Origin: Methanogenium marinum
Lineage (GTDB): Archaea > Halobacteriota > Methanomicrobia > Methanomicrobiales > Methanomicrobiaceae
Reading direction: 5' to 3'
Length of the DNA: 64,000 nucleotides
Assembly (NCBI RefSeq): GCF_028912405.1
Contig: NZ_JAKELO010000002.1
Span: 1,497,276 to 1,561,275 of the forward strand
Each line of letters starts with the position of its first letter. Position 1 is the stretch's first letter. The notes under the pieces are model-generated. The model was not told the origin of the DNA. It ran no database searches and saw nothing but the letters and a program-made list of their open reading frames with translations. The translations under genes were made by a program, and so were the position numbers. Of this stretch, positions 1 to 64,000 are shown in pieces.

Positions 1-1800
<1,800 letters not shown>

Positions 1801-1857
1801 GTCCGTTAAAACTCAGACGAAATTCTGTGTGCACACCACAAACATATACAGTGTCAT

Positions 1858-1982
1858 GTATTTGCGGCCATAGCAGCGGGGCAACACCCGGACCCATACC
1901 GAACCCGGAAGTTAAGCCCGTTCACGTAGTATGCTGTACTGAGTTGCGCGAGCGCTCGGGAACCATACTTCGCTGCAAATGC
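1858..1982 (+). rRNA. 5S ribosomal RNA (operon A)
   Basis: A typical archaeal 5S rRNA of about 125 nt. The ends are defined by helix I: 'gtatttgcgg' at the 5' end pairs with 'ctgcaaatgc' at the 3' end. The internal 'acccggacccataccgaacc' is the conserved loop region of 5S rRNA. A 'gcgcgagc' hairpin with a GCGA tetraloop (1948-1951) marks helix IV. It lies 58 nt after the 23S and is identical to the 5S of the second operon. Confidence 0.96.
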
Positions 1983-1983
1983 T

Positions 1984-2490
1984 CTGAAAAGCAAATTAAA
2001 ATCTGTTCTGTAACTGTATTATACAAAAGAGCGTGAGCTCTTGTGTTGATTCTGACTCGTTCCTGCACATTCTTGGTAGTGAAATGTATAGCATTCTGTT
2101 CTGTATATACTATGCAAAAGAGCGTGAGTGTTTGAAATGATATTTCGCTACCTGTTTTCGTGATGATGAGATTCCAGTTATTGTAACGGGTACACTAATG
2201 AGCGTGAGTTCTTGGATACGATACTTTATTGCAAAGGCTTGTGAAGAAGAGATTCTGCTCTGTAACTAATATGCTAAAGAGTGTAAGCTTTCGAAAATGA
2301 TTCTTCGGTTGCAAAGACCGGAAAGGAGACATTCTGTTCTGTATATGGTATACAAAAGAGCGTGAGTGCCTGGATATTTTATGTATCTGTATACCTGCAG
2401 GGGATGATGAAATTTTGATCTGTATTTTGGATATGAAGAGCGAAAGCGCTCGGGAATGATTGTTCACTGCAATCGCTTGTTTTGGTCTCT
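1984..2490 (+). repeat. Tandem array of six degenerate 5S-3'-end-like units
   Basis: Six units of about 80 nt follow the 5S gene. Each has a leader resembling 'ctgttctgta', then a short A-rich stretch, then a hairpin capped by a GNRA tetraloop. The loops lie at 2033 (GTGA), 2124 (GTGA), 2204 (GTGA), 2283 (GTAA), 2362 (GTGA) and 2442 (GAAA). The 5S loop itself is at 1948 (GCGA), so the spacings are 85, 91, 80, 79, 79 and 80. The last unit keeps 'gcgctcgggaa' and 'ttcactgcaat', matching the 5S 'gcgctcgggaa' and 'ttcgctgcaaa'. This points to descent from the 3' half of 5S rRNA. No open reading frame runs through the units. Function is unknown; transcription as part of the pre-rRNA is inferred. 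Confidence 0.75.
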
Positions 2491-2539
2491 CCAGGTGTTG
2501 AGAGTTTCATAGCATGTGAAGGGCTTTAGCTTAGAGAAA

Positions 2540-3190
2540 TTTTTCTTGATCCGGGCTTCAACCCTTTCATAGAGAATTAATCCATCTAGCTGCATGACAG
2601 TAGCATTATGTTCGTATCTTTTTCAATTGGGCTGATAATTGTCCGATAAATTTGAAGGATAGACATTCCAAGGATGTTGCCTATGTAAATCACCGATTTG
2701 AAAAATATCGGCTTGCTATTTTCATATCCTGAAATTTTTCTTCGGGATGAATGCATAGAGAGGAATGGTTCCTGTGTTCGTAGTATGACATCTCCTGACT
2801 TGCTTCTGGATAAGTTCACATCAACAAACAGACTTGGAATATCCTGTAAAACTGCAGTTATGATGCTGTCTGGGTTGATTGTAGCATATGAAAATGTATT
2901 ATCTAGCATGGATAGGAATTCGTTTAAAACCTCCTGTTATTCTGGTAATTCCATTGATTTGAAGATGAGAGTTCCCCAGAGGTGGGCTGTGTTTTGTCAG
3001 CAATAGAAGTCATGATTGTATCAATATTGATGTATTGTATTTGGGATTTCCTATAGAGGTGTTATCATCGTTATTTGGTTCGGATGGATGGGATATATTG
3101 TGCTATGGGGATTATGCAAGATACTGCAATAATTACAATAAGTGCCAATAAAGGCAGGATTTTGTGCCTGTTTGTAGTGTACATCTATTT
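2540..3190 (-). pseudogene. Decayed Cache-domain sensor protein gene
   Basis: A broken relative of the intact Cache-sensor gene at 10826-11674, in the same position downstream of an rRNA operon. Reading the minus strand, pieces such as 'SYATINPD..ITAV' and 'REPFLS'-like 'QEPFLS' match the intact protein's 'SYATIDQNGTITAV' and 'REPFLS'. The nucleotide match continues to the former N-terminus ('ggcaggattttgtgcctg' against 'ggcaggatttcatgccgg'). Only scattered segments stay open, and frames change repeatedly. The limits are approximate. It implies that the duplication included the gene behind the rRNA operon, followed by decay of this copy. Confidence 0.7.
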
Positions 3191-3214
3191 CGCGTATGGT
3201 AGATATCTTAGAGG

Positions 3215-3322
3215 ATTACTATTTTCCAATTTTTTGAAGACCAAAAATATGGATACAAATTCTAACTTTGCCTAATCACTCATTTCAGACAATATTTCAA
3301 TCTTTTTCAGATAGCTATCGCT
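3215..3322 (-). repeat. 3'-end segment of the IS5-type element
   Basis: About 100 bp between the Cache pseudogene and the transposase 3' end. It resembles 36960-37075, with about three quarters of the bases shared by eye, for example 'tttttgaagaccaaa' here and 'tttttgaaaaccaaa' there, and 'ctttgcctaatc' here and 'ctttgcccaatc' there. It is probably the non-coding end of the insertion sequence. The exact terminal inverted repeat cannot be fixed because both copies are decayed. Confidence 0.5.
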
Positions 3323-4266
3323 CTAAGCTCTCTGTTTTTCAATCGTTCTCATTTGGTAGAGGTTATAGCAAAATGCAGAGAATGTATTCTTTACCCTTGC
3401 TCTGCCAAGTTCAGTCACTTTCATCGTTCCTGACTTAAATACCGTTTTCATAACAGCAAATGGCCTTTCTCCTTTGAACCTCTTCTGGGTGATTCTTTCG
3501 TTACGAAGTTTATCCCGGATTCCAATTGGATGGTTTCTTGCCCCCCTTTTCATGGTGGCATTGTATCCTTTGTATTCCGCTCCTTGGTATCCTCTGTCAC
3601 GATAAACAACCTCTCCCATTTCGGAGAGATTTATCTGGCTGTCATGAACTGATGCAGTTGTTGTAGTAATTCTTCGTATCAGATCATAGTCCCGATCCAT
3701 AATTGCATGGAATTTGTAACCAAAATGGGATTTTTCACCTTTCTTTGTCCATGTCCCATCTTTGCTTCTTCTTGTCTTTGCCTCACCTCCCCGAGGGGTA
3801 TTGGAAGAAGCATGACCCGGATCGGAATGGATGAATGTTGCATCCTGGATCATGCCCTCCTTGATAGTAAGACCTTTCGTATCCAACTGACGCTGGAGTT
3901 CATCCCAAATCGCACTATCTTTTCCGGATTCGGATATTATTTCACTAAAAGAGCCAAATCGTGGATTGGTCTGGTATTTTATCGGGTAATCCAAGAAACT
4001 GCCTGAATGAGATTTAGTCATTTGCCTGTCTTTCAAATTCAGGATCAGAGAGGCCATGCCATTGCTGAAAAATAAGTATCTTGATCATGAGGATTTCATC
4101 CAGATTCGGAGGGCCACATTTATCGGTTTTATTTGAATACAGGTCTCCTGAGAATTGGGCGAAATAGTTCCCAGTCTATTAGTTTACCTACTTCAACTAA
4201 TTTATCGCCTAACTCAGCAATATGTTCGTATTCAGACTTAATTGCAAAATTAATGAAAGTGCTCAA
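3323..4266 (-). pseudogene. IS5-family transposase, broken by two frameshifts and a stop
   Basis: Transposase of the IS5 group (DDE superfamily, DDE_Tnp_1). The longest intact piece is the C-terminal 244 codons (3323-4057). It carries 'QDATF' with the first Asp, 'YRDRGYQG' with the second Asp, and 'KRFKGERPFAVMK' with the catalytic Glu. The N-terminal third is still readable upstream but in other frames. It starts at a TTG at 4266 (TFINFAIKSEYE...), continues to 'DWELFRPILRR', shifts to the 'GPPNLDEILMIK...WHGLSDPEFERQAND' frame, meets an in-frame TAA, then shifts again just before 'ISESGKDSAIWDEL'. The rebuilt length of about 314 residues fits the family. Not functional unless these are sequencing errors. 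Confidence 0.85.
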
Positions 4267-4294
4267 GAATTAGTGATAGATCGTGTTCATAAAA

Positions 4295-4345
4295 GTACTT
4301 CCGGTAAAGGAGGTTTATAGAAATTCTCCTTACTTTGTTTCCTGA
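4295..4345. repeat. Putative IS terminal segment (5' side)
   Basis: A partly palindromic stretch just upstream of the transposase start. It contains 'ggtaaaggaggtttatag' followed by 'aaattctcctt'. A closely similar sequence stands alone at 14455-14508 ('ggtaaagggagtttatag' then 'aaattatcctccc'). A location next to the transposase 5' end suggests that this is the inverted-repeat end of the element. Confidence 0.45.
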
Positions 4346-5416
4346 ATGATCTAAATCTGAAACGAAACAGAATCCTGGTGTAAGGGATAACCATTGCAGG
4401 TACCTATCTTAGCAGGATTCTTGCGTTTTTTGTTGGTATTTGGAGAACATATGGAATATGGGGGGTGAGTGATTTTTTCTCTAAAAAAATGGGGGGTAAT
4501 TCCATCAAGATATCCATGATTCAGATTCCCCAGTGTTTATTTTTCCCACAGGTATCGTAACCTGAAAAAATGAGGAACGGCTGCTTTCTCTGAAGATTAT
4601 ATGACAGGAACAAAATCGTGGTATTTCTGGCATCTCCTGAGATGGAGGCATAATCTGTTGGTTGACTATTTTGGGATGTTTACTCTGGAAGAACAGGGTG
4701 GTTGACTGTGAAAAATTTTGAGACGGATTGACTAAATGTAGTTTTTTGGTAATAATGTTGTTAGAATAGTAAGGTGAAAAAGGTACGGCCTGTTTGCTGC
4801 TTCACATCATGCCGTTTTTGCTCTTTTTTTGGTAAAAACAGAGCCATATGCTGAAACAAGTACCCTGGAGGAAATATTTCATCAACATTGCTTGTTCTTC
4901 TCGTGTTTCCACTTTAGTGTTATCCCGATCTGCGCGAGGTTGCAGATTTTGCATAATTCTGTATGTTTGTGGCAATAATGCTGGCTGTCATGGGTGAAAT
5001 AATGGGCAAAATACGAGATGAATACACAATCTTTATAATCTGGAAGTTACAACTTAGTTAGGTCGATTGTTTGGGACGAACGGGCACAATAGCCTTCGTT
5101 TGCTCTGCAGACAACAAGATATCATAGAAATATGACTCTCTGTGATCCTCCCGAAATTTTTCGGACGATCGCAGGGAATAATCTCCGGACTCGAAACGGA
5201 AATGCGAGGGTTTATCATCCTTTAGCATCTATATTAGAGTCCGAGATTTTGATGGAGAACCGAAATCGCTCAGATGGGAGTGTCGGTTCTGACGTTGGCA
5301 TTGGCAATGCGGAAATTTATTTAGTAACCGCTAATATCCTTTAAAAAATAAGTCGAACGTAAGTGTGCTTTGAAAAGCAAAACTGTAAGAATCAGTTTGC
5401 CTACTTCAAGAAATTA
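4346..5416. other. Gene-free region upstream of rRNA operon B
   Basis: About 1.07 kb between the insertion-sequence remnant and the 16S gene. I see no convincing coding region; the open stretches are short and lack codon structure. It holds short direct repeats ('atggggggt' at about 4457 and 4490; 'ggttgact' at about 4660 and 4700). TATA-like sequences that could serve the rRNA operon occur at 5031-5040 ('ctttataatc') and 5314-5323 ('aatttattta'). The leader just before the 16S (5350-5416) would form the 16S processing stem. Confidence 0.5.
5312..5326 (+). promoter_or_regulatory. Possible TATA box of rRNA operon B
   Basis: 'aaatttatttagtaa' resembles an archaeal TATA box about 95 nt upstream of the 16S. 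A start near 5343 would leave room for the 5' strand of the 16S processing stem. A second candidate is 'ctttataatc' at 5031-5040. No transcription data are available here; the choice is tentative. Confidence 0.3.
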
Positions 5417-6884
<1,468 letters not shown>

Positions 6885-6952
6885 AAAGATTGGGTTGATG
6901 CGGTTACTAAATAAAACGTAAAATTGCTGATGTCGACATAATATGGGAACTT

Positions 6953-7025
6953 GGGCTTATAGCTCAGTTGGAAGAGCGCGGCGTTTGCAACGCCGAGGCC
7001 AGGGGTTCAAATCCCCTTAAGTCCA
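6953..7025 (+). tRNA. tRNA-Ala (anticodon TGC)
   Basis: A 73-nt cloverleaf in the 16S-23S spacer. The acceptor strands 'gggctta' and 'taagtcc' pair. The anticodon arm is 'cggcg-tttgcaa-cgccg', giving anticodon TGC, and the T-loop motif 'ggttcaaatcc' is present. The 3' CCA is not encoded, as is usual in archaea. A tRNA-Ala(TGC) in this spacer is the standard euryarchaeal arrangement. Confidence 0.97.
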
Positions 7026-7026
7026 T

Positions 7027-7077
7027 TGCCTGGTTTTCAGAGCTGTCATTCGTGACATATTCTTCTGAACACCAGGC
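7027..7077 (+). other. Spacer hairpin after tRNA-Ala
   Basis: 'gcctggttttcaga' (about 7028-7041) and 'tctgaacaccaggc' (about 7062-7075) can form a near-perfect 14-bp stem with one T-T mismatch. It directly follows the tRNA and probably acts in separating the tRNA from pre-23S during processing. That role is an inference. Confidence 0.5.
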
Positions 7078-7140
7078 CTCCCAATGCACCCGGCGACGTG
7101 AGTCATCGGGGAAGGGCCGAGAGTCTAACCGACTCATTGA

Positions 7141-7189
7141 GGCTGTGTATAGGTGTGCACATAGGACGTTAAATGAGTTTTAACGGACA
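7141..7189 (+). other. 5' strand of the 23S processing stem
   Basis: 'gagttttaacggac' (7175-7188) is the exact reverse complement of 'gtccgttaaaactc' at 10137-10150. Further out, 'ggtgtgcaca' (near 7150) pairs with 'tgtgcacacc' behind the 23S, and 'ctgtgtat' pairs with 'atatacag'. The unpaired stretch between the two helical parts is where an archaeal bulge-helix-bulge cleavage site would lie. The helix is seen in the sequence; the cleavage is known archaeal biology. Confidence 0.75.
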
Positions 7190-10136
<2,947 letters not shown>

Positions 10137-10186
10137 GTCCGTTAAAACTCAGACGAAATTCTGTGTGCACACCACAAACATATACA
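10137..10186 (+). other. 3' strand of the 23S processing stem
   Basis: 'gtccgttaaaactc' begins right after the mature 23S and is followed by 'tgtgtgcacacc' and 'atatacag'. All three pair with the leader before the 23S. The same sequence follows the other 23S copy at 1801-1850. Confidence 0.75.
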
Positions 10187-10193
10187 GTGTCAT

Positions 10194-10318
10194 GTATTTG
10201 CGGCCATAGCAGCGGGGCAACACCCGGACCCATACCGAACCCGGAAGTTAAGCCCGTTCACGTAGTATGCTGTACTGAGTTGCGCGAGCGCTCGGGAACC
10301 ATACTTCGCTGCAAATGC
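10194..10318 (+). rRNA. 5S ribosomal RNA (operon B)
   Basis: Identical to the 5S gene of operon A, with the same helix I ends. It stands 57 nt behind the 23S and is co-transcribed with it by arrangement. Confidence 0.96.
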
Positions 10319-10319
10319 T

Positions 10320-10575
10320 CTGAAAAGCAAATTAAAATCTGTTCTGTAACTGTATTATACAAAAGAGCGTGAGCTCTTGTGTTGATTCTGACTCGTTCCT
10401 GCACATTCTTGGTAGTGAAATGTATAGCATTCTGTTCTGTATATACTATACAAAAGAGCGTGAGTGTTTGAAATGATATTTCGCTATGAATGGTTGTGAT
10501 GAATGAATTTTTTTGTTTTGTATCTGTGATATACTTCGTAGCGATAGCTACAGTGGATGATTGTTCTCTACTCAG
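10320..10575 (+). repeat. Short version of the 5S-like repeat array
   Basis: Two units are copied from the array behind operon A (GTGA tetraloops at 10369-10372 and 10460-10463), with one base difference (position 10450 against 2114). Identity with operon A stops after 10486. A third, diverged unit may follow: 'gtatctgtgatatac' then a perfect hairpin 'gtagc-gata-gctac' with its loop at 10543, 83 nt after the previous loop. Confidence 0.6.
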
Positions 10576-10825
10576 TTTAGAATGGTAAATGTGTGTCTTG
10601 TAAGTATATGCAGAAGGGTTGGTTCATGCAGGAATGACTTCTCATTTTCATGAACTGCATTGAGTAAATCACTCCTATACCATGGCATACAGCTTCATCT
10701 GGTTAATACAGGTAGCATGAATGAGTAAGGATGTATTTCTTCCCAATCCCTGATAAAAATGGGGTGTTGGTATTATGCCCGTCAGATTGGTAAAAAATTT
10801 CTCTCCTTCGGGAGATTATGTTGTA
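10576..10825. other. Spacer between repeat array and Cache gene
   Basis: I see no gene here. It is the region where the two operon flanks no longer resemble each other, apart from the Cache gene that follows. Confidence 0.5.
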
Positions 10826-11674
10826 TTACCATCCAGAAAACAGGATAATTCTCCACTCTTTATTCAGGTATGACACAGTATCCCATTCAGCATGCTTTTT
10901 TACCAAATCTGTGGTATCTGTTGGAGATTTGTAGAATGTGTATTCACCGGTTCCTGCAGTATTTGCAGAAATATCCTTTCCCAATGCCTGAAGGCTCCGA
11001 TAGTTTGTAAAAGGAATGTCATTAAAGAGATTCTTTCCTATCTGGGCTGCATCCTGATCATAGAGAATAAATCCATCCGGCTGCATGATTGTTACTGTTA
11101 TGCCCTTCTCTTCTTCAACTGGATTAACAATTTTTCCAACAAATATTGAAGGTTCGGCCATTACAAGGACACTACCTTTGTATTCTCCATCTTCTGAATA
11201 AACAGGCCAGGCTATTTCTATTCCCGTAAATCCTTCTTCTGCGGTGAATGCATCTGAGAGAAATGGTTCACGTTTCTTGATAATAGTCTTCCCCGGTTCA
11301 CTTCCGCCAATGTTAATTCCGACTGAATTGGAATATGTATCTGGTGCAACGGCGGTAATTGTGCCATTTTGGTCAATAGTAGCATACGAGAGAGCATATT
11401 CGGATCCAGAAAGCAGATCATTCAGAACTGGTTGTACCTCCGGTGTAGACATTAAATCGGCTGAAGAGAGTGCCTGGGCGGCATTCTCTGCAGAATCTCC
11501 AATAGAGGTAAGAACAGTTTCGATATTTGAGTTCATATATTCGAGGTCACTCATACTCGTGTTCTCTTCTTTACCTTGTTCAGTTGGAAAAAAGTATGGT
11601 GCTGCAAGAAGAATGCATGCTATCGCAGCAATGAGAAGTAGTATCGATATAGGCAGGATTTCATGCCGGTTCAT
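10826..11674 (-). CDS. Membrane-anchored Cache-domain sensor protein
   Basis: 282 residues. An N-terminal hydrophobic segment (about 8-28, 'ISILLLIAAIACILLAAPYF') anchors the protein. The rest is predicted extracytoplasmic and resembles a dCache sensor domain, with 'YALSYATIDQNGTITAV' and 'TGIEIAWPVYSEDGEYKGS', which are typical first-lobe Cache strands. The family normally senses small molecules such as amino or carboxylic acids as the input domain of chemoreceptors and kinases. Here no kinase, HAMP or methyl-accepting domain follows, so it is a stand-alone sensor or binding protein. It sits tail-to-tail behind rRNA operon B, and a decayed paralogue lies in the same place behind operon A. 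The ligand is unknown. Confidence 0.8.
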   Translation of the reverse strand: MNRHEILPISILLLIAAIACILLAAPYFFPTEQGKEENTSMSDLEYMNSNIETVLTSIGDSAENAAQALSSADLMSTPEVQPVLNDLLSGSEYALSYATIDQNGTITAVAPDTYSNSVGINIGGSEPGKTIIKKREPFLSDAFTAEEGFTGIEIAWPVYSEDGEYKGSVLVMAEPSIFVGKIVNPVEEEKGITVTIMQPDGFILYDQDAAQIGKNLFNDIPFTNYRSLQALGKDISANTAGTGEYTFYKSPTDTTDLVKKHAEWDTVSYLNKEWRIILFSGW

Positions 11675-12002
11675 AGTATATACTTATTTTTCAACGGTAA
11701 TTATTGGTGTTGCATATTCATCCCATTGGCAATTGATGATAACATCAGGATAGGATCCTCTGGTATCTCTCCCCATGTGACAAATTTCACAGAGATTCAC
11801 CTATCTCATGTAACCTATTTCTCTCAAGACAAACGTAGATATCAGTTGTGAACAAGAAGAGTGCAGTGTGGATGATTTGTATACTGCATTCAAACCTTGT
11901 GTTTTGGTATCTTTCTGCAACACAGGTGTCCTGTTTGTTATTCACAATTAAACTGGCAGGAAGTACATGACTGTAGTCGTGGGTAGTTGACAGGTGGCAT
12001 TA
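11675..12002. other. Divergent promoter region, Cache gene and csx1-like gene
   Basis: 328 bp between two divergent genes. An A/T-rich stretch with 'agtatatact' on the minus strand is right upstream of the Cache gene start. On the plus side 'aggtgg' (11992-11997) serves as ribosome-binding site for the next gene. Nothing else is recognised. Confidence 0.4.
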
Positions 12003-13235
12003 ATGAAACTGATATCATTTTTGGGAGGGCGAGAGGACGGGACTACGTTGTATACCTGCGGTGGTTCATCCTGTAAAACCCTGTTTGTGCAGGAGGCAAT
12101 CTGCCGCCTGTTTGGAACAGTAGACCATGCTGTCCTTTTTGCGACTGAAGATGCCCGTGAGGTTGCATGGAATCAGGTTTCAGCTGCCCTTTCCGGCTGC
12201 GGGATTAATTCGGAATTGATTGTTATCCCTAACGGGGAGACCGAAAATGAACTGTGGGAAATATTTCGAGTGCTCGAAAACTGCATTGATGAAGAAGATG
12301 AGATCGCTTTTGATATCACCCACGGGTTTCGCTCTCTTCTTCTGGTTGGGTTTCTTTCAGCAGCCTTTCTGCGAACAACAGGAAAAGCAAAGATTTCCCA
12401 TGTCTTTTATGGCCAGCACCGGGACAATGGGCAACCATCTCCCCTTCTGGACCTGACGCCCTTTCTTTCTATTCTGGACTGGACTACTGGGGTGCACGCT
12501 TTTTTACGGTCCATGGATGCATCTGGCATAAACCGTCTTGCAAATCAGACGGTAAAAGAAGCCTATCTCTCCGGGCGACCGGATGTCCCGGAAAAACTCT
12601 CCCGTTTTGCCCAGACTTTGGAGGGGTTTGCGGTTGCCACAAGGATGGCACGCCCGGTTGATGCCCTGAACTTTGCATCCGGCATTTCGCGAGACATTGA
12701 TGAGGTAGCACATGAGATGGAGGTTTTCACCCCGCCCCTTGTGGAGGTCCTCGATGAAATTCGCATGGTGGGCGACCTTGGGATCCGCAGGCCGGAAGAG
12801 GAAGAGGGACTGACGTGGGGTCATGTCGAAAAAGAACTTGCTCTTATCGGGTTTATGGTTGAACACGGACTCCTGCTCCAGGGGGTGACTTTTTCCCGGG
12901 AGTGGATGGTAAATGTCATGCTCCTGACACATTATGGAGACGGGTATCGCGGCTGGCTGAATTCCGATACCCGGTATGAGATGTCACAGACCTTTGGGGC
13001 TGCGATCCTGAACCTGAAAGGTTCACCATACAATCCGACGGTATTCACTGACTGGTACACACTGCTCCCCTGTGAGGAGCAAGCAACACATCTCTGGGCA
13101 GAACTTTCAACCATAAGAAATGACTTTGCCCACTGTGGCATGCGGGAGTATTCCCCGCGAACGACACGGCTGAGGCAGAAGGCAGAGGAATTGTGTGGAC
13201 ATCTGTGTGTGTTTTTTGACCTGGTGCGGGGGTGA
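12003..13235 (+). CDS. Csx1-like CARF-HEPN ribonuclease (CRISPR-associated DxTHG protein)
   Basis: 410 residues. The N-terminal half is a CARF-type (Rossmann-like) domain with the 'DITHGF' motif (about 104-109) that names the DxTHG family of type III CRISPR-associated proteins. The C-terminus carries 'RNDFAH' (R372-H377), the RX4H active-site motif of HEPN ribonucleases. In this family cyclic oligoadenylate made by Cas10 binds the CARF domain and switches on RNA cleavage. I prefer the ATG at 12003 with the ribosome-binding site 'aggtgg' just upstream; a GTG nine bases earlier is possible. No CRISPR array, cas10 or other cas gene lies in this window, so the activating complex must be elsewhere or lost. 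Confidence 0.85.
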   Translation: MKLISFLGGREDGTTLYTCGGSSCKTLFVQEAICRLFGTVDHAVLFATEDAREVAWNQVSAALSGCGINSELIVIPNGETENELWEIFRVLENCIDEEDEIAFDITHGFRSLLLVGFLSAAFLRTTGKAKISHVFYGQHRDNGQPSPLLDLTPFLSILDWTTGVHAFLRSMDASGINRLANQTVKEAYLSGRPDVPEKLSRFAQTLEGFAVATRMARPVDALNFASGISRDIDEVAHEMEVFTPPLVEVLDEIRMVGDLGIRRPEEEEGLTWGHVEKELALIGFMVEHGLLLQGVTFSREWMVNVMLLTHYGDGYRGWLNSDTRYEMSQTFGAAILNLKGSPYNPTVFTDWYTLLPCEEQATHLWAELSTIRNDFAHCGMREYSPRTTRLRQKAEELCGHLCVFFDLVRG

Positions 13236-13787
13236 CCATTGAATTGGGTTCGAATTGTGAAATTCTGCTGTTTATTGATAATTCTGGCCGTTTTTGAGGT
13301 TTAAATGCATCTTGTGTTTTCGGATAAGATGGAAAAATACTGTGCTATGATATTCATTTCCCGAATCTATCAAAATGTATTGAATTGATAGAGTATTTTG
13401 ATGTGGATCGGACCGGATCACAATTGAATTTCGTGTGTGAAAAGGAAACAAATACCAGAGTAATCATGAGGGTGATGAACATCTGGCCACACTTCATATC
13501 AACGATTATAATCCGCACAATTGATGTGATTTTCTTTGGTTTTAGCGTGTTTATTCACAGAAGGTGTGGACAGTGTCAGCACAGTCAGAGTCCCTGATTT
13601 TTGTGAGGGAATCCGGATAATCTGTGGAGTCCGGGATATGAGTTATTCTGTTAATCTTCCTGACATCCATCCTGCAATTATTTCCATTATGGAGTTGTGT
13701 ATCCGCTTTGCGCAAGTTTACAGTTCTCCTGTTTTAACGGGAAATTGCCCCTTCCTCCTCGTAGACTGGGTGGGAGATCCTGCATAA
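13236..13787. other. Gene-free spacer after csx1-like gene
   Basis: About 550 bp, A/T rich, with no coding region I can defend. It may hold further decayed parts of the DUF1016-type gene whose recognisable piece starts at 13788. Confidence 0.5.
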
Positions 13788-13995
13788 TATTATGTGGAAT
13801 CATACAGTCACATTGTTGATATGGTGAAGGATCTGGTCCAGCATGAATACTACATTTGTAAAATCATCGAGAATGGATGGTCACGAAACGTGTTTGTGAA
13901 CAGATAAAGAGTGGAGTTATCGAACGTTATGGGCAGGCAGCAATCAGTTTTATCCTCAATTCTGGTAGCAGAGCATTTCGAACTTGCACAAATAA
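13788..13995 (+). pseudogene. Fragment of a YhcG/DUF1016-type PD-(D/E)XK nuclease
   Basis: Only about 65 codons are recognisable, spread over more than one frame. 'MWNHTVTLL' matches the family's 'PW.HN..LL' segment. After a shift comes 'VKDLVQHEYYICKIIENGWSRNVFV', written here in parts: VKDLVQHEYY, then ICKIIENGWSRNV. After another shift 'QIKSGVIERYGQAAISF' resembles the family's 'QIESGLYERQGKAITNF'. The frameshifts and missing ends show a dead remnant. DUF1016 (YhcG) proteins are nuclease-like and often found near restriction and other defence genes, which fits the neighbouring CARF-HEPN gene. Confidence 0.65.
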
Positions 13996-14159
13996 GATAA
14001 AAAACCTTATATATTTTATATATTTTAATTGAAGCTCCAAATATTTGACAAATACTCCAATAATATAATAAAATATTATTGACAGAGACAAATTAGAATA
14101 ATCGGGAAATTGACAGCACATTCATTTATAAAATGCAAATTCTTTCCATTTCCCTGTCT

Positions 14160-14173
14160 CAATATATATATAG
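14160..14173 (+). promoter_or_regulatory. TATA box for the small gene at 14211
   Basis: 'caatatatatatag' is a good archaeal TATA box. A start about 27 nt downstream (near 14192) would give a short leader containing 'gaggtgg' before the ATG at 14211. Confidence 0.45.
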
Positions 14174-14210
14174 TGTCGTCACTTAGGGACACCGTAGAGG
14201 TGGGGATAGT

Positions 14211-14363
14211 ATGGATGTTAGGGAGGACGTCAGAAGAGAGTTGTCATACAGGAAAGAAAATATGTATATGTCGGGTCGTGACGTCCTGCAGGAGGCTACC
14301 AAAACAATGACGAAGAATGAATGGGAAAGGATTGAGGCAGAACTGAAACGGGCCATTCGCTGA
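14211..14363 (+). CDS. Small hypothetical protein, 50 residues
   Basis: A short, charged, mostly helical protein starting MDVREDVRRE and ending AELKRAIR. It is supported by a ribosome-binding site 'gaggtgg' (14198-14204) seven bases before the ATG and a TATA box at 14160-14173. I do not recognise a family. The size and charge would suit a DNA-binding antitoxin or a regulatory peptide, but nothing in the sequence proves this, and no toxin gene is adjacent. It stands between the decayed nuclease fragment and a solitary insertion-sequence end. Confidence 0.5.
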   Translation: MDVREDVRRELSYRKENMYMSGRDVLQEATKTMTKNEWERIEAELKRAIR

Positions 14364-14454
14364 ATGTTTTTGTGGTGAGGAAATGAAAATGGCTGGCTGG
14401 GAGTCATTTTAGAGGCGCTGATGGTATGATACTTTTTTTTCAGAAAAAAGTGAC

Positions 14455-14508
14455 ATAGGGTTTTTTGGTAAAGGGAGTTTATAGAAATTATCCTCCCTTT
14501 TTTCTGGA
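14455..14508. repeat. Solitary copy of the IS5-type terminal segment
   Basis: Contains 'ggtaaagggagtttatag' followed by 'aaattatcctccc', closely matching the sequence beside the transposase at 4295-4345. 'aaagggag' and 'ctcccttt' can form a stem, so it might also act as a terminator for the convergent neighbours. No transposase remnant adjoins it. Confidence 0.45.
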
Positions 14509-14559
14509 TTGTATTAGATACTCCGTGCCGGCATGCCTGTGTGAATCTGTGTTTCTCTC

Positions 14560-14874
14560 TTATCCCAGCACTGCAAGTGCCTCTTCTCCGGTCATTCCCA
14601 CCCGGACACCTTTCTCTTCTGCGGGGGCATTTGCCTCTTTAATGTTTCCCCGCAGGAGGTATTCTGCGGTTGCAATCGATGTCTGCCCTTCTGGCGGGCG
14701 GATACGGGCCGCTGCATAACCGAAACTGGCAAGAGCTGCCACATCAATTGCACCACAACCAACGAGGCCATGTTCGTTTGCGGCAAAGACAATATTGACC
14801 GGGCCTGCGGGGATTATGGAGCAGACAAATTCTTTCACTCCAATGTTGATCTTCTCGTCTGTCATGGAAGACAT
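14560..14874 (-). CDS. DUF1805 domain protein
   Basis: 104 residues. The sequence pattern 'GLVGCGAIDVAALASFGYAAA' followed by 'EYLLRGNIKEANAPAEEKGV' and 'GMTGEEALAVL' fits the DUF1805 family (Bacillus YunC-like), small proteins of unknown function found in archaea and bacilli. The start is supported by 'ggagg' five bases before the ATG. It is the last gene of a minus-strand run that follows recQ, with about 100 bp between them. Confidence 0.75.
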   Translation of the reverse strand: MSSMTDEKINIGVKEFVCSIIPAGPVNIVFAANEHGLVGCGAIDVAALASFGYAAARIRPPEGQTSIATAEYLLRGNIKEANAPAEEKGVRVGMTGEEALAVLG

Positions 14875-14980
14875 TATGCCTCCACTCCGGTAAAAATATG
14901 ATGGCCGGTTTCTTTTTTCTCAGGTGGTTTTGGTACACATACATCGGACAAAATATATCCCACCCAGGGGCCACTCTGTA

Positions 14981-17071
14981 TTATTTCGGATTATTTTGTC
15001 GGTCCACCGCACAGGTGAGCCGGATATCAGTGTAGGTGAACCGCTCGCCAAGAACTGTTTTCAGTCGCCGGAGATCGTGTGTCCCTTCCTGTGCCACTGC
15101 CTCTCGGATGGCTGCCTGCCGGTGGGGAGAGATGAGGTCATCTATCTCCACGTTCTCACCGTTCTCTATGGCTTCTGCAAGATGGGCGCCACAGATATCA
15201 GGGGTTAGGGAACGCTTCTCTGCAATTTCTGCCATCGTGCATCCGGCACGATAGAGGCGCAGGGTCTCTGCCGCTGAATTGTCTCCCTCTTTTTCTGTTG
15301 GTATCAGCGCTGCCATAAATTCTGGGCCAAACCGGTTCAATTTGGTCGCACCTACCCCTCTGATGGCGAGAAATGCAGCATCAGTTAACGGCCGCGAATT
15401 TACCATTTCCCGGAGTGTTACATCAGAGAAGATCATGTATGGGGCAATTCCCTCACGGTCTGCAATCTCCCGTCTGAGTGTCTTTAGCCTGATGAAGAGT
15501 GGGTCCGTTGGTTTTTCCTGTCTGATGTTGGGCGTCTTCTTCATTCGGGTTAAAAATACGCCTTCCACCGTTTCACCGGCGGCTAAAAGCTCTCTACCTG
15601 TCTCTCCAACGGTGAGCACCGGATAGACGCCGCTCTCACGTTCGAGATAGCCGAGGCGGATAAGTTCTCGGATAAATGAGCGCCATTCATCCTTTGAATA
15701 TGCCTTCCCTGCACCGTAACCGGGGGTTTCTTTCTGACCCATCTCACGTATCTTCTTTGTATTCGCCCCGCGGAGCAGATCGATAAGGTGGCTACTGCCG
15801 CAGGGAACGGTAAGATCCCGCACACAGGTGATAGCCATCTGTGCAACCGCTGTGCCATCGAAGCGTTCCCGTGGAGAACGACAGATATCACAGGTGCCAC
15901 ACCCTCCCACCGGGGTTTCTTCCCCGAAATATTGCAGGATCATTGCCTGCCGGCAACGGTGTTCCTCACAATAGGTGGCCATCTCCTCAAGTTTTGTATA
16001 CTCTGCCCGCTGCCGGGCAACAGATGACTCCTGCTGGATAAAAAATGCATGTCGGTGTAGGTCTCCTGCAGAATAGAAGAGAATGCAGTCTGCCGGGTCC
16101 CCGTCCCGTCCAGCCCTTCCTGTCTCCTGATAGTAATGTTCCGGCGAGCGGGGTAAGTCATGGTGGATAACAAATCGCACATCCGGCTTGTCAATGCCCA
16201 TCCCGAAGGCGACCGTTGCGACGATGACCTGCACGCGGTCACGGACAAATGCCTCCTGTGCCTCCTCCCGTGCCTTCCGGGTGAGGCCGGCGTGATAAGG
16301 CAGGGCACGGATGCCGGTGCGGCGGAGTGTGTTAGATAGTTCTTCTACTCCTTTGCGGCTGAGGCAGTAGATAATCCCCGCCTGCCCCTGGTGATTCCGG
16401 AGATAGGAGAGAATTGCCCCTTTCGTATCCTTCTTCGGTCTGACCTCATAGCGGAGGTTTTTGCGATAGAAACTACCCGTTACCCGATGGGGGTGGCGGA
16501 GGTGGAGTTGTGCGATGATATCGTTCTGTACGGCAGGGGTCGCGGTGGCCGTCAGTGCCACCACCGGTGCATGTGAAAACTCACGGATGAGACGGGAGAT
16601 TTCGCGGTATTCCGGCCGGAATTCATGTCCCCACTGTGAAATGCAGTGCGCCTCGTCAACAGCTATGAGGGTTACGTGTGCCTTCTTCAAAAGAGAGAAG
16701 AACTCTGTCTTCACCGCCCGTTCGGGTGAGACATAAAGTATTCGAAGATCCCCGTGGTAAATTGCTTCCTCTGTCTCCCGGCGTTCGCGGTAATCCTGTA
16801 GTGAGGTGATGCATGCGGCAGGTACTCCACATTCCCGGAGAGTATCCACCTGATCCTTCATCAGGGCAATCAGCGGTGATATGACGACTGTCATCCCGCC
16901 GGAGATCAGTGCTGGTATCTGGTAACAGAGGGATTTTCCACCGCCGGTGGCAATCACCCCCAACACATCCTCCCCGTCTGTAAGAGCACGGATGATCTCT
17001 TCCTGATACGGGTACAGAGATTCATATCCGAAGTACTGCCTCAGAACGGTGGTGACATCAGAAATCGGCAT
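14981..17071 (-). CDS. recQ: RecQ-type ATP-dependent DNA helicase
   Basis: 696 residues. A 3'-5' DNA helicase acting on forks and recombination intermediates. Walker A 'ATGGGKS' is at 41-47, the DEAH box at 139-142, motif III 'ALTATAT' at about 172-178, and motif VI 'QETGRAGRDG' at 315-324. The RecQ zinc-binding site is formed by Cys373 plus 'CGTCDIC' (391-397). An HRDC domain follows at about 524-591 ('RGVGATKLNRFGPEF'). The C-terminus (about 604-690) looks like a helix-turn-helix RQC/HTH_40 region with 'YRAGCTMAEIAEKRSLT'. This is a full bacterial-type RecQ, uncommon in archaea but known in Methanomicrobia. It is encoded a few genes from an AddAB-like nuclease pair. Confidence 0.95.
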   Translation of the reverse strand: MPISDVTTVLRQYFGYESLYPYQEEIIRALTDGEDVLGVIATGGGKSLCYQIPALISGGMTVVISPLIALMKDQVDTLRECGVPAACITSLQDYRERRETEEAIYHGDLRILYVSPERAVKTEFFSLLKKAHVTLIAVDEAHCISQWGHEFRPEYREISRLIREFSHAPVVALTATATPAVQNDIIAQLHLRHPHRVTGSFYRKNLRYEVRPKKDTKGAILSYLRNHQGQAGIIYCLSRKGVEELSNTLRRTGIRALPYHAGLTRKAREEAQEAFVRDRVQVIVATVAFGMGIDKPDVRFVIHHDLPRSPEHYYQETGRAGRDGDPADCILFYSAGDLHRHAFFIQQESSVARQRAEYTKLEEMATYCEEHRCRQAMILQYFGEETPVGGCGTCDICRSPRERFDGTAVAQMAITCVRDLTVPCGSSHLIDLLRGANTKKIREMGQKETPGYGAGKAYSKDEWRSFIRELIRLGYLERESGVYPVLTVGETGRELLAAGETVEGVFLTRMKKTPNIRQEKPTDPLFIRLKTLRREIADREGIAPYMIFSDVTLREMVNSRPLTDAAFLAIRGVGATKLNRFGPEFMAALIPTEKEGDNSAAETLRLYRAGCTMAEIAEKRSLTPDICGAHLAEAIENGENVEIDDLISPHRQAAIREAVAQEGTHDLRRLKTVLGERFTYTDIRLTCAVDRQNNPK

Positions 17072-17221
17072 GGAATATATTCCGAATAAGTTTAGCAGAA
17101 GAGCGGGTTATGGGTTGTGATGCAGGTCAGGTGCCTGAGAGATAATCAGGATGAGGGACTCCTCATCCTGATGAAGGGATGTGCAGTATATATGTGTGAT
17201 TGGGACTCAGGACTCAGGGCC

Positions 17222-17599
17222 TTAACAGCCGCTGTTGCCCTGGCTGTGGCCAGCACAGGCCCCTGCGGGATCCATCTCTCCGAGTTTGCCGTCGTTCAGT
17301 GCCTGAACATTATCTCCGACGGTGCCGGGTATGGCGCAGAATACTTTGATTCCTGCACCATTGAGGCTCATAATGGCCCCCCTGCCGATTCCGCCGACAA
17401 GAACTGCCTCTACTGAATGTTCTGCCAGTTCCTCTGCTGGTGCGCAGCCCCCACTACCATGGGTTGAACTTGTGGGTGGTATCTGTGAGCATTCTTTCGT
17501 CTCCGTGTCGACCAGAAGAAATGCCGATGCAGATCCAAAATGGCCGTATGGGATGCTCTCAAGTCCATTATTTTCGTTGATTGGTATGCAGAGTTTCAT
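17222..17599 (-). CDS. NifX/NifB-type dinitrogenase iron-molybdenum cofactor family protein
   Basis: 125 residues. It matches the dinitrogenase iron-molybdenum cofactor biosynthesis fold (NifX/NafY, also called DUF134-partner proteins): 'MKLCIPINENNGLES', 'HFGSASAFLLVDTET', 'VEAVLVGGIGRGAIMSLNGAGIKVF'. The tail is rich in Cys/Gly/His ('GACAGHSQGNSGC') and may bind a metal cluster. In methanogens such small proteins often have roles outside nitrogen fixation, and no nif gene is in the window. A TATA-like 'aaatatatct' lies about 30 nt upstream, so the leader is very short or absent. Confidence 0.85.
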   Translation of the reverse strand: MKLCIPINENNGLESIPYGHFGSASAFLLVDTETKECSQIPPTSSTHGSGGCAPAEELAEHSVEAVLVGGIGRGAIMSLNGAGIKVFCAIPGTVGDNVQALNDGKLGEMDPAGACAGHSQGNSGC

Positions 17600-17682
17600 A
17601 ACTGTTACACTGTCTCCTGTAATACAATAAAGATATATTTACTCATGTGCGCATAATTGTGGTGGTTCCGGCAGATGGTATT

Positions 17683-18321
17683 TTAATGTAGGACGGGATG
17701 GCGGTTGTGACTCTGATATGTTACGTATCCTGCAATGAATGCCATGAACCCCACCGCGATAAGTATTGCTGCCGCCCATGCCACGAAACCGGCGATATCT
17801 GAAGATGTGAGGATAAGAATGGCTGCTGTTCCGACCGGTATATTCAGGGCAAGGCTAGCCACAAGGCCGGGATTGTAGGAGCGGTCCTGCATCCATGCGA
17901 TGATATGTGACAGTCCGTTTAATACTGTAAAACAGGGTATCCAGAGTCCCCAGATTGGATCTACAACCATTGCAGCTAAAGCCGAGGCGGGGAAGAGCGC
18001 CCAGACGATACCAACATTGATCCAGTATGCCTCTCGTGCGGAGAGGACCAGTGTATTTGGGTCTGACCCGTTTTTTTTGGTAAACCTGTGCGTGAGCATC
18101 GTCATAAATCCTCCTGGCCAGAGATACTCTTCGCACTGGTGCACAAAATAGACCGGCAGGCATATCCATATCCAGAAGAGTGGTGTTTCCGTTGGGTAGA
18201 CGAAGAGTAGCAGGAAAAAAGTGGTATATATGGCAAGGAACGGTGTCCCATACTGCCAGTGGGTATGCAGCCATGATGTGGCTGCAGAGAACCTACACCG
18301 GCAGGGGCATTTATCCTCCAT
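17683..18321 (-). CDS. HXXEE-domain membrane protein
   Basis: 212 residues with several hydrophobic segments (about 24-40, 47-62, and four more in the C-terminal half), so an integral membrane protein. It carries 'HQCEE' at 61-65 followed by YLWPGG, the defining motif of the HXXEE family (PF13787), whose function is unknown. The Cys-rich N-terminus ('CPCRC') is unusual. It lies upstream of the NifX-like gene on the same strand with an 80-bp gap. Confidence 0.75.
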   Translation of the reverse strand: MEDKCPCRCRFSAATSWLHTHWQYGTPFLAIYTTFFLLLFVYPTETPLFWIWICLPVYFVHQCEEYLWPGGFMTMLTHRFTKKNGSDPNTLVLSAREAYWINVGIVWALFPASALAAMVVDPIWGLWIPCFTVLNGLSHIIAWMQDRSYNPGLVASLALNIPVGTAAILILTSSDIAGFVAWAAAILIAVGFMAFIAGYVTYQSHNRHPVLH

Positions 18322-18389
18322 ATATGGGTGTTCTTTTACTGACTCAAATGGTTTTTTATCCTGGTTTTGGTAGTGCGGCAGGATGCTGG

Positions 18390-18782
18390 TTATGCATACC
18401 CGCTGACCTCATAGTCAATCGCAGAAGACATCTCAGCACATTCTTCTCCATGCAGCAGTACATCTTCTGTCCTCTGTTTGAGAATCGTTGGGTATACGGC
18501 ACCTGAAAAACTCTGTACTGGTTTTCCGGCGCAGAAGAATCCAAAGGTCGGTGTCGCCATCACCCCGTATCGTTCACCTATCCATTGATTCTCTGCAAGG
18601 TTTAGCCTTACAAAGAGCATCTTTCCTGAATATTCCTTTGCATAATCACGGAAATATGGCTCCATGGTTTTGCAGTGTGGACAGGTCGGGCTGTAAAACA
18701 TCACGGCAACCGGGATCGTGCTCTTTTCCACTGTTTTCTCCCAGTCAGTTCCAACTAATTCCTGCACAGTTGTTTCCGGCAT
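18390..18782 (-). CDS. Thioredoxin-like protein (CPHC)
   Basis: 130 residues with a thioredoxin fold. The active site 'SPTCPHCKTM' has Cys34 and Cys37, and the cis-proline loop is 'MATPTFGFF'. The CPHC dipeptide is DsbA-like rather than the CGPC of classical thioredoxin. No signal peptide is seen, so it is cytoplasmic. Probable disulfide reductase or exchange protein. It is followed and preceded on the same strand by a membrane protein and an EFR1 flavodoxin-ferredoxin that could supply electrons. Confidence 0.85.
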   Translation of the reverse strand: MPETTVQELVGTDWEKTVEKSTIPVAVMFYSPTCPHCKTMEPYFRDYAKEYSGKMLFVRLNLAENQWIGERYGVMATPTFGFFCAGKPVQSFSGAVYPTILKQRTEDVLLHGEECAEMSSAIDYEVSGYA

Positions 18783-18854
18783 ATTATCTCCCTCTTCTCT
18801 CTATCCGGAATATAGTGTGCATCCACAAAAAGATTGCCGTGACCATACCTTCGG

Positions 18855-19652
18855 TTATTCCCTGCCGTTCTGGATCATGAGATCTTTGATACTGACATCC
18901 GGGTGATGATATCGTCCACGTGACGTTGTCTTCTTTCCTGACTGAATGGCGCTTCGGGGACAGTAATTTATGCAGGCAAAGCATGATTCACATGCATTTC
19001 CCCATTCAGGTAGGTTCACGCCTTTTACTGTGATATTGTAGGTCGGGCAGACCAGTTCGCATGTTCCGCAGTTATTGCATTTTTTATCTGCACTGAACCG
19101 ACTTCCTTGCGCCTGTAGTTGGCCCTTTAGAAGAGGATAAAGGGCACTATTGAATGTATTCATCACAAAGGGCCCCTTCTCAAATCCCTTGGCTCCCCGT
19201 GATATTTTCCCTGCAATCCTCTCGAGATCAGACCGTGCGGCTGCAATCACGGCAATCTCCTGTGCTTCGGGGAGCACGTCTCCCAGGAGCATGTAATTTG
19301 TGGGTGTTTTTACACTATATGCCGCATCCATCTGATATGATCGCTTTTTGAGGGTGCTTTTAATCCGTTTCCATGCTCCGTCACCACAGCCCCCCATCGT
19401 CACAAGAGCAAATATCTCGTCTGCGGCATCCAGGTTTATTGTTTTGGCAAATTCTGAGACAAGAAGAGGTGGCCCTCCGATGTACACCGGGAATATAAAT
19501 CCAATTCTTCCTTCTGGTGCGGTAATAGCCCCCCCATCATGTATCAGTCGTGCCATGGGTGCCAGCTCAGCATCTGGGATATGTCGGGCGAGTTCCCGTG
19601 CTGCCCAAAGGGAATTCCCGGTGCCGGTAAAGTAATATAATGTTGTCTTCAT
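18855..19652 (-). CDS. EFR1-type flavodoxin-ferredoxin fusion
   Basis: 265 residues. The N-terminal flavodoxin-like domain binds FMN ('YYFTGTGNSLWAARELA', about 6-22). The C-terminus carries two 4Fe-4S clusters: 'CNNCGTCELVCP' and 'CESCFACINYCP' (about 191-231). This is the EFR1 ('ferredoxin/flavodoxin fusion') architecture common in anaerobes and methanogens, thought to pass electrons between ferredoxin and flavin carriers. The true partner is not known. Confidence 0.88.
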   Translation of the reverse strand: MKTTLYYFTGTGNSLWAARELARHIPDAELAPMARLIHDGGAITAPEGRIGFIFPVYIGGPPLLVSEFAKTINLDAADEIFALVTMGGCGDGAWKRIKSTLKKRSYQMDAAYSVKTPTNYMLLGDVLPEAQEIAVIAAARSDLERIAGKISRGAKGFEKGPFVMNTFNSALYPLLKGQLQAQGSRFSADKKCNNCGTCELVCPTYNITVKGVNLPEWGNACESCFACINYCPRSAIQSGKKTTSRGRYHHPDVSIKDLMIQNGRE

Positions 19653-19741
19653 GCCCCTCCCTCCTGAAGAAGAATACTCCTTCTTTGGTGATAATAATGT
19701 TGGAAAACAGATGAATTTGTAATCAGAATAATGGAATTATG

Positions 19742-20467
19742 TTAACCATCAGAGACTGTAACCACACACACAGTGATATTATCATCAGATAGGGGAATTG
19801 CTGCAGTGAGTAGTGCGGTTGCTGCCGCATGAGCCTTTTTGCCCTGCACTTCATGGACGATACGTTCCGGGGTCAGGGCATCGTGCATGCCGTCTGTCGA
19901 TAGAATCACACAATCACCTGGAAAAATAGGTGTCTCTGTGACATCGGCTGCAAAGAGAGAGCCAATGGATCGGGTGATGATATGTTTCTGTGGGTGGCCA
20001 AATGCATCATCAGGATGGGTGGTGCCTGCGTCAATCAGTTCCTGCACGAGGGAATGATCCCGTGTCACTCTGATGAGACCACCGTTCCGTACCACAGTAC
20101 ATCGTGAGTCTCCGGTATTGCAGACGGTGAGGCAACCGTTGTAGAGGAGTGCCGTTGTGAGAGTGGTGCCCATGCCTGTTTGCGGGCCGGTGGCTTCTGC
20201 TTTCACAGCCGCATCCGCATGGACATGTGCTGCCAGGAGAATTGCAGGGTAATCAGGATAATTGCCTGTGGCAAAGGCCTGGGTGACTACATCTTCTGCT
20301 GCTTTTACTGCACAGGATGAGGCGACATCACCTGCTGGCTGGCCGCCAATTCCATCTGCAACCGCGCAAAACAGCGTTTTGCCATGCCAGTGTACCGCCC
20401 AGGCATCTTCGTTTTTGGGCCGTTTTCCTGCTACTGATATTGTATTGTATGCAAACCGGGTACTCAT
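19742..20467 (-). CDS. PP2C-type serine/threonine protein phosphatase
   Basis: 241 residues. A metal-dependent phosphatase of the PPM/PP2C family: 'KNEDAW' (about 17-22), 'VADGIGGQPAGDVAS' (about 36-50), 'GMGTTLTTAL', 'NTGDSRC' and the late 'DDNITVCVV' are the expected metal-binding and core motifs. It would remove phosphate from Ser/Thr residues in the cytoplasm. It starts directly at the stop codon of the small frameshifted gene upstream, so the two were co-transcribed and translationally coupled. No matching kinase is in the window. Confidence 0.92.
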   Translation of the reverse strand: MSTRFAYNTISVAGKRPKNEDAWAVHWHGKTLFCAVADGIGGQPAGDVASSCAVKAAEDVVTQAFATGNYPDYPAILLAAHVHADAAVKAEATGPQTGMGTTLTTALLYNGCLTVCNTGDSRCTVVRNGGLIRVTRDHSLVQELIDAGTTHPDDAFGHPQKHIITRSIGSLFAADVTETPIFPGDCVILSTDGMHDALTPERIVHEVQGKKAHAAATALLTAAIPLSDDNITVCVVTVSDG

Positions 20468-20777
20468 TCACTCCTCCTCTCTTTGCATTCTCGCTATGGT
20501 ATCATTTACACGAGAGATGAGATAAGGGCGGTGCTCATGAATGAAACTATTTTCTGGCCGAAGAATATTAGCAGTAGGTAGAGAAGACAAGCGCCGCATT
20601 CTCTGTTCCTGGTTATTCCGGAAACACCAAATTGAGTTTTCGCATGAATTTCGGGTCAGAGAATACTGCATCACACTCTTTTGAAAGCTGGCACCGCAGG
20701 ACGTCATACTCATCCTCAGTATAATGGTGGACGGAGTGATATATTCGGTCAGTAAAAAGATCTGGATTTGTCAGCAT
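20468..20777 (-). pseudogene. Small gene upstream of PP2C, split by a one-base frameshift
   Basis: Reading from the ATG at 20777, 54 codons give a normal-looking acidic protein (MLTNPDLFTDRIYHSVHHY... to RKLNLVFPE) and then a TAA. Moving one frame on continues smoothly as 'NNQEQRMRRLSSLPTANILR' and ends REEE at 20470. The total of 310 bases is one more than a multiple of three, so a single inserted base explains the break and the intact protein would be about 103 residues. A TATA box at 20806-20818 and abutment with the PP2C start support this. I do not recognise the family. It could be a real lesion, a sequencing error or a programmed shift. Confidence 0.6.
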
Positions 20778-20805
20778 AGAGCCTCTGGGATTATGTGAGG
20801 GTGGA

Positions 20806-20818
20806 AATATTATATACT
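20806..20818 (-). promoter_or_regulatory. TATA box of the small-gene/PP2C operon
   Basis: On the minus strand 'aagtatataatat' is a strong archaeal TATA box. Transcription would start near 20788, about ten bases before the ATG at 20777. Confidence 0.55.
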
Positions 20819-21084
20819 TTTTGTGTGGAATGCAAAAGAATAAATAGTTTAAAAAAATAATTTAAATATTTTTTGGTGAAAGATGGCAAAATATTATATT
20901 CAAATTCTAGTTATTCAGATACCTGAATTCCGGATTTCTTGAGAAAATGACGTATTTTTTGATATCAAATACTGTATATTTTACTAAATTTAAAAACGAA
21001 TGGATATTTGAAATTATTTGTATTTGAAATGGTTTTACGGCATGATATGGGTAGCAGAAGATCCTTTTTAATGAATCTCCTCTC
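20819..21084. other. A/T-rich intergenic region
   Basis: About 265 bp of very A/T-rich sequence between the PP2C operon promoter and the end of addA. No coding region. It probably contains the transcription end of the addBA operon and upstream promoter elements. Confidence 0.5.
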
Positions 21085-24000
21085 TTACAGATGATGTGAC
21101 TTCACCTCAGCTTCGGCCTGTGCCGCAACTTTCTGTGCCATCACAATATCGGGAATAATATTCACCATTCTGTCTGTACGGGTGTAGTAAATGTATGTGT
21201 CAGGCATTATTCCTGTCAGGGAACAAACTGCATCAGCATAGATGGAGAGCTGGATGAGGTGCTCCTTTTTACAGGGACACTCCCCCGGGTCGGGTCCAGT
21301 TTTGTAATCAATTACCACATAGTGGTCGTCCTTCGTACGTATGATCTGGTCTATGGCACCCCGGACCATCCCATCACCGAACCGGTGGACAAATGCAACC
21401 TCGCACTGGTGCCAGATACTTTCACGAATGAGCGGTTGGGACAAGAAATGCCGTTTTGCAGTCTCCAAAGAGGCTGTCCGTTCTGCATCCGCTGTGAATC
21501 CATGGAGAATACAGGCACGGGCAGGGGACATGCCGGCAAAAACAGCATGGAGGAGGTCTCCTTCCCGTGCTGCAGCATTGTCTTTCTTTCCAGACTGTAG
21601 GGTACCGACAGGATCCTGTCCCGCACCAGCATTTCCGAAGGCATACCGGGAGATGGCGGTCACCGGGAGGGGCGGACATGGCGGTGCGACTGCAGGCAGG
21701 GGAGGTGCCGTCCATGCTGCATCTCTCCTGTCAGCAGGCAGGGGTTTGGTGATCGTTACCGGCACAGGCGGAGGTGAATTCTCCATTGCCACGCCATTTG
21801 TCTCAGTTGTGATGATTGGAATCCACCATTTCCGTCCGCCCGGCGTGGTGCAACCTGTACCCCCTTTCTCAATGGCATCCGGGGTGATGCCGAGGGCGGC
21901 AAACGTCCGGTGCATTCGTGTCTTCCCGGCGTCCGGCCCGAGGGCAACCATCTCCATATCCGGCAGTGTCCCGGATATAAGGATATGATCACGGGCCCGG
22001 GTGGCAGCCACATAAAAGAGACGACGTGCTTCTGCTGCTTCCTTCTGTTTGCGCCGGTGGCGGATCAGAAGAGATATAGGTGCGTCAACAGGTCCGCCCG
22101 TCTCCGCTATCTTTGTGGCAAGGCCCAGCCCCTCTTCAAAGACCATCCCGTTCTTCCGTCCACCACCGTCTGCATTTGCAAAGGGCAGGACAATAACCGG
22201 AAATTCCAGCCCCTTCGAGGCATGGACGGTCATCACGGAGACTGTATCATCATTTGCCGTTGGCAGTGGTGCATCCTCCTCTTTTGGTGCATTCCGTACT
22301 GATTTCGTAAGGTCTGTTGCAAAGTCATCGAACCCGTAGTATCCTGCAGATTCTCGTGAACGGGCGATTTCGGAAATTTTCCTGAGATTGGCTGTTTTTT
22401 GGTCACCATTATTCTGCCCGGCACAGACAGCGTACATGCCGGACTCCCGGAAAATGCGGGTGACAAGTGCTGAAGGCGGTTCCCGGCGTACATATGTCTG
22501 CCAGTGCCCAAGCATCCGGCAGGCATCCGCGGCAGGGCCGGTTGTGTTCTCCTGGATGCGGGAGAAGAGTCCCCGGCCATGTCCCCCGGTGGTATGGAAT
22601 ATATCCGCATCGGAGAGGCCAAAGAAAGGAGAGCGGAGGGCCCCGTATAGGGCGATGTCGTCGTTATTATCAGCAAGGAAGGCAATCACTGCCGCACAGT
22701 CCCGCACTTCCTGCCGTTCATAGAAGGCTGTGCCCCCGTGGATTTGGTAGGGCACTCCGATCCTGCAAAAGGCATCTTCTATGAGATGAAGCCGGCTTCG
22801 TGTCTCGATGAGAACCGCACAGTCTCCGAATGTGGCTGGCCTCTTGTTTGTCTTGCCTTCACTATTTTTATCATAGACGGTCTTTTTCTCTTTGCGAACC
22901 ATATCCACGAGCCATGCAGCGACAGCCTCAGCCTCAGCGAGGTGGCTTTCGCTACTTTTTTTCATAGAAGGAGTTATAAGAATCTCAGCTGAACCGGAAT
23001 GCTCCTTTCTGCTATCTGTCACCGCGAGAGAATTATATCCAAATTCCCATGGCTGTTGGTCAGCGCCAAGTATTGCAGAGAAGAGGGTGTTGACGAGCCC
23101 GATGATTTCCGGTGCGCTGCGGAAACTTGTGTCCAGTGCCACTTCCCGTCCTCCCCGTTCTGCAAGTATACGGTCGCGGGTTGCCTTGAACTGTGTCACA
23201 TCAGCGTTTCTAAAGAGATAAATGGACTGCTTCGGGTCACCGACAACAAAGAGGGAACGTTCTTTCCCTGCGGCAGTGAGGATATCCGAGATGATGGCTG
23301 CCTGCAGGGGGTCGGTGTCCTGGAATTCGTCCACCATGATGGCACGGTACTTTGCCGCGATGCTGTCCCGTGCCGTCGGATTCTCTGCAAGCAGGGCCTG
23401 GGTGCGGATGAGCATATCGCCAAAATCAATAGCCCCCCGCTGCGTTTTCATCCTTCCGATGGAATCAGAAAACCAGGAAAATGCGGTTCCGAGGGCCTGC
23501 AGTGTGTGGATAGTCTCTGCTGTCTTCGGGTCTTCCGGAGAAACGGTGAGTGTCAGCAGTCCCAATGAGTTGTCGTTTTCCCACTCCTTCAGGGCGCTGT
23601 ATGCTGTGATCAGACTTCTCTTCCCATCCTTCCCGAAGACCTTTGCACTCCCCATATTTTTACTTCCCTTGCAGGAGAGGATCCTGGCAAGGGCCTGACA
23701 GGTCTCTTTCGGACGGGTGGGGTCAAGGCTCTTCAGTCCGGGGACTGCCGTGGCGAGGTAGCGAGTCCCTGTATCTTCCTCTCCTGCAAATACTGTGGCC
23801 AGATCCATGAGCACATTTGCGGCTTCCCCTACAGGGGAGGCAAAGAACTGTGTACAGATATTTGCCTGTTCTGCCTCGATCTCCTTCATCCAGACATCAG
23901 TCAGGGCCTCTGGTGTATCTCTTACACAGTCAAAAAACCGGTCTGCATTCCATCGCTGGTCATAGAGGCTTATGATCATCTCCTGCATCTGCTGGATCCC

Positions 24001-24474
24001 GAAGGTTCGCAGACAGGTGAGGACTGCTGTTCTGACTGGTTCAGGCAACGGGGTGTAGAGGAGGCGGTAAAGTGTTTCTTCTGTCATCTCTGCGAGTTCA
24101 TAACTTTCAATGACGGCAAATCCGGGTTCCAGGCCGGCCTCGAGTGCATATTCCCGTAGAATTTTTGTGCAGAAGGAATGGATGGTTGAGATGCCGGCCC
24201 ACATAAGGTCATCACGGAAGCGGGCGGCATCTTCTCCTTCTGCTGTTGCAAGGGCCTGGCGGACTCGGTCCTTCATCTCGGCTGCCGCCTTCTCGGTGAA
24301 GGTGAGAGCTAAAATTTCCTGTACATCTGCCTGTTCGTCTCCCTCACGTTCGAGAAGGTCCAGATACCGGCTGACGAGGACATAGGTCTTTCCGGTTCCT
24401 GCTCCTGCTGTTACACAAAGGCTGCCTGGGCAGGTGATTGCGGTCTCCTGGACAGGGGTGCGTTGTGGTGGCAT
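21085..24474 (-). CDS. AddA-like UvrD-family helicase/nuclease
   Basis: 1129 residues. Superfamily 1A helicase with the AddA/RecB layout. Walker A 'AGAGTGKT' is at 23-30, then 'TFTEKAAAEMKDR' (motif Ia), 'VDEFQDTDPLQ' (motif II), 'VGDPKQSIYLFRNA' (motif III), 'TVHASKGLEFPVIVLP' (motif V) and 'RRLFYVAATRARDH' (motif VI). A C-terminal PD-(D/E)XK nuclease domain is marked by 'GAIDQII' and 'VVIDYKTG' near 1045-1070. With AddB it would resect double-strand breaks for recombination. It begins one base after the end of the AddB-like gene, so they form one operon. AddAB is a bacterial system, so this suggests old lateral transfer. Confidence 0.9.
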   Translation of the reverse strand: MPPQRTPVQETAITCPGSLCVTAGAGTGKTYVLVSRYLDLLEREGDEQADVQEILALTFTEKAAAEMKDRVRQALATAEGEDAARFRDDLMWAGISTIHSFCTKILREYALEAGLEPGFAVIESYELAEMTEETLYRLLYTPLPEPVRTAVLTCLRTFGIQQMQEMIISLYDQRWNADRFFDCVRDTPEALTDVWMKEIEAEQANICTQFFASPVGEAANVLMDLATVFAGEEDTGTRYLATAVPGLKSLDPTRPKETCQALARILSCKGSKNMGSAKVFGKDGKRSLITAYSALKEWENDNSLGLLTLTVSPEDPKTAETIHTLQALGTAFSWFSDSIGRMKTQRGAIDFGDMLIRTQALLAENPTARDSIAAKYRAIMVDEFQDTDPLQAAIISDILTAAGKERSLFVVGDPKQSIYLFRNADVTQFKATRDRILAERGGREVALDTSFRSAPEIIGLVNTLFSAILGADQQPWEFGYNSLAVTDSRKEHSGSAEILITPSMKKSSESHLAEAEAVAAWLVDMVRKEKKTVYDKNSEGKTNKRPATFGDCAVLIETRSRLHLIEDAFCRIGVPYQIHGGTAFYERQEVRDCAAVIAFLADNNDDIALYGALRSPFFGLSDADIFHTTGGHGRGLFSRIQENTTGPAADACRMLGHWQTYVRREPPSALVTRIFRESGMYAVCAGQNNGDQKTANLRKISEIARSRESAGYYGFDDFATDLTKSVRNAPKEEDAPLPTANDDTVSVMTVHASKGLEFPVIVLPFANADGGGRKNGMVFEEGLGLATKIAETGGPVDAPISLLIRHRRKQKEAAEARRLFYVAATRARDHILISGTLPDMEMVALGPDAGKTRMHRTFAALGITPDAIEKGGTGCTTPGGRKWWIPIITTETNGVAMENSPPPVPVTITKPLPADRRDAAWTAPPLPAVAPPCPPLPVTAISRYAFGNAGAGQDPVGTLQSGKKDNAAAREGDLLHAVFAGMSPARACILHGFTADAERTASLETAKRHFLSQPLIRESIWHQCEVAFVHRFGDGMVRGAIDQIIRTKDDHYVVIDYKTGPDPGECPCKKEHLIQLSIYADAVCSLTGIMPDTYIYYTRTDRMVNIIPDIVMAQKVAAQAEAEVKSHHL

Positions 24475-27400
24475 CTATGCATCCTCCCTGGTGCGGTCTG
24501 CTTCAAGAGTTCTGAGGATGCTGTTCCGGCAGATATGGGTATATTCGCAGTATCCGGGGCATTTGTCTGCATCCTGTGCAAGGGGGAAACGGCCGGTGCG
24601 AATGCCTGCGGTGGCATGGACTGCTGCAGTCACTGCATTGGCAATAATTTCCGGAAAAGGGGGTGCGCCTTTTTTCATCCGTTTCACTTGGTAGGGGTCA
24701 AGGGAGCCTGCGTAGCGGTCGTCATGAACGACCACACTGTTCACTACTCCCCGTCGTTTCATCTCATAATAGGACGCACCTGCTCCGGCAGCCCCGGTGA
24801 TCACTTCGAGGGCCCTTACATAGAGGGCCAGCTGGAGGGCTTCTCCTGCAAGAATGTCCTTCTGTTTTGGGTGATATCCGGTCTTATAGTCTGTGATAAG
24901 AAATGTTCCGTCTGCCATCATGTCTACCCTGTCGATAAATCCCTGAAGGAGAAGTGGATATTCCTGTTCCGGAACCGGCAGGGCAGCGGGGGCATCCTGG
25001 ATACTGCCCGGACGGTTGGGGGTCCCGAATCCGGCCTCAAAGAGGGATGGTACAAAAAGAGATGCCTGTGTTTCTCCCTCCCGGTTGATGAACTCTTCAA
25101 AGAGTCCTGGTCCTAATCCGTCTGTGCCGAGGAAGGCCTCAACCCCGGCCTCCCATGCAGCACCGCGGCGGGCATAACGGTCCAGCACCGTCTCTGCCTC
25201 TGCCAGAATGCTGGCCGTCGCCTCTTTTTGTTCTTCCTGTCCGGGGCCGGCGTTGTGGTTTTGCATCCAGTCATGGTAAAAGTGCTGGCAGACTTCGTGA
25301 ACGATGGTTCCGTACGCAGTGGCTGAGATGTCTCGTTCCTCTTCCGGAAGGGGCTTTATGCCCAGCACATGTCGAAGATAAAAACGGAACGGACAGGTGA
25401 CGTAGTCCTCCAGTGTGGTTGCCGACCAGATGGTATCTTCAGGGTAACGCTCAGCAAGCATCCGGGAAATATCCGTGTCTGCGTCAAGCATACCGTCAAA
25501 GGAGGAATCACACATTCCATGGCGATGATACTCCTCTGTTGTGATGCGGGCGGCCACTGAATCGGCGGTGACACCCTCCGGCAACCAGAGTGAAGGCGGG
25601 TAAAATCCAGCTCTCACGCTCTGTCCGGCCCGTTCCATTCGGCTCTCTCCTGATGCCGGCATCTCTGTGCATTCCCACTCATCGTGGACTAAGGCACCTT
25701 TTGCTGCAGCATAAAATGGTGAGGGAATGAGCACCCCGCCGTCACTCTCTGCGTGACTGAGCCAGATTTTTTCTTTGGCACTCAGGAGGGCTGCAAGGAA
25801 ATAGTATCGTTCTTCCTGCAGTTTTTCACGCCGGCGCATCGTACCCATTGCACGCTCCTCCTGTTCGGTGGTATAGGGTAGAAGGGGGGGTATATCCGGC
25901 AACCGTCCGTCTGTGAGATCGGCGATGAAGACGACCGGCAGATGGAGTCCCTGAAGTTCCCGGATTCCACAAATCTGCACGGCATCAGGATTTGGTTCAT
26001 GTTCGGGGCGTGCATCTGTGGCTGCTGCCATGAGGACCGCAGTTGCCTCACGGATGGTCACTGCCGGTTCCTCCTCTCCGGGAGTACCTGCCATCCTGTC
26101 CAACAGATGGCTGAATTCATGCAAGGCTGATTTTTCGCGTTCTTCAACCGTTGCATCCTGGACGGGCGGGAAGTGTGGGGCATCCCATTTGATATAGAGA
26201 TCCCTGAGTGCCTGGATGTGGTCTGCTATCGGTTTGGGCTTCTCTAACAGTTGCAGGTCATGGATGAGGACAAAGACCGCCCGCTCTGTCTGTTCTGTCG
26301 CTGCAAGATCATTTGCCGCGGCTTTCTGGCGATAGGGTGGTATCGCAGGGTTTTCAGCCGTTTCTTTCAGCCGTTTCCTGAGGTGGGCAAATCCTTCTTC
26401 CCAGCGAGCCACCCCTCCCCTGATACCAGCCTCACAGGCCCGATGGTTCACTTCACTCCCGGAGATGGTATTTCCTTCTCCGTCACTGAAACGGAAGAAT
26501 GGCTGAGAGAAGAGGTTCACGATGGTCTGTCGTTCATAGCCTTCTGCGATCACCCGTAGTGGAAGAATGAGGGCCTGGACAAGTGGTTCCTGTGCAAGCG
26601 GCAGAGTGGCAGATGAGGCCATTGGGATACCAAAGTCGGAAAAAATTGCTGAAATACGTCCTTCTTCTGCCCGGATGTCCGGCAGGGCGACCGCGATATT
26701 TCCAGGTGGAGTGCCATTATGGATGAGATCAGTAATCTGCTGGGCCACTGCCCGCAACTCCGCCCTCCGGTTGGGAAATCTGCCGCAGGAGAGTGGCACT
26801 GGCGGAGTGAGTGCGGTGGTTTCGGAGAAAAGCCACTCTGGCCCGTCTCTGGTTTCTGCTGACCCTGGTGTAGTCTGACCAAAGATTGCCGGATTTGCCC
26901 CGGCTGGTGTGAATATCATCCACTGTCCCCCTGCGTCGGTGAGTGCCCGGAGAAAGCGTTCTGCCTCCGGCAGGGGTGCGTGGATGCCATAGATGCACCC
27001 GGAAAAATGAACCGGATAATGGGCGAGTGCATCTGCCGCAGCGCTGCATATTGAAGGGTTGTCCACCGCCCCCTCTGCGTCCAGGCGTGCCCGGTAATCT
27101 GCAAATATATTGCCTATAACCCGGTTCTTCTCTCCTGCGATGGTGCCGAGGCAGGTAGGATAGTCAATTCCGCGTTCGGTTATTACTCCAAAGAGGCGGG
27201 AAAGGTCCTGAACCAGACGTTGTCCTCCTTCCTTTCCGTTTGGAGTGAGGATGCCCCGGTTTGGGTGGGCACGGATTGCCTGGTGCATGATGACTCGTGC
27301 CTTCTCTGCAGGAATGATAGTCAGGTTCGGTGCAGCCCGGGCGAGGACAACCTTTGCCACATCAGTGGGGGTACCGGTAAGTGTGGGGATATGGGGGATG

Positions 27401-27567
27401 CCGCGGCTGCCCATCAGGTTACGCAGGGTGGATGCAAGACGGATTGTCGGCAGACAGAGGACTGCAGAAAACGGGTCTTCTGCTGCACATTCAGCGAAGA
27501 AATGGAGACATTCCTCTTGTTTATCCCCTGGTAAAACAGATATTTCCGTTCGTTTATCTGCGGTCAT
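24475..27567 (-). CDS. AddB-like nuclease subunit with iron-sulfur staple
   Basis: 1030 residues. The C-terminal PD-(D/E)XK nuclease domain has 'FIDRVDMMADG' and 'LITDYKTGYHPKQ'. It is held by a 4Fe-4S 'staple': one Cys upstream in 'YVTCPFRFYLRHVLG' and three at the end in 'CPGYCEYTHIC'. These are hallmarks of AddB/RexB. The N-terminal region should be a helicase-like fold, but the usual Walker A is not visible ('SVLPGDKQEE' stands where GxGKT would be), so ATP hydrolysis is probably left to AddA. It is encoded directly before the AddA-like gene with no gap. Confidence 0.88.
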   Translation of the reverse strand: MTADKRTEISVLPGDKQEECLHFFAECAAEDPFSAVLCLPTIRLASTLRNLMGSRGIPHIPTLTGTPTDVAKVVLARAAPNLTIIPAEKARVIMHQAIRAHPNRGILTPNGKEGGQRLVQDLSRLFGVITERGIDYPTCLGTIAGEKNRVIGNIFADYRARLDAEGAVDNPSICSAAADALAHYPVHFSGCIYGIHAPLPEAERFLRALTDAGGQWMIFTPAGANPAIFGQTTPGSAETRDGPEWLFSETTALTPPVPLSCGRFPNRRAELRAVAQQITDLIHNGTPPGNIAVALPDIRAEEGRISAIFSDFGIPMASSATLPLAQEPLVQALILPLRVIAEGYERQTIVNLFSQPFFRFSDGEGNTISGSEVNHRACEAGIRGGVARWEEGFAHLRKRLKETAENPAIPPYRQKAAANDLAATEQTERAVFVLIHDLQLLEKPKPIADHIQALRDLYIKWDAPHFPPVQDATVEEREKSALHEFSHLLDRMAGTPGEEEPAVTIREATAVLMAAATDARPEHEPNPDAVQICGIRELQGLHLPVVFIADLTDGRLPDIPPLLPYTTEQEERAMGTMRRREKLQEERYYFLAALLSAKEKIWLSHAESDGGVLIPSPFYAAAKGALVHDEWECTEMPASGESRMERAGQSVRAGFYPPSLWLPEGVTADSVAARITTEEYHRHGMCDSSFDGMLDADTDISRMLAERYPEDTIWSATTLEDYVTCPFRFYLRHVLGIKPLPEEERDISATAYGTIVHEVCQHFYHDWMQNHNAGPGQEEQKEATASILAEAETVLDRYARRGAAWEAGVEAFLGTDGLGPGLFEEFINREGETQASLFVPSLFEAGFGTPNRPGSIQDAPAALPVPEQEYPLLLQGFIDRVDMMADGTFLITDYKTGYHPKQKDILAGEALQLALYVRALEVITGAAGAGASYYEMKRRGVVNSVVVHDDRYAGSLDPYQVKRMKKGAPPFPEIIANAVTAAVHATAGIRTGRFPLAQDADKCPGYCEYTHICRNSILRTLEADRTREDA

Positions 27568-27674
27568 CTCAGGCCCCCCTGGTTGTACATGACATTATTT
27601 TAGCGCTTCGGGGTTTTACCTCTCACGATGTGTATGTGGCAAAAAAAGATCGACAGATGTTACCAGGTGGAATG

Positions 27675-28220
27675 TTATCCCAGGGTGGCAATCTTCTGGC
27701 CGATTTTATCTGCAGCCTCAAGTGCTGCTTTGTCGTTTGCGATATCGCCCGGCAAAAATGCCTTGCCGGTCACCGATCCAGCATAGATGAATTCATGGGC
27801 ATTTGCAAAACCTTCGAGGGTTTCAAGGGCACGGTCTGCCCCACAATCCCCATTCACCGCCACAGTGACTACATATTTCCCGGAGAGTTTTCGGTCATGC
27901 CAGAGTGAATATGTCCGGTCGATGAAGTTCTTCATCTGCCCGCAGACATCGTAGTAATAGACCGGCGTGCCGATAACAAGGACATCACACTCCACAACCT
28001 TCTCCGCAACTTTCCCCCAGTCATCATTGGTGATAACACACTCTTTTTTCTCCCTGCACTGGAGGCACCCGGTGCACGGGTAGATGTGGTGGCCCCCAAG
28101 TGAGACAAATTCACAGGTTGCCTCTGCGTTTGCTTCTGTTGCTGCTTCAAGGATTTTCTTCACGAGATATGCTGTATTTCCGTTTGGTTGCATGCTCCCT
28201 GAGATTCCCAGGACATTCAT
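27675..28220 (-). CDS. Iron-sulfur flavoprotein / NADPH-dependent FMN reductase family
   Basis: 181 residues with a flavodoxin-like FMN-binding fold: 'VLGISGSMQPNGNTAYLVKK' at the N-terminus binds the FMN phosphate, and 'VIGTPVYYYDVCGQMKNFIDR' is the second conserved block. The compact Cys motif 'CTGCLQCREKKEC' (CX2CX2CX5C, about 48-60) is that of the Isf iron-sulfur flavoproteins of methanogens, which carry a 4Fe-4S cluster and FMN and move electrons from ferredoxin, for example to detoxify oxygen species. A cytoplasmic redox role is likely; the acceptor is unknown. Confidence 0.88.
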   Translation of the reverse strand: MNVLGISGSMQPNGNTAYLVKKILEAATEANAEATCEFVSLGGHHIYPCTGCLQCREKKECVITNDDWGKVAEKVVECDVLVIGTPVYYYDVCGQMKNFIDRTYSLWHDRKLSGKYVVTVAVNGDCGADRALETLEGFANAHEFIYAGSVTGKAFLPGDIANDKAALEAADKIGQKIATLG

Positions 28221-28262
28221 ACTGGTAGGTCGGATTCAACCTATTTGAGCGTTATGGCTGTA

Positions 28263-28718
28263 CTAAATATGTCCCTGACCCGGGGTCACGCTGATCATAA
28301 CTGGTTTGCACCCGCAGGCATTGAGGGCCTTGCAACACTCTTGCTGTGGGTTGTTATTACGGTAAAAAAGATGGGAGGTGCACCGGCAGTCGCTGCATCC
28401 AAATCCCCCGATCTCATCCCCTCCGAGATAGTGGGCAAGAGTGCACTCCAGCCGATCTTCGGTCTCCCCACAGACAGCAGCTGTGAGTATAAATCGGTTA
28501 TCTGAAAGCAGGTGGTCGATGTGCCACCGTGGTGGGTGCTCTCCTCCTGCATGGAACACACGAATATGGCGGTCTGCCCGTGCAAGCCCTCCTGGTCCGA
28601 GGGCGGAACCAACATAGATGTACCACCCGGCAGGAAACGTTGTTTCGCCGAGTGCACCAATAGGAAGCATTACCCCGGTGGTTTTCAGGATGAGGCAGTA
28701 TATGCCTTTCTCCGCCAT
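28263..28718 (-). CDS. DUF123 / GIY-YIG-like nuclease domain protein
   Basis: 151 residues. Fits the DUF123 family: 'GIYCLILKTTG', 'FPAGWYIYVGSALGPGGLARADRHIR' and 'RWHIDHLLSDNRF'. DUF123 is a GIY-YIG-like domain often seen alone in archaea, sometimes fused to endonuclease III. The Cys-rich tail ('GGFGCSDCRCTSHLF') is typical of the archaeal members. Activity is unproven. Same strand as the flavoprotein and MBL genes. Confidence 0.82.
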   Translation of the reverse strand: MAEKGIYCLILKTTGVMLPIGALGETTFPAGWYIYVGSALGPGGLARADRHIRVFHAGGEHPPRWHIDHLLSDNRFILTAAVCGETEDRLECTLAHYLGGDEIGGFGCSDCRCTSHLFYRNNNPQQECCKALNACGCKPVMISVTPGQGHI

Positions 28719-28748
28719 TGAATATGTCCTATTTCCTATTTTCTCTCT

Positions 28749-29351
28749 TCAGTAATACCCTATCATCCGGCGTGCTGCCTCGATATGTCGGAACCCATTC
28801 TCTTTTGCGGGCATCCCGTGGCCTGGCCAGATTGCCTGCACATCATACCCTGCCAACCGGTCGAGGGAGTGCACCAGTTCCTCCTGCGATCCACCGGGGA
28901 AATCAGTCCTGCCTACGCCGCCGTCGGCAAAGACCGTGTCGCCGGAGATGAGGTTTTCATCCTCCTGATCCCAGAGGCAGATTGACCCCGGTGTGTGGCC
29001 GGGCGTGTGTATCACCTTCAGACCTCCTATGGTGTCTCCGTCCTCCAGGGTGCCTGCAAGCGGCACTGCCGGTGTCCGCTCCCCAAACATCGCTGAGAGT
29101 GTCACTTCAGAACGCCCATGGGTTAGGGCCGGTTCATCTGCTTCATGTATGAAAACTTTTGCATCACACATATACGCGATATGGTGGGCATGGGCGATGT
29201 GGTCATAATGGCAGTGAGTTAGTACAATCGTTGTTATATCTGGAGCATAGGCTTCCACCTGCATAGGGGTGACCCCCGCGTCTATGAGTACCTCTCCACA
29301 GATATAGGCGTTTGCCCAGTATCCTTCTCCAGGAATCCATCTCACCTGCAT
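28749..29351 (-). CDS. MBL-fold hydrolase (glyoxalase II-like)
   Basis: 200 residues counted from the ATG at 29351. It has the metal site 'THCHYDH' (HxHxDH), followed by 'HTPGHTPGSICLW' and 'SGDTVFADGGVGRTDFPGG', which are characteristic of glyoxalase II/YcbL-like hydrolases that cleave thioesters. A longer reading frame extends upstream into the thiC gene on the other strand, but the MBL fold starts at 'MQVRWIPGEGYWANAYI'. Its start codon and that of the divergent thiC are only about 13-25 bp apart. Confidence 0.88.
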   Translation of the reverse strand: MQVRWIPGEGYWANAYICGEVLIDAGVTPMQVEAYAPDITTIVLTHCHYDHIAHAHHIAYMCDAKVFIHEADEPALTHGRSEVTLSAMFGERTPAVPLAGTLEDGDTIGGLKVIHTPGHTPGSICLWDQEDENLISGDTVFADGGVGRTDFPGGSQEELVHSLDRLAGYDVQAIWPGHGMPAKENGFRHIEAARRMIGYY

Positions 29352-29376
29352 ACAGGTAATAAGGATGTACCACCAA

Positions 29377-30663
29377 ATGTCTTTTATGCAGACCCTTGTC
29401 AGGGAGTGCCTCTCCGGTGTGCCGGATGAGATTGAAGCACTCGCCCGAAGAGAAGGGCTCGATGGGCGAAAGATGGCACGTGATGTCGTGCGGGGACGTA
29501 TTGTTGTTCCGGCAAATCCACGACGTGAACACCGTCTGTGTGCCATTGGGTCCGGATGTCGGGTAAAAGTAAATGTGAACATCGGAACCTCCGGTGTCCG
29601 CTGTGATCCGGATCTTGAACTGAAGAAGGGGGGGGCCGCGCTTGCAAACGGTGCAGACGCCCTCATGGACCTCTCAACCGGGGGGGACCTCCATGCGATA
29701 CGGAAAAGTATTCTGGGGCTGGATACCACCGTTGGGACAGTGCCTATCTATGATGCGGTGCGTCGTGCCGGGAGTGCCTCTGATATCACCGCAGACATAC
29801 TCTTCAACACCATCCGTGATCATTGCCATGACGGGGTGGACTTTCTTACCCTCCACTGCGGGGTCAACCGTGAGGCATTCGCCTCTCTGCGGCGTGACCC
29901 GCGGGTGATGGGTGTTGTTTCACGGGGCGGTTCCTTTCATCTGGCGATGATGGATGCGACCGGTGAGGAGAATCCTCTCTATGCAGAGTATGACTACCTG
30001 ATGGAGATCCTACGGGAAGAAGATGTATGTATATCCCTTGGAGACGGGATGCGGCCCGGTGCGGTTGTCGATGCCGGCCGCCAGGCAAAGACGGTGGAAT
30101 ATCTCACCCTTGGCACCCTTGCCGCACGGTCACAGGAACTGGGTGTCCAGCGGATGATTGAGGGGCCAGGCCACATGCCGGTTGACCAGATTACCTACAA
30201 TGTGAAGATGATCAAAGAACTCACCGATCAGGCACCTCTCTACCTTTTGGGGCCGCTTGTCACCGATATCGTCCCTGGCTATGATCATGTATCTGCTGCT
30301 ATTGGTGGATCAATTGCGGCGATGGCCGGTGCAGACTTCCTCTGCATGGTGTCCCCTGCAGAACACCTTGCCCTGCCGGATTTGGCAGATATTGAAGAAG
30401 GGACGCGGGTGGCAAAACTTGCCGCACACATCGGTGATACTACCCGCCGGCCTGAAAAATGGTACACAGAAGGGGAGCGGCAGATGGCCGATGCCCGCCG
30501 TGCCCTTGACTGGGACCGTCAGTTCTCTATTGCAATGTTCCCGGAGCATGCGAGACGGATACATGAACGGGACGGGGAAATTGATACCTGTTCGATGTGT
30601 GGGGATCTCTGTGCCGTGAAACTGGTCAGTGACATCCTGAGTGATAAAAAGAACACTGAGTGA
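29377..30663 (+). CDS. thiC: Phosphomethylpyrimidine synthase ThiC
   Basis: 428 residues. A radical-SAM enzyme that converts aminoimidazole ribotide to hydroxymethylpyrimidine phosphate for thiamine synthesis. Family blocks include 'VKVNVNIGTSGVRCD', 'GADALMDLSTGGDL', 'EGPGHMPVDQI' and 'LYLLGPLVTDI'. The C-terminal cluster motif is 'CSMCGDLC', one residue shorter than the CX2CX4C of bacterial ThiC. The start at 29377 has 'aagga' nine bases upstream; an ATG at 29365 is also in frame. No TPP riboswitch fits in the short upstream gap. Confidence 0.95.
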   Translation: MSFMQTLVRECLSGVPDEIEALARREGLDGRKMARDVVRGRIVVPANPRREHRLCAIGSGCRVKVNVNIGTSGVRCDPDLELKKGGAALANGADALMDLSTGGDLHAIRKSILGLDTTVGTVPIYDAVRRAGSASDITADILFNTIRDHCHDGVDFLTLHCGVNREAFASLRRDPRVMGVVSRGGSFHLAMMDATGEENPLYAEYDYLMEILREEDVCISLGDGMRPGAVVDAGRQAKTVEYLTLGTLAARSQELGVQRMIEGPGHMPVDQITYNVKMIKELTDQAPLYLLGPLVTDIVPGYDHVSAAIGGSIAAMAGADFLCMVSPAEHLALPDLADIEEGTRVAKLAAHIGDTTRRPEKWYTEGERQMADARRALDWDRQFSIAMFPEHARRIHERDGEIDTCSMCGDLCAVKLVSDILSDKKNTE

Positions 30664-30792
30664 TCGAAATACCTGATAACTCAGTTCATATTTTTCAGTC
30701 AATTATCCCAATCATTTTCCACAATTCCTGTCGGTGTTTTTGGAACCGGCTGGGAATATGTTTATTACTGTGTACGCAGATTGAGGGCTCAG

Positions 30793-31323
30793 GTGTTGTC
30801 ATTGACTGGACTTTTAACCCTTCCTCTCTGGTCACCCTATATCGCAGGCGCAGGCATTGGTGTCCTTGCATGGCTCTCATTTCTGGTATCCGATCGGCCG
30901 ATGGGGTGTTCGACGTCGTATGTAAAGACGGCAGGTATGCTTCTCTCACGTGTGTATCCTTCCCATGTGGAGAAGAACGAGTATTATCAAAAATATACTC
31001 CGAAAATTGACTGGTCCTGGCTGATTGTCATCGGCATCATCATCGGTGCCTTCATTTCGTCATCATTATCCGGGACGTTTGCCATAAGCTGGGTGCCGCC
31101 GCTCTTTGCTTCGACGTTTTCAGATTCTGCTGTGATACGGTGGGTTATTGCTCTTGTGGGTGGTATTTTTCTGGGATTTGGGGCCCGTTGGGCCGGGGGA
31201 TGTACCAGCGGGCACGGGATATCCGGGTCGATGCAGCTTTCTCTTACCAGTATGGTTACCTCCGCATTCTTCTTTGTGGGGGGGATTGCAACGGCGATGG
31301 TGACATTCGCCCTCTTTGGGTGA
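30793..31323 (+). CDS. YeeE/YedE family transporter, N-terminal half protein
   Basis: About 176 residues with 4-5 membrane segments. It carries the family's conserved Cys motifs in 'RPMGCSTSYVKTAGML' and 'GARWAGGCTSGHGISG'. YeeE/YedE (DUF395) proteins such as TsuA import thiosulfate or other sulfur species through Cys residues in the membrane. The chosen GTG at 30793 has 'gaggg' five bases upstream; a TTG at 30781 is possible. A second half-size protein follows at once, and the pair together equals a full-length transporter. Confidence 0.85.
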   Translation: MLSLTGLLTLPLWSPYIAGAGIGVLAWLSFLVSDRPMGCSTSYVKTAGMLLSRVYPSHVEKNEYYQKYTPKIDWSWLIVIGIIIGAFISSSLSGTFAISWVPPLFASTFSDSAVIRWVIALVGGIFLGFGARWAGGCTSGHGISGSMQLSLTSMVTSAFFFVGGIATAMVTFALFG

Positions 31324-31333
31324 GGTGAATACT

Positions 31334-31894
31334 ATGGTATTTGCCGCTCTGAGAAAGAACAAAGGAGCTCAGCTGGTGCTGGGCCTTTGTATTGGTATTG
31401 GATTTGGTTTTTGTCTCCAGAAAGGAGGTGTGACGCAGTATGATGTGATCATTTCCCAGCTTATGTTGACAGATTTCACGGTAGTGAAGGTGATGGGGAC
31501 TGCTGTGGCAGTTGGGATGGTGCTCTTTGGTATCTCCCGGCATTTTGAATGGGTCAATGCCCATATTGCAAAACGTACCTATGGCACAGCGATCATAGGC
31601 GGGCTCATCTTTGGCGTCGGGTTTGGCCTTCTGGGTCTTTGCCCCGGAACCGTTGCAGGTGCCATTGGGCAGGGTGCCATGGATGCCCTCCTCGGCGGAA
31701 TGGTGGGGATGGTTATTGGTGCGGCAATCTTTGCTGCATGGTATCCGTCCCTGAAAGATGGTCTCATGAGCCGGTGGCCAATAAAACATACAACCGTCGG
31801 TGAAATGCTGGGTATACCCGGCTGGGCCGCTACCGTTGTCATGGTTGTGATGATTGTGTTTGTCCTGTATGTCCTGGAATATCTTGGGTTCTGA
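31334..31894 (+). CDS. YeeE/YedE family transporter, C-terminal half protein
   Basis: About 186 residues, membrane protein with 5 hydrophobic segments. It has 'GFGFCLQKGGVTQYD' and 'GFGLLGLCPGTVAGAIGQG', the conserved Cys and Gly motifs of the second YeeE repeat. The ATG at 31334 is preceded by 'gaggtg' (31322-31327), which overlaps the stop codon of the first half, so the two are translationally coupled and should assemble as one sulfur-compound transporter. Confidence 0.85.
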   Translation: MVFAALRKNKGAQLVLGLCIGIGFGFCLQKGGVTQYDVIISQLMLTDFTVVKVMGTAVAVGMVLFGISRHFEWVNAHIAKRTYGTAIIGGLIFGVGFGLLGLCPGTVAGAIGQGAMDALLGGMVGMVIGAAIFAAWYPSLKDGLMSRWPIKHTTVGEMLGIPGWAATVVMVVMIVFVLYVLEYLGF

Positions 31895-32036
31895 AAGGTG
31901 GTGTTTATTGGCCTGTGGTGTTTCTCTTTTTTCCGCCCGGAGGGTGTGTGTACCCTGGAGAGCTGAATCGCCACAAGACTAATAGGGTAAAAGGAATAGT
32001 ACCCCAGATCTGTTATGCGGGTTTTGGAGGGAGGAT

Positions 32037-33464
32037 ATGTCGTGGTATATGTGTGATGTCTGTCATTCGTTTGAGTATGATGATGAAGTGGGATCTGTTG
32101 AGGGAGGGATACCTGCCGGTGTGTCACCTGAGGCACTGGGGAACGACTGGACATGTCCGGTATGCATGTCTGACAGGACTCACCTGAAAAAGAAACCCGG
32201 TGCCGCGACAAAGGAGGTAAGCACTCCTCCGGTAGAGGCGGATCCAGCGACTCATATCTGTCGTGCCCCTGACTATATTGAACCACATTTTGTCCAGATC
32301 AAGACGATGGCACAGACTGGTCAACCGGTCATTGAACCAATGAGAACTGCCCGGCTTATGGTTACATGGGATGAGATTCTCATCATTGCCGCGGCCCTCC
32401 GTCGTCTCCCCCTCAACACGGATGAAGCGGTGAACATGGAGACGGTTATCGGGCCGGATGCAAAACAGCCGATGGTTCTGTCTATCCCGTTCTATGTGAC
32501 TCATATGTCATTCGGGGCATTATCCCGTGAAATAAAGATTGCACTTGCAATGGGCAGTGCCCGTGCTGAGACTGCATGTTGTTCTGGTGAAGGGGGGATT
32601 CTTCCTGCCGAATTTGAGCAGTCTCATCGTTATATATTTGAATATGTGCCAAATCGCTATAGCGCAACCCCGGAATATATGCAGGCGGCCGATGCTATAG
32701 AGATCAAAATAAGTCAGTCTGCCAAACCCGGGATGGGGGGCTTTCTGCCCGGTGCAAAGGTAACAGAAGAGATAGCTAAAATCCGGGGATTTCCACAGGG
32801 ACATGATATCCACAGCCCTGCCCGGTTTGATGACATCCGCTCTCCAGAGGATCTAATAGTTAAGGTGGGTGACCTGCGGGACCTTTCAGGTGGTCGTCCT
32901 GTCGGCATCAAATTTGCTGCAGGAGATATTGAAGGAGACCTTGAAGTGGCTATTGCGGCGGATCCTGATTTTATCACTATTGATGGCCGGCCGGGTTCAA
33001 CAGCGGCAGCACCGAAGGCGGTGAAGGATGCGACTGCCGTCCCGACGATGTATGCTCTGGACCGGGCCCGCCGGTATATGGATGATCACGGGGTGCGCGG
33101 CATCTCTCTTGTGATGACCGGCGGGTTCCGAATCTCGGCAGATATTGCCAAAGGTCTCGCGCTCGGTGCCGATGCCATTGCGCTGGGAACGGCCCCCCTC
33201 ATTGCTGCCGGGTGTGACCAGTACCGCATCTGTCATACCGGCGATTGCCCAACAGGGGTGACGACACAGGATCCTGTCCTTCGTGCACGGGTGGATACTG
33301 CCCATGCGGCAGATGGTGTTGCCCGGTTCTTTGCTGCAACACGGGCCGAAATTGAATATTTTTCCCGCCTGTGTGGTCATCATGATGTACATGATCTGTC
33401 AGTGCATGATCTCTGCACTGTCAATTCTGAGATATCGGAGTATACCCGTATCCGGCATGTCTGA
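32037..33464 (+). CDS. Rubredoxin-glutamate synthase (GltB-like) fusion
   Basis: 475 residues. Residues 1-52 form a rubredoxin domain, with 'CDVC' near the start and 'CPVC' about 40 residues on, and 'GGIPAGVSPEALGNDW' between. From about 90 a glutamate synthase FMN domain follows ('HMSFGALSREIKIALAMG', 'SAKPGMGGFLPG', 'TIDGRPGSTAAAPK'). The 3Fe-4S motif is 'CDQYRICHTGDCPTGV' (CX5CX4C). The enzyme would make glutamate from 2-oxoglutarate and ammonia carried from a glutaminase subunit, with electrons possibly entering through the rubredoxin iron. No glutaminase gene is adjacent. Confidence 0.88.
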   Translation: MSWYMCDVCHSFEYDDEVGSVEGGIPAGVSPEALGNDWTCPVCMSDRTHLKKKPGAATKEVSTPPVEADPATHICRAPDYIEPHFVQIKTMAQTGQPVIEPMRTARLMVTWDEILIIAAALRRLPLNTDEAVNMETVIGPDAKQPMVLSIPFYVTHMSFGALSREIKIALAMGSARAETACCSGEGGILPAEFEQSHRYIFEYVPNRYSATPEYMQAADAIEIKISQSAKPGMGGFLPGAKVTEEIAKIRGFPQGHDIHSPARFDDIRSPEDLIVKVGDLRDLSGGRPVGIKFAAGDIEGDLEVAIAADPDFITIDGRPGSTAAAPKAVKDATAVPTMYALDRARRYMDDHGVRGISLVMTGGFRISADIAKGLALGADAIALGTAPLIAAGCDQYRICHTGDCPTGVTTQDPVLRARVDTAHAADGVARFFAATRAEIEYFSRLCGHHDVHDLSVHDLCTVNSEISEYTRIRHV

Positions 33465-33505
33465 ATAAAACCCTCAATTTCTCTCAGATTTTGTGTTTCC
33501 GTTAC

Positions 33506-33576
33506 GCAACGGTATATATCAGAGGGGTGGTTAATGGTTGATCATATAGGACATCATATAGAACACAGAGTCTGTC
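33506..33576 (+). promoter_or_regulatory. TATA box and direct repeat upstream of the CBS-PAS kinase
   Basis: 'ggtatatatcag' (33509-33520) is a good TATA box. Between it and the ATG at 33577 lies a repeated 'atcatata-g-aaca'-like motif ('atcatataggacatc', then 'atcatatagaacaca'), which could be an operator or coincidence. Confidence 0.4.
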
Positions 33577-35394
33577 ATGTCATCAGAAGAACATCCCCAG
33601 CCAATCACCATTGCCTCATGTGTAGAGATTACTGCCGTCATGACCCGGGAACTGGTATGCGTCCCGTCAGATATTACTGTTGCCGGAGCGGCTGGACTGA
33701 TGACCAAACGTCGTATCGGGAGTTGTCTTGTTATGGATGGAGAGATTCTCCAAGGTGTCATAACAGAACAGGATCTCACCCGTAAGGTTGTGGCGGCTGG
33801 AAGAGATCCGACGAAAATTCTGGTATCCGATGTTATGTCCTCACCTGTTATTACCATCGGTGCTGATGGGACGGTGGGTGATGCAGCCGATCTAATGATC
33901 CGGCACAGTATCCGTCGGATTGTGGTGTTAAAAGATGGGCGGGCAGCAGGTATTGTGACTGCACGTGATGTGCTCGGGTTTGCAAGTGACATGAACGCAA
34001 TTTTGCAGGACTTATCCGGGATGTACGGAACCATGATGTTTCTTGACCAGAATATGGAGGTTCTCTGGATCAACAGACAGCCGGAGGATGTTGATGTTGC
34101 AGGTGAACCTGGCCCGGTGCACTGCTATGAGCTCCTGCATGGCAGTTCTACTCCCTGTCATGGTTGTCCTCTCACCCTCTCCGGCCCTTCTCCTGAAAGA
34201 CCGGTGCGAACATCAGAAATTATCGATAATAAAAGCCGTATCTGGCAGGTGCAGTGTCATCCTGTCAGATGGGGAAACGGTAAAGTCCTTGGGGTGATAG
34301 AGTCAGCAATTGATGTCACCCGTGAACGTGAACTGGAACGGGAACTTCGTGAACACCAGGACCGCCTGCATGTTGCGGTTGAAGGTGCGGATATTGAGAC
34401 CTGGTACTACCGTGAAGGTCCGGACGGGATCGAAATCGGAGCGGACGGAGGTGTGGTCTTTGCCCCTGATAGTTATTTCTCCGACTTGGGGGAGATGTTT
34501 GGGTACCTTCAGAATAGGGTGCATCCCGATGATTTCCCGGCATTCCATGAGATTGTGGAGTCCCTTGTCCTGGGGGAAGAGGCCATAAGGGAGGGACGGT
34601 TCCGTATCGTTGTTCCGGGGGGTGGATGGCGATGGGTTCGGGAGATGGGAAAAGTCATTGAGACCGATTCAGATGGGAAAGCCGTTTTCATTGCTGGTGT
34701 TAATATTGATATTACGGATCTTACCAACTACCAGGCTGCCATCCACAAGGCAAATAAGAAACTCAATCTGCTCTCATCAATAACCCGGCATGATATCCTC
34801 AACCAGGTGAGTATCATTATGCTTGCAGGTGAACTGTTGGAGATGGATGGCTACCTGGACGGGGACAGTGGGCTTGCAGAAACCATCGGGCAGATAATGT
34901 CTTCTGCCGGCACCATCGAGCGTCAGATCCTCTTCACCCGGGAGTACCAGGGTCTGGGGGAGTCCAATCCGGAGTGGCAGAGTGTCTCTTTCCTTGCTGA
35001 AAAGGCAGCAAAAGAGTTTGTGAAAAATAACGTTGCTGTTGTCTGTGCATGTGAGGGACTGGACATTTATGCAGATCCGATGTTTGGTAACGTCATCTTT
35101 AATCTCATTGATAATGCGGTCCGTCACGGAGTTGGTACGACGACGGTTTCCATCGGGTTTGAGGATGGTGAGGATGGTTGCATACTTATCGTCGAAGACG
35201 ATGGCAAAGGTGTCCCTGCTGATCTCAAAGAGCGCATATTCGCCAGAGGGTATGGAAAAAACACCGGTTTTGGCCTATTTCTATCTCGTGAAATTTTGGA
35301 GATTACCGGAATTTCAATCCGTGAATGTGGGGTGCCTGACGCGGGGGCCCGGTTTGAGATATTGGTCCCTCATTCCGGCTATCGTTTTGTCTGA
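33577..35394 (+). CDS. CBS-CBS-PAS-PAS sensor histidine kinase
   Basis: 605 residues, no membrane segment, so a soluble sensor. Two CBS domains lead (about 20-75 and 83-140, 'VMTRELVCVPSDITVAGAAG' and 'VMSSPVITIGADGTV'), likely binding adenine nucleotides. Two PAS domains follow (about 145-250 and 255-385), with a 'CHGCP' motif in the first that could bind metal or cofactor. The HisKA-like helix has 'RHDILNQ' with the probable phospho-His near 406. The ATPase domain has 'NLIDNAVRHG' and 'VEDDGKGVP'. 'RHDILNQ' marks the methanogen-type kinase family. No response regulator lies next to it. Confidence 0.9.
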   Translation: MSSEEHPQPITIASCVEITAVMTRELVCVPSDITVAGAAGLMTKRRIGSCLVMDGEILQGVITEQDLTRKVVAAGRDPTKILVSDVMSSPVITIGADGTVGDAADLMIRHSIRRIVVLKDGRAAGIVTARDVLGFASDMNAILQDLSGMYGTMMFLDQNMEVLWINRQPEDVDVAGEPGPVHCYELLHGSSTPCHGCPLTLSGPSPERPVRTSEIIDNKSRIWQVQCHPVRWGNGKVLGVIESAIDVTRERELERELREHQDRLHVAVEGADIETWYYREGPDGIEIGADGGVVFAPDSYFSDLGEMFGYLQNRVHPDDFPAFHEIVESLVLGEEAIREGRFRIVVPGGGWRWVREMGKVIETDSDGKAVFIAGVNIDITDLTNYQAAIHKANKKLNLLSSITRHDILNQVSIIMLAGELLEMDGYLDGDSGLAETIGQIMSSAGTIERQILFTREYQGLGESNPEWQSVSFLAEKAAKEFVKNNVAVVCACEGLDIYADPMFGNVIFNLIDNAVRHGVGTTTVSIGFEDGEDGCILIVEDDGKGVPADLKERIFARGYGKNTGFGLFLSREILEITGISIRECGVPDAGARFEILVPHSGYRFV

Positions 35395-35479
35395 ACGGAG
35401 TCTGAGATTTTTTAAGAGAAAGATATAATCTTCCGGGAAGACGATAGAAGAATGTCAGATAGGGGGGGAAGGAGAACAG

Positions 35480-35902
35480 ATGGCAGAGAAGATACCGGTA
35501 TGCCCGGAATGTGGGAATCCGCTTCCTGAAGGAGTGACCGGGCTCTGTCCTTCCTGCAGGGAATGGAAGGAGTCCGCACTTGCACCCCCACATAAGAATG
35601 TGCATGCAGCGGTGGTGCTTTCGTTCTTTTTCCCTGGGTTTGGGCAGGTCTATAACGGTGAGTACAAAAAAGGTCTCTTTGTGCTTGTGGCAACGATATT
35701 TGGCCTTTTCTTCTTCCTTGTACCAGGGCTTGTTATTCTTGGTGCAGGGGTATATGATGCTTACCGGACTGCTCAGCGACAGAACGCCGGCACCCTGCCG
35801 TTCCGTGAAATGCATATATATCATGTTGTGCTGTATGTCCTTGTCTTCGTTCTCGTCTGCTTTGGTGCGATGTCCGTTTCCTCGATATTCATGATGTCGT
35901 GA
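35480..35902 (+). CDS. Zinc-ribbon small membrane protein
   Basis: 140 residues. An N-terminal zinc ribbon ('CPECGNPLPEGVTGLCPSC') is followed by three hydrophobic segments (about 43-58, 66-86, 113-134). The 'PGFGQVYNGEYKKGLF' block resembles TM2-domain and DUF5683 proteins. Function unknown. A TATA-like 'agatataatc' at about 35421-35430 suggests that it has its own promoter. Confidence 0.75.
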   Translation: MAEKIPVCPECGNPLPEGVTGLCPSCREWKESALAPPHKNVHAAVVLSFFFPGFGQVYNGEYKKGLFVLVATIFGLFFFLVPGLVILGAGVYDAYRTAQRQNAGTLPFREMHIYHVVLYVLVFVLVCFGAMSVSSIFMMS

Positions 35903-36110
35903 GGAAATCCTGTATTCCGGTTTCCGAAATTCCTGCGATTTGAGATATTAGCATTTCTCTCTATAGGGGATACGCAACAGGATATTTCCGGATATCTGCT
36001 GCACTCAGAAATGTATGGGAAAAGTATGTGGGATCATGTATCCCATGTCTGGTTGACCGGTTTTAGTCCAAACCCTTCTTTTAAGATGCTGACCGGCATA
36101 TATCAGGGCA

Positions 36111-36956
36111 ATGGCGATGGAATGTACAATACTGACTGACAATACGGCTTTTACTGATCGTTATCTCCTTTCCGAATCCGGTTTTTCCGCATTCATCCAT
36201 GATGGGGATGTCCGGGTTATCTTTGATACCGGTTTTTCCGGTGTTTTTCTTGATAATGCACGGCGGATGGGGATAGAACCGGCGGATGCCACCCATGTGG
36301 TCTTTTCCCACGGGCACCTTGACCATACATGGGGTATGAAGGCACTGCTTCCCGAACTGGGAAATGAGACAACCGAAGGTGATGGGCATGTACCGCCAGT
36401 CTTTCTTTCCCACCCGGGGGCATATCTGCCCCGCAGGCGTCCCGGGAATTCTGAAATTGGCACTCTCTATAGTGCAGATATTCTGGGTCGTTTTGGTACG
36501 GTTCAGCTCTCAAAAGAGCCGGTATGGATTACTGACCGGTTGGTATTCCTGGGTGAAATTCCCCGGGTACATGAGTGGGAGTCTTTCACTCCGAATGCAG
36601 AGGTGACACTGAAAGACGGCACCACCGCACCGGATCACCTGACTGATGACTCTGCCCTTGCGTACAAAAGTGACACAGGTCTTGTAATCATCAGCGGCTG
36701 TTCGCACTCCGGTATCGCAAACATCATCGACCATGCAAAGACAGTATGTGGCGATGATCGTATCCGGTCTGTCATTGGTGGCCTTCATCTGATGTACTCT
36801 GATCAGAACCGGATTGACCGGACGACCCGGTTCCTTGAAAATCTGAACCTTGAATCACTGCATGCCTGCCACTGCACCGGGTTTACGGCATTGCACACCT
36901 TCTCCCGGACGTTGCCTCTGAAAGAGACCGGTACCGGGCTGCAGACAGTGTGGTAA
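36111..36956 (+). CDS. MBL-fold enzyme, dihydropterin-ribofuranosylaminobenzene phosphate synthase-like
   Basis: 281 residues of the COG1237 MBL group. The metal-binding motif is 'FSHGHLDHTWG'. Other blocks are 'VIFDTGFSGVFLDNARRMG', 'LVIISGCSHSGIANIIDH' and 'HACHCTGFTA'. Members of this group include the methanopterin-pathway enzyme that joins the pterin to ribofuranosylaminobenzene phosphate (MJ0301), but many paralogues have other or unknown roles, so the substrate is uncertain. Two ATG codons (36111, 36117) are close; I take the first. A hairpin and an IS-end-like repeat follow. Confidence 0.82.
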   Translation: MAMECTILTDNTAFTDRYLLSESGFSAFIHDGDVRVIFDTGFSGVFLDNARRMGIEPADATHVVFSHGHLDHTWGMKALLPELGNETTEGDGHVPPVFLSHPGAYLPRRRPGNSEIGTLYSADILGRFGTVQLSKEPVWITDRLVFLGEIPRVHEWESFTPNAEVTLKDGTTAPDHLTDDSALAYKSDTGLVIISGCSHSGIANIIDHAKTVCGDDRIRSVIGGLHLMYSDQNRIDRTTRFLENLNLESLHACHCTGFTALHTFSRTLPLKETGTGLQTVW

Positions 36957-36959
36957 TTC

Positions 36960-37075
36960 CTCGAAAATTACCATTATCCAGATTTTTGAAAACCAAATAT
37001 TGGCACAAGCTCTGGCTTTGCCCAATCCGTTAAATATGACACCATTTTCATTATTCTCAGCTGGAATTAACTGAT
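36960..37075. repeat. Solitary copy of the IS5-type 3'-end segment
   Basis: About 100 bp resembling 3215-3322. It contains the hairpin 'ggcacaagc-tctg-gctttgcc' (about 36992-37021), which may stop transcription of the upstream MBL gene. No transposase coding sequence adjoins. The rest of the gap to 37241 holds nothing recognised. Confidence 0.45.
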
Positions 37076-37241
37076 TTCACTGAGTTTACCTTTGTATTCA
37101 TATTGGGTATTTCAAAAAATGGGATAATAATCCTCTATAATGTGATTTATAAATCAATTGTCTGTTATTTTGGTCAATATGTTCTATTTACCTCTCCTTC
37201 CAACAGAAAAGAAGATGTATCAAAGGGTCGTAACTCGCATC

Positions 37242-37424
37242 ATGAAAAACATAGAGATGACTCTTGAAGGCACCATTCTTACGATGAAAATTGATATATC
37301 TAAGAATTTTGGGCCATCCAAATCAGGAAAATCCATTACAATTGCGTCAACTGAGGGTAACATATCTGTGCCTGATGCTGAAGACGTAAAAATTGGTTTG
37401 AACGTGTATAAAAGTAATAAGTAA
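37242..37424 (+). CDS. Small conserved protein, 60 residues
   Basis: Starts MKNIEMTLEG and carries 'FGPSKSGKSITIASTEGNI' and 'VPDAEDVKIGLNVYK'. I recall similar short proteins of about 60 residues in methanogens and some bacteria (pattern FGPS-SGK-I-IASTEGN-SVP), all of unknown function. The fold would be a small beta-rich domain. An upstream ATG at 37158 would add 28 residues with no family match. It stands alone between an IS-like repeat and a convergent response-regulator gene. Confidence 0.65.
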   Translation: MKNIEMTLEGTILTMKIDISKNFGPSKSGKSITIASTEGNISVPDAEDVKIGLNVYKSNK

Positions 37425-37692
37425 GAGAATCCTGATCCTTTTTGACAAATACTCCCTCCTTTTTTGTGAATCGGGCACCATGGTGTCTGGTGGTGTAATA
37501 TATTTGGTATATCTGGTTGAACACCTGTGGATGTTACTCTTTGGAGGTGACGAGGGCTCATGTGTGTATGCGTGTGATGCAATTTGGATAGGCAGAAATA
37601 TTCGTCCTGCTGAATTCTGCCGGAAGAAATACCTCGATTCCATCTGCTGACGTGGCGCTGTTAAAAAAAGGTGCGGCTGCTTTATCGCCTCG

Positions 37693-38070
37693 TTATCCGG
37701 TAATACCCGCACTAAGGGTGGAGATAAGCAGTTGTTTATTGATGGGTTTTGGAAGGAAGGCATATGGCCTGATACCTTTCGCACGTTCTTTTGTAGAGGG
37801 GTCAGTGTAAGCAGAGAGGAAGATGATAGGGATATCTGAAAATTCTCTGATGTGGATTGCTGCCTCAATACCATCCATGTCACCGTTCAAATTGATATCC
37901 ATCAGCATGGCTCCTGGGGCATTATCACGGACACAGTCCACTGCTTCTTTCCCGGTCTTTACGGTGCAGACTACGTCAAACCCCTCCCGTGTCAGCATTT
38001 CCCGCAGGAGCATTGCAATCATTCCTTCGTCTTCAACAATGCCGACGGAGCGCTTCTCATTACCTTCCAT
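37693..38070 (-). CDS. Response regulator receiver protein (CheY-like)
   Basis: 125 residues, a receiver domain only. The acidic pocket is 'VEDE' (12-15), the phospho-acceptor is Asp58 in 'AMLMDINL', and the conserved Thr/Ser and Lys are in 'IIFLSAY' and 'FLPKPIN'. With no output domain it must act through protein contacts or as a phosphorelay step. It follows the histidine kinase gene by 34 bp on the same strand, so they form a two-component pair. Confidence 0.92.
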   Translation of the reverse strand: MEGNEKRSVGIVEDEGMIAMLLREMLTREGFDVVCTVKTGKEAVDCVRDNAPGAMLMDINLNGDMDGIEAAIHIREFSDIPIIFLSAYTDPSTKERAKGIRPYAFLPKPINKQLLISTLSAGITG

Positions 38071-38104
38071 TTTAAATCTGTTTTCTCCCTGGCTGTTTCC
38101 GAAA

Positions 38105-40261
38105 TTAATTTAGATCTGGTGGAAATCGCAGTGTCCATATAGTCCCGTCGGGGCCAGATGTTATCTCATAGGTGCCGTCAAGCTGATACTCAACAAATGT
38201 TTTTACCATTCGTATTCCGAGAGATGTTGCCTTTTCAGGTTCAAATCCATTGGGGAATCCGACCCCGTTGTCACTGACAGTGAGAACCGCATTTGCGTTA
38301 TCACAGTACATCTGAATGGAAATTATACCTTCTGTTTGGCCTATAAAGGCATACTTCATCGCGTTTGTGAGAAGTTCATTGATGATGAGACTCACAGGAA
38401 TTGCATTCTGTAGTGAGAGCATGCACCCCCCTCTCGCTTCCACCTCCAGACTGACTTTTTCTGCATCCGGGAACGTGTTGATGATATCATGTGCCAGGCG
38501 TCTGAAGTGGGACTGTATGTCAATCGAACCAAAGGTCTCTGATTGGTAGAGTTCTTCGTGGACTGCAGCCATTGAGCGTATGCGACGTTCAGCTTCACGA
38601 ATTTGGGTTGCCACGTATGGGTCTGCACCCTCTTCTTTTACTGCCTGCATCTCAAGCATAGAGGAAACAACCGCAAGATTGTTTTTGACCCGGTGATGGA
38701 CTTCCTGTAGGAGCACGGTCTTCTCCTGAAGGGAGTCCTTAATTTTTTGTTCTGCCTCTTTTTGTTCTGTGATGTCCATGCCAACCGACTGGTACTCTAC
38801 AACGGTCCCGTTTTCATCAAAAATGGAGTGATCATCCCAGCGCTGCCAGCGGATACTGCCATCGTCTAAGACAATGCGTTGTTCAATTGATTTGTGTGCC
38901 GTGCCGGCACGGAGTGTGGCAAAGTGCGCTGCAACCCGTTCCCGGTCTTTTTCAAATATACGGGCACGGAAATTCGTCCCTTTGGCTTCATCCTGGTCCA
39001 GACCAAAGTATCGTGCATAGGCAGAATTGATGAAGATAATTGTGCCATCCGTCCGGAACCGGGTGATCATCTCGGTCTGTCCTTCAACCACTGAGCGGTA
39101 TAGATGTTCGCTTTTCGTGAGCAATGCCCGGGTCTTGCCAAGTGCTACATTCTGGCCAATGAGGATGACCACAAGGAAACAGAGGATGATTGCAACTGAC
39201 ATGATCGCCAATGCAACCCCACGGTTGATGGTTATTGAGTTGGATGGTTGATTGATAATGGTGGTTCCTTCCGGCAGGACAGATTCAGGGATTCCAAAGC
39301 GCTGCATCTCTGTGTAGTCGAAGATGGGAGACGTTTCAGGTGCGTAGACAACGGGCCCGGTGCCTTTCAGTGGTTTCTCTTCAAGCACCCATATGGCCTG
39401 ATTTCCTGCATCATATCCCAGGTTGTAGGGAGATATCTGAACTCCGCCTACCACTCCCTTATTATTGAACATGCTCACCACAGAATAGATGGGAACCGGG
39501 CTTGCTGCAGAAAGTTCAGCAGAGATTTCATCGATATGGTAAGGAGTGAGGTCCTGGTCGGCGAGGTAGTAGGTGATTATGAGGGCGGCTGCTGTATCCG
39601 GCAGACTGGCCAGATCAGCACTGATGGTACTGATATTGGCCCCTGCTTCCGGGTAGTGGAAGCTGATATCTGTATCATCGGCTGTCTGTTCGTTAATCTG
39701 GTCCCGGATGGAGCGGCCAGCGTAGGTATTGTCAAGGATGACATAGATGGTGTCAGTATCCTGGTTAATTTTTTGTATGACATCAATTGTCTCCTTTATG
39801 GGCAGTATCTCCAGTGTCCCGATATAGAACGTGGCATCCTCTCCTCCCTCCGGCAGAATGGATGCATTGTTCACTCCGGTAAAGACAACAGGGACACCCG
39901 GAAAGAGCCGATCCCCATATGTGTCCATGAAAAGAAGGGCGTTGTCGTCAGAAGTGATGATTACATTCGGGTTGGCATTTTCGTATTTGTGGGCAAAGGT
40001 CTGATACAGGTTTTCAAAATGAGTAGCATCATCGATGACTTTTGCATCCAGATATTCGATGGAAAGCTGAATACGGGTACGTTCTGAGTCTGTAATGGCC
40101 GCCTGAATGCCTGCTTCAATCTCCTGGTTCCAGATGTAACTTGGCCCGTATGAGCTGATGTAGATGATCTGGTCATGCCCCCCCGTATCAGCCGCAACAG
40201 GCAGCAATATGAGATAAATAAGCAGAATTCCTGCTGCCAGGATCCGGGGTTCCAATCGCAT
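38105..40261 (-). CDS. Histidine kinase with extracellular ABC-type binding domain and PAS
   Basis: 718 residues. A signal/anchor segment (about 8-24) leads into a periplasmic-binding-protein-like domain (about 28-345: 'IIYISSYGPSYIWNQE', 'ITSDDNALLFMDTYGDRLFPGVPVVFTGVNNASIL'-type pattern of the ABC_sub_bind sugar or peptide group). A membrane segment follows at about 349-372, then a PAS domain (about 385-505). The histidine kinase core has 'EVHHRVKNNLAVVSSML' (HisKA_2, phospho-His near 525) and an ATPase domain with 'LINELLTNAMKYAF' and 'VSDNGVGFP'. It senses an outside ligand and phosphorylates the receiver encoded just downstream. Confidence 0.9.
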   Translation of the reverse strand: MRLEPRILAAGILLIYLILLPVAADTGGHDQIIYISSYGPSYIWNQEIEAGIQAAITDSERTRIQLSIEYLDAKVIDDATHFENLYQTFAHKYENANPNVIITSDDNALLFMDTYGDRLFPGVPVVFTGVNNASILPEGGEDATFYIGTLEILPIKETIDVIQKINQDTDTIYVILDNTYAGRSIRDQINEQTADDTDISFHYPEAGANISTISADLASLPDTAAALIITYYLADQDLTPYHIDEISAELSAASPVPIYSVVSMFNNKGVVGGVQISPYNLGYDAGNQAIWVLEEKPLKGTGPVVYAPETSPIFDYTEMQRFGIPESVLPEGTTIINQPSNSITINRGVALAIMSVAIILCFLVVILIGQNVALGKTRALLTKSEHLYRSVVEGQTEMITRFRTDGTIIFINSAYARYFGLDQDEAKGTNFRARIFEKDRERVAAHFATLRAGTAHKSIEQRIVLDDGSIRWQRWDDHSIFDENGTVVEYQSVGMDITEQKEAEQKIKDSLQEKTVLLQEVHHRVKNNLAVVSSMLEMQAVKEEGADPYVATQIREAERRIRSMAAVHEELYQSETFGSIDIQSHFRRLAHDIINTFPDAEKVSLEVEARGGCMLSLQNAIPVSLIINELLTNAMKYAFIGQTEGIISIQMYCDNANAVLTVSDNGVGFPNGFEPEKATSLGIRMVKTFVEYQLDGTYEITSGPDGTIWTLRFPPDLN

Positions 40262-40352
40262 CTGTGAAAAATAACGTGCTTAAGAGGTATAAATGATCTT
40301 CATTTAACATCTCTGTGGATATGGGGGTGGGTTTGTATTGATGATCGTTAGA

Positions 40353-40739
40353 TTATGCCTTCAGGATGCGCACTGCAAGGTGAGCGGCGTTGGCTCCGTT
40401 TCCGATTCCAACGCAGGCTACCGGAATGCCACGGGGCATCTGGACGATTGCAAGGAGTGCATCAAGACCACCAAGGGTGCCTGCCGCAACAGGGACGCCT
40501 ATTACCGGTTTTTCGGTCAGAGATGCAACAACCCCCGGGAGTGCCGCAGAAAGTCCTGCAACTGTGATGAAGACCCGTGCCTCTGAATTCTTCACGTATG
40601 CGGTCAGTTCCTCCGGGTTCCGGTGTGCGGAAATTACCTGGAAGTCATAGGTGATGCCCTCTTCTTCGAGTATACTTGTTGCTTTGCTCACAATTTCTCC
40701 GTCTGATGCCGAACCGGCGATCACAGCTACATCTACCAT
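40353..40739 (-). CDS. purE: N5-carboxyaminoimidazole ribonucleotide mutase PurE
   Basis: 128 residues. Purine-pathway enzyme. The 'IAGSASD' loop near the N-terminus, '[11 protein letters not shown]', '[14 protein letters not shown]', 'IGVPV' and '[18 protein letters not shown]' are the classic PurE motifs. The start at 'MVDVAVIAG' is chosen; a start nine codons upstream (40766) is possible but adds no conserved sequence. It stands alone. Confidence 0.93.
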
Positions 40740-41262
40740 TGGCAGAGTGTATCGAAGTCTCTGCATAAAGAGATTGACTTTGGGGTTTAGAAATATGGAG
40801 AAGAGCGCAGGTAGACTTTAGGGCACCGTTTGCCGTGAAATCCCGGTCCTGCAAATGGTATACAGGGGTGTGTTGTGCGGTTCCCTGAAATGTGTATTTC
40901 ATCGCGTATGCCTGGCAGCACAGGATATGCAGATGTTGTGCTGCACATCCGGACTGCGAAACGGGGTAATTTATTAAATTAATTATTAGTATGAATGGGT
41001 GAATGCATCATTCGTCCTGCATTGAATCCCCTGAATGGTTCCATGCCCGTCCTGGTGCGGGAAATGATGGTGAGATAATGTGTCCCTCCCTCCTGTCAGA
41101 TGTGATATAGATGTATTCAGGAATATTGTATGACACAGGTGGCGCCAGTGTAATCTGCCTGTGTTTTTTATTTGTCCGGGTAGTCAGGATCATGCTTTTG
41201 TCGGGCCTATCCTGCATAACCTCCATATGGCATAAACACTAAAAATTATCCCACTGATCAAT
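40740..41262. other. Intergenic region between purE and the aminotransferase
   Basis: About 520 bp between divergent genes. No convincing coding region. It has an A/T-rich stretch 'taatttattaaattaatta' near 40968-40986 that may be part of a promoter. Confidence 0.45.
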
Positions 41263-42848
<1,586 letters not shown>

Positions 42849-43071
42849 TACCTTTTTTTAGCATCATTCCCTATTTTTTCACTGAAATTCGACTGTTCAA
42901 ACCGAATTCCATTTGAAAATGGTTTGGTGTTATCCATCTGTATTTATCCATGGTATTCATCCCATCTCCTCCTGTCAGCAGTTCCCTCCCCACTTTCGGG
43001 AAGCATCACTTTTATGGGATAAGTGCCAATCTGTATTTACCTGAAATTTACAATACGGAGCTGAAGAAAAA

Positions 43072-43479
43072 ATGGCAATTAAACTTGGATTTGTCGTCGC
43101 TGAATTCAACCGCGACCTGACCTATATGATGGAAATAGAAGGCGAAGAACATGCAAAGTTCCTCGGTGCAGAAGTGATTGAGAAGTTCTATGTTCCCGGC
43201 GCCTATGACATGCCGCTTGCCATCAAAAAGATGCTTGAAGACGGCAATGTCGATGCTGTTGTGACCATTGGATGCGTGATTGAGGGTGCCACCCAGCACG
43301 ACGAAATCGTTGTCCAGCACGCAGCCCGGAAAATAATCGACCTTTCCCTCGAATACAACAAACCGGTCACCCTCGGTATCTCCGGCCCTGGCATGTCCCG
43401 CCTCGAGGCACATCAGAGAATTGATTACGCCCGTCGTGCGGTTGAGTCGGCAATCAAGCTTGTCCAGCGGTTGGCATGA
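43072..43479 (+). CDS. ribH: 6,7-dimethyl-8-ribityllumazine synthase
   Basis: 135 residues. Makes lumazine from the ribityl-pyrimidine and dihydroxybutanone phosphate. '[13 protein letters not shown]', '[15 protein letters not shown]', '[19 protein letters not shown]' and '[11 protein letters not shown]' match the archaeal lumazine synthase; the His in 'TQHDE' is the catalytic residue. Its stop overlaps the next start (ATGA). Together with ribC it gives the last two steps of riboflavin and so feeds F420/FAD/FMN chemistry. Confidence 0.94.
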
Positions 43480-44612
43480 GACCCCTTTCCCGGAAAGTGG
43501 CAGACATCGCACCGTCTGCCACCATAGAGATATCTGACCGGGCAGGGCAGATGCGGGCGGCAGGCATCGATGTCATCGGTCTCTCCATTGGTGAGCCTGA
43601 CTTCCCTACTCCCGCTCACATCACCCGGGCATGCATCGACGCACTGGAACGTGGGGAGACCCACTATGCCCCGTCCCCCGGCATCCCGGCACTCAGGGAA
43701 GCGATTGCCCGAAAACTGGAGACCGAAAACAACGTCCCCTGCACACCAGGACAGGTCATCGTCGCCTGTGGGGCAAAGGACTCCATCTACGAAGCGATGG
43801 AGGCCGTTCTGAACCCCGGTGACGAGGTTGTTATCATCGACCCTTCGTGGGTCAGCTATGAACCCTGCGTGCAGCTTGCCGGAGGAACACCGGTTCACTG
43901 TGGTGTCCGCGAAACGGACTTCCAGGTTGACGATAGCTTCCTTGAAGCCATCACCCCAAAGACGAAGATGATCATCTGCAACAGCCCGTCCAACCCATCG
44001 GGTGCGGTGATGAATGATGCGTCCCTCAGGCTGATTGCCGATGCTGCTGTAGACAATGACTGCTATGTCCTCTCTGATGAGATATACGAGAAGCTCATTT
44101 ACACAAAGACCCATGTCTCCATTGGGTCATATGATGGCATGGCGGACCGGACAATAACGGTGAACGGCTTTTCCAAGGCCTATGCAATGACCGGCTGGCG
44201 TATTGGATATGCAGCAGCACCCGAACCCGTGGCAAAACAGATGATCAAAGTGCAACAGCACACGATTAGTCACCCGGCCACCTTTGCGATGCACGGGGCA
44301 GTAGCTGCCCTCACTGGTGATCAACAGTGCGTTTGTGATATGAGGTGTGAGTTTGACACCCGCCGGCAGTATCTCATCGGTGCTCTGCATGAGATGGGCT
44401 ATGAAACAGCACCCGCAGAGGGTGCCTTCTATGCCTACGTGAAGACAGGAGGAGACGATATGGCGGTGTCTGCCCGGTGGCTTGCTGAAGCCAATGTCGC
44501 CGTGACACCAGGAACGGCATTCGGCACCCCCGGATGGGTCCGTCTCTCCTATGCGGCATCCCTTGGCCGGCTGAAAGAGGCAATGCAACGCATCGCTGCT
44601 CTCTCAGACTAA
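43476..44612 (+). CDS. Class I/II aminotransferase (aspartate aminotransferase-like)
   Basis: 378 residues, pyridoxal-phosphate fold type I. '[13 protein letters not shown]' (37-49), '[15 protein letters not shown]', '[11 protein letters not shown]' (169-179), 'SDEIYEKL' (200-207), and the cofactor Lys234 in '[15 protein letters not shown]'. These are motifs of the AspAT Ib group. Likely aspartate transamination, possibly aromatic or other amino acids. It is translationally coupled to ribH, an odd pairing that may only reflect compact packing. Confidence 0.92.
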
Positions 44613-44634
44613 TATCATTTTTTTGGTGCCTGTG

Positions 44635-45081
44635 ATGACTCCTGAACTGCACCGTGTGCTCTTCGTCTGCACCTACAACTCAGTCCGCTCCCCGATGGCG
44701 GCTGCCATTCTAAATGCAGCCACAGGTGATCACTACCAGGCAGAGAGTGCAGGTATCTTCCCGTCCCCCGTGGATTTAGGTGTGGTAGCTGTTATGAAAG
44801 AGAAAGGAATTGACCTCTCCAGGCACCATCCCCGATCTCTCGGTTCCTGTTCAGATACTCTATATGGAACTGTTGTCTTTCTCTCGCCCTCCGTGCATGT
44901 GCATGCCTATCGTCTCCCACCAGCGGGGGAGGTAATCACCCTGAATATTCCTGTTCCTGGTATGTCGGGGGCCGACGGACTGGACGGATACCGGCAACTC
45001 TGCCGGACACTTGCTGATGCCATTGCAGCGTGCTTCCCGGATGCCGAAATTGGTGACCTGCACTATTCAGACGATATTTAA
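44635..45081 (+). CDS. Low-molecular-weight protein tyrosine phosphatase-like
   Basis: 148 residues. 'VLFVCTYNSVRSPMAAAIL' holds the CX5R(S) active-site loop (C-TYNSV-R-S). The family includes LMW phosphatases and thioredoxin-coupled arsenate reductases. The substrate is unknown; the late Asp expected for a phosphatase is probably in 'VPGMSGADG'. I use the ATG at 44635, preceded by a T-rich run that could end transcription of the aminotransferase. Confidence 0.8.
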   Translation: MTPELHRVLFVCTYNSVRSPMAAAILNAATGDHYQAESAGIFPSPVDLGVVAVMKEKGIDLSRHHPRSLGSCSDTLYGTVVFLSPSVHVHAYRLPPAGEVITLNIPVPGMSGADGLDGYRQLCRTLADAIAACFPDAEIGDLHYSDDI

Positions 45082-45143
45082 ATTCAGGCATCCTTTTTCT
45101 CTGCAGGTGACGGTATTTTATAGGGGACACCAACGGGGAATAA

Positions 45144-47495
45144 ATGACGGACAGTCACAGTAAACAGGAATATGATGGGTATTTTGCCCTGATATCAGAT
45201 ATTGCCGCTCATTTCCTCGATTTTCCGTCTGGTGAGTATCCCGGTCAGCTGATTGTGAGGTGCCTTACGAAACTCTGCCCTGGATGTTATCCGATATATT
45301 CCCGCATTGACCTGAAAAAAAGGTTCCTCATCATGGAGGGGGTAGGGAATGCAGACGATGTTACAGAAGCAGTCATGGAATCGCTGAATATCAAGTTGCC
45401 GTATCAGATGCCTCTGGATGATGCCAGACTTTCGTGTATTCGATCCGCTGAAGTCATTCATCTCCCGGGGGACATTAATGAAATCTTTGTTGGAACCAGG
45501 GAACCAGGATTCTGCACCCGTGTCTCAGATGAAATGGGGATTGAAGAAATTGTGGTTGTTCCGTATCTTCGTGGTGACACATGTTACGGTGCGAGCCCGG
45601 TAATATGTCCCAAAGGTTTTGTTCTGCCTCCCGATGAGGTTCTTATCGCATTCGGCCGTCTGGCGGCAGGTATACTCAGGCGTCATGAGGCAGAAGCGGC
45701 TCTCAAGGAAAATAAAGATAAATATCAGGCTCTCTTTACAGCATCGGTTGATGCCGTCCTCTTCCTAAAGGACGGACGTATAATAGATGCCAACCCTAAA
45801 GCTGTTGAGCTCTACGGGGCTGAATCGGTTGAAAACCTTGTCGATTTGACTCCTGGCCATCTCAGTCCCGGTCATCAGCCGGATGGACTCGAAGGTATTG
45901 ATTCCCGGAGCCTTGCACGCGAGGTGATACGTGAGGCAGAAGAGGGGAATATCTTTCCTTTTGAGTGGGCATGCCGTGGACTAAACGGCCGGTTCTTTGA
46001 TGCGGATATTTCCCTCTCCCGTGTATTCATAGGAAGCGAAGTGTATCTTTACGCCGTTGTTCGTGACATATCCGAACGGAAACGTTCTGATGCAGCGATC
46101 CTCGCATCAGAAGAACGGTTCCGTCAGGTAGCAGAATCAAGTTTCAATGCAATCGTCACCTGTGACACAAAAGGGTTCATCACCTATGCTTCTCCCTCTG
46201 TTGCCCGGGTGCTTGGATTTACCCCGTCAGAAATTTCCGGCACCTGTTTTACGAAGCTTTATGCAGACACAGAGGATCAGGAACAGGCAATGGCCCTTCT
46301 CCATTCTGTTCTGGAGGGTGAAGTGATAAACGGACGCCAGTTCATTTTCACCGGTTCCAATGGACAGACCCTCCATCTGAGCATTAATGCCAACCGCATG
46401 TACGGGAACGGGAGAGTTAACGGTGCGATGGCCATTATCCAGGATATTTCTGATGCCTATCGGGCCCGTGAAGCCGAAAATGAGGTGCAGTTCAAAAATT
46501 ATCTGTTTACCGCAGGATTTGAGAATAATCCCCTGGGAATGGTTCTCCTGTATCTATCCTCTGACTGTACACGGATTGTGGAGTGGAATCCGGAGATGGA
46601 GATACTCTCGGGGTGGAGAAAAGATGAGGTTGTCGGTACAATGGTGGAGGACCTGTCACCGGACGATGCCCCTGTTGAAGCGCTTGCCATTCTCATTGGA
46701 CGGACACAATCCACTGGCGAACCGCAGACGATACGGACTGAATGTCATCTGGACGGTGGAGAGTCCCGAAACCTAAAATGGGACTCAGCAGCGATTGCCG
46801 ATCCACGGGGTAAAGGACTGTATGTGATGCTCATTGTGCGGGACGAAACAGAGCGGGTTCGGTTTGAAGCAGAGATTACCGAATCTCAGGAACGTTATCG
46901 TAATATGACGGATGCCATCGCTGAACCGATGCTTACCATTGATCCTGACCTCACCGTGGTTCTGGTAAACCGGGCCTTCCGTCTGTTCTATGAAGGCATT
47001 GGATTCCCGGGAGATGCCACAGGTAAATTGCTCCCTGAGCTTTATCCAGCCCTCACGAAGGGTGAATCAGCTTCAATTCATCGTGTATTTGAGAAAGGGG
47101 TGCTTATCAAAGATACAAAATTCCTGGTGCTGGGCAGTGTGCCGATACGGGCAGAGGTCACGCTTGTTCCGGTTTTCCGCCGGGGTGTTGTCGTGCAGGC
47201 AGTCATTCTGCTGCGTGACATCACTGCAGAATATGATGTTGAGGTCCTGAAAAAAGAGGCCTTTGTTCAGATCGAGAGGAACATGGAGCAGCTTGCCATT
47301 CTCAATGATCACATCCGAAACCCACTGCAGGGAATTCTTGGCATATGTGAACTGGAGGGGATGCAAAACCTGCCACTGATCCGCAGTCAGGTAGAAGAGA
47401 TAGACCATCTGATAAAGCGGCTTGATTGTGGTTATATCGAGTCTGAGAAGGTTCGGGATTTTCTAAGAAAGCATTATGGAGTGCTGGATTGCTAA
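45144..47495 (+). CDS. PAS multisensor protein with degenerate kinase end
   Basis: 783 residues, soluble. A GAF-like domain comes first (about 10-175), then four PAS domains (about 185-310, 315-440, 445-570, 580-700; 'FTASVDAVLFLKDGRIIDANPKA', 'SFNAIVTCDTKGFITYASPS'). It ends with a short dimerisation-helix pair 'LNDHIRNPLQGILGI'. In normal histidine kinases this motif is H-E-[LI]-R-[TN]-P-L; here the phospho-His position holds Asp. No ATPase domain follows; the protein ends 'FLRKHYGVLDC'. It may dimerise with or regulate other kinases. A 'ggtattttatagg' TATA box lies about 35 bp upstream. Confidence 0.85.
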   Translation: MTDSHSKQEYDGYFALISDIAAHFLDFPSGEYPGQLIVRCLTKLCPGCYPIYSRIDLKKRFLIMEGVGNADDVTEAVMESLNIKLPYQMPLDDARLSCIRSAEVIHLPGDINEIFVGTREPGFCTRVSDEMGIEEIVVVPYLRGDTCYGASPVICPKGFVLPPDEVLIAFGRLAAGILRRHEAEAALKENKDKYQALFTASVDAVLFLKDGRIIDANPKAVELYGAESVENLVDLTPGHLSPGHQPDGLEGIDSRSLAREVIREAEEGNIFPFEWACRGLNGRFFDADISLSRVFIGSEVYLYAVVRDISERKRSDAAILASEERFRQVAESSFNAIVTCDTKGFITYASPSVARVLGFTPSEISGTCFTKLYADTEDQEQAMALLHSVLEGEVINGRQFIFTGSNGQTLHLSINANRMYGNGRVNGAMAIIQDISDAYRAREAENEVQFKNYLFTAGFENNPLGMVLLYLSSDCTRIVEWNPEMEILSGWRKDEVVGTMVEDLSPDDAPVEALAILIGRTQSTGEPQTIRTECHLDGGESRNLKWDSAAIADPRGKGLYVMLIVRDETERVRFEAEITESQERYRNMTDAIAEPMLTIDPDLTVVLVNRAFRLFYEGIGFPGDATGKLLPELYPALTKGESASIHRVFEKGVLIKDTKFLVLGSVPIRAEVTLVPVFRRGVVVQAVILLRDITAEYDVEVLKKEAFVQIERNMEQLAILNDHIRNPLQGILGICELEGMQNLPLIRSQVEEIDHLIKRLDCGYIESEKVRDFLRKHYGVLDC

Positions 47496-47511
47496 GGTAT
47501 CCTGATAATCA

Positions 47512-48426
47512 GTGGATTACCGGAATGTACGGAAAACACTCCTCATCACCCTTGTCCTGAACATCTCTGTTTCAGTGGCGAAGGGGGTAGTGGGTGCATG
47601 GGCTGGTTCTGTGAGTATGGTTGCAGATGCAGTCCATTCACTCTTTGATTCCGTATCCAACATCGTTGGCCTGATTGCTGTACGCATATCCGGAATGCCC
47701 CCTGATTTTGAACACCCATATGGCCATGGGAAATATGAGACCATGGGAGCACTGTTTGTTGGTGGGCTTCTCTTCCTCACGACAGGTATCGTTGCCTGGG
47801 AAGCATTGGGGCGGTTTTTTTCAGGATCTGTGCCACAGATCACTCTTCTTACTGTAGAGGTGATGCTTGCTACTATCTTCGTCAACCTTGGTGTTACCTG
47901 GTATGAACGCAGGGTTGGGAAAAAAGAGGGAAGTTCCTTTCTTCTTGCTGACGCGAAGCACACCTTCAGTGATGTAGGAGTCTCGGTATCGGTTCTCGTC
48001 GGTTTTCTTTTTATCCGTCTGGGATATCCGGTGGCTGATGCCGTGGTCGGGCTCATCATCGCTGCGGTAATCGGGAGGATGGGCGTGGAAGTTGTGAGAG
48101 ATGCAACGGGTGTTCTCACTGATCTACCGCCTGATGTTGATTATGAAGCGTTCTCTGCGATAATTATGAACACTCCGGGAGTTGTCGGGTATCATGAGAT
48201 CCGGTGCCGTGGGAAACCCGGAGAAATTTATTGTGATCTCCACGTCATCGTTGATGCCGGTATCACGGTACGGGAAGGTCACGATATTGTGGATCTGGTG
48301 CATGATCGCCTCATAGATGAATCTGCAGGCATTGTGGATGTGATCATTCACACAGACCCTGATGATGGTACATGCATACCAACAAACCTGCCGCCACACC
48401 GGCGTTCAGGGGATGGGCAGGGTTGA
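47512..48426 (+). CDS. Cation diffusion facilitator metal exporter 1
   Basis: 304 residues with six membrane segments in the N-terminal two thirds and a cytoplasmic metal-binding C-terminal domain. The transport-site motifs are 'DAVHSLFDSVSN' and 'DAKHTFSDV' (each HxxxD). Members export divalent ions such as zinc, cobalt, cadmium, iron or manganese. The GTG start is used. A very similar gene follows, and upstream bases ('ctgataatc' before the GTG) are conserved in both, showing tandem duplication. Confidence 0.92.
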   Translation: MDYRNVRKTLLITLVLNISVSVAKGVVGAWAGSVSMVADAVHSLFDSVSNIVGLIAVRISGMPPDFEHPYGHGKYETMGALFVGGLLFLTTGIVAWEALGRFFSGSVPQITLLTVEVMLATIFVNLGVTWYERRVGKKEGSSFLLADAKHTFSDVGVSVSVLVGFLFIRLGYPVADAVVGLIIAAVIGRMGVEVVRDATGVLTDLPPDVDYEAFSAIIMNTPGVVGYHEIRCRGKPGEIYCDLHVIVDAGITVREGHDIVDLVHDRLIDESAGIVDVIIHTDPDDGTCIPTNLPPHRRSGDGQG

Positions 48427-48526
48427 ATCCCATAAAAAACGGCCTGTGTTTGGCTGTACAGGTATTCCTGTGTTGCACCGTAAGAAAGCCTTATTTTATG
48501 CCGATTTAGAATCATTCTGATAATCT

Positions 48527-49444
48527 GTGAATTACTCGCGTGTCCGTAAGACTCTCATCCTCACCTTTTTCCTAAACCTTTGTGTATCTATTGCAAAAGG
48601 AATTGTCGGAGCACTTGCAGGCTCTGTGAGTATGGTGGCTGATGCAGTCCATTCGCTCTTTGATTCTGTCTCAAACATCGTTGGGCTCATCAGTATTTAT
48701 GTCGCCGATGCCCCACCGGATTCCCAACACCAGTATGGCCACGGCAAGTTTGAGACCATCGGGACACTGGTCGTTGGAATACTCCTTCTTATCACTGCAA
48801 CTTTTGTCGGATATGAGGGGTTTGGACGCTTCTTTTCCGGAGATGTTCCTGATATAACTCCACTCACGGTTGCAGTGATGGTTGGAACCATCTGTGTGAA
48901 TATCACCATCACCCTCTATGAACGCCGCGTGGGCAGAGAGGAGGAGAGTTCATTTCTGCTGGCTGATTCACAACACACCGCAAGCGACATCTTCGTTTCA
49001 CTCTCTGTTCTGGCTGGCTTTGTCTTTGTCAGTCTGGGGTATCCGGTTGCAGATGCCATCATTGCACTTGGGATTGCCGTACTCATTGGAAAGATGGGAG
49101 TGGAGATTCTCTATAATGCCGTTGAGGTGCTCGCTGACGCATCCGCTCCGGTTGATTATGACAAAATTGATGCAATTATGAATACAACGGAAGGCGTACG
49201 CAGCTATCATGATTTCCGGTGCCGGGGGAAACCAGGCGAGATTTTCTGTGATCTGCATGTGGTGGTTGACCCGGAGATAACCGTTCGTGAAGGTCATATC
49301 ATTGGCAACCGGGTCCGCGATCGTCTGAAAACGGAATTGGATGGTATGGTGGATGTTGTGGTGCATATCGATCCGTACAATAATGGTGTGAGACCACCTG
49401 ATGTTGAGAAAGATAGTGATAAGGATGCCCTGCATTCAAAATAG
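48527..49444 (+). CDS. Cation diffusion facilitator metal exporter 2
   Basis: 305 residues, a tandem paralogue of the preceding gene, alike over the whole length (roughly six residues in ten by eye). Metal-site motifs are 'DAVHSLFDSVSN' and 'DSQHTASDI'; Asp-Ala-Lys of copy 1 has become Asp-Ser-Gln, so metal preference may differ. GTG start. It has its own TATA-like 'ccttattttatg' near 48488. The ArsC-like gene begins 18 bp later. Confidence 0.92.
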   Translation: MNYSRVRKTLILTFFLNLCVSIAKGIVGALAGSVSMVADAVHSLFDSVSNIVGLISIYVADAPPDSQHQYGHGKFETIGTLVVGILLLITATFVGYEGFGRFFSGDVPDITPLTVAVMVGTICVNITITLYERRVGREEESSFLLADSQHTASDIFVSLSVLAGFVFVSLGYPVADAIIALGIAVLIGKMGVEILYNAVEVLADASAPVDYDKIDAIMNTTEGVRSYHDFRCRGKPGEIFCDLHVVVDPEITVREGHIIGNRVRDRLKTELDGMVDVVVHIDPYNNGVRPPDVEKDSDKDALHSK

Positions 49445-49462
49445 TGTGAGAGATACGGAACT

Positions 49463-50218
49463 ATGACACAGGACATTCTTTTTGTCTGCAATCACAATGC
49501 AGGGAGATCACAAATAGCCGAGGCATACCTGAACGCCCGGTATGGGGAACAGTATACTGCATTCTCGGCGGGCAACTATCCGAGTTCGTCAATGAATGCA
49601 TATACCATCCGTGTGATGGAAGAGGTGGGTATTCCAATGGCGGGGCATGCACCAAAATCACTGGAGGAGTTTATGGGCCGGCAGTTTGACACCATTGCAC
49701 GGCTCTGTGACTGTTCAGGTACGTGCCTGGTATTACCGCCTGCCCGCAGGGTGATTGACCATCCGATCTCCGATCCCTCACAAATAGAGGGGAGTGGCGG
49801 GGATGTCCTGGAGGGATTTCGGCGTGTGCGTGACCTTGTCTTTGCATGGGTGGATGAGACTTTTGGAGCCGCAGCGGCAGGGGTCACCATCACCTGGCAA
49901 CGACCGGACGGGCCGATACCCTCCGTTGTTCTCTGTTCTGATACCAGCCGCCCTCTGCAGGAGGTCATTCGTGACATATGTTCTCTGTTGGAGAGGCAGG
50001 GTATTCCCTGCACCATCACAGAAGAAGACGGCCCGGTGCAGCTTTTATTCAATAATGTACCTTTTGAAAAAATTGTTCCTATCTACGTGCCGAAGACATG
50101 TTCGATGTGTGGGACCTGTGACGGGTCAGAGGGAGAATGTTCTGGGGGCAGACGCTACGAAGGTATCCCCGAGTCGGTGGTGCGCCTTGCTGCGATGAAA
50201 GCCGGCGGCCTGAAATAA
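49463..50218 (+). CDS. ArsC-like phosphatase fused to a Cys-rich domain
   Basis: 251 residues. The N-terminal part (1-135) is an arsenate-reductase/LMW phosphatase domain with 'FVCNHNAGRSQIAEAYLN' (CX5RS loop). The C-terminal part (about 150-251) is a different fold, 'TSRPLQEVIRDICSLLERQGI' with 'CSMCGTCDGSEGEC', which could hold a metal or metalloid; it looks like a DUF2703-type domain. Encoded right behind two metal exporters, so a role in metal or metalloid handling is plausible but not shown. Confidence 0.82.
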   Translation: MTQDILFVCNHNAGRSQIAEAYLNARYGEQYTAFSAGNYPSSSMNAYTIRVMEEVGIPMAGHAPKSLEEFMGRQFDTIARLCDCSGTCLVLPPARRVIDHPISDPSQIEGSGGDVLEGFRRVRDLVFAWVDETFGAAAAGVTITWQRPDGPIPSVVLCSDTSRPLQEVIRDICSLLERQGIPCTITEEDGPVQLLFNNVPFEKIVPIYVPKTCSMCGTCDGSEGECSGGRRYEGIPESVVRLAAMKAGGLK

Positions 50219-50750
50219 CTGATATAGGCTTTTTGTCTCATCTTTCTCCGAATTTTTCCCTTTTTTCAGTCGATGTCTTGCAGGAGGGGTTGTCTGTCGG
50301 TGTCTGGCCCGCACGGTTTTACCTTCGCATAAATTTTGGAAGAATTCAGCCTTCTCAGCGTATGTGTCTGAATATTCACTTCATAATTTAGGATGGCAGT
50401 ATCCCACCAGTGGGGGCTTTTTGCCATGGTATCATCACTGAATTAGTTTATCCCTCATCTTTCGCGCCTGGTTTGTTGTTATCCTACTCCTGTCTGTAGG
50501 GGGAGGCAACCCGTGTGATGGATGCGAATTGGGATGTGCCGGGAAATAATGTGATGGTGGTGAATTTGTCTTCCCATCAGGAACCTTCGAACTGTTTCGG
50601 TCTCTGTCTTTACCTGCGCGATTGCATGTTAGGACTGTCCGAAAAAATCACCATCTGCCTATTAGGGCTTTCCGGATTTGGAATGCCCGCTGAATTTTGG
50701 TTTTTCCTCTCTCTCTCACCCGTTCGTGACGGTGGGCACTGATGGCAGTT
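50219..50750. other. Gene-free region after the metal cluster
   Basis: About 530 bp without a coding region that I can defend. T-rich runs just after 50218 ('tttttcccttttttcag') look like a transcription end. Confidence 0.45.
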
Positions 50751-50762
50751 ATCTATATATGT
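50751..50762 (+). promoter_or_regulatory. TATA box of the DUF2178/XRE operon
   Basis: 'atctatatatgt' lies about 60 bp before the ATG at 50819 and 28 bp before an alternative ATG at 50780, which would make that start leaderless. Confidence 0.4.
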
Positions 50763-50818
50763 GAGGTATAGCAAACAATATGTTAGAACAATATAACATT
50801 ATGTTGGGTAGATCTCAT

Positions 50819-51382
50819 ATGGATGAAAAAAACGAAATGAAAAAATTGTGGTGGGGCATTGCATTTGGCCTTCTGGCTATCGCGGCTGCGGTTGCAGCCT
50901 GGTTTATCTCAGGAGGTACAGTCGATACTCAGGGCCTTGCCATCCTGGTAGCCCTCGGAATTCTAATGATTGTATTGACTGTGGTGAAAGTCCATGCAGG
51001 ACATCACTATTTCATGGGCATGGCTCTGGTGGGTGTGGTGATGGTGGTGGCAGGTCTTCTTGGGGTTATCTCAGGTACCATCCCCGATGAGGGAGGAATT
51101 CTTATCACCTGTGGTCTGATCATGGCATTCGTTGGCGGTATCTGGCTTGCACGTTCTGAAGACAAACGGATCGTTGACGAACGCTCACAGAAAATTGGCA
51201 GTTACGGGACAGCGTACTCATGGTATATCACCTTCATGGCAGTCATCCTTTTCTTCTGGCTGGATATGCTGGATCTCCTTAAGGTGCAGGTATCAACTAT
51301 CCTCGGCAGTCTGCTGTTTCTGATGATTGGGTCCGCCCTCTTCTTCCAGTGGTATTACAACCGGCGGGGTGACGTTTACTGA
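50819..51382 (+). CDS. DUF2178-type membrane protein
   Basis: 187 residues from the ATG at 50819 (an in-frame ATG at 50780 adds 13). Six hydrophobic segments. '[26 protein letters not shown]' in the middle is the cytoplasmic loop typical of the DUF2178 family, found next to small XRE-type regulators in archaea and bacteria. The next gene is such a regulator, 22 bp away. The pair may regulate itself; function is unknown. Confidence 0.8.
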
Positions 51383-51404
51383 TGAATACCCGGAGGGCGA
51401 GTGG

Positions 51405-51608
51405 ATGCAGACACGCATGAAGGAGTTTCGGGCGCGGACGAACATGACACAGGCAGCCCTTGCAGATGCGGTCGGTGTCCGTCGTGAGACGATTGTCTTT
51501 CTCGAGAAGGGAAAGTACAACCCATCACTCAGGCTTGCCTGGCAGGTTGCGTGTGCGCTTGAAACGTCAATTGATGAACTGTTCCTGTTCGGAGATGAAG
51601 ACAAATGA
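51405..51608 (+). CDS. XRE-family transcriptional regulator
   Basis: 67 residues, a single helix-turn-helix domain: '[31 protein letters not shown]' is written here in parts, [15 protein letters not shown] then [16 protein letters not shown]. It fits the YozG-like short XRE regulators that pair with DUF2178 membrane proteins. The ATG at 51405 has 'ggagg' (51391-51395) upstream. It probably represses its own operon. Confidence 0.9.
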
Positions 51609-51625
51609 TCTGTGCTGTATCCATG

Positions 51626-51856
51626 TCAGATGTCATCGTACACAAAGAGGATCTCGTCTTCAGTGATTTCCTGCTCTTCGTCACTGTATGCGGCGGGTGT
51701 CGTGAGAAGTATGGCATATACAAGAAAAGCACCAATGATGCAGCCTGCGATGATTGCAAGGACTACCGGTGCAAAAATGGTGAAAAGAATGATTATGCAG
51801 ATTCCGATGCCCGCGAACCCTGCATCCCGTCTGCGGTTCATAATGGTCATTTTCAA
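51626..51856 (-). CDS. Small single-pass membrane protein
   Basis: 76 residues or, with the third ATG, 71 (start at 51841, MNRRRDAGFAG). A long hydrophobic stretch (about 14-50) is followed by an acidic tail ('SDEEQEITEDEILFVYDDI'). I do not recognise a family. It is divergent from the Yip1 gene, and a TATA element between them (51862-51872) is about 27 bp from 51841, suggesting a leaderless message starting there. Confidence 0.6.
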   Translation of the reverse strand: MKMTIMNRRRDAGFAGIGICIIILFTIFAPVVLAIIAGCIIGAFLVYAILLTTPAAYSDEEQEITEDEILFVYDDI

Positions 51857-51861
51857 CCTGT

Positions 51862-51872
51862 GAATATATTAG
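51862..51872. promoter_or_regulatory. Shared TATA element of divergent genes
   Basis: 'gaatatattag' is nearly symmetric and can be read in both directions. It is about 25-30 bp from ATG codons on each side (51841 on the minus strand, 51898 on the plus strand), fitting two leaderless transcripts. Confidence 0.4.
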
Positions 51873-51888
51873 TTAGTATGGAGTATCA

Positions 51889-52536
51889 ATGAGTATCATG
51901 ACGAATATTGCCGATATTTTACTTCGGCCGGCGGCCTTCTTTAACGGCCGTTTTGAAGGGGATAAACCGGACCTGAAAATGCCTCTTCTGATTGTACTGC
52001 TGTATGGAATTGTGGCCGCTTTATCAGCTGCGAATGTATCATCCGTCACAATGGGAATGATGCCAACTGAAATTGCAGGGATGGAATCACTGATGATTGG
52101 CATCGGTGTTTTCTCAGCGTTCATCGGCGCTCTGTTATTCTGGGTCATTATTGCCGCCATTTTCCATGGTATTTCCGCTCTGCGGGGAGGGAAGGGGGAT
52201 TTCCAGCGCACCCTTGCGGTGACCGGTTATGGCACCCTGCCGATGGTATTCGGGAGCATCCTCTCTGGAATCATCATCTACTTCGCGCTCTCGGATGTGA
52301 CCATACGTCCGGTATCTGACCCGATGCAGATAAGTGCAGCCTTAACAGAAATTATGTCCAGCCCTTCCATGACAATAGCGGGTGTCGTATCGCTCATTTT
52401 TGTTCTCTGGAGTGCTAACATCTGGGTGTTCGGGATGCAGGAGGCACGAAGTATCTCAGGAAAAGATGCATTAATTACCGTCGGTATTCCGGTCGTGATC
52501 TACTGTCTGATAACATTCCTTCCATATATAGGGTGA
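51889..52536 (+). CDS. Yip1-domain membrane protein
   Basis: 215 residues (an in-frame ATG at 51898 is as likely). 'ILLRPAAFFNGRFEGDKPDLKMPLLIVLLYG' is the typical Yip1-like opening, given in parts ILLRPAAFFNGRF and KPDLKMPLLIVLLYG. Five membrane segments. It is the first gene of a four-gene run with an S-layer-type secreted protein and a MacB-like ABC pair; the next start overlaps its stop. A role in the same export or envelope process is inferred. Confidence 0.82.
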   Translation: MSIMTNIADILLRPAAFFNGRFEGDKPDLKMPLLIVLLYGIVAALSAANVSSVTMGMMPTEIAGMESLMIGIGVFSAFIGALLFWVIIAAIFHGISALRGGKGDFQRTLAVTGYGTLPMVFGSILSGIIIYFALSDVTIRPVSDPMQISAALTEIMSSPSMTIAGVVSLIFVLWSANIWVFGMQEARSISGKDALITVGIPVVIYCLITFLPYIG

Positions 52537-52541
52537 TTGAA

Positions 52542-53702
52542 ATGAAATTTCGATATCTGATATCTGTTTTTTGTATTATGCTGGGACTCTGTATTGTCCC
52601 GGCAATGGCAGCTGATTCCTCAACAACCGTTGAGGGCCAGCTTGGAGTCACTGATGTGGCCATTGACCCTGGTGTGTTCATGTATGGTGACAGCGGGACG
52701 GTGAAGGTCACCGTAACAAACACCGGCACAATGCCCGTTGCAATAGCACGGGCAAAACTTTATTCCAATGAACTGGATGTCATGGGGGACGAGAATTACG
52801 GCTCAGTAGGCTCCATCGGGCCGGGTAATAGCCTGCAGTTCACTTTTACGATAGTGGCAGATGCAGCGGATGGCATCTACTATCCCCTCTTCTACCTCGA
52901 TCTGCGGGACGCCTCAAGTCTGCGCTACCGGGTTCCGGTTAAAGTGGAGAACACCGGACTCTCGGTTTCAGTGAATGACCGTCCGGATGCCTTTACCTCA
53001 GGCAAAAAGGAAGACGTCACTATCATGGTTGGAAACCCACGGGAAAACACCGTGAACGGGGTTGTTATCACCCCGATGCTGAATGGGTATGATACAACTG
53101 AAACATCGCATTTCATTGGCACCCTCTCCCCTGATCAGGCAGCTGATGCAACCTTTTCGGTTACCCCCTATTCAGAGACTCCGATGGAGTTTACGGTTCA
53201 TTACCGTAACGGGATGAATGACCATGAGGTCACCACAGCAGTGCCGGTCACCTTCGGTACCGACCGCAAACAGGCAGAGATTGTTCTCAACAATATTGTG
53301 GTCACACCGGAAGGGGATTACTATATCATCACCGGTGATGTCACCAACGCGGGACTGGAAGATGCGAAATCAGTTCAGGTCACCACCGGATCGCCTGCTG
53401 TTCCTGTGGACCCGTATCGGTCCTATGTGGTCGGTGCGCTTGAACCGGATGACTTTGCGAGCTTTGAAGTGACCTTCTCAGCTGAAACGGGCACAGAGAA
53501 TGTCCTGCTGATCACGGATTATAAGGATAAGGACGGAAACCTTTACTCGTCCCAGCTTACCCTCCCGCTCTCCTCCGCTGTGCTTCCTGGCAAAAGCAGC
53601 TCTGGAGCGGGCGATGAGTTGCCTGTTGTCTGGATTGTGATCGTTATCATATGTGCGGCGGCTGTTGCCGGCGTCATCTACTACTCATGGAAGAAGAAGT
53701 GA
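52542..53702 (+). CDS. COG1361-type S-layer/CARDB-like exported protein
   Basis: 386 residues. A signal peptide (about 1-24, 'VFCIMLGLCIVPAMAADSS') is followed by repeated Ig-like beta domains ('DSGTVKVTVTNTGTMPVAIARAKL', written in parts DSGTVKVTVTNTG and TMPVAIARAKL) and a C-terminal membrane anchor (about 361-382) with a lysine tail. In methanogens such COG1361 proteins are encoded with MacB-like ABC genes. It is probably an envelope subunit linking the transporter to the outside. The ATG at 52542 precedes 'KFRYLIS'. Its end overlaps the ABC start. Confidence 0.85.
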   Translation: MKFRYLISVFCIMLGLCIVPAMAADSSTTVEGQLGVTDVAIDPGVFMYGDSGTVKVTVTNTGTMPVAIARAKLYSNELDVMGDENYGSVGSIGPGNSLQFTFTIVADAADGIYYPLFYLDLRDASSLRYRVPVKVENTGLSVSVNDRPDAFTSGKKEDVTIMVGNPRENTVNGVVITPMLNGYDTTETSHFIGTLSPDQAADATFSVTPYSETPMEFTVHYRNGMNDHEVTTAVPVTFGTDRKQAEIVLNNIVVTPEGDYYIITGDVTNAGLEDAKSVQVTTGSPAVPVDPYRSYVVGALEPDDFASFEVTFSAETGTENVLLITDYKDKDGNLYSSQLTLPLSSAVLPGKSSSGAGDELPVVWIVIVIICAAAVAGVIYYSWKKK

Positions 53703-54403
53703 AAAGACCGGTATGTGCTGAAAAACTTCCTGAAGACGCAGTCATCCGGCTGGAGGAGGCAACAAAGGTCTACTCCCTCCCCTTTGGTGATGTAGTGGCA
53801 CTGGACAGGGTCTGCGTTGCTGTGATGCCGGGTGAGTTTATTGCAATCATGGGTCCTTCGGGATCCGGGAAATCCACCCTTCTAAATCTCATTGGCAGCC
53901 TGGATGTTCCAACGTCAGGAGACCTCTATATTGATGGTCGTGATACCCGCACATTGTCGGATGATGATCTCACTGAACTGCGGCGGGATCGTATCGGCTT
54001 CATCTTTCAGCAGTTCAATTTAATTCCGCTTTTGACCGTCCTTGAGAATGTGGAATATCCCATGATTCTCAAGAGCCGGCAGGCAGTGAAGGGCAATTCC
54101 CGTGCACGGGATCTCCTGCTGAAGGTCGGCCTTACCGAACAGATGCTCGCACACAAGCCAAAGGAGCTCTCAGGTGGACAACAGCAGCGGGTGGCCATCG
54201 CCCGGGCACTCATTAATGACCCGGCGATTCTGCTCTGTGATGAACCGACAGGAAATCTGGATCAGGCAACCGGACGGTTGATCATGGACATGCTTTTAGA
54301 GGTGAATCGCCGGGGGAAAACCATCATCATGGTCACACATGATGCCGACGTCGCAGCCTATGCGAGTCGGAGGATAACCATTGTGGACGGGAAGGTTGCA
54401 TGA
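53687..54403 (+). CDS. ABC transporter ATPase, MacB/LolD type
   Basis: 238 residues. Walker A 'GPSGSGKSTLLNLIG', Q-loop 'FIFQQFNLIPLLT', signature 'LSGGQQQRVAIARAL', Walker B 'ILLCDEPTGNLD' and the switch His in 'MVTHD'. The start MEEEVK lies inside the end of the preceding gene, and its own stop overlaps the permease start (GCATGATAT), so the three are translationally coupled. MacB/LolD ATPases drive mechanotransmission rather than classical transport. Confidence 0.94.
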   Translation: MEEEVKRPVCAEKLPEDAVIRLEEATKVYSLPFGDVVALDRVCVAVMPGEFIAIMGPSGSGKSTLLNLIGSLDVPTSGDLYIDGRDTRTLSDDDLTELRRDRIGFIFQQFNLIPLLTVLENVEYPMILKSRQAVKGNSRARDLLLKVGLTEQMLAHKPKELSGGQQQRVAIARALINDPAILLCDEPTGNLDQATGRLIMDMLLEVNRRGKTIIMVTHDADVAAYASRRITIVDGKVA

Positions 54404-55554
54404 TATTCTTTGAAATCGCCAAACGCAACATACGCCTCAACATGCTGCGTTCATTTCTGGCAGCAGCAGGCATTGTTATAGGTGTGGTTGCGATCTCTTC
54501 CATGGGCATGCTCGGCAGTTCGCTTACGCTTTCTGTTACTGATTCTCTCTCTTCGGTGGGAGACTCTGTTATTATTGTTCCTGTCGTAGGTCAGCCGGGC
54601 CAGAATATGGTGGCAACGGATGCCCTTATAACAGACAGGCAACTCCAGCAGATAATCCGTGTGGTCGCCCCCAATGATGCAGTGCCCATCTATGCCGGCG
54701 CAGACAGAATAGAGATTGGGCCTGATAAGACAGTGGCATCTCTCTATGGCATCAGCCCGGACAAAATTCCCTTAATGGTCGATATTGCCGACGGCATCGT
54801 CCCCCGAAGTACCAGCGGGGCCCTTGCCGGTGCCACGCTTGCAGATGAGTATGACCTGAAGACGGGCAGCCGGGTCAAAGTCGGCAATGAGACTGTGCGC
54901 ATCACAGGCATTCTTGAAGAACAGGGTATGGGCTTTGATATCAACCCGGACAACGCACTCATTGTATCTGACCGGTGGTACTCTTCAGCCTACAATCAGG
55001 AAAACTATGACCAGGTGATCGTCAAGGTGCGTGACATCAATGACATTGATGCGGTCAAACTGGCAGTGGAGCGGACACTCAACCGGCGGGACGATGAGGT
55101 GACTGTCTACGATACCCGGATGATCCTTGAGATGATTGTCGAGACTTTTAACCAGATCTCGGTCTTTACAACGGCAATCGGTGGCATCTCTCTTGTTGTC
55201 GCCGGTGTCTCCATCTTCAATGTCCAGATGATGTCAGTGACCGAGCGGATAAAAGAGATCGGCATTATCCGGAGTATCGGGACAAAACGGTTTGAAGTGA
55301 TGCGGATGTTCCTTTACGAGGCGTTTATTCTGGGACTTATAGGGTCAGGTATTGGCGGCATCCTTTCTTTTGCAGGTGGCTACATTGCTATTTCCGTCAT
55401 GTTGCAGGACACGTCCTACCTTTTCAATGCAGAAACGCTCTTCTATATCCCATACGGGATGGGTATCGGGCTTATCGTAACGCTTGCATCCGGTCTTTAT
55501 CCGGCGTGGAAAGCAGCGAATCTCAACCCGATTGAAGCACTCCGGTTTGAGTAA
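54400..55554 (+). CDS. ABC transporter permease, MacB/FtsX type
   Basis: 384 residues. One N-terminal membrane segment (about 17-36, 'SFLAAAGIVIGVVAISSMG'), an extracytoplasmic MacB core domain (about 45-240), and three C-terminal membrane segments in an FtsX domain ending 'GLYPAWKAANLNPIEALRFE'. This is the standard MacB/FtsX permease, working as a dimer with the upstream ATPase. Probably exports or moves an envelope substrate with the COG1361 protein. A T-rich run follows the stop. Confidence 0.93.
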   Translation: MIFFEIAKRNIRLNMLRSFLAAAGIVIGVVAISSMGMLGSSLTLSVTDSLSSVGDSVIIVPVVGQPGQNMVATDALITDRQLQQIIRVVAPNDAVPIYAGADRIEIGPDKTVASLYGISPDKIPLMVDIADGIVPRSTSGALAGATLADEYDLKTGSRVKVGNETVRITGILEEQGMGFDINPDNALIVSDRWYSSAYNQENYDQVIVKVRDINDIDAVKLAVERTLNRRDDEVTVYDTRMILEMIVETFNQISVFTTAIGGISLVVAGVSIFNVQMMSVTERIKEIGIIRSIGTKRFEVMRMFLYEAFILGLIGSGIGGILSFAGGYIAISVMLQDTSYLFNAETLFYIPYGMGIGLIVTLASGLYPAWKAANLNPIEALRFE

Positions 55555-55592
55555 AATAATTTATCTTATTTTTTCTGGGTTTTTTCAGAATT

Positions 55593-55853
55593 TTATGGTA
55601 TATTTACTTCTTCTGGAAAAACAGGGTACAGTGTCTGTAAATCCGGATAGTTATGTGTGAGATCCGTCCACCATGCATATGATCCGGTGAACGAGACGAT
55701 GGAGAGGTTGGTGCCCGCGTGTATCAGGAGACCAAGCGGTTTTTTTTCACCCATACCTCCTCCTGTAAACACCGTTGTCCGGCTTTGAAATACCGGGAAG
55801 ATGGTCATGTTACCCTGTGTGTAAGGACTATCAATTCCGATTGTCTCTTTCAT
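55593..55853 (-). CDS. Small protein coupled to DUF2953, 86 residues
   Basis: Starts MKETIGIDSPYTQ at an ATG that overlaps the stop of the DUF2953 gene (ATGA), with 'gtgagga' before it. No family is recognised. It contains 'GGGMGEKKPLGLLIHAGTNLSI' in parts: GGGMGEKKPLG and LLIHAGTNLSIVSFTG. This resembles the metal/sporulation-type GerW proteins only in its glycine run. The overlap and the shared strand suggest that it belongs to the same operon. Confidence 0.6.
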   Translation of the reverse strand: MKETIGIDSPYTQGNMTIFPVFQSRTTVFTGGGMGEKKPLGLLIHAGTNLSIVSFTGSYAWWTDLTHNYPDLQTLYPVFPEEVNIP

Positions 55854-56512
55854 TGGCTCCTCACCATTTTCCATACCGCCGGATGGCGGATGATTCTGAC
55901 TACAGGCGGCACAAGGGCGAGGGGATGGGCAACCCGGATGGCCCCATCCGCATCCCCTTCCACCACATTATCATGGAATTCTGCCTCGGCTGCAAGGGAT
56001 ACTTTCCCCCCTGTCGCCATCAGCATGCCACGGATGGCCATCAGAAGGCCAAATGCCTCTCCTGTCAGGGCGGCATCGCCCAGTCCGAATCGGACTCTGG
56101 CCCGAAGATGATCAATTGCTATTTGGTGCAGAAGAGGACCAATCTGTGGCAGCACAGCATCCGCTATGCCTACGATATCAGGTGCAGTTTTCTCTTCGCC
56201 GTTTTCTCCCTCCCCCTCTTGTGGAGATTCCTGCTCTTCTTTCTCCGGCGATTCATTCAGAGTGATATCTGGCAGGATTTTTTGAAATGTTCGCCCGAAG
56301 AGAGACACATTGATGGTGGATTCATCCAGAGCATTCGCATGCAGGGTAATAATTCCCCACTTTGCACAAAGTCCAAAGAAGAGTGTCGGTGTGTCCTGGC
56401 AGAGTTTACCCCTGCCGCTGATGGTTACCGGCACTGCCCAGAGAATGATGAGCAGGGCTGCAATAAAGACGATGAGAAGCGCCGCTGTGGTGAGAAGAAT
56501 CCCGTATATCAT
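55850..56512 (-). CDS. DUF2953 membrane protein
   Basis: 220 residues. One N-terminal membrane segment (about 5-28), a soluble beta-rich part, a long acidic stretch ('ESPEKEEQESPQEGEGENGEE', in parts), then a helical domain. 'AIDHLRARVRFGLGDAALTGEAFG' fits DUF2953. In Bacillus the homologue YtfI is encoded next to YtfJ (GerW family), the same pair as here. Function is unknown. Confidence 0.82.
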   Translation of the reverse strand: MIYGILLTTAALLIVFIAALLIILWAVPVTISGRGKLCQDTPTLFFGLCAKWGIITLHANALDESTINVSLFGRTFQKILPDITLNESPEKEEQESPQEGEGENGEEKTAPDIVGIADAVLPQIGPLLHQIAIDHLRARVRFGLGDAALTGEAFGLLMAIRGMLMATGGKVSLAAEAEFHDNVVEGDADGAIRVAHPLALVPPVVRIIRHPAVWKMVRSQ

Positions 56513-56538
56513 AAAAAGAAGAGTAGGGAATATCCCGT

Positions 56539-56997
56539 TTATGCTTTGTCTGTCTCTTCCGGTACTTCAGCCGGTGCTTCGGACTCTTCAGTCTTTTCTG
56601 CCGGCTCACCCTTTTTTGTCATCGCTTTCAGGGTTTCTGTCACCTGCGGGAGGACGTTCTCACCGATGGTGGCAATGGCCTCTGATATGGCAGTGTGCTT
56701 TTTGAGGGAGATCACCTGAACGCTCTCAATTCCTGTCAGTTTCTTGTGCAGGATGATAAGTGCCACGGGTGAGACGCCGCCACCGGCTCCGGCTCCGGCC
56801 CCTTCGCCGCTGGCTTCACCCTTTGATGCCTCTTTTCCGTTTCCTTTTGCCATACCGCCACCGAATCCAAATCCGAATGAGGCGATGGGAATGATCATTT
56901 TGTCCCCGGTATCGATCGCATCGCCCATTATGGTATTGGCATTGATGAGGCTGTCAAGTTCATCGGTTGCAAGTTTAAAGAAGTCTTCTCCTGACAT
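56539..56997 (-). CDS. GerW/YtfJ family protein
   Basis: 152 residues. 'TIMGDAIDTGDKMIIPIASFGFGFGGG' (split: TIMGDAIDTGDKMIIPIAS, FGFGFGGG) and a glycine-rich linker followed by 'VSPVALIILHKK' match the GerW (YtfJ) family, named for spore germination in Bacillus but found in many non-spore-formers. Cytoplasmic. The TATA-like 'gaatatatct' about 25 bp upstream makes the leader very short. First gene of a three-gene operon. Confidence 0.88.
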   Translation of the reverse strand: MSGEDFFKLATDELDSLINANTIMGDAIDTGDKMIIPIASFGFGFGGGMAKGNGKEASKGEASGEGAGAGAGGGVSPVALIILHKKLTGIESVQVISLKKHTAISEAIATIGENVLPQVTETLKAMTKKGEPAEKTEESEAPAEVPEETDKA

Positions 56998-57334
56998 CTA
57001 ATTATCACCAGCCTTAGATATATTCCCGTACGTGTTAAGGTTACCGCATCCTCATCATTCAAATCACGACAAATATATGTTCTGCTCTGAGATTGGCCTT
57101 TTATATTGCAGTGGATGGGTGGCGCAACAGACATTTATATTACATTCTTCTTTGCCCTGATGGTGATGCTCCGTTCCCTGAAATAATATTTTGGTGATCC
57201 TTACAGAGACAAAGGAGTTCTCCCACGAATATGTGTTGTGACCTTGTCTTCGCGCTTTATGCTGTGATATTTGTGATGTGTCACATCCGTTTTTTGCAGG
57301 TTGATATATCCTGCAGGTCCACGAAATCCGTTAT
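56998..57334. other. Intergenic region, divergent/convergent junction
   Basis: About 337 bp with the promoter of the gerW operon on the minus strand (56998-57040) and the end of the DUF2115 gene. No coding region seen. Confidence 0.45.
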
Positions 57335-57937
57335 TTAGGGGTTTTCCGGGTCCTGCAGGGCCGGACAGAAGTTGCAGATCGAATGCCATATTTCCTCTTC
57401 CTTGTCCCGGATAGCACAATAAAAAGCACCGTTTTTTTTGTGCACCGTAAATCCGCCGGGAAATGGTGTTCCCTCCGGGTGACCTGGTTCATCACATACA
57501 TACATTGCAAACGCACAGAGGAGGTAATAAAAAAGGTGGTAAAACGGCACCATTGCCTCGTTATCTCCGGGATAGGGTGTGTCATCTTCGTTCCGGAAGC
57601 AGGCATCCGGGATCATGTGGCAGAATTTTTCAAAGGTCTCACGGTCAGTGACAGGAACCTGCATCTGTGTCCATCCATATGTCCGGTCACATTTCAGGAG
57701 TTCATGGTACCGACCGAAGAACCACTTATCCGCATACGGGCGGAACTGTTCACGGTAGGGGTTGGGCAGGATGTCTGTTTCCTGCCTGACCCGTGCGCTG
57801 AGTACCGCAAGGTCATAGTGCCCGAACCGTCTCACCTCGCGGGCGAGAAATTCACCAAGATCCCCCTTTGTCTTTGCTGCCGCCATACCCGCTGCAATCC
57901 GGCGGATCTCCATCACCGGGTCGGCGACGCTGCGCAT
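57335..57937 (-). CDS. DUF2115 family protein (UPF0305)
   Basis: 200 residues. Conserved in methanogens; unknown function. 'GGFTVHKKNGAFYCAIRDKEE' (split: GGFTVHKKNGAFYC, AIRDKEEE) and the C-terminal 'CNFCPALQ' are family marks and suggest a metal site. The ATG at 57937 overlaps the stop of the ACT-MBL gene (TGATG), so they are coupled. Confidence 0.85.
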   Translation of the reverse strand: MRSVADPVMEIRRIAAGMAAAKTKGDLGEFLAREVRRFGHYDLAVLSARVRQETDILPNPYREQFRPYADKWFFGRYHELLKCDRTYGWTQMQVPVTDRETFEKFCHMIPDACFRNEDDTPYPGDNEAMVPFYHLFYYLLCAFAMYVCDEPGHPEGTPFPGGFTVHKKNGAFYCAIRDKEEEIWHSICNFCPALQDPENP

Positions 57938-59469
57938 CAGGCCCGTTCCTCCGGAATTACCCTGCCCCTGGCATGGGTGTAGTGCTCGATGGTGCCTTTC
58001 ACCGTAAGTGTGCCGTCCCGGTACTCTGATACTGCCCCATGTCCACCGAAAATGGTGCACACTTTGCCGGTTTTTTCTGTGAACTCCTGTGCAATCCAGG
58101 AGAGGGCACGCCGCTCGGCCCGTGCAAGATCAGAATCGACGTTTACGGATGTAACGAGATAGTCAGCATAGGAGTTGTAGCGGCGCCGTTCTTCTGTGAG
58201 GCTTGAAAAGTTCATGAGACTGTCGGAGGTGAAGAGATATCCTTCCTCCGGGCAGTAGAGCACGAGTTCGCCTACCTGGTGACCGCCCGGTGTCTCCAGT
58301 ACTTCAAAGACGAGATCGCCGATGGTGAGGCGGCATATGACAGGAAATATGGAGCGTTTCTCTTCTGTTTCCGGTTTGATGAGATGGATATTCTTCTCTG
58401 CCGGAGGATTCCATCGTGAGTAGAGGGCAATCATGGTGGTGTATATCTCTTCGAGCACCATGCCCTCATTTCGCGATCCCCATGCACGGTTGCCGGTTCG
58501 GATGATCTCTTGGGTGGCAGGGTGCATTAGGGTGGGGACGTCGAAAAATCCTCCTGCTCCGCAGTGATCTGCATCCCCGTGGGAGGTGATGATGCGGGTC
58601 AACTCTTCTGCAACCGGGAGACCGTATGTTGCAAAGAGCTGCATCACGTCCGGGTTATAAACAGCATAGCCGGTATCCAGCATTTGGAATCCATCCAGTG
58701 CCCGGAACAGGTAGATATTTCCACCGCTGGGAAGCTGGATGGCATAGAGAGTTACCTCTTCGGAGAGGGTCAGTATCTGGACATCTGCATAGAATCCATC
58801 TCCACAAGTGGCTGCGATATACTCACCTGCCTCCAGGACATTCCGGAACACCGTCTTTGGGTCTTCTCCGCGTGCTGTCAGATCCTGTGCAGTATGATTT
58901 ATGTCACCAAGGAACCGCAATAGGAAATCGTCGTCTCTGGTATCAATGAGTGTGCGCATCTTCTGGGCAAAACGTAGATAAAAAACCGTGTCATCGAGGC
59001 TTTTACCCGTTTTGTCGAACTCCAGCACCTCAATCGGGTAACGTGACTTGAGTGCATCAAGGAGTTCTTCAGCAGGGTTGCTTTCACGTACGTTCATGCT
59101 GATGGTGACCCGGTCAGGGTGAATGCCTGCGTCATCGAAGGTGATGGAGGTGATCTGAGCCCCCGCTCCGGTGGTCATCGTCAGAAAATCATTGAGTGCT
59201 CCTGATTCATGTGGCAGGTGAATATGAATCTTCAGGGACGCGAAGGTCTCAAGGGAAGTTTGCAGATATCCGATATCTGCGAGTCCCTGGCGGATCTTCT
59301 CGTACTCTTCCGGGGTGGCAGTTACTTCAAAGAAAGCTGTGTGCGGGTCGATGCCCCGGTCGAAATGAATTCTGTTGATATTGCCGTTATGGTCAGTAAT
59401 GATGGTGACACCACGCTGAAGGCCGCCGGTCTGAATGGGTATGGTGGTGACAAATGCATATTGGTTCAT
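57937..59469 (-). CDS. ACT-domain/MBL-fold fusion protein
   Basis: 510 residues. The N-terminal region (about 1-150) looks like two ACT-like regulatory modules ('GGLQRGVTIITDHNGNINRIHFD', in parts, and 'IHIHLPHESGALNDFLT'). After a helical linker, an MBL domain follows (about 265-490: 'SHGDADHCGAGGFFDVP', 'LETPGGHQVGELVLYC', 'FTSDSLM'). The first metal motif is HxDxDH instead of HxHxDH. Likely an amino-acid- or ligand-regulated hydrolase; the substrate is not known. First of a coupled pair with DUF2115. Confidence 0.8.
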   Translation of the reverse strand: MNQYAFVTTIPIQTGGLQRGVTIITDHNGNINRIHFDRGIDPHTAFFEVTATPEEYEKIRQGLADIGYLQTSLETFASLKIHIHLPHESGALNDFLTMTTGAGAQITSITFDDAGIHPDRVTISMNVRESNPAEELLDALKSRYPIEVLEFDKTGKSLDDTVFYLRFAQKMRTLIDTRDDDFLLRFLGDINHTAQDLTARGEDPKTVFRNVLEAGEYIAATCGDGFYADVQILTLSEEVTLYAIQLPSGGNIYLFRALDGFQMLDTGYAVYNPDVMQLFATYGLPVAEELTRIITSHGDADHCGAGGFFDVPTLMHPATQEIIRTGNRAWGSRNEGMVLEEIYTTMIALYSRWNPPAEKNIHLIKPETEEKRSIFPVICRLTIGDLVFEVLETPGGHQVGELVLYCPEEGYLFTSDSLMNFSSLTEERRRYNSYADYLVTSVNVDSDLARAERRALSWIAQEFTEKTGKVCTIFGGHGAVSEYRDGTLTVKGTIEHYTHARGRVIPEERA

Positions 59470-59503
59470 GGTTTTATTCCATTTATACTGTTTTTCTGTG
59501 AAT

Positions 59504-60235
59504 TCAGGCCGGACTAAACAAAATCATTGCCCAACCGATGGAATCCCGTCCAAAGAGGATATATTCGTCCTGTATGGCCTCAAAATATGCTGCAAGTTCG
59601 TCTGATTCCGGAGCCTCGGGTTGTTCCCGCAACCATGCGGCTGTGTGGGTCCAGATGCCGGACTCGTACCGGTCCCAGTCTGCAGGTGTTGCATGCCATA
59701 GCCATACAGGCTTCAGGCCAGCTTCGCGGCCTGCAGTGATTAGTTCATATAAGGTTCGCACCTCTGGCCATTCGCGGGCAAATTCAGGGGGTGTGCATGT
59801 CCCCTTCCAGACCCGATCCCCAAAGAGGATGGAACCGTTCTTTCCGGCGATTTCAGCACAGGCACTGATTGCCTCATCAGGCCCGCCCCAGCAGTCAACA
59901 GATCCAAGGGCGATGACAAGGTCGGGTTCCTCTGGGATTGCTGCTGTTGCCGCGTCTCCGCAGATAAATTCCAGGCGGTCTGAGAGACCTGCACGGGCTG
60001 CGGCAGCCGTGGCCGCCTTACAGGCATCCTCCCGGATGTCGATGCCGGATCCGGCACAACCGTAGGTATCTGCAAGCAGAATGAGTGCTGTTCCGTTGCC
60101 AGCCCCGGCGTCGATGATGAGACTCTCTTTCCCGATGCCTGCAACCCGTCCTGCCTCAAGGATTGCCGAGTCTGTCACCGGGTTCATGTGCCGCAGACTG
60201 CCTTGCGTGATATGAATAAGTGTATGTTCGTTCAT
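59504..60235 (-). CDS. Class I SAM-dependent methyltransferase
   Basis: 243 residues with a Rossmann methyltransferase core. The glycine motif 'IIDAGAGNGTALILLA' (about 40-55), the acidic residue in 'GSGIDIREDA', and 'LEFICGDAATA' bind SAM. 'SVDCWGGPDEAISACAEIAG' follows as motif IV. Substrate unknown. It lies 34 bp upstream of the ACT-MBL gene on the same strand. Confidence 0.88.
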   Translation of the reverse strand: MNEHTLIHITQGSLRHMNPVTDSAILEAGRVAGIGKESLIIDAGAGNGTALILLADTYGCAGSGIDIREDACKAATAAAARAGLSDRLEFICGDAATAAIPEEPDLVIALGSVDCWGGPDEAISACAEIAGKNGSILFGDRVWKGTCTPPEFAREWPEVRTLYELITAGREAGLKPVWLWHATPADWDRYESGIWTHTAAWLREQPEAPESDELAAYFEAIQDEYILFGRDSIGWAMILFSPA

Positions 60236-60311
60236 GCGTATCGGTGGCCGGTATTGGCCTTTACAAAATATATGTTCTGTATCAGAAAAAAGGGTTGGGC
60301 AGGGTGCCCTG

Positions 60312-60887
60312 TTATTTTGAGAGGTACTCTCGGTATGCGTCAGGAATATCTTTTGTCTGGGATAGAATGTCGCGGTTCAGTTCCCGGATAGTTTCAGATG
60401 CCTGTGCAGCGTGGGACGCCTGAATCAGAATCTGATCACGTATCTCTTCGTCAGCGACTTCGTCTGCTAATCCCTCGAGATTTTTGCTGATGTCATGTAA
60501 GGGCTCCTTCAGGCGCAGAGCTGTCTCAGTGATATACCCGACGAGAGCAAAGTGCTCCTTTTCTGCCATCCCGGAGATTACCCAGATGATGACTGCTACT
60601 ACGAAGTACATCAGGCCACGCATGACAATGGCTGGCTCAAAGATGCCTGTCAGCAGATATCCGTCAACGATGTGGAGCGTTCCCAGTGCTGCACCCATAT
60701 AGATGACTCCGTTTCTGTACCAAAAACCGCCAATGGCGATCAAAAGATATGAAAATGAGGTGTAGACAATAGAGATGCCCAGAATCAGATGGCAGTAAAA
60801 TTCCAATAATACAGCTATAACTACAAGAGCCACCCAGATGACGGGCTTTTCTTTCTCATACCGATTCCATTCAAGTGCAGGTACCAC
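60312..60887 (-). CDS. Four-helix membrane protein with coiled-coil tail
   Basis: 191 residues. Four to five hydrophobic segments (about 16-40, 42-60, 62-80, 90-108), then a soluble, probably coiled-coil tail ('LKEPLHDISKNLEGLADEVAD' in parts). The tail resembles the dimerisation helices of signalling proteins, but no kinase domain follows. I recognise no family. Confidence 0.65.
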   Translation of the reverse strand: MVPALEWNRYEKEKPVIWVALVVIAVLLEFYCHLILGISIVYTSFSYLLIAIGGFWYRNGVIYMGAALGTLHIVDGYLLTGIFEPAIVMRGLMYFVVAVIIWVISGMAEKEHFALVGYITETALRLKEPLHDISKNLEGLADEVADEEIRDQILIQASHAAQASETIRELNRDILSQTKDIPDAYREYLSK

Positions 60888-61138
60888 CGAATCACTTCCT
60901 GAATGTGGATATGTCCGCGCAAAGAAAAAGGTCTTTGGGTTTATGCTTTTTTTCTGATGGAACGTATGTCGGGCTATGGTAATACCAAAAATACAGGCAT
61001 CTTTTGGTTATTCAGTTGAATTTAGTGGATATTTCATAAAATCCCGTGTTGGATGGGCGTATTTATTGAAAAATGGATAAATTGTCTTTATTTCTTAAAA
61101 ACAACCTGATTTGTGCGACTTTTTTAAAAGATATGTGA
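60888..61138. other. Intergenic promoter region
   Basis: About 250 bp, A/T-rich, no coding sequence seen; it separates divergent genes. Confidence 0.45.
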
Positions 61139-61147
61139 TTTATATCA
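61138..61147 (+). promoter_or_regulatory. TATA box for a leaderless DASS transporter message
   Basis: 'atttatatca' is centred about 27 nt before the ATG at 61170, the usual archaeal TATA-to-start distance, so the message probably begins at or within a few bases of the ATG. No ribosome-binding site is visible. Confidence 0.5.
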
Positions 61148-61169
61148 TACGAACCGTAACTTTTACCGT

Positions 61170-62690
61170 ATGAAAAAGACAATCGGAAAAATCGTTGGGG
61201 TTCTGGTATTCTTTATCATTCTTCTTTGGCCCATGGACCCCGCCTTTTTCCCGGTGCAGGCGACCGCCGCCTCCACACTCCTCATGGTTATATGGTGGAT
61301 CACAGAGGCAATTCCCATCCAGGCGACAGCTCTTTTGCCCATCGTACTCTTTCCCGCCCTGGGTGTGCTGACAGCCACTGAGGCGACAGCTCCGTATGCT
61401 GACAAGGTCATCTTCCTTTTTATGGGGGGTTTTATCATTGCGATGTCCATGCAGCGCTGGGGCCTGCATGAACGAATTGCACTCGCGATTCTGAATAAGG
61501 CGGGCTCTAATTCACGTATGCTTATTTTTGGGTTTATGGTTGCAACTGCGTTTCTCTCGATGTGGATATCAAATACGGCAACTGCGATGATGATGGTCCC
61601 CATTGCAATTGCCATCATCGCCACGATTCTACCGAAAAATGACCTGAAACTTGAAGATATGGACAAGCCACAGCGTGACTTTGCAGAATGTATTGTTATT
61701 TCCATCGCCTATGCAGCCAGTATTGGTGGTCTTGCAACGATCATCGGTACTCCGCCTAACGGCATATTCCTCGCACAGATGGAGACGATATTTCCCACTG
61801 CGCCGACCATTGATTTCTTCACCTGGATGAAGTTCGGGCTGCCACTTGCCATAGTCTTCCTCCCGATCGCATGGGCATGGCTCACCTACGGGCCGTACCG
61901 AAATATGCCGAAGAAGATTTCCCACGGGCATGATATTATCCAGCAGCGTATTTCTGAACTGGGCCCGATGAGCAAAGGTGAACGGTGGACCCTGATGGTC
62001 TTTGTACTAACCGCGGTTGCCTGGATTATGCGTTCTGAGAAGGATATTGGTGGATTTATTATTCCCGGTATCAATACGTATATGCCGTGGGTGCATGATT
62101 CCACCATTGCAATCGCAGGGGCTCTCCTGCTCTTCCTGTTGCCGGTTGACCGGAAACAGGGCATATATACTATGAACTGGGAATGGGCAAAGAAAATCCC
62201 CTGGGGTATTCTGATTCTCTTTGGTGGTGGAATTGCCCTTTCTAAGGCATTTATTGCCTCTGGGCTTGCTCAGGAAATAATCAACACGTTCACGATATTC
62301 CATGGTCTCCCGATCGTAGTGGCAGTGGTTGCTGTGGCGGTTATCGTCTCCTTTTTGACCGAGGTGACATCAAACACTGCGATGGCATCGGTGATGATCC
62401 CGATCATGGCTGTAACCTCCCTTTCGATGGGTATTCATCCGTGGATCCTGATGCTCACCGCAACCTTTGCTGCATCGATGGCATTTATGCTGCCGGTTGC
62501 GACCCCGCCGAATGCGGTAGCCTATGGTTCGGGCTACATCACTATGCATGATATGATGCGCTCCGGGTGGGTGCTTAACTTCATTGGTATTGGTATTCTG
62601 ACCGTGATGATGTTCACCATCATCACCTGGGCTCTTGGTATTGGTTCTGAGATCCCAACGTGGGCACTGGAACCAGTGCTTGGTCCCTGA
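61170..62690 (+). CDS. DASS/SLC13 family sodium-coupled anion transporter
   Basis: 506 residues with 11-12 membrane segments. 'FLSMWISNTATAMMMVPIA' (about 127-145) holds the SNT sodium/carboxylate motif, and 'FLTEVTSNTAMASVMIPI' near 395 the second SNT motif; 'LPVATPPNAVAYGSGYI' is the family signature. Members import di- or tricarboxylates or sulfate with sodium. Substrate cannot be set from sequence. The product of a single gene with a TATA box at 61138. Confidence 0.93.
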   Translation: MKKTIGKIVGVLVFFIILLWPMDPAFFPVQATAASTLLMVIWWITEAIPIQATALLPIVLFPALGVLTATEATAPYADKVIFLFMGGFIIAMSMQRWGLHERIALAILNKAGSNSRMLIFGFMVATAFLSMWISNTATAMMMVPIAIAIIATILPKNDLKLEDMDKPQRDFAECIVISIAYAASIGGLATIIGTPPNGIFLAQMETIFPTAPTIDFFTWMKFGLPLAIVFLPIAWAWLTYGPYRNMPKKISHGHDIIQQRISELGPMSKGERWTLMVFVLTAVAWIMRSEKDIGGFIIPGINTYMPWVHDSTIAIAGALLLFLLPVDRKQGIYTMNWEWAKKIPWGILILFGGGIALSKAFIASGLAQEIINTFTIFHGLPIVVAVVAVAVIVSFLTEVTSNTAMASVMIPIMAVTSLSMGIHPWILMLTATFAASMAFMLPVATPPNAVAYGSGYITMHDMMRSGWVLNFIGIGILTVMMFTIITWALGIGSEIPTWALEPVLGP

Positions 62691-62695
62691 AAAAG

Positions 62696-62740
62696 AGAGC
62701 ATATATTTTCCTCTTTTTTTCTCTTTGCAGTTTTTTTCCC
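62696..62740 (+). terminator. T-rich transcription end after the DASS gene
   Basis: Several T runs ('ctctttttttctcttt', then 'agttttttt') follow the stop codon, as expected for archaeal termination. Confidence 0.5.
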
Positions 62741-62799
62741 GGCATGAATCATATGCCGAAGGTAGTAACGTTATTGCCTTCCGGGTCAACGTTTTCAGT

Positions 62800-63009
62800 A
62801 TGGCACGGGAACGCTTCATAAAATCGGATCTTGATGAGGGACTGGGCGTAGAAGGAAAGCGGGCTCATGATACAAAGGCCAGTGTTGATGAGGTGTCAGC
62901 CAGCCCTCTCACATCTGAGGGACGGCCTGTCCCTGGTGAACGGGACCAGAACTCAAAGGAAAAGGCAAAAAAAGGAAAGTCATTTGATCGCCTCTCGATT
63001 AAAGAATGA
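62800..63009 (+). CDS. Small hydrophilic protein, 69 residues
   Basis: A charged, probably disordered protein from the ATG at 62800 (MARERFIKSDLDEG...) to KSFDRLSIKE. No family recognised. It follows a T-rich run that probably ends the transporter message (62700-62730). Reading continues upstream in frame but without likely coding content. Confidence 0.5.
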   Translation: MARERFIKSDLDEGLGVEGKRAHDTKASVDEVSASPLTSEGRPVPGERDQNSKEKAKKGKSFDRLSIKE

Positions 63010-63045
63010 CATAACGCAAATATATTCTGGTAAAATGTGCCGGAT

Positions 63046-63414
63046 TCACTGAGGCTGGAGGATAACGTCTTCCGGGTGCTCAACGATTATCTCTTTTTTT
63101 TCGCGATACGTCTGAACTATGCCGATTACCCTGGCCGTTTCTCCTATGATATTTTCAGGTTCATCCAGAGCGCCACCTGGTACAAAGACGGATGTATTGT
63201 TTATGGTGAACATGAGGTGGCCTCCTGTTCGGGTATTGGCTGCTACTGTAACACTACCTGTGAGCACAGCAAGGGTTCCGTCCTCAAGTGTCTCTGAGAA
63301 TGGTATTGCAAATGGTTCTTCTCCTGCTGATTCAATCAGAAATGACATCACTGCCAGCAAAATGAGAACCCCTGTGATAAGGATGATGGCAGTCCGTTCC
63401 TGAGGATGGAGCAT
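63046..63414 (-). CDS. Membrane-anchored OB-fold-like protein
   Basis: 122 residues. One N-terminal membrane segment (about 9-27, 'IILITGVLILLAVMSFLI'), then a small beta-barrel-like domain ('DGTLAVLTGSVTVAANTRTGG', in parts, and 'TARVIGIVQTYREKKEI') similar to OB-fold nucleic-acid-binding domains. The anchored OB domain is exposed outside or inside depending on orientation. Often found in methanogens next to RecJ-like genes, though none is present here. Convergent with the preceding small gene. Confidence 0.7.
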   Translation of the reverse strand: MLHPQERTAIILITGVLILLAVMSFLIESAGEEPFAIPFSETLEDGTLAVLTGSVTVAANTRTGGHLMFTINNTSVFVPGGALDEPENIIGETARVIGIVQTYREKKEIIVEHPEDVILQPQ

Positions 63415-63576
63415 ATGTGTGAATGTTGCCGTCCTGCACCGTAAATGTGGCGGCAGATATGCGAAGGGGTGGGGGGATTATTTGATGGGTGTAAATCATG
63501 TTTAGTTAATATTGCTCTTAATAAATCATTAGTGTTTTAAACCCAGGAAGCAGACCTTTTCGAATCTGGTGTTATT

Positions 63577-64000
63577 GTGGTCATTCGTATCTGCCGTTCT
63601 GGTATTCTGCTTATATTGCTCCTCGGGCTTTTCATTCTCCCCGTTATGGCCACAGATACGGTTACCGTGGCGCGCTATGCCTCAGGAGACAGCGAGCCGG
63701 AATATGAGGAATCGTTCACCATTGTATGGATGGAAGAGAATCTCCCCGTAATGGGAGATGGCACTACTCATTATTATCTGCAGGGACCAGTTTTTGATGA
63801 ATCAGAAGACCCATGGAATCCAGATGAGGACATCAATTGTTATCCGAATAAAGACATGGGTGCTGTCAGGGGCACGGATGTGGCCGCACTCTGTGATCTC
63901 GCAGGCGGTGCACATAAGGGGGACGTGATTCTCATCCGTGCCGATGACGGGTTCAGGAAGTCCTTTCCCTACGCAAATGTGTATACACCACCAGCCCGGC
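63577..64000 (+). CDS. Secreted protein, oxidoreductase molybdopterin-like pattern (partial)
   Basis: The first 141 codons; the gene runs off the right edge. It starts at a GTG (63577) with a clear signal peptide (about 1-26, 'LLILLLGLFILPVMATD'). The later pattern 'VRGTDVAALCDLAGGAHKGD' followed by 'VILIRADDGFRKSFPYANVY' resembles the sulfite-oxidase-type 'Oxidored_molyb' fold, but the first part is unusual and the match is by eye. Cell-surface or secreted role likely; function not known. Confidence 0.6.
   Translation, partial: MVIRICRSGILLILLLGLFILPVMATDTVTVARYASGDSEPEYEESFTIVWMEENLPVMGDGTTHYYLQGPVFDESEDPWNPDEDINCYPNKDMGAVRGTDVAALCDLAGGAHKGDVILIRADDGFRKSFPYANVYTPPAR

Follow-up and report, generated by a model that had tools for sequence, protein, structure and literature searches.

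A Csx1-type CARF-HEPN gene kept under purifying selection in Methanogenium genomes in which no sender was recognised

In the prevailing view, CARF effectors take their orders from Cas10. A gene of this kind in the archaeon Methanogenium marinum raises the question of what its product would listen to. It lies in 64,000 nucleotides of DNA (the window, G000:C2:1497276-1561275) that had been described in an initial annotation as devoid of CRISPR neighbours. That annotation proposed that the protein may act in trans, together with either a distant type III system or another nucleotide-signal source. The analysis presented here covered the window, its source genome (G000, 2.24 Mb in two contigs, rated 81% complete), a set of seven Methanogenium genomes and homologues across the order.

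The protein and its surroundings

The annotation had read the gene as encoding a cyclic-oligoadenylate-controlled RNase of the CARF-HEPN type, on account of its DxTHG and RX4H motifs. Its features are the following:

11992-11997, + strand: AGGTGG, a putative ribosome-binding site 5 bases 5' of the ATG at 12003 (sequence)
12003-13235, + strand: CARF-HEPN ribonuclease gene of the Csx1/TIGR02221 family, 410 aa (ORF, NCBIfam and PADLOC profiles, AlphaFold2 model, fold matches)
12003-12497, + strand: CARF sensor domain, about residues 1-165, boundary approximate (model, fold matches to CARF domains)
12312-12332, + strand: DITHGFR pocket motif, residues 104-110 (sequence, residue comparison with SyCsx1)
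12798-13232, + strand: HEPN RNase domain, about residues 266-410, boundary approximate (model, fold matches)
13116-13133, + strand: RNDFAH, the HEPN RX4H active site, residues 372-377 (sequence, 35-row alignment)

The reading frame is uninterrupted over its 410 codons, and the DITHG core of the pocket motif occupies residues 104-108. In NCBIfam profile searches, the protein scored 87.9 bits with TIGR02221 (cut-off 76.25) and 29.6 bits with the DxTHG profile TIGR02549 (cut-off 21), while the best PADLOC model was CARF2--CARF_HEPN (1e-84), which spanned residues 1-404. Pfam gave no match, even with E<=10, and a phmmer search against the PDB returned just one chance antibody match. Homologues were aligned in 35 rows, made of 33 of the 40 matches in the order plus two bacterial loci (both pieces of the G008 gene, G199:C228, G205:C145, G213, G216:C60 and G206 were dropped), and R372, N373, A376 and H377 are invariant across them. 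The AlphaFold2 model derived from this alignment has a mean pLDDT of 91.5, and its closest solved fold is the cA4-bound Csx1-Crn2 of Marinitoga (8y7g_B; Z 22.0, rmsd 3.0, 383 residues aligned), followed by the Csx1 of S. islandicus (6qzt_A; Z 20.0). Both matches extend over the whole chain (model range 1..410), as in a Csx1 fold with CARF, linker and HEPN. By profile score, DxTHG, RX4-6H and full-length fold, the protein is a member of the Csx1/TIGR02221 family, as annotated.

The predicted activity was considered in the light of SyCsx1 (Slr7061), a cA4-dependent ssRNA RNase from Synechocystis sp. PCC 6803 (PMC9676260). In that study, the mutations D114A, G118A, H117D, R120A and H388A weaken or abolish its cA4-driven RNase activity, with H117D nearly abolishing it. 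All five mutation-tested residues are present in the Methanogenium protein, as D104, H107, G108, R110 and H377 (equivalent to D114, H117, G118, R120 and H388). The annotated identity as a cyclic-oligoadenylate-controlled RNase is thus a prediction well supported by homology.

The absence of CRISPR neighbours was also confirmed within the 64 kb. No CRISPR array was detected, the sole clustered direct repeats being 34-nt repeats located behind each 5S gene, and profile models revealed no homologue of Cas10, CARF5 or Csm3 among the 59 ORFs of the window. The closest features around the gene are the following:

10826-11674, - strand: divergent neighbour with the sensor domain PF22309, common to G012 only and so not a constant partner
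11826-11861, + strand: upstream block containing TAGATA, a putative promoter (conserved in five Methanogenium species)
14560-14874, - strand: DUF1805 protein (Pfam)
14981-17071, - strand: RecQ helicase, used as the marker of the fixed locus and as the dN/dS yardstick (Pfam, relatives' ORFs)

Several other traits of the window deserve mention on their own. It contains two tandem rRNA operons (1-1981 and 5417-10317) that match archaeal rRNA models, with the same pair of 34-nt repeats after each 5S gene (2017-2141 and 10353-10477). Two adjacent proteins, one UvrD-helicase/PD-(D/E)XK and the other a PD-(D/E)XK nuclease, form an AddAB-like pair in this archaeon (21085-27567), and cation-efflux transporters appear as tandem duplicates (47512-49444). 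A DUF1805 gene lies a few genes from the CARF-HEPN gene both here and in another genus, g36, possibly Methanospirillum (L073 11869-12171); the two lineages are not sisters, and the coincidence may be due to chance.

Candidate senders in the genome and the genus

The genome-wide search for cas10 that had been proposed as a check of the annotation spoke against a partnership with a type III system at some other place in this genome. The profile search found no Cas10 palm in the M. marinum genome, and neither Cas10 (PF22335 and a Csm1-type Cas10 model) nor the type III RAMP family (PF03787) was found in any of the seven Methanogenium genomes; the source genome, rated 81% complete, and two closed relatives of single contigs, G009 and G012, rated 99%, are in agreement, and the count of zero in seven still permits a Cas10 frequency of up to about 35% in the genus (95% bound). 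The ring-nuclease-like companion CARF5/Cas_NE0113, present in G019, G022 and G025, was likewise absent from all seven. With no cas10 or RAMP gene in the window or the genome, and no CARF5 companion, the gene does not stand as an ancillary effector of a type III locus.

It might be argued that the gene serves a type III system that was missed, either because the assembly is incomplete or because its Cas10 is unusual. The incompleteness of the source genome favours this possibility, and so does the patchy occurrence of Cas10, which was found in 3 of 28 genomes of the family and in 21 of 232 of the order. However, the two Cas10 models and the RAMP model drew a blank in the closed genomes too, and PF22335 picked up the Cas10 that neighbours the homologue in each of G022 and G025, indicating that the search is sensitive enough for the expected Cas10 type. 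A control search with PF22335 also matched in E. coli, where no Cas10 palm match would be expected, suggesting that this search over-reports rather than under-reports. A missed type III system is, therefore, considered very unlikely.

The second suggestion of the annotation, another nucleotide-signal source, survives as a reading with no candidate to fill it, since GGDEF (PF00990) and above-cut-off SMODS matches were absent from all seven genomes. Weak SMODS matches below the cut-off appeared in three of the seven, and a CBASS-type sender was discarded because the two that were tested fit NTP_transf_2 better. The 456-aa frame of one of these weak matches presumably resembles a CCA-adding enzyme.

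The genome does have CRISPR equipment of its own. A type I-E operon and a 93-repeat array (counted at up to five mismatches in a 20-kb stretch) are found at G000:C2:718000-738000, about 780 kb from the CARF-HEPN gene, with Cas3, Cse1, a Cas6e-like protein and Cas1 recognised by Pfam and Cas7e, Cas5e and Cas2e by PADLOC. The operon is complete, with the long array after it and a group of five repeats before cas3 (L006 877-16350). Cas1 is found at two sites, in this operon and as a solo gene (L004 13799-14785; G000:C2:1928933), and around the latter no other cas genes were noticed and no array was found in a 20-kb stretch.

Conservation, relatives and origin

The gene is intact, under purifying selection and at a fixed locus. 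It was found in five of the seven Methanogenium genomes (G000, G009, G010, G012 and, frameshifted and in two pieces, G008, which is M. cariaci), whereas the homologue search found none in G011 and G013; in the family, 8 of 28 genomes have a homologue. RecQ lies downstream in G000, G009, G012 and G008, the contig ending at that point in G010, and an rRNA operon occupies the opposite flank in G000, G009 and G012, where, in the relatives, it was recognised from ORFs in common within the rRNA genes. Upstream, the neighbouring gene is variable. Genes for response regulators adjoin the gene in G009, G012 and G022 but were rejected as partners: the two tested, from G009 and G022, differ in domain make-up, and the G009 one has no remnant in the window.

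As calculated by NG86 on the intact copies, whole-gene dN/dS ranges from 0.108 to 0.143 in all six pairs of four species, compared with 0.108-0.134 for RecQ in all three pairs, and the values by domain are 0.124-0.139 for CARF and 0.107-0.139 for HEPN. When neutral evolution of a 410-codon frame was simulated, it remained stop-free in 0 of 1000 cases at 0.35 substitutions per site and in 3 of 1000 at 0.2. All four intact copies retain DITHG(F/Y)RS in the pocket and RNDFAH in the HEPN site, and the block at 11826-11861 is better conserved than the remaining upstream region in the five species.

These figures bear on the view of the gene as the decaying remains of a type III locus that has been lost, devoid of present function. 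Its absence from two of seven genomes and the frameshift in M. cariaci fit such a view, and they indicate that the gene is either dispensable or lost to assembly gaps. However, RecQ is also split in M. cariaci, a genome rated 59% complete, so these breaks may be assembly errors; moreover, a dN/dS equal to that of RecQ and the conserved upstream block speak against decay. We regard this explanation as extremely unlikely.

Across the order, 31 of 232 genomes contain a homologue, with a Cas10 palm match in 10 of these 31 and none in 21; among the genomes at least 90% complete with a homologue, 13 of 19 have no such match. H107 and R110 are kept in all five copies located within 7.5 kb of Cas10 and in two copies 21-23 kb away from it. 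A different picture emerged from genus g36, in which nine unlinked copies share one locus (L073, L074, L075, L076, L081, L082, L083, L085 and L086), here called the metabolic locus: a ketol-acid reductoisomerase gene stands on one side in eight of the nine and a glycosyltransferase gene on the other, also in eight, the contig of the ninth ending each time (flanks were named by Pfam for G201 only, and by likeness for the others). In all nine, A, S or D replaces H107, and the HEPN site is kept as RN(D/N)LAHCGM. Because four of these nine genomes (G197, G204, G205 and G208) carry Cas10 elsewhere, the loss of the pocket follows the locus and not the genome. The g36 copies appear, from their sequences, to be a second lineage of separate derivation, in which the sensor has degenerated and the HEPN site is intact. 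The pocket motif is also altered in six further rows (g38), G196 and G129. On the tree, the H107+R110 trait needs two changes, and the THG+R trait needs four, although the latter also counts THA variants; it is accordingly not claimed that other lineages lost the pocket repeatedly and independently, as the H107+R110 trait is compatible with one origin. A tail-to-tail pair of divergent CARF-HEPN genes (DITHGFRS and DITHAYRF) was observed in G197 (L044 1498-4024), about 22 kb from a Cas10, and also in G199 and G202.

The metabolic-locus copies illustrate what may be expected of an enzyme cast adrift from its sender, that is, an RNase kept for some other purpose whose CARF domain is deaf to cyclic oligoadenylate, and that is maybe weakly constitutive or senses another metabolite. 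The nine g36 copies, which lack the very histidine whose change to Asp (H117D) nearly abolished SyCsx1 activity (PMC9676260), lend weight to this explanation, as does VC1899, an orphan CARF protein with weak RNase activity that is not regulated by cA4 (PMC7969007). In contrast, the Methanogenium copies have an intact DITHG(F/Y)RS in four of four cases. Of the 39 CARF positions that are invariant among five linked copies, they keep 34-38 and the metabolic-locus copies 23-29; the linked copies include the sister row G025, and without it the comparison reads 35-41 versus 25-32 of 48. The lowest conservation was that of G012, which deviates at five of the 39. For Methanogenium, the cast-adrift enzyme is rather unlikely, and the genus is the exception in the order: an unlinked copy, Cas10 not found, and an intact pocket.

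Regarding the origin of the gene, the Methanogenium copies form one branch (support 100/100), sister to G025 (100/99). A CARF5-type gene immediately precedes the homologue in G025, G019, G022 and G083, the two genes sharing 4 bases, and Cas10 lies 4.5-7.1 kb away in G025, G022 and G083 (5.7 kb in G025); in G019, Cas10 is missing and the contig ends close by, so this may be an assembly gap. The simplest history would be that one gene, parted from its CARF5 companion, was moved or left behind from a G025-like type III-A module. A common origin of the Methanogenium and the metabolic-locus unlinked copies was rejected, being 102 log-likelihood units worse (p-AU 4e-51), for a clade named after inspection of the tree and with some long branches. 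Carriage by viruses or plasmids was also discarded: no relative was found in 50,697 phage records or, with two peptide patterns only, in IMG/VR, and plasmid matches were distant (<60% identity, in 20 of 72,556 records). Cas10 A1 was not found in IMG/VR either, also with two patterns only.

Proposed role and comparison with known systems

Taken together, these observations make it reasonably probable that the gene encodes a functional receiver RNase of the Csx1 type and cA4 class that has outlived its sender. According to this model, the protein would dimerise, and the CARF pair would bind a small cyclic adenylate which, by homology, is most likely cA4. From what is established of Csx1 biochemistry, binding of cA4 across the CARF dimer would open the HEPN RX4H site, and the resulting indiscriminate cleavage of ssRNA may slow or stop the cell during infection. 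The sender would not be recognisably encoded in the genomes examined; the signal might come from type III systems present only intermittently, in some strains or on mobile elements, which seems slightly more likely, or from an unrecognised synthase. The bound of about 35% given above makes a receiver serving such passing type III systems possible. Against the model stand the missing or broken copies in three of the seven genomes and the five deviating CARF positions of G012; in addition, a strongly selected cA4 pocket is hard to explain when no sender has been found.

A different solution would be a cyclic-nucleotide alarm independent of Cas10, in which infection or stress would prompt an unrecognised synthase, unlike Cas10, GGDEF enzymes and CD-NTases, to produce cA4 or a similar molecule, and this single-gene receiver RNase would respond to it. 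An intact, selected pocket in a genome with type I-E and no known sender is the trace that such a pathway would leave, and yet we deem this solution unlikely.

Whichever the case, a genus with no detectable Cas10 and with a receiver and its pocket under selection is a clean setting in which to ask if the synthesis of cyclic oligoadenylates can occur independently of type III CRISPR. The order also offers a natural contrast between a pocket that is kept (Methanogenium) and one that has lost its histidine (the nine metabolic-locus copies), with the active site kept in both, so that purified proteins could be used to address the question. Even an ordinary answer would show that the receiver of a type III system can remain as a fixed gene of the chromosome once the sender is lost.

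The type of protein is already known, both as Csx1 CARF-HEPN and as orphan CARF genes, and as early as 2014 each of the CARF families was noted to include unlinked genes (PMC4012209); it is the intact sensor without a sender that makes the present case interesting. The literature searched on orphan or unlinked CARF, Csx1 and Csm6 genes, with the main 2020 CARF survey (doi 10.1093/nar/gkaa635) outside its scope, did not describe a genus-wide, intact-pocket copy without Cas10, which leaves absence from print unproven, and the accessible portions of PMC12669027, PMC11229360, PMC11645235 and PMC9704534 describe no such gene.

Among characterised proteins, SyCsx1 is a CARF-HEPN protein of the same TIGR02221 family (27.8% identity over 98% of the query), with identical pocket and HEPN residues, but it belongs to the pSYSA type III-D locus, beside a type III operon, whereas no type III genes were detected in the Methanogenium genome. 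The closest linked relative, the type III-A Csx1-like protein of Methanoculleus sp. SpSt-1176 (G025; contig DSBQ01000017.1), is 57% identical, and its gene has the CARF5/Cas_NE0113 overlap and the nearby Cas10 described above, neither of which was found in Methanogenium. The Csx1-Crn2 of Marinitoga (8y7g) and the S. islandicus Csx1 (6qzt) are the closest solved folds over the whole chain, although the former is fused to a Crn2 ring nuclease that the Methanogenium protein does not have. Finally, VC1899 of Vibrio cholerae is, like the Methanogenium protein, a CARF nuclease in a genome in which no type III system was found; PMC7969007 calls this orphan cast adrift and describes its pocket as unfit for cA4. 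It differs from the protein studied here in its CARF family and its nuclease, and the degenerate pocket of VC1899-like proteins is shared by the nine g36 copies, whereas the Methanogenium motif is intact in four of four intact copies.
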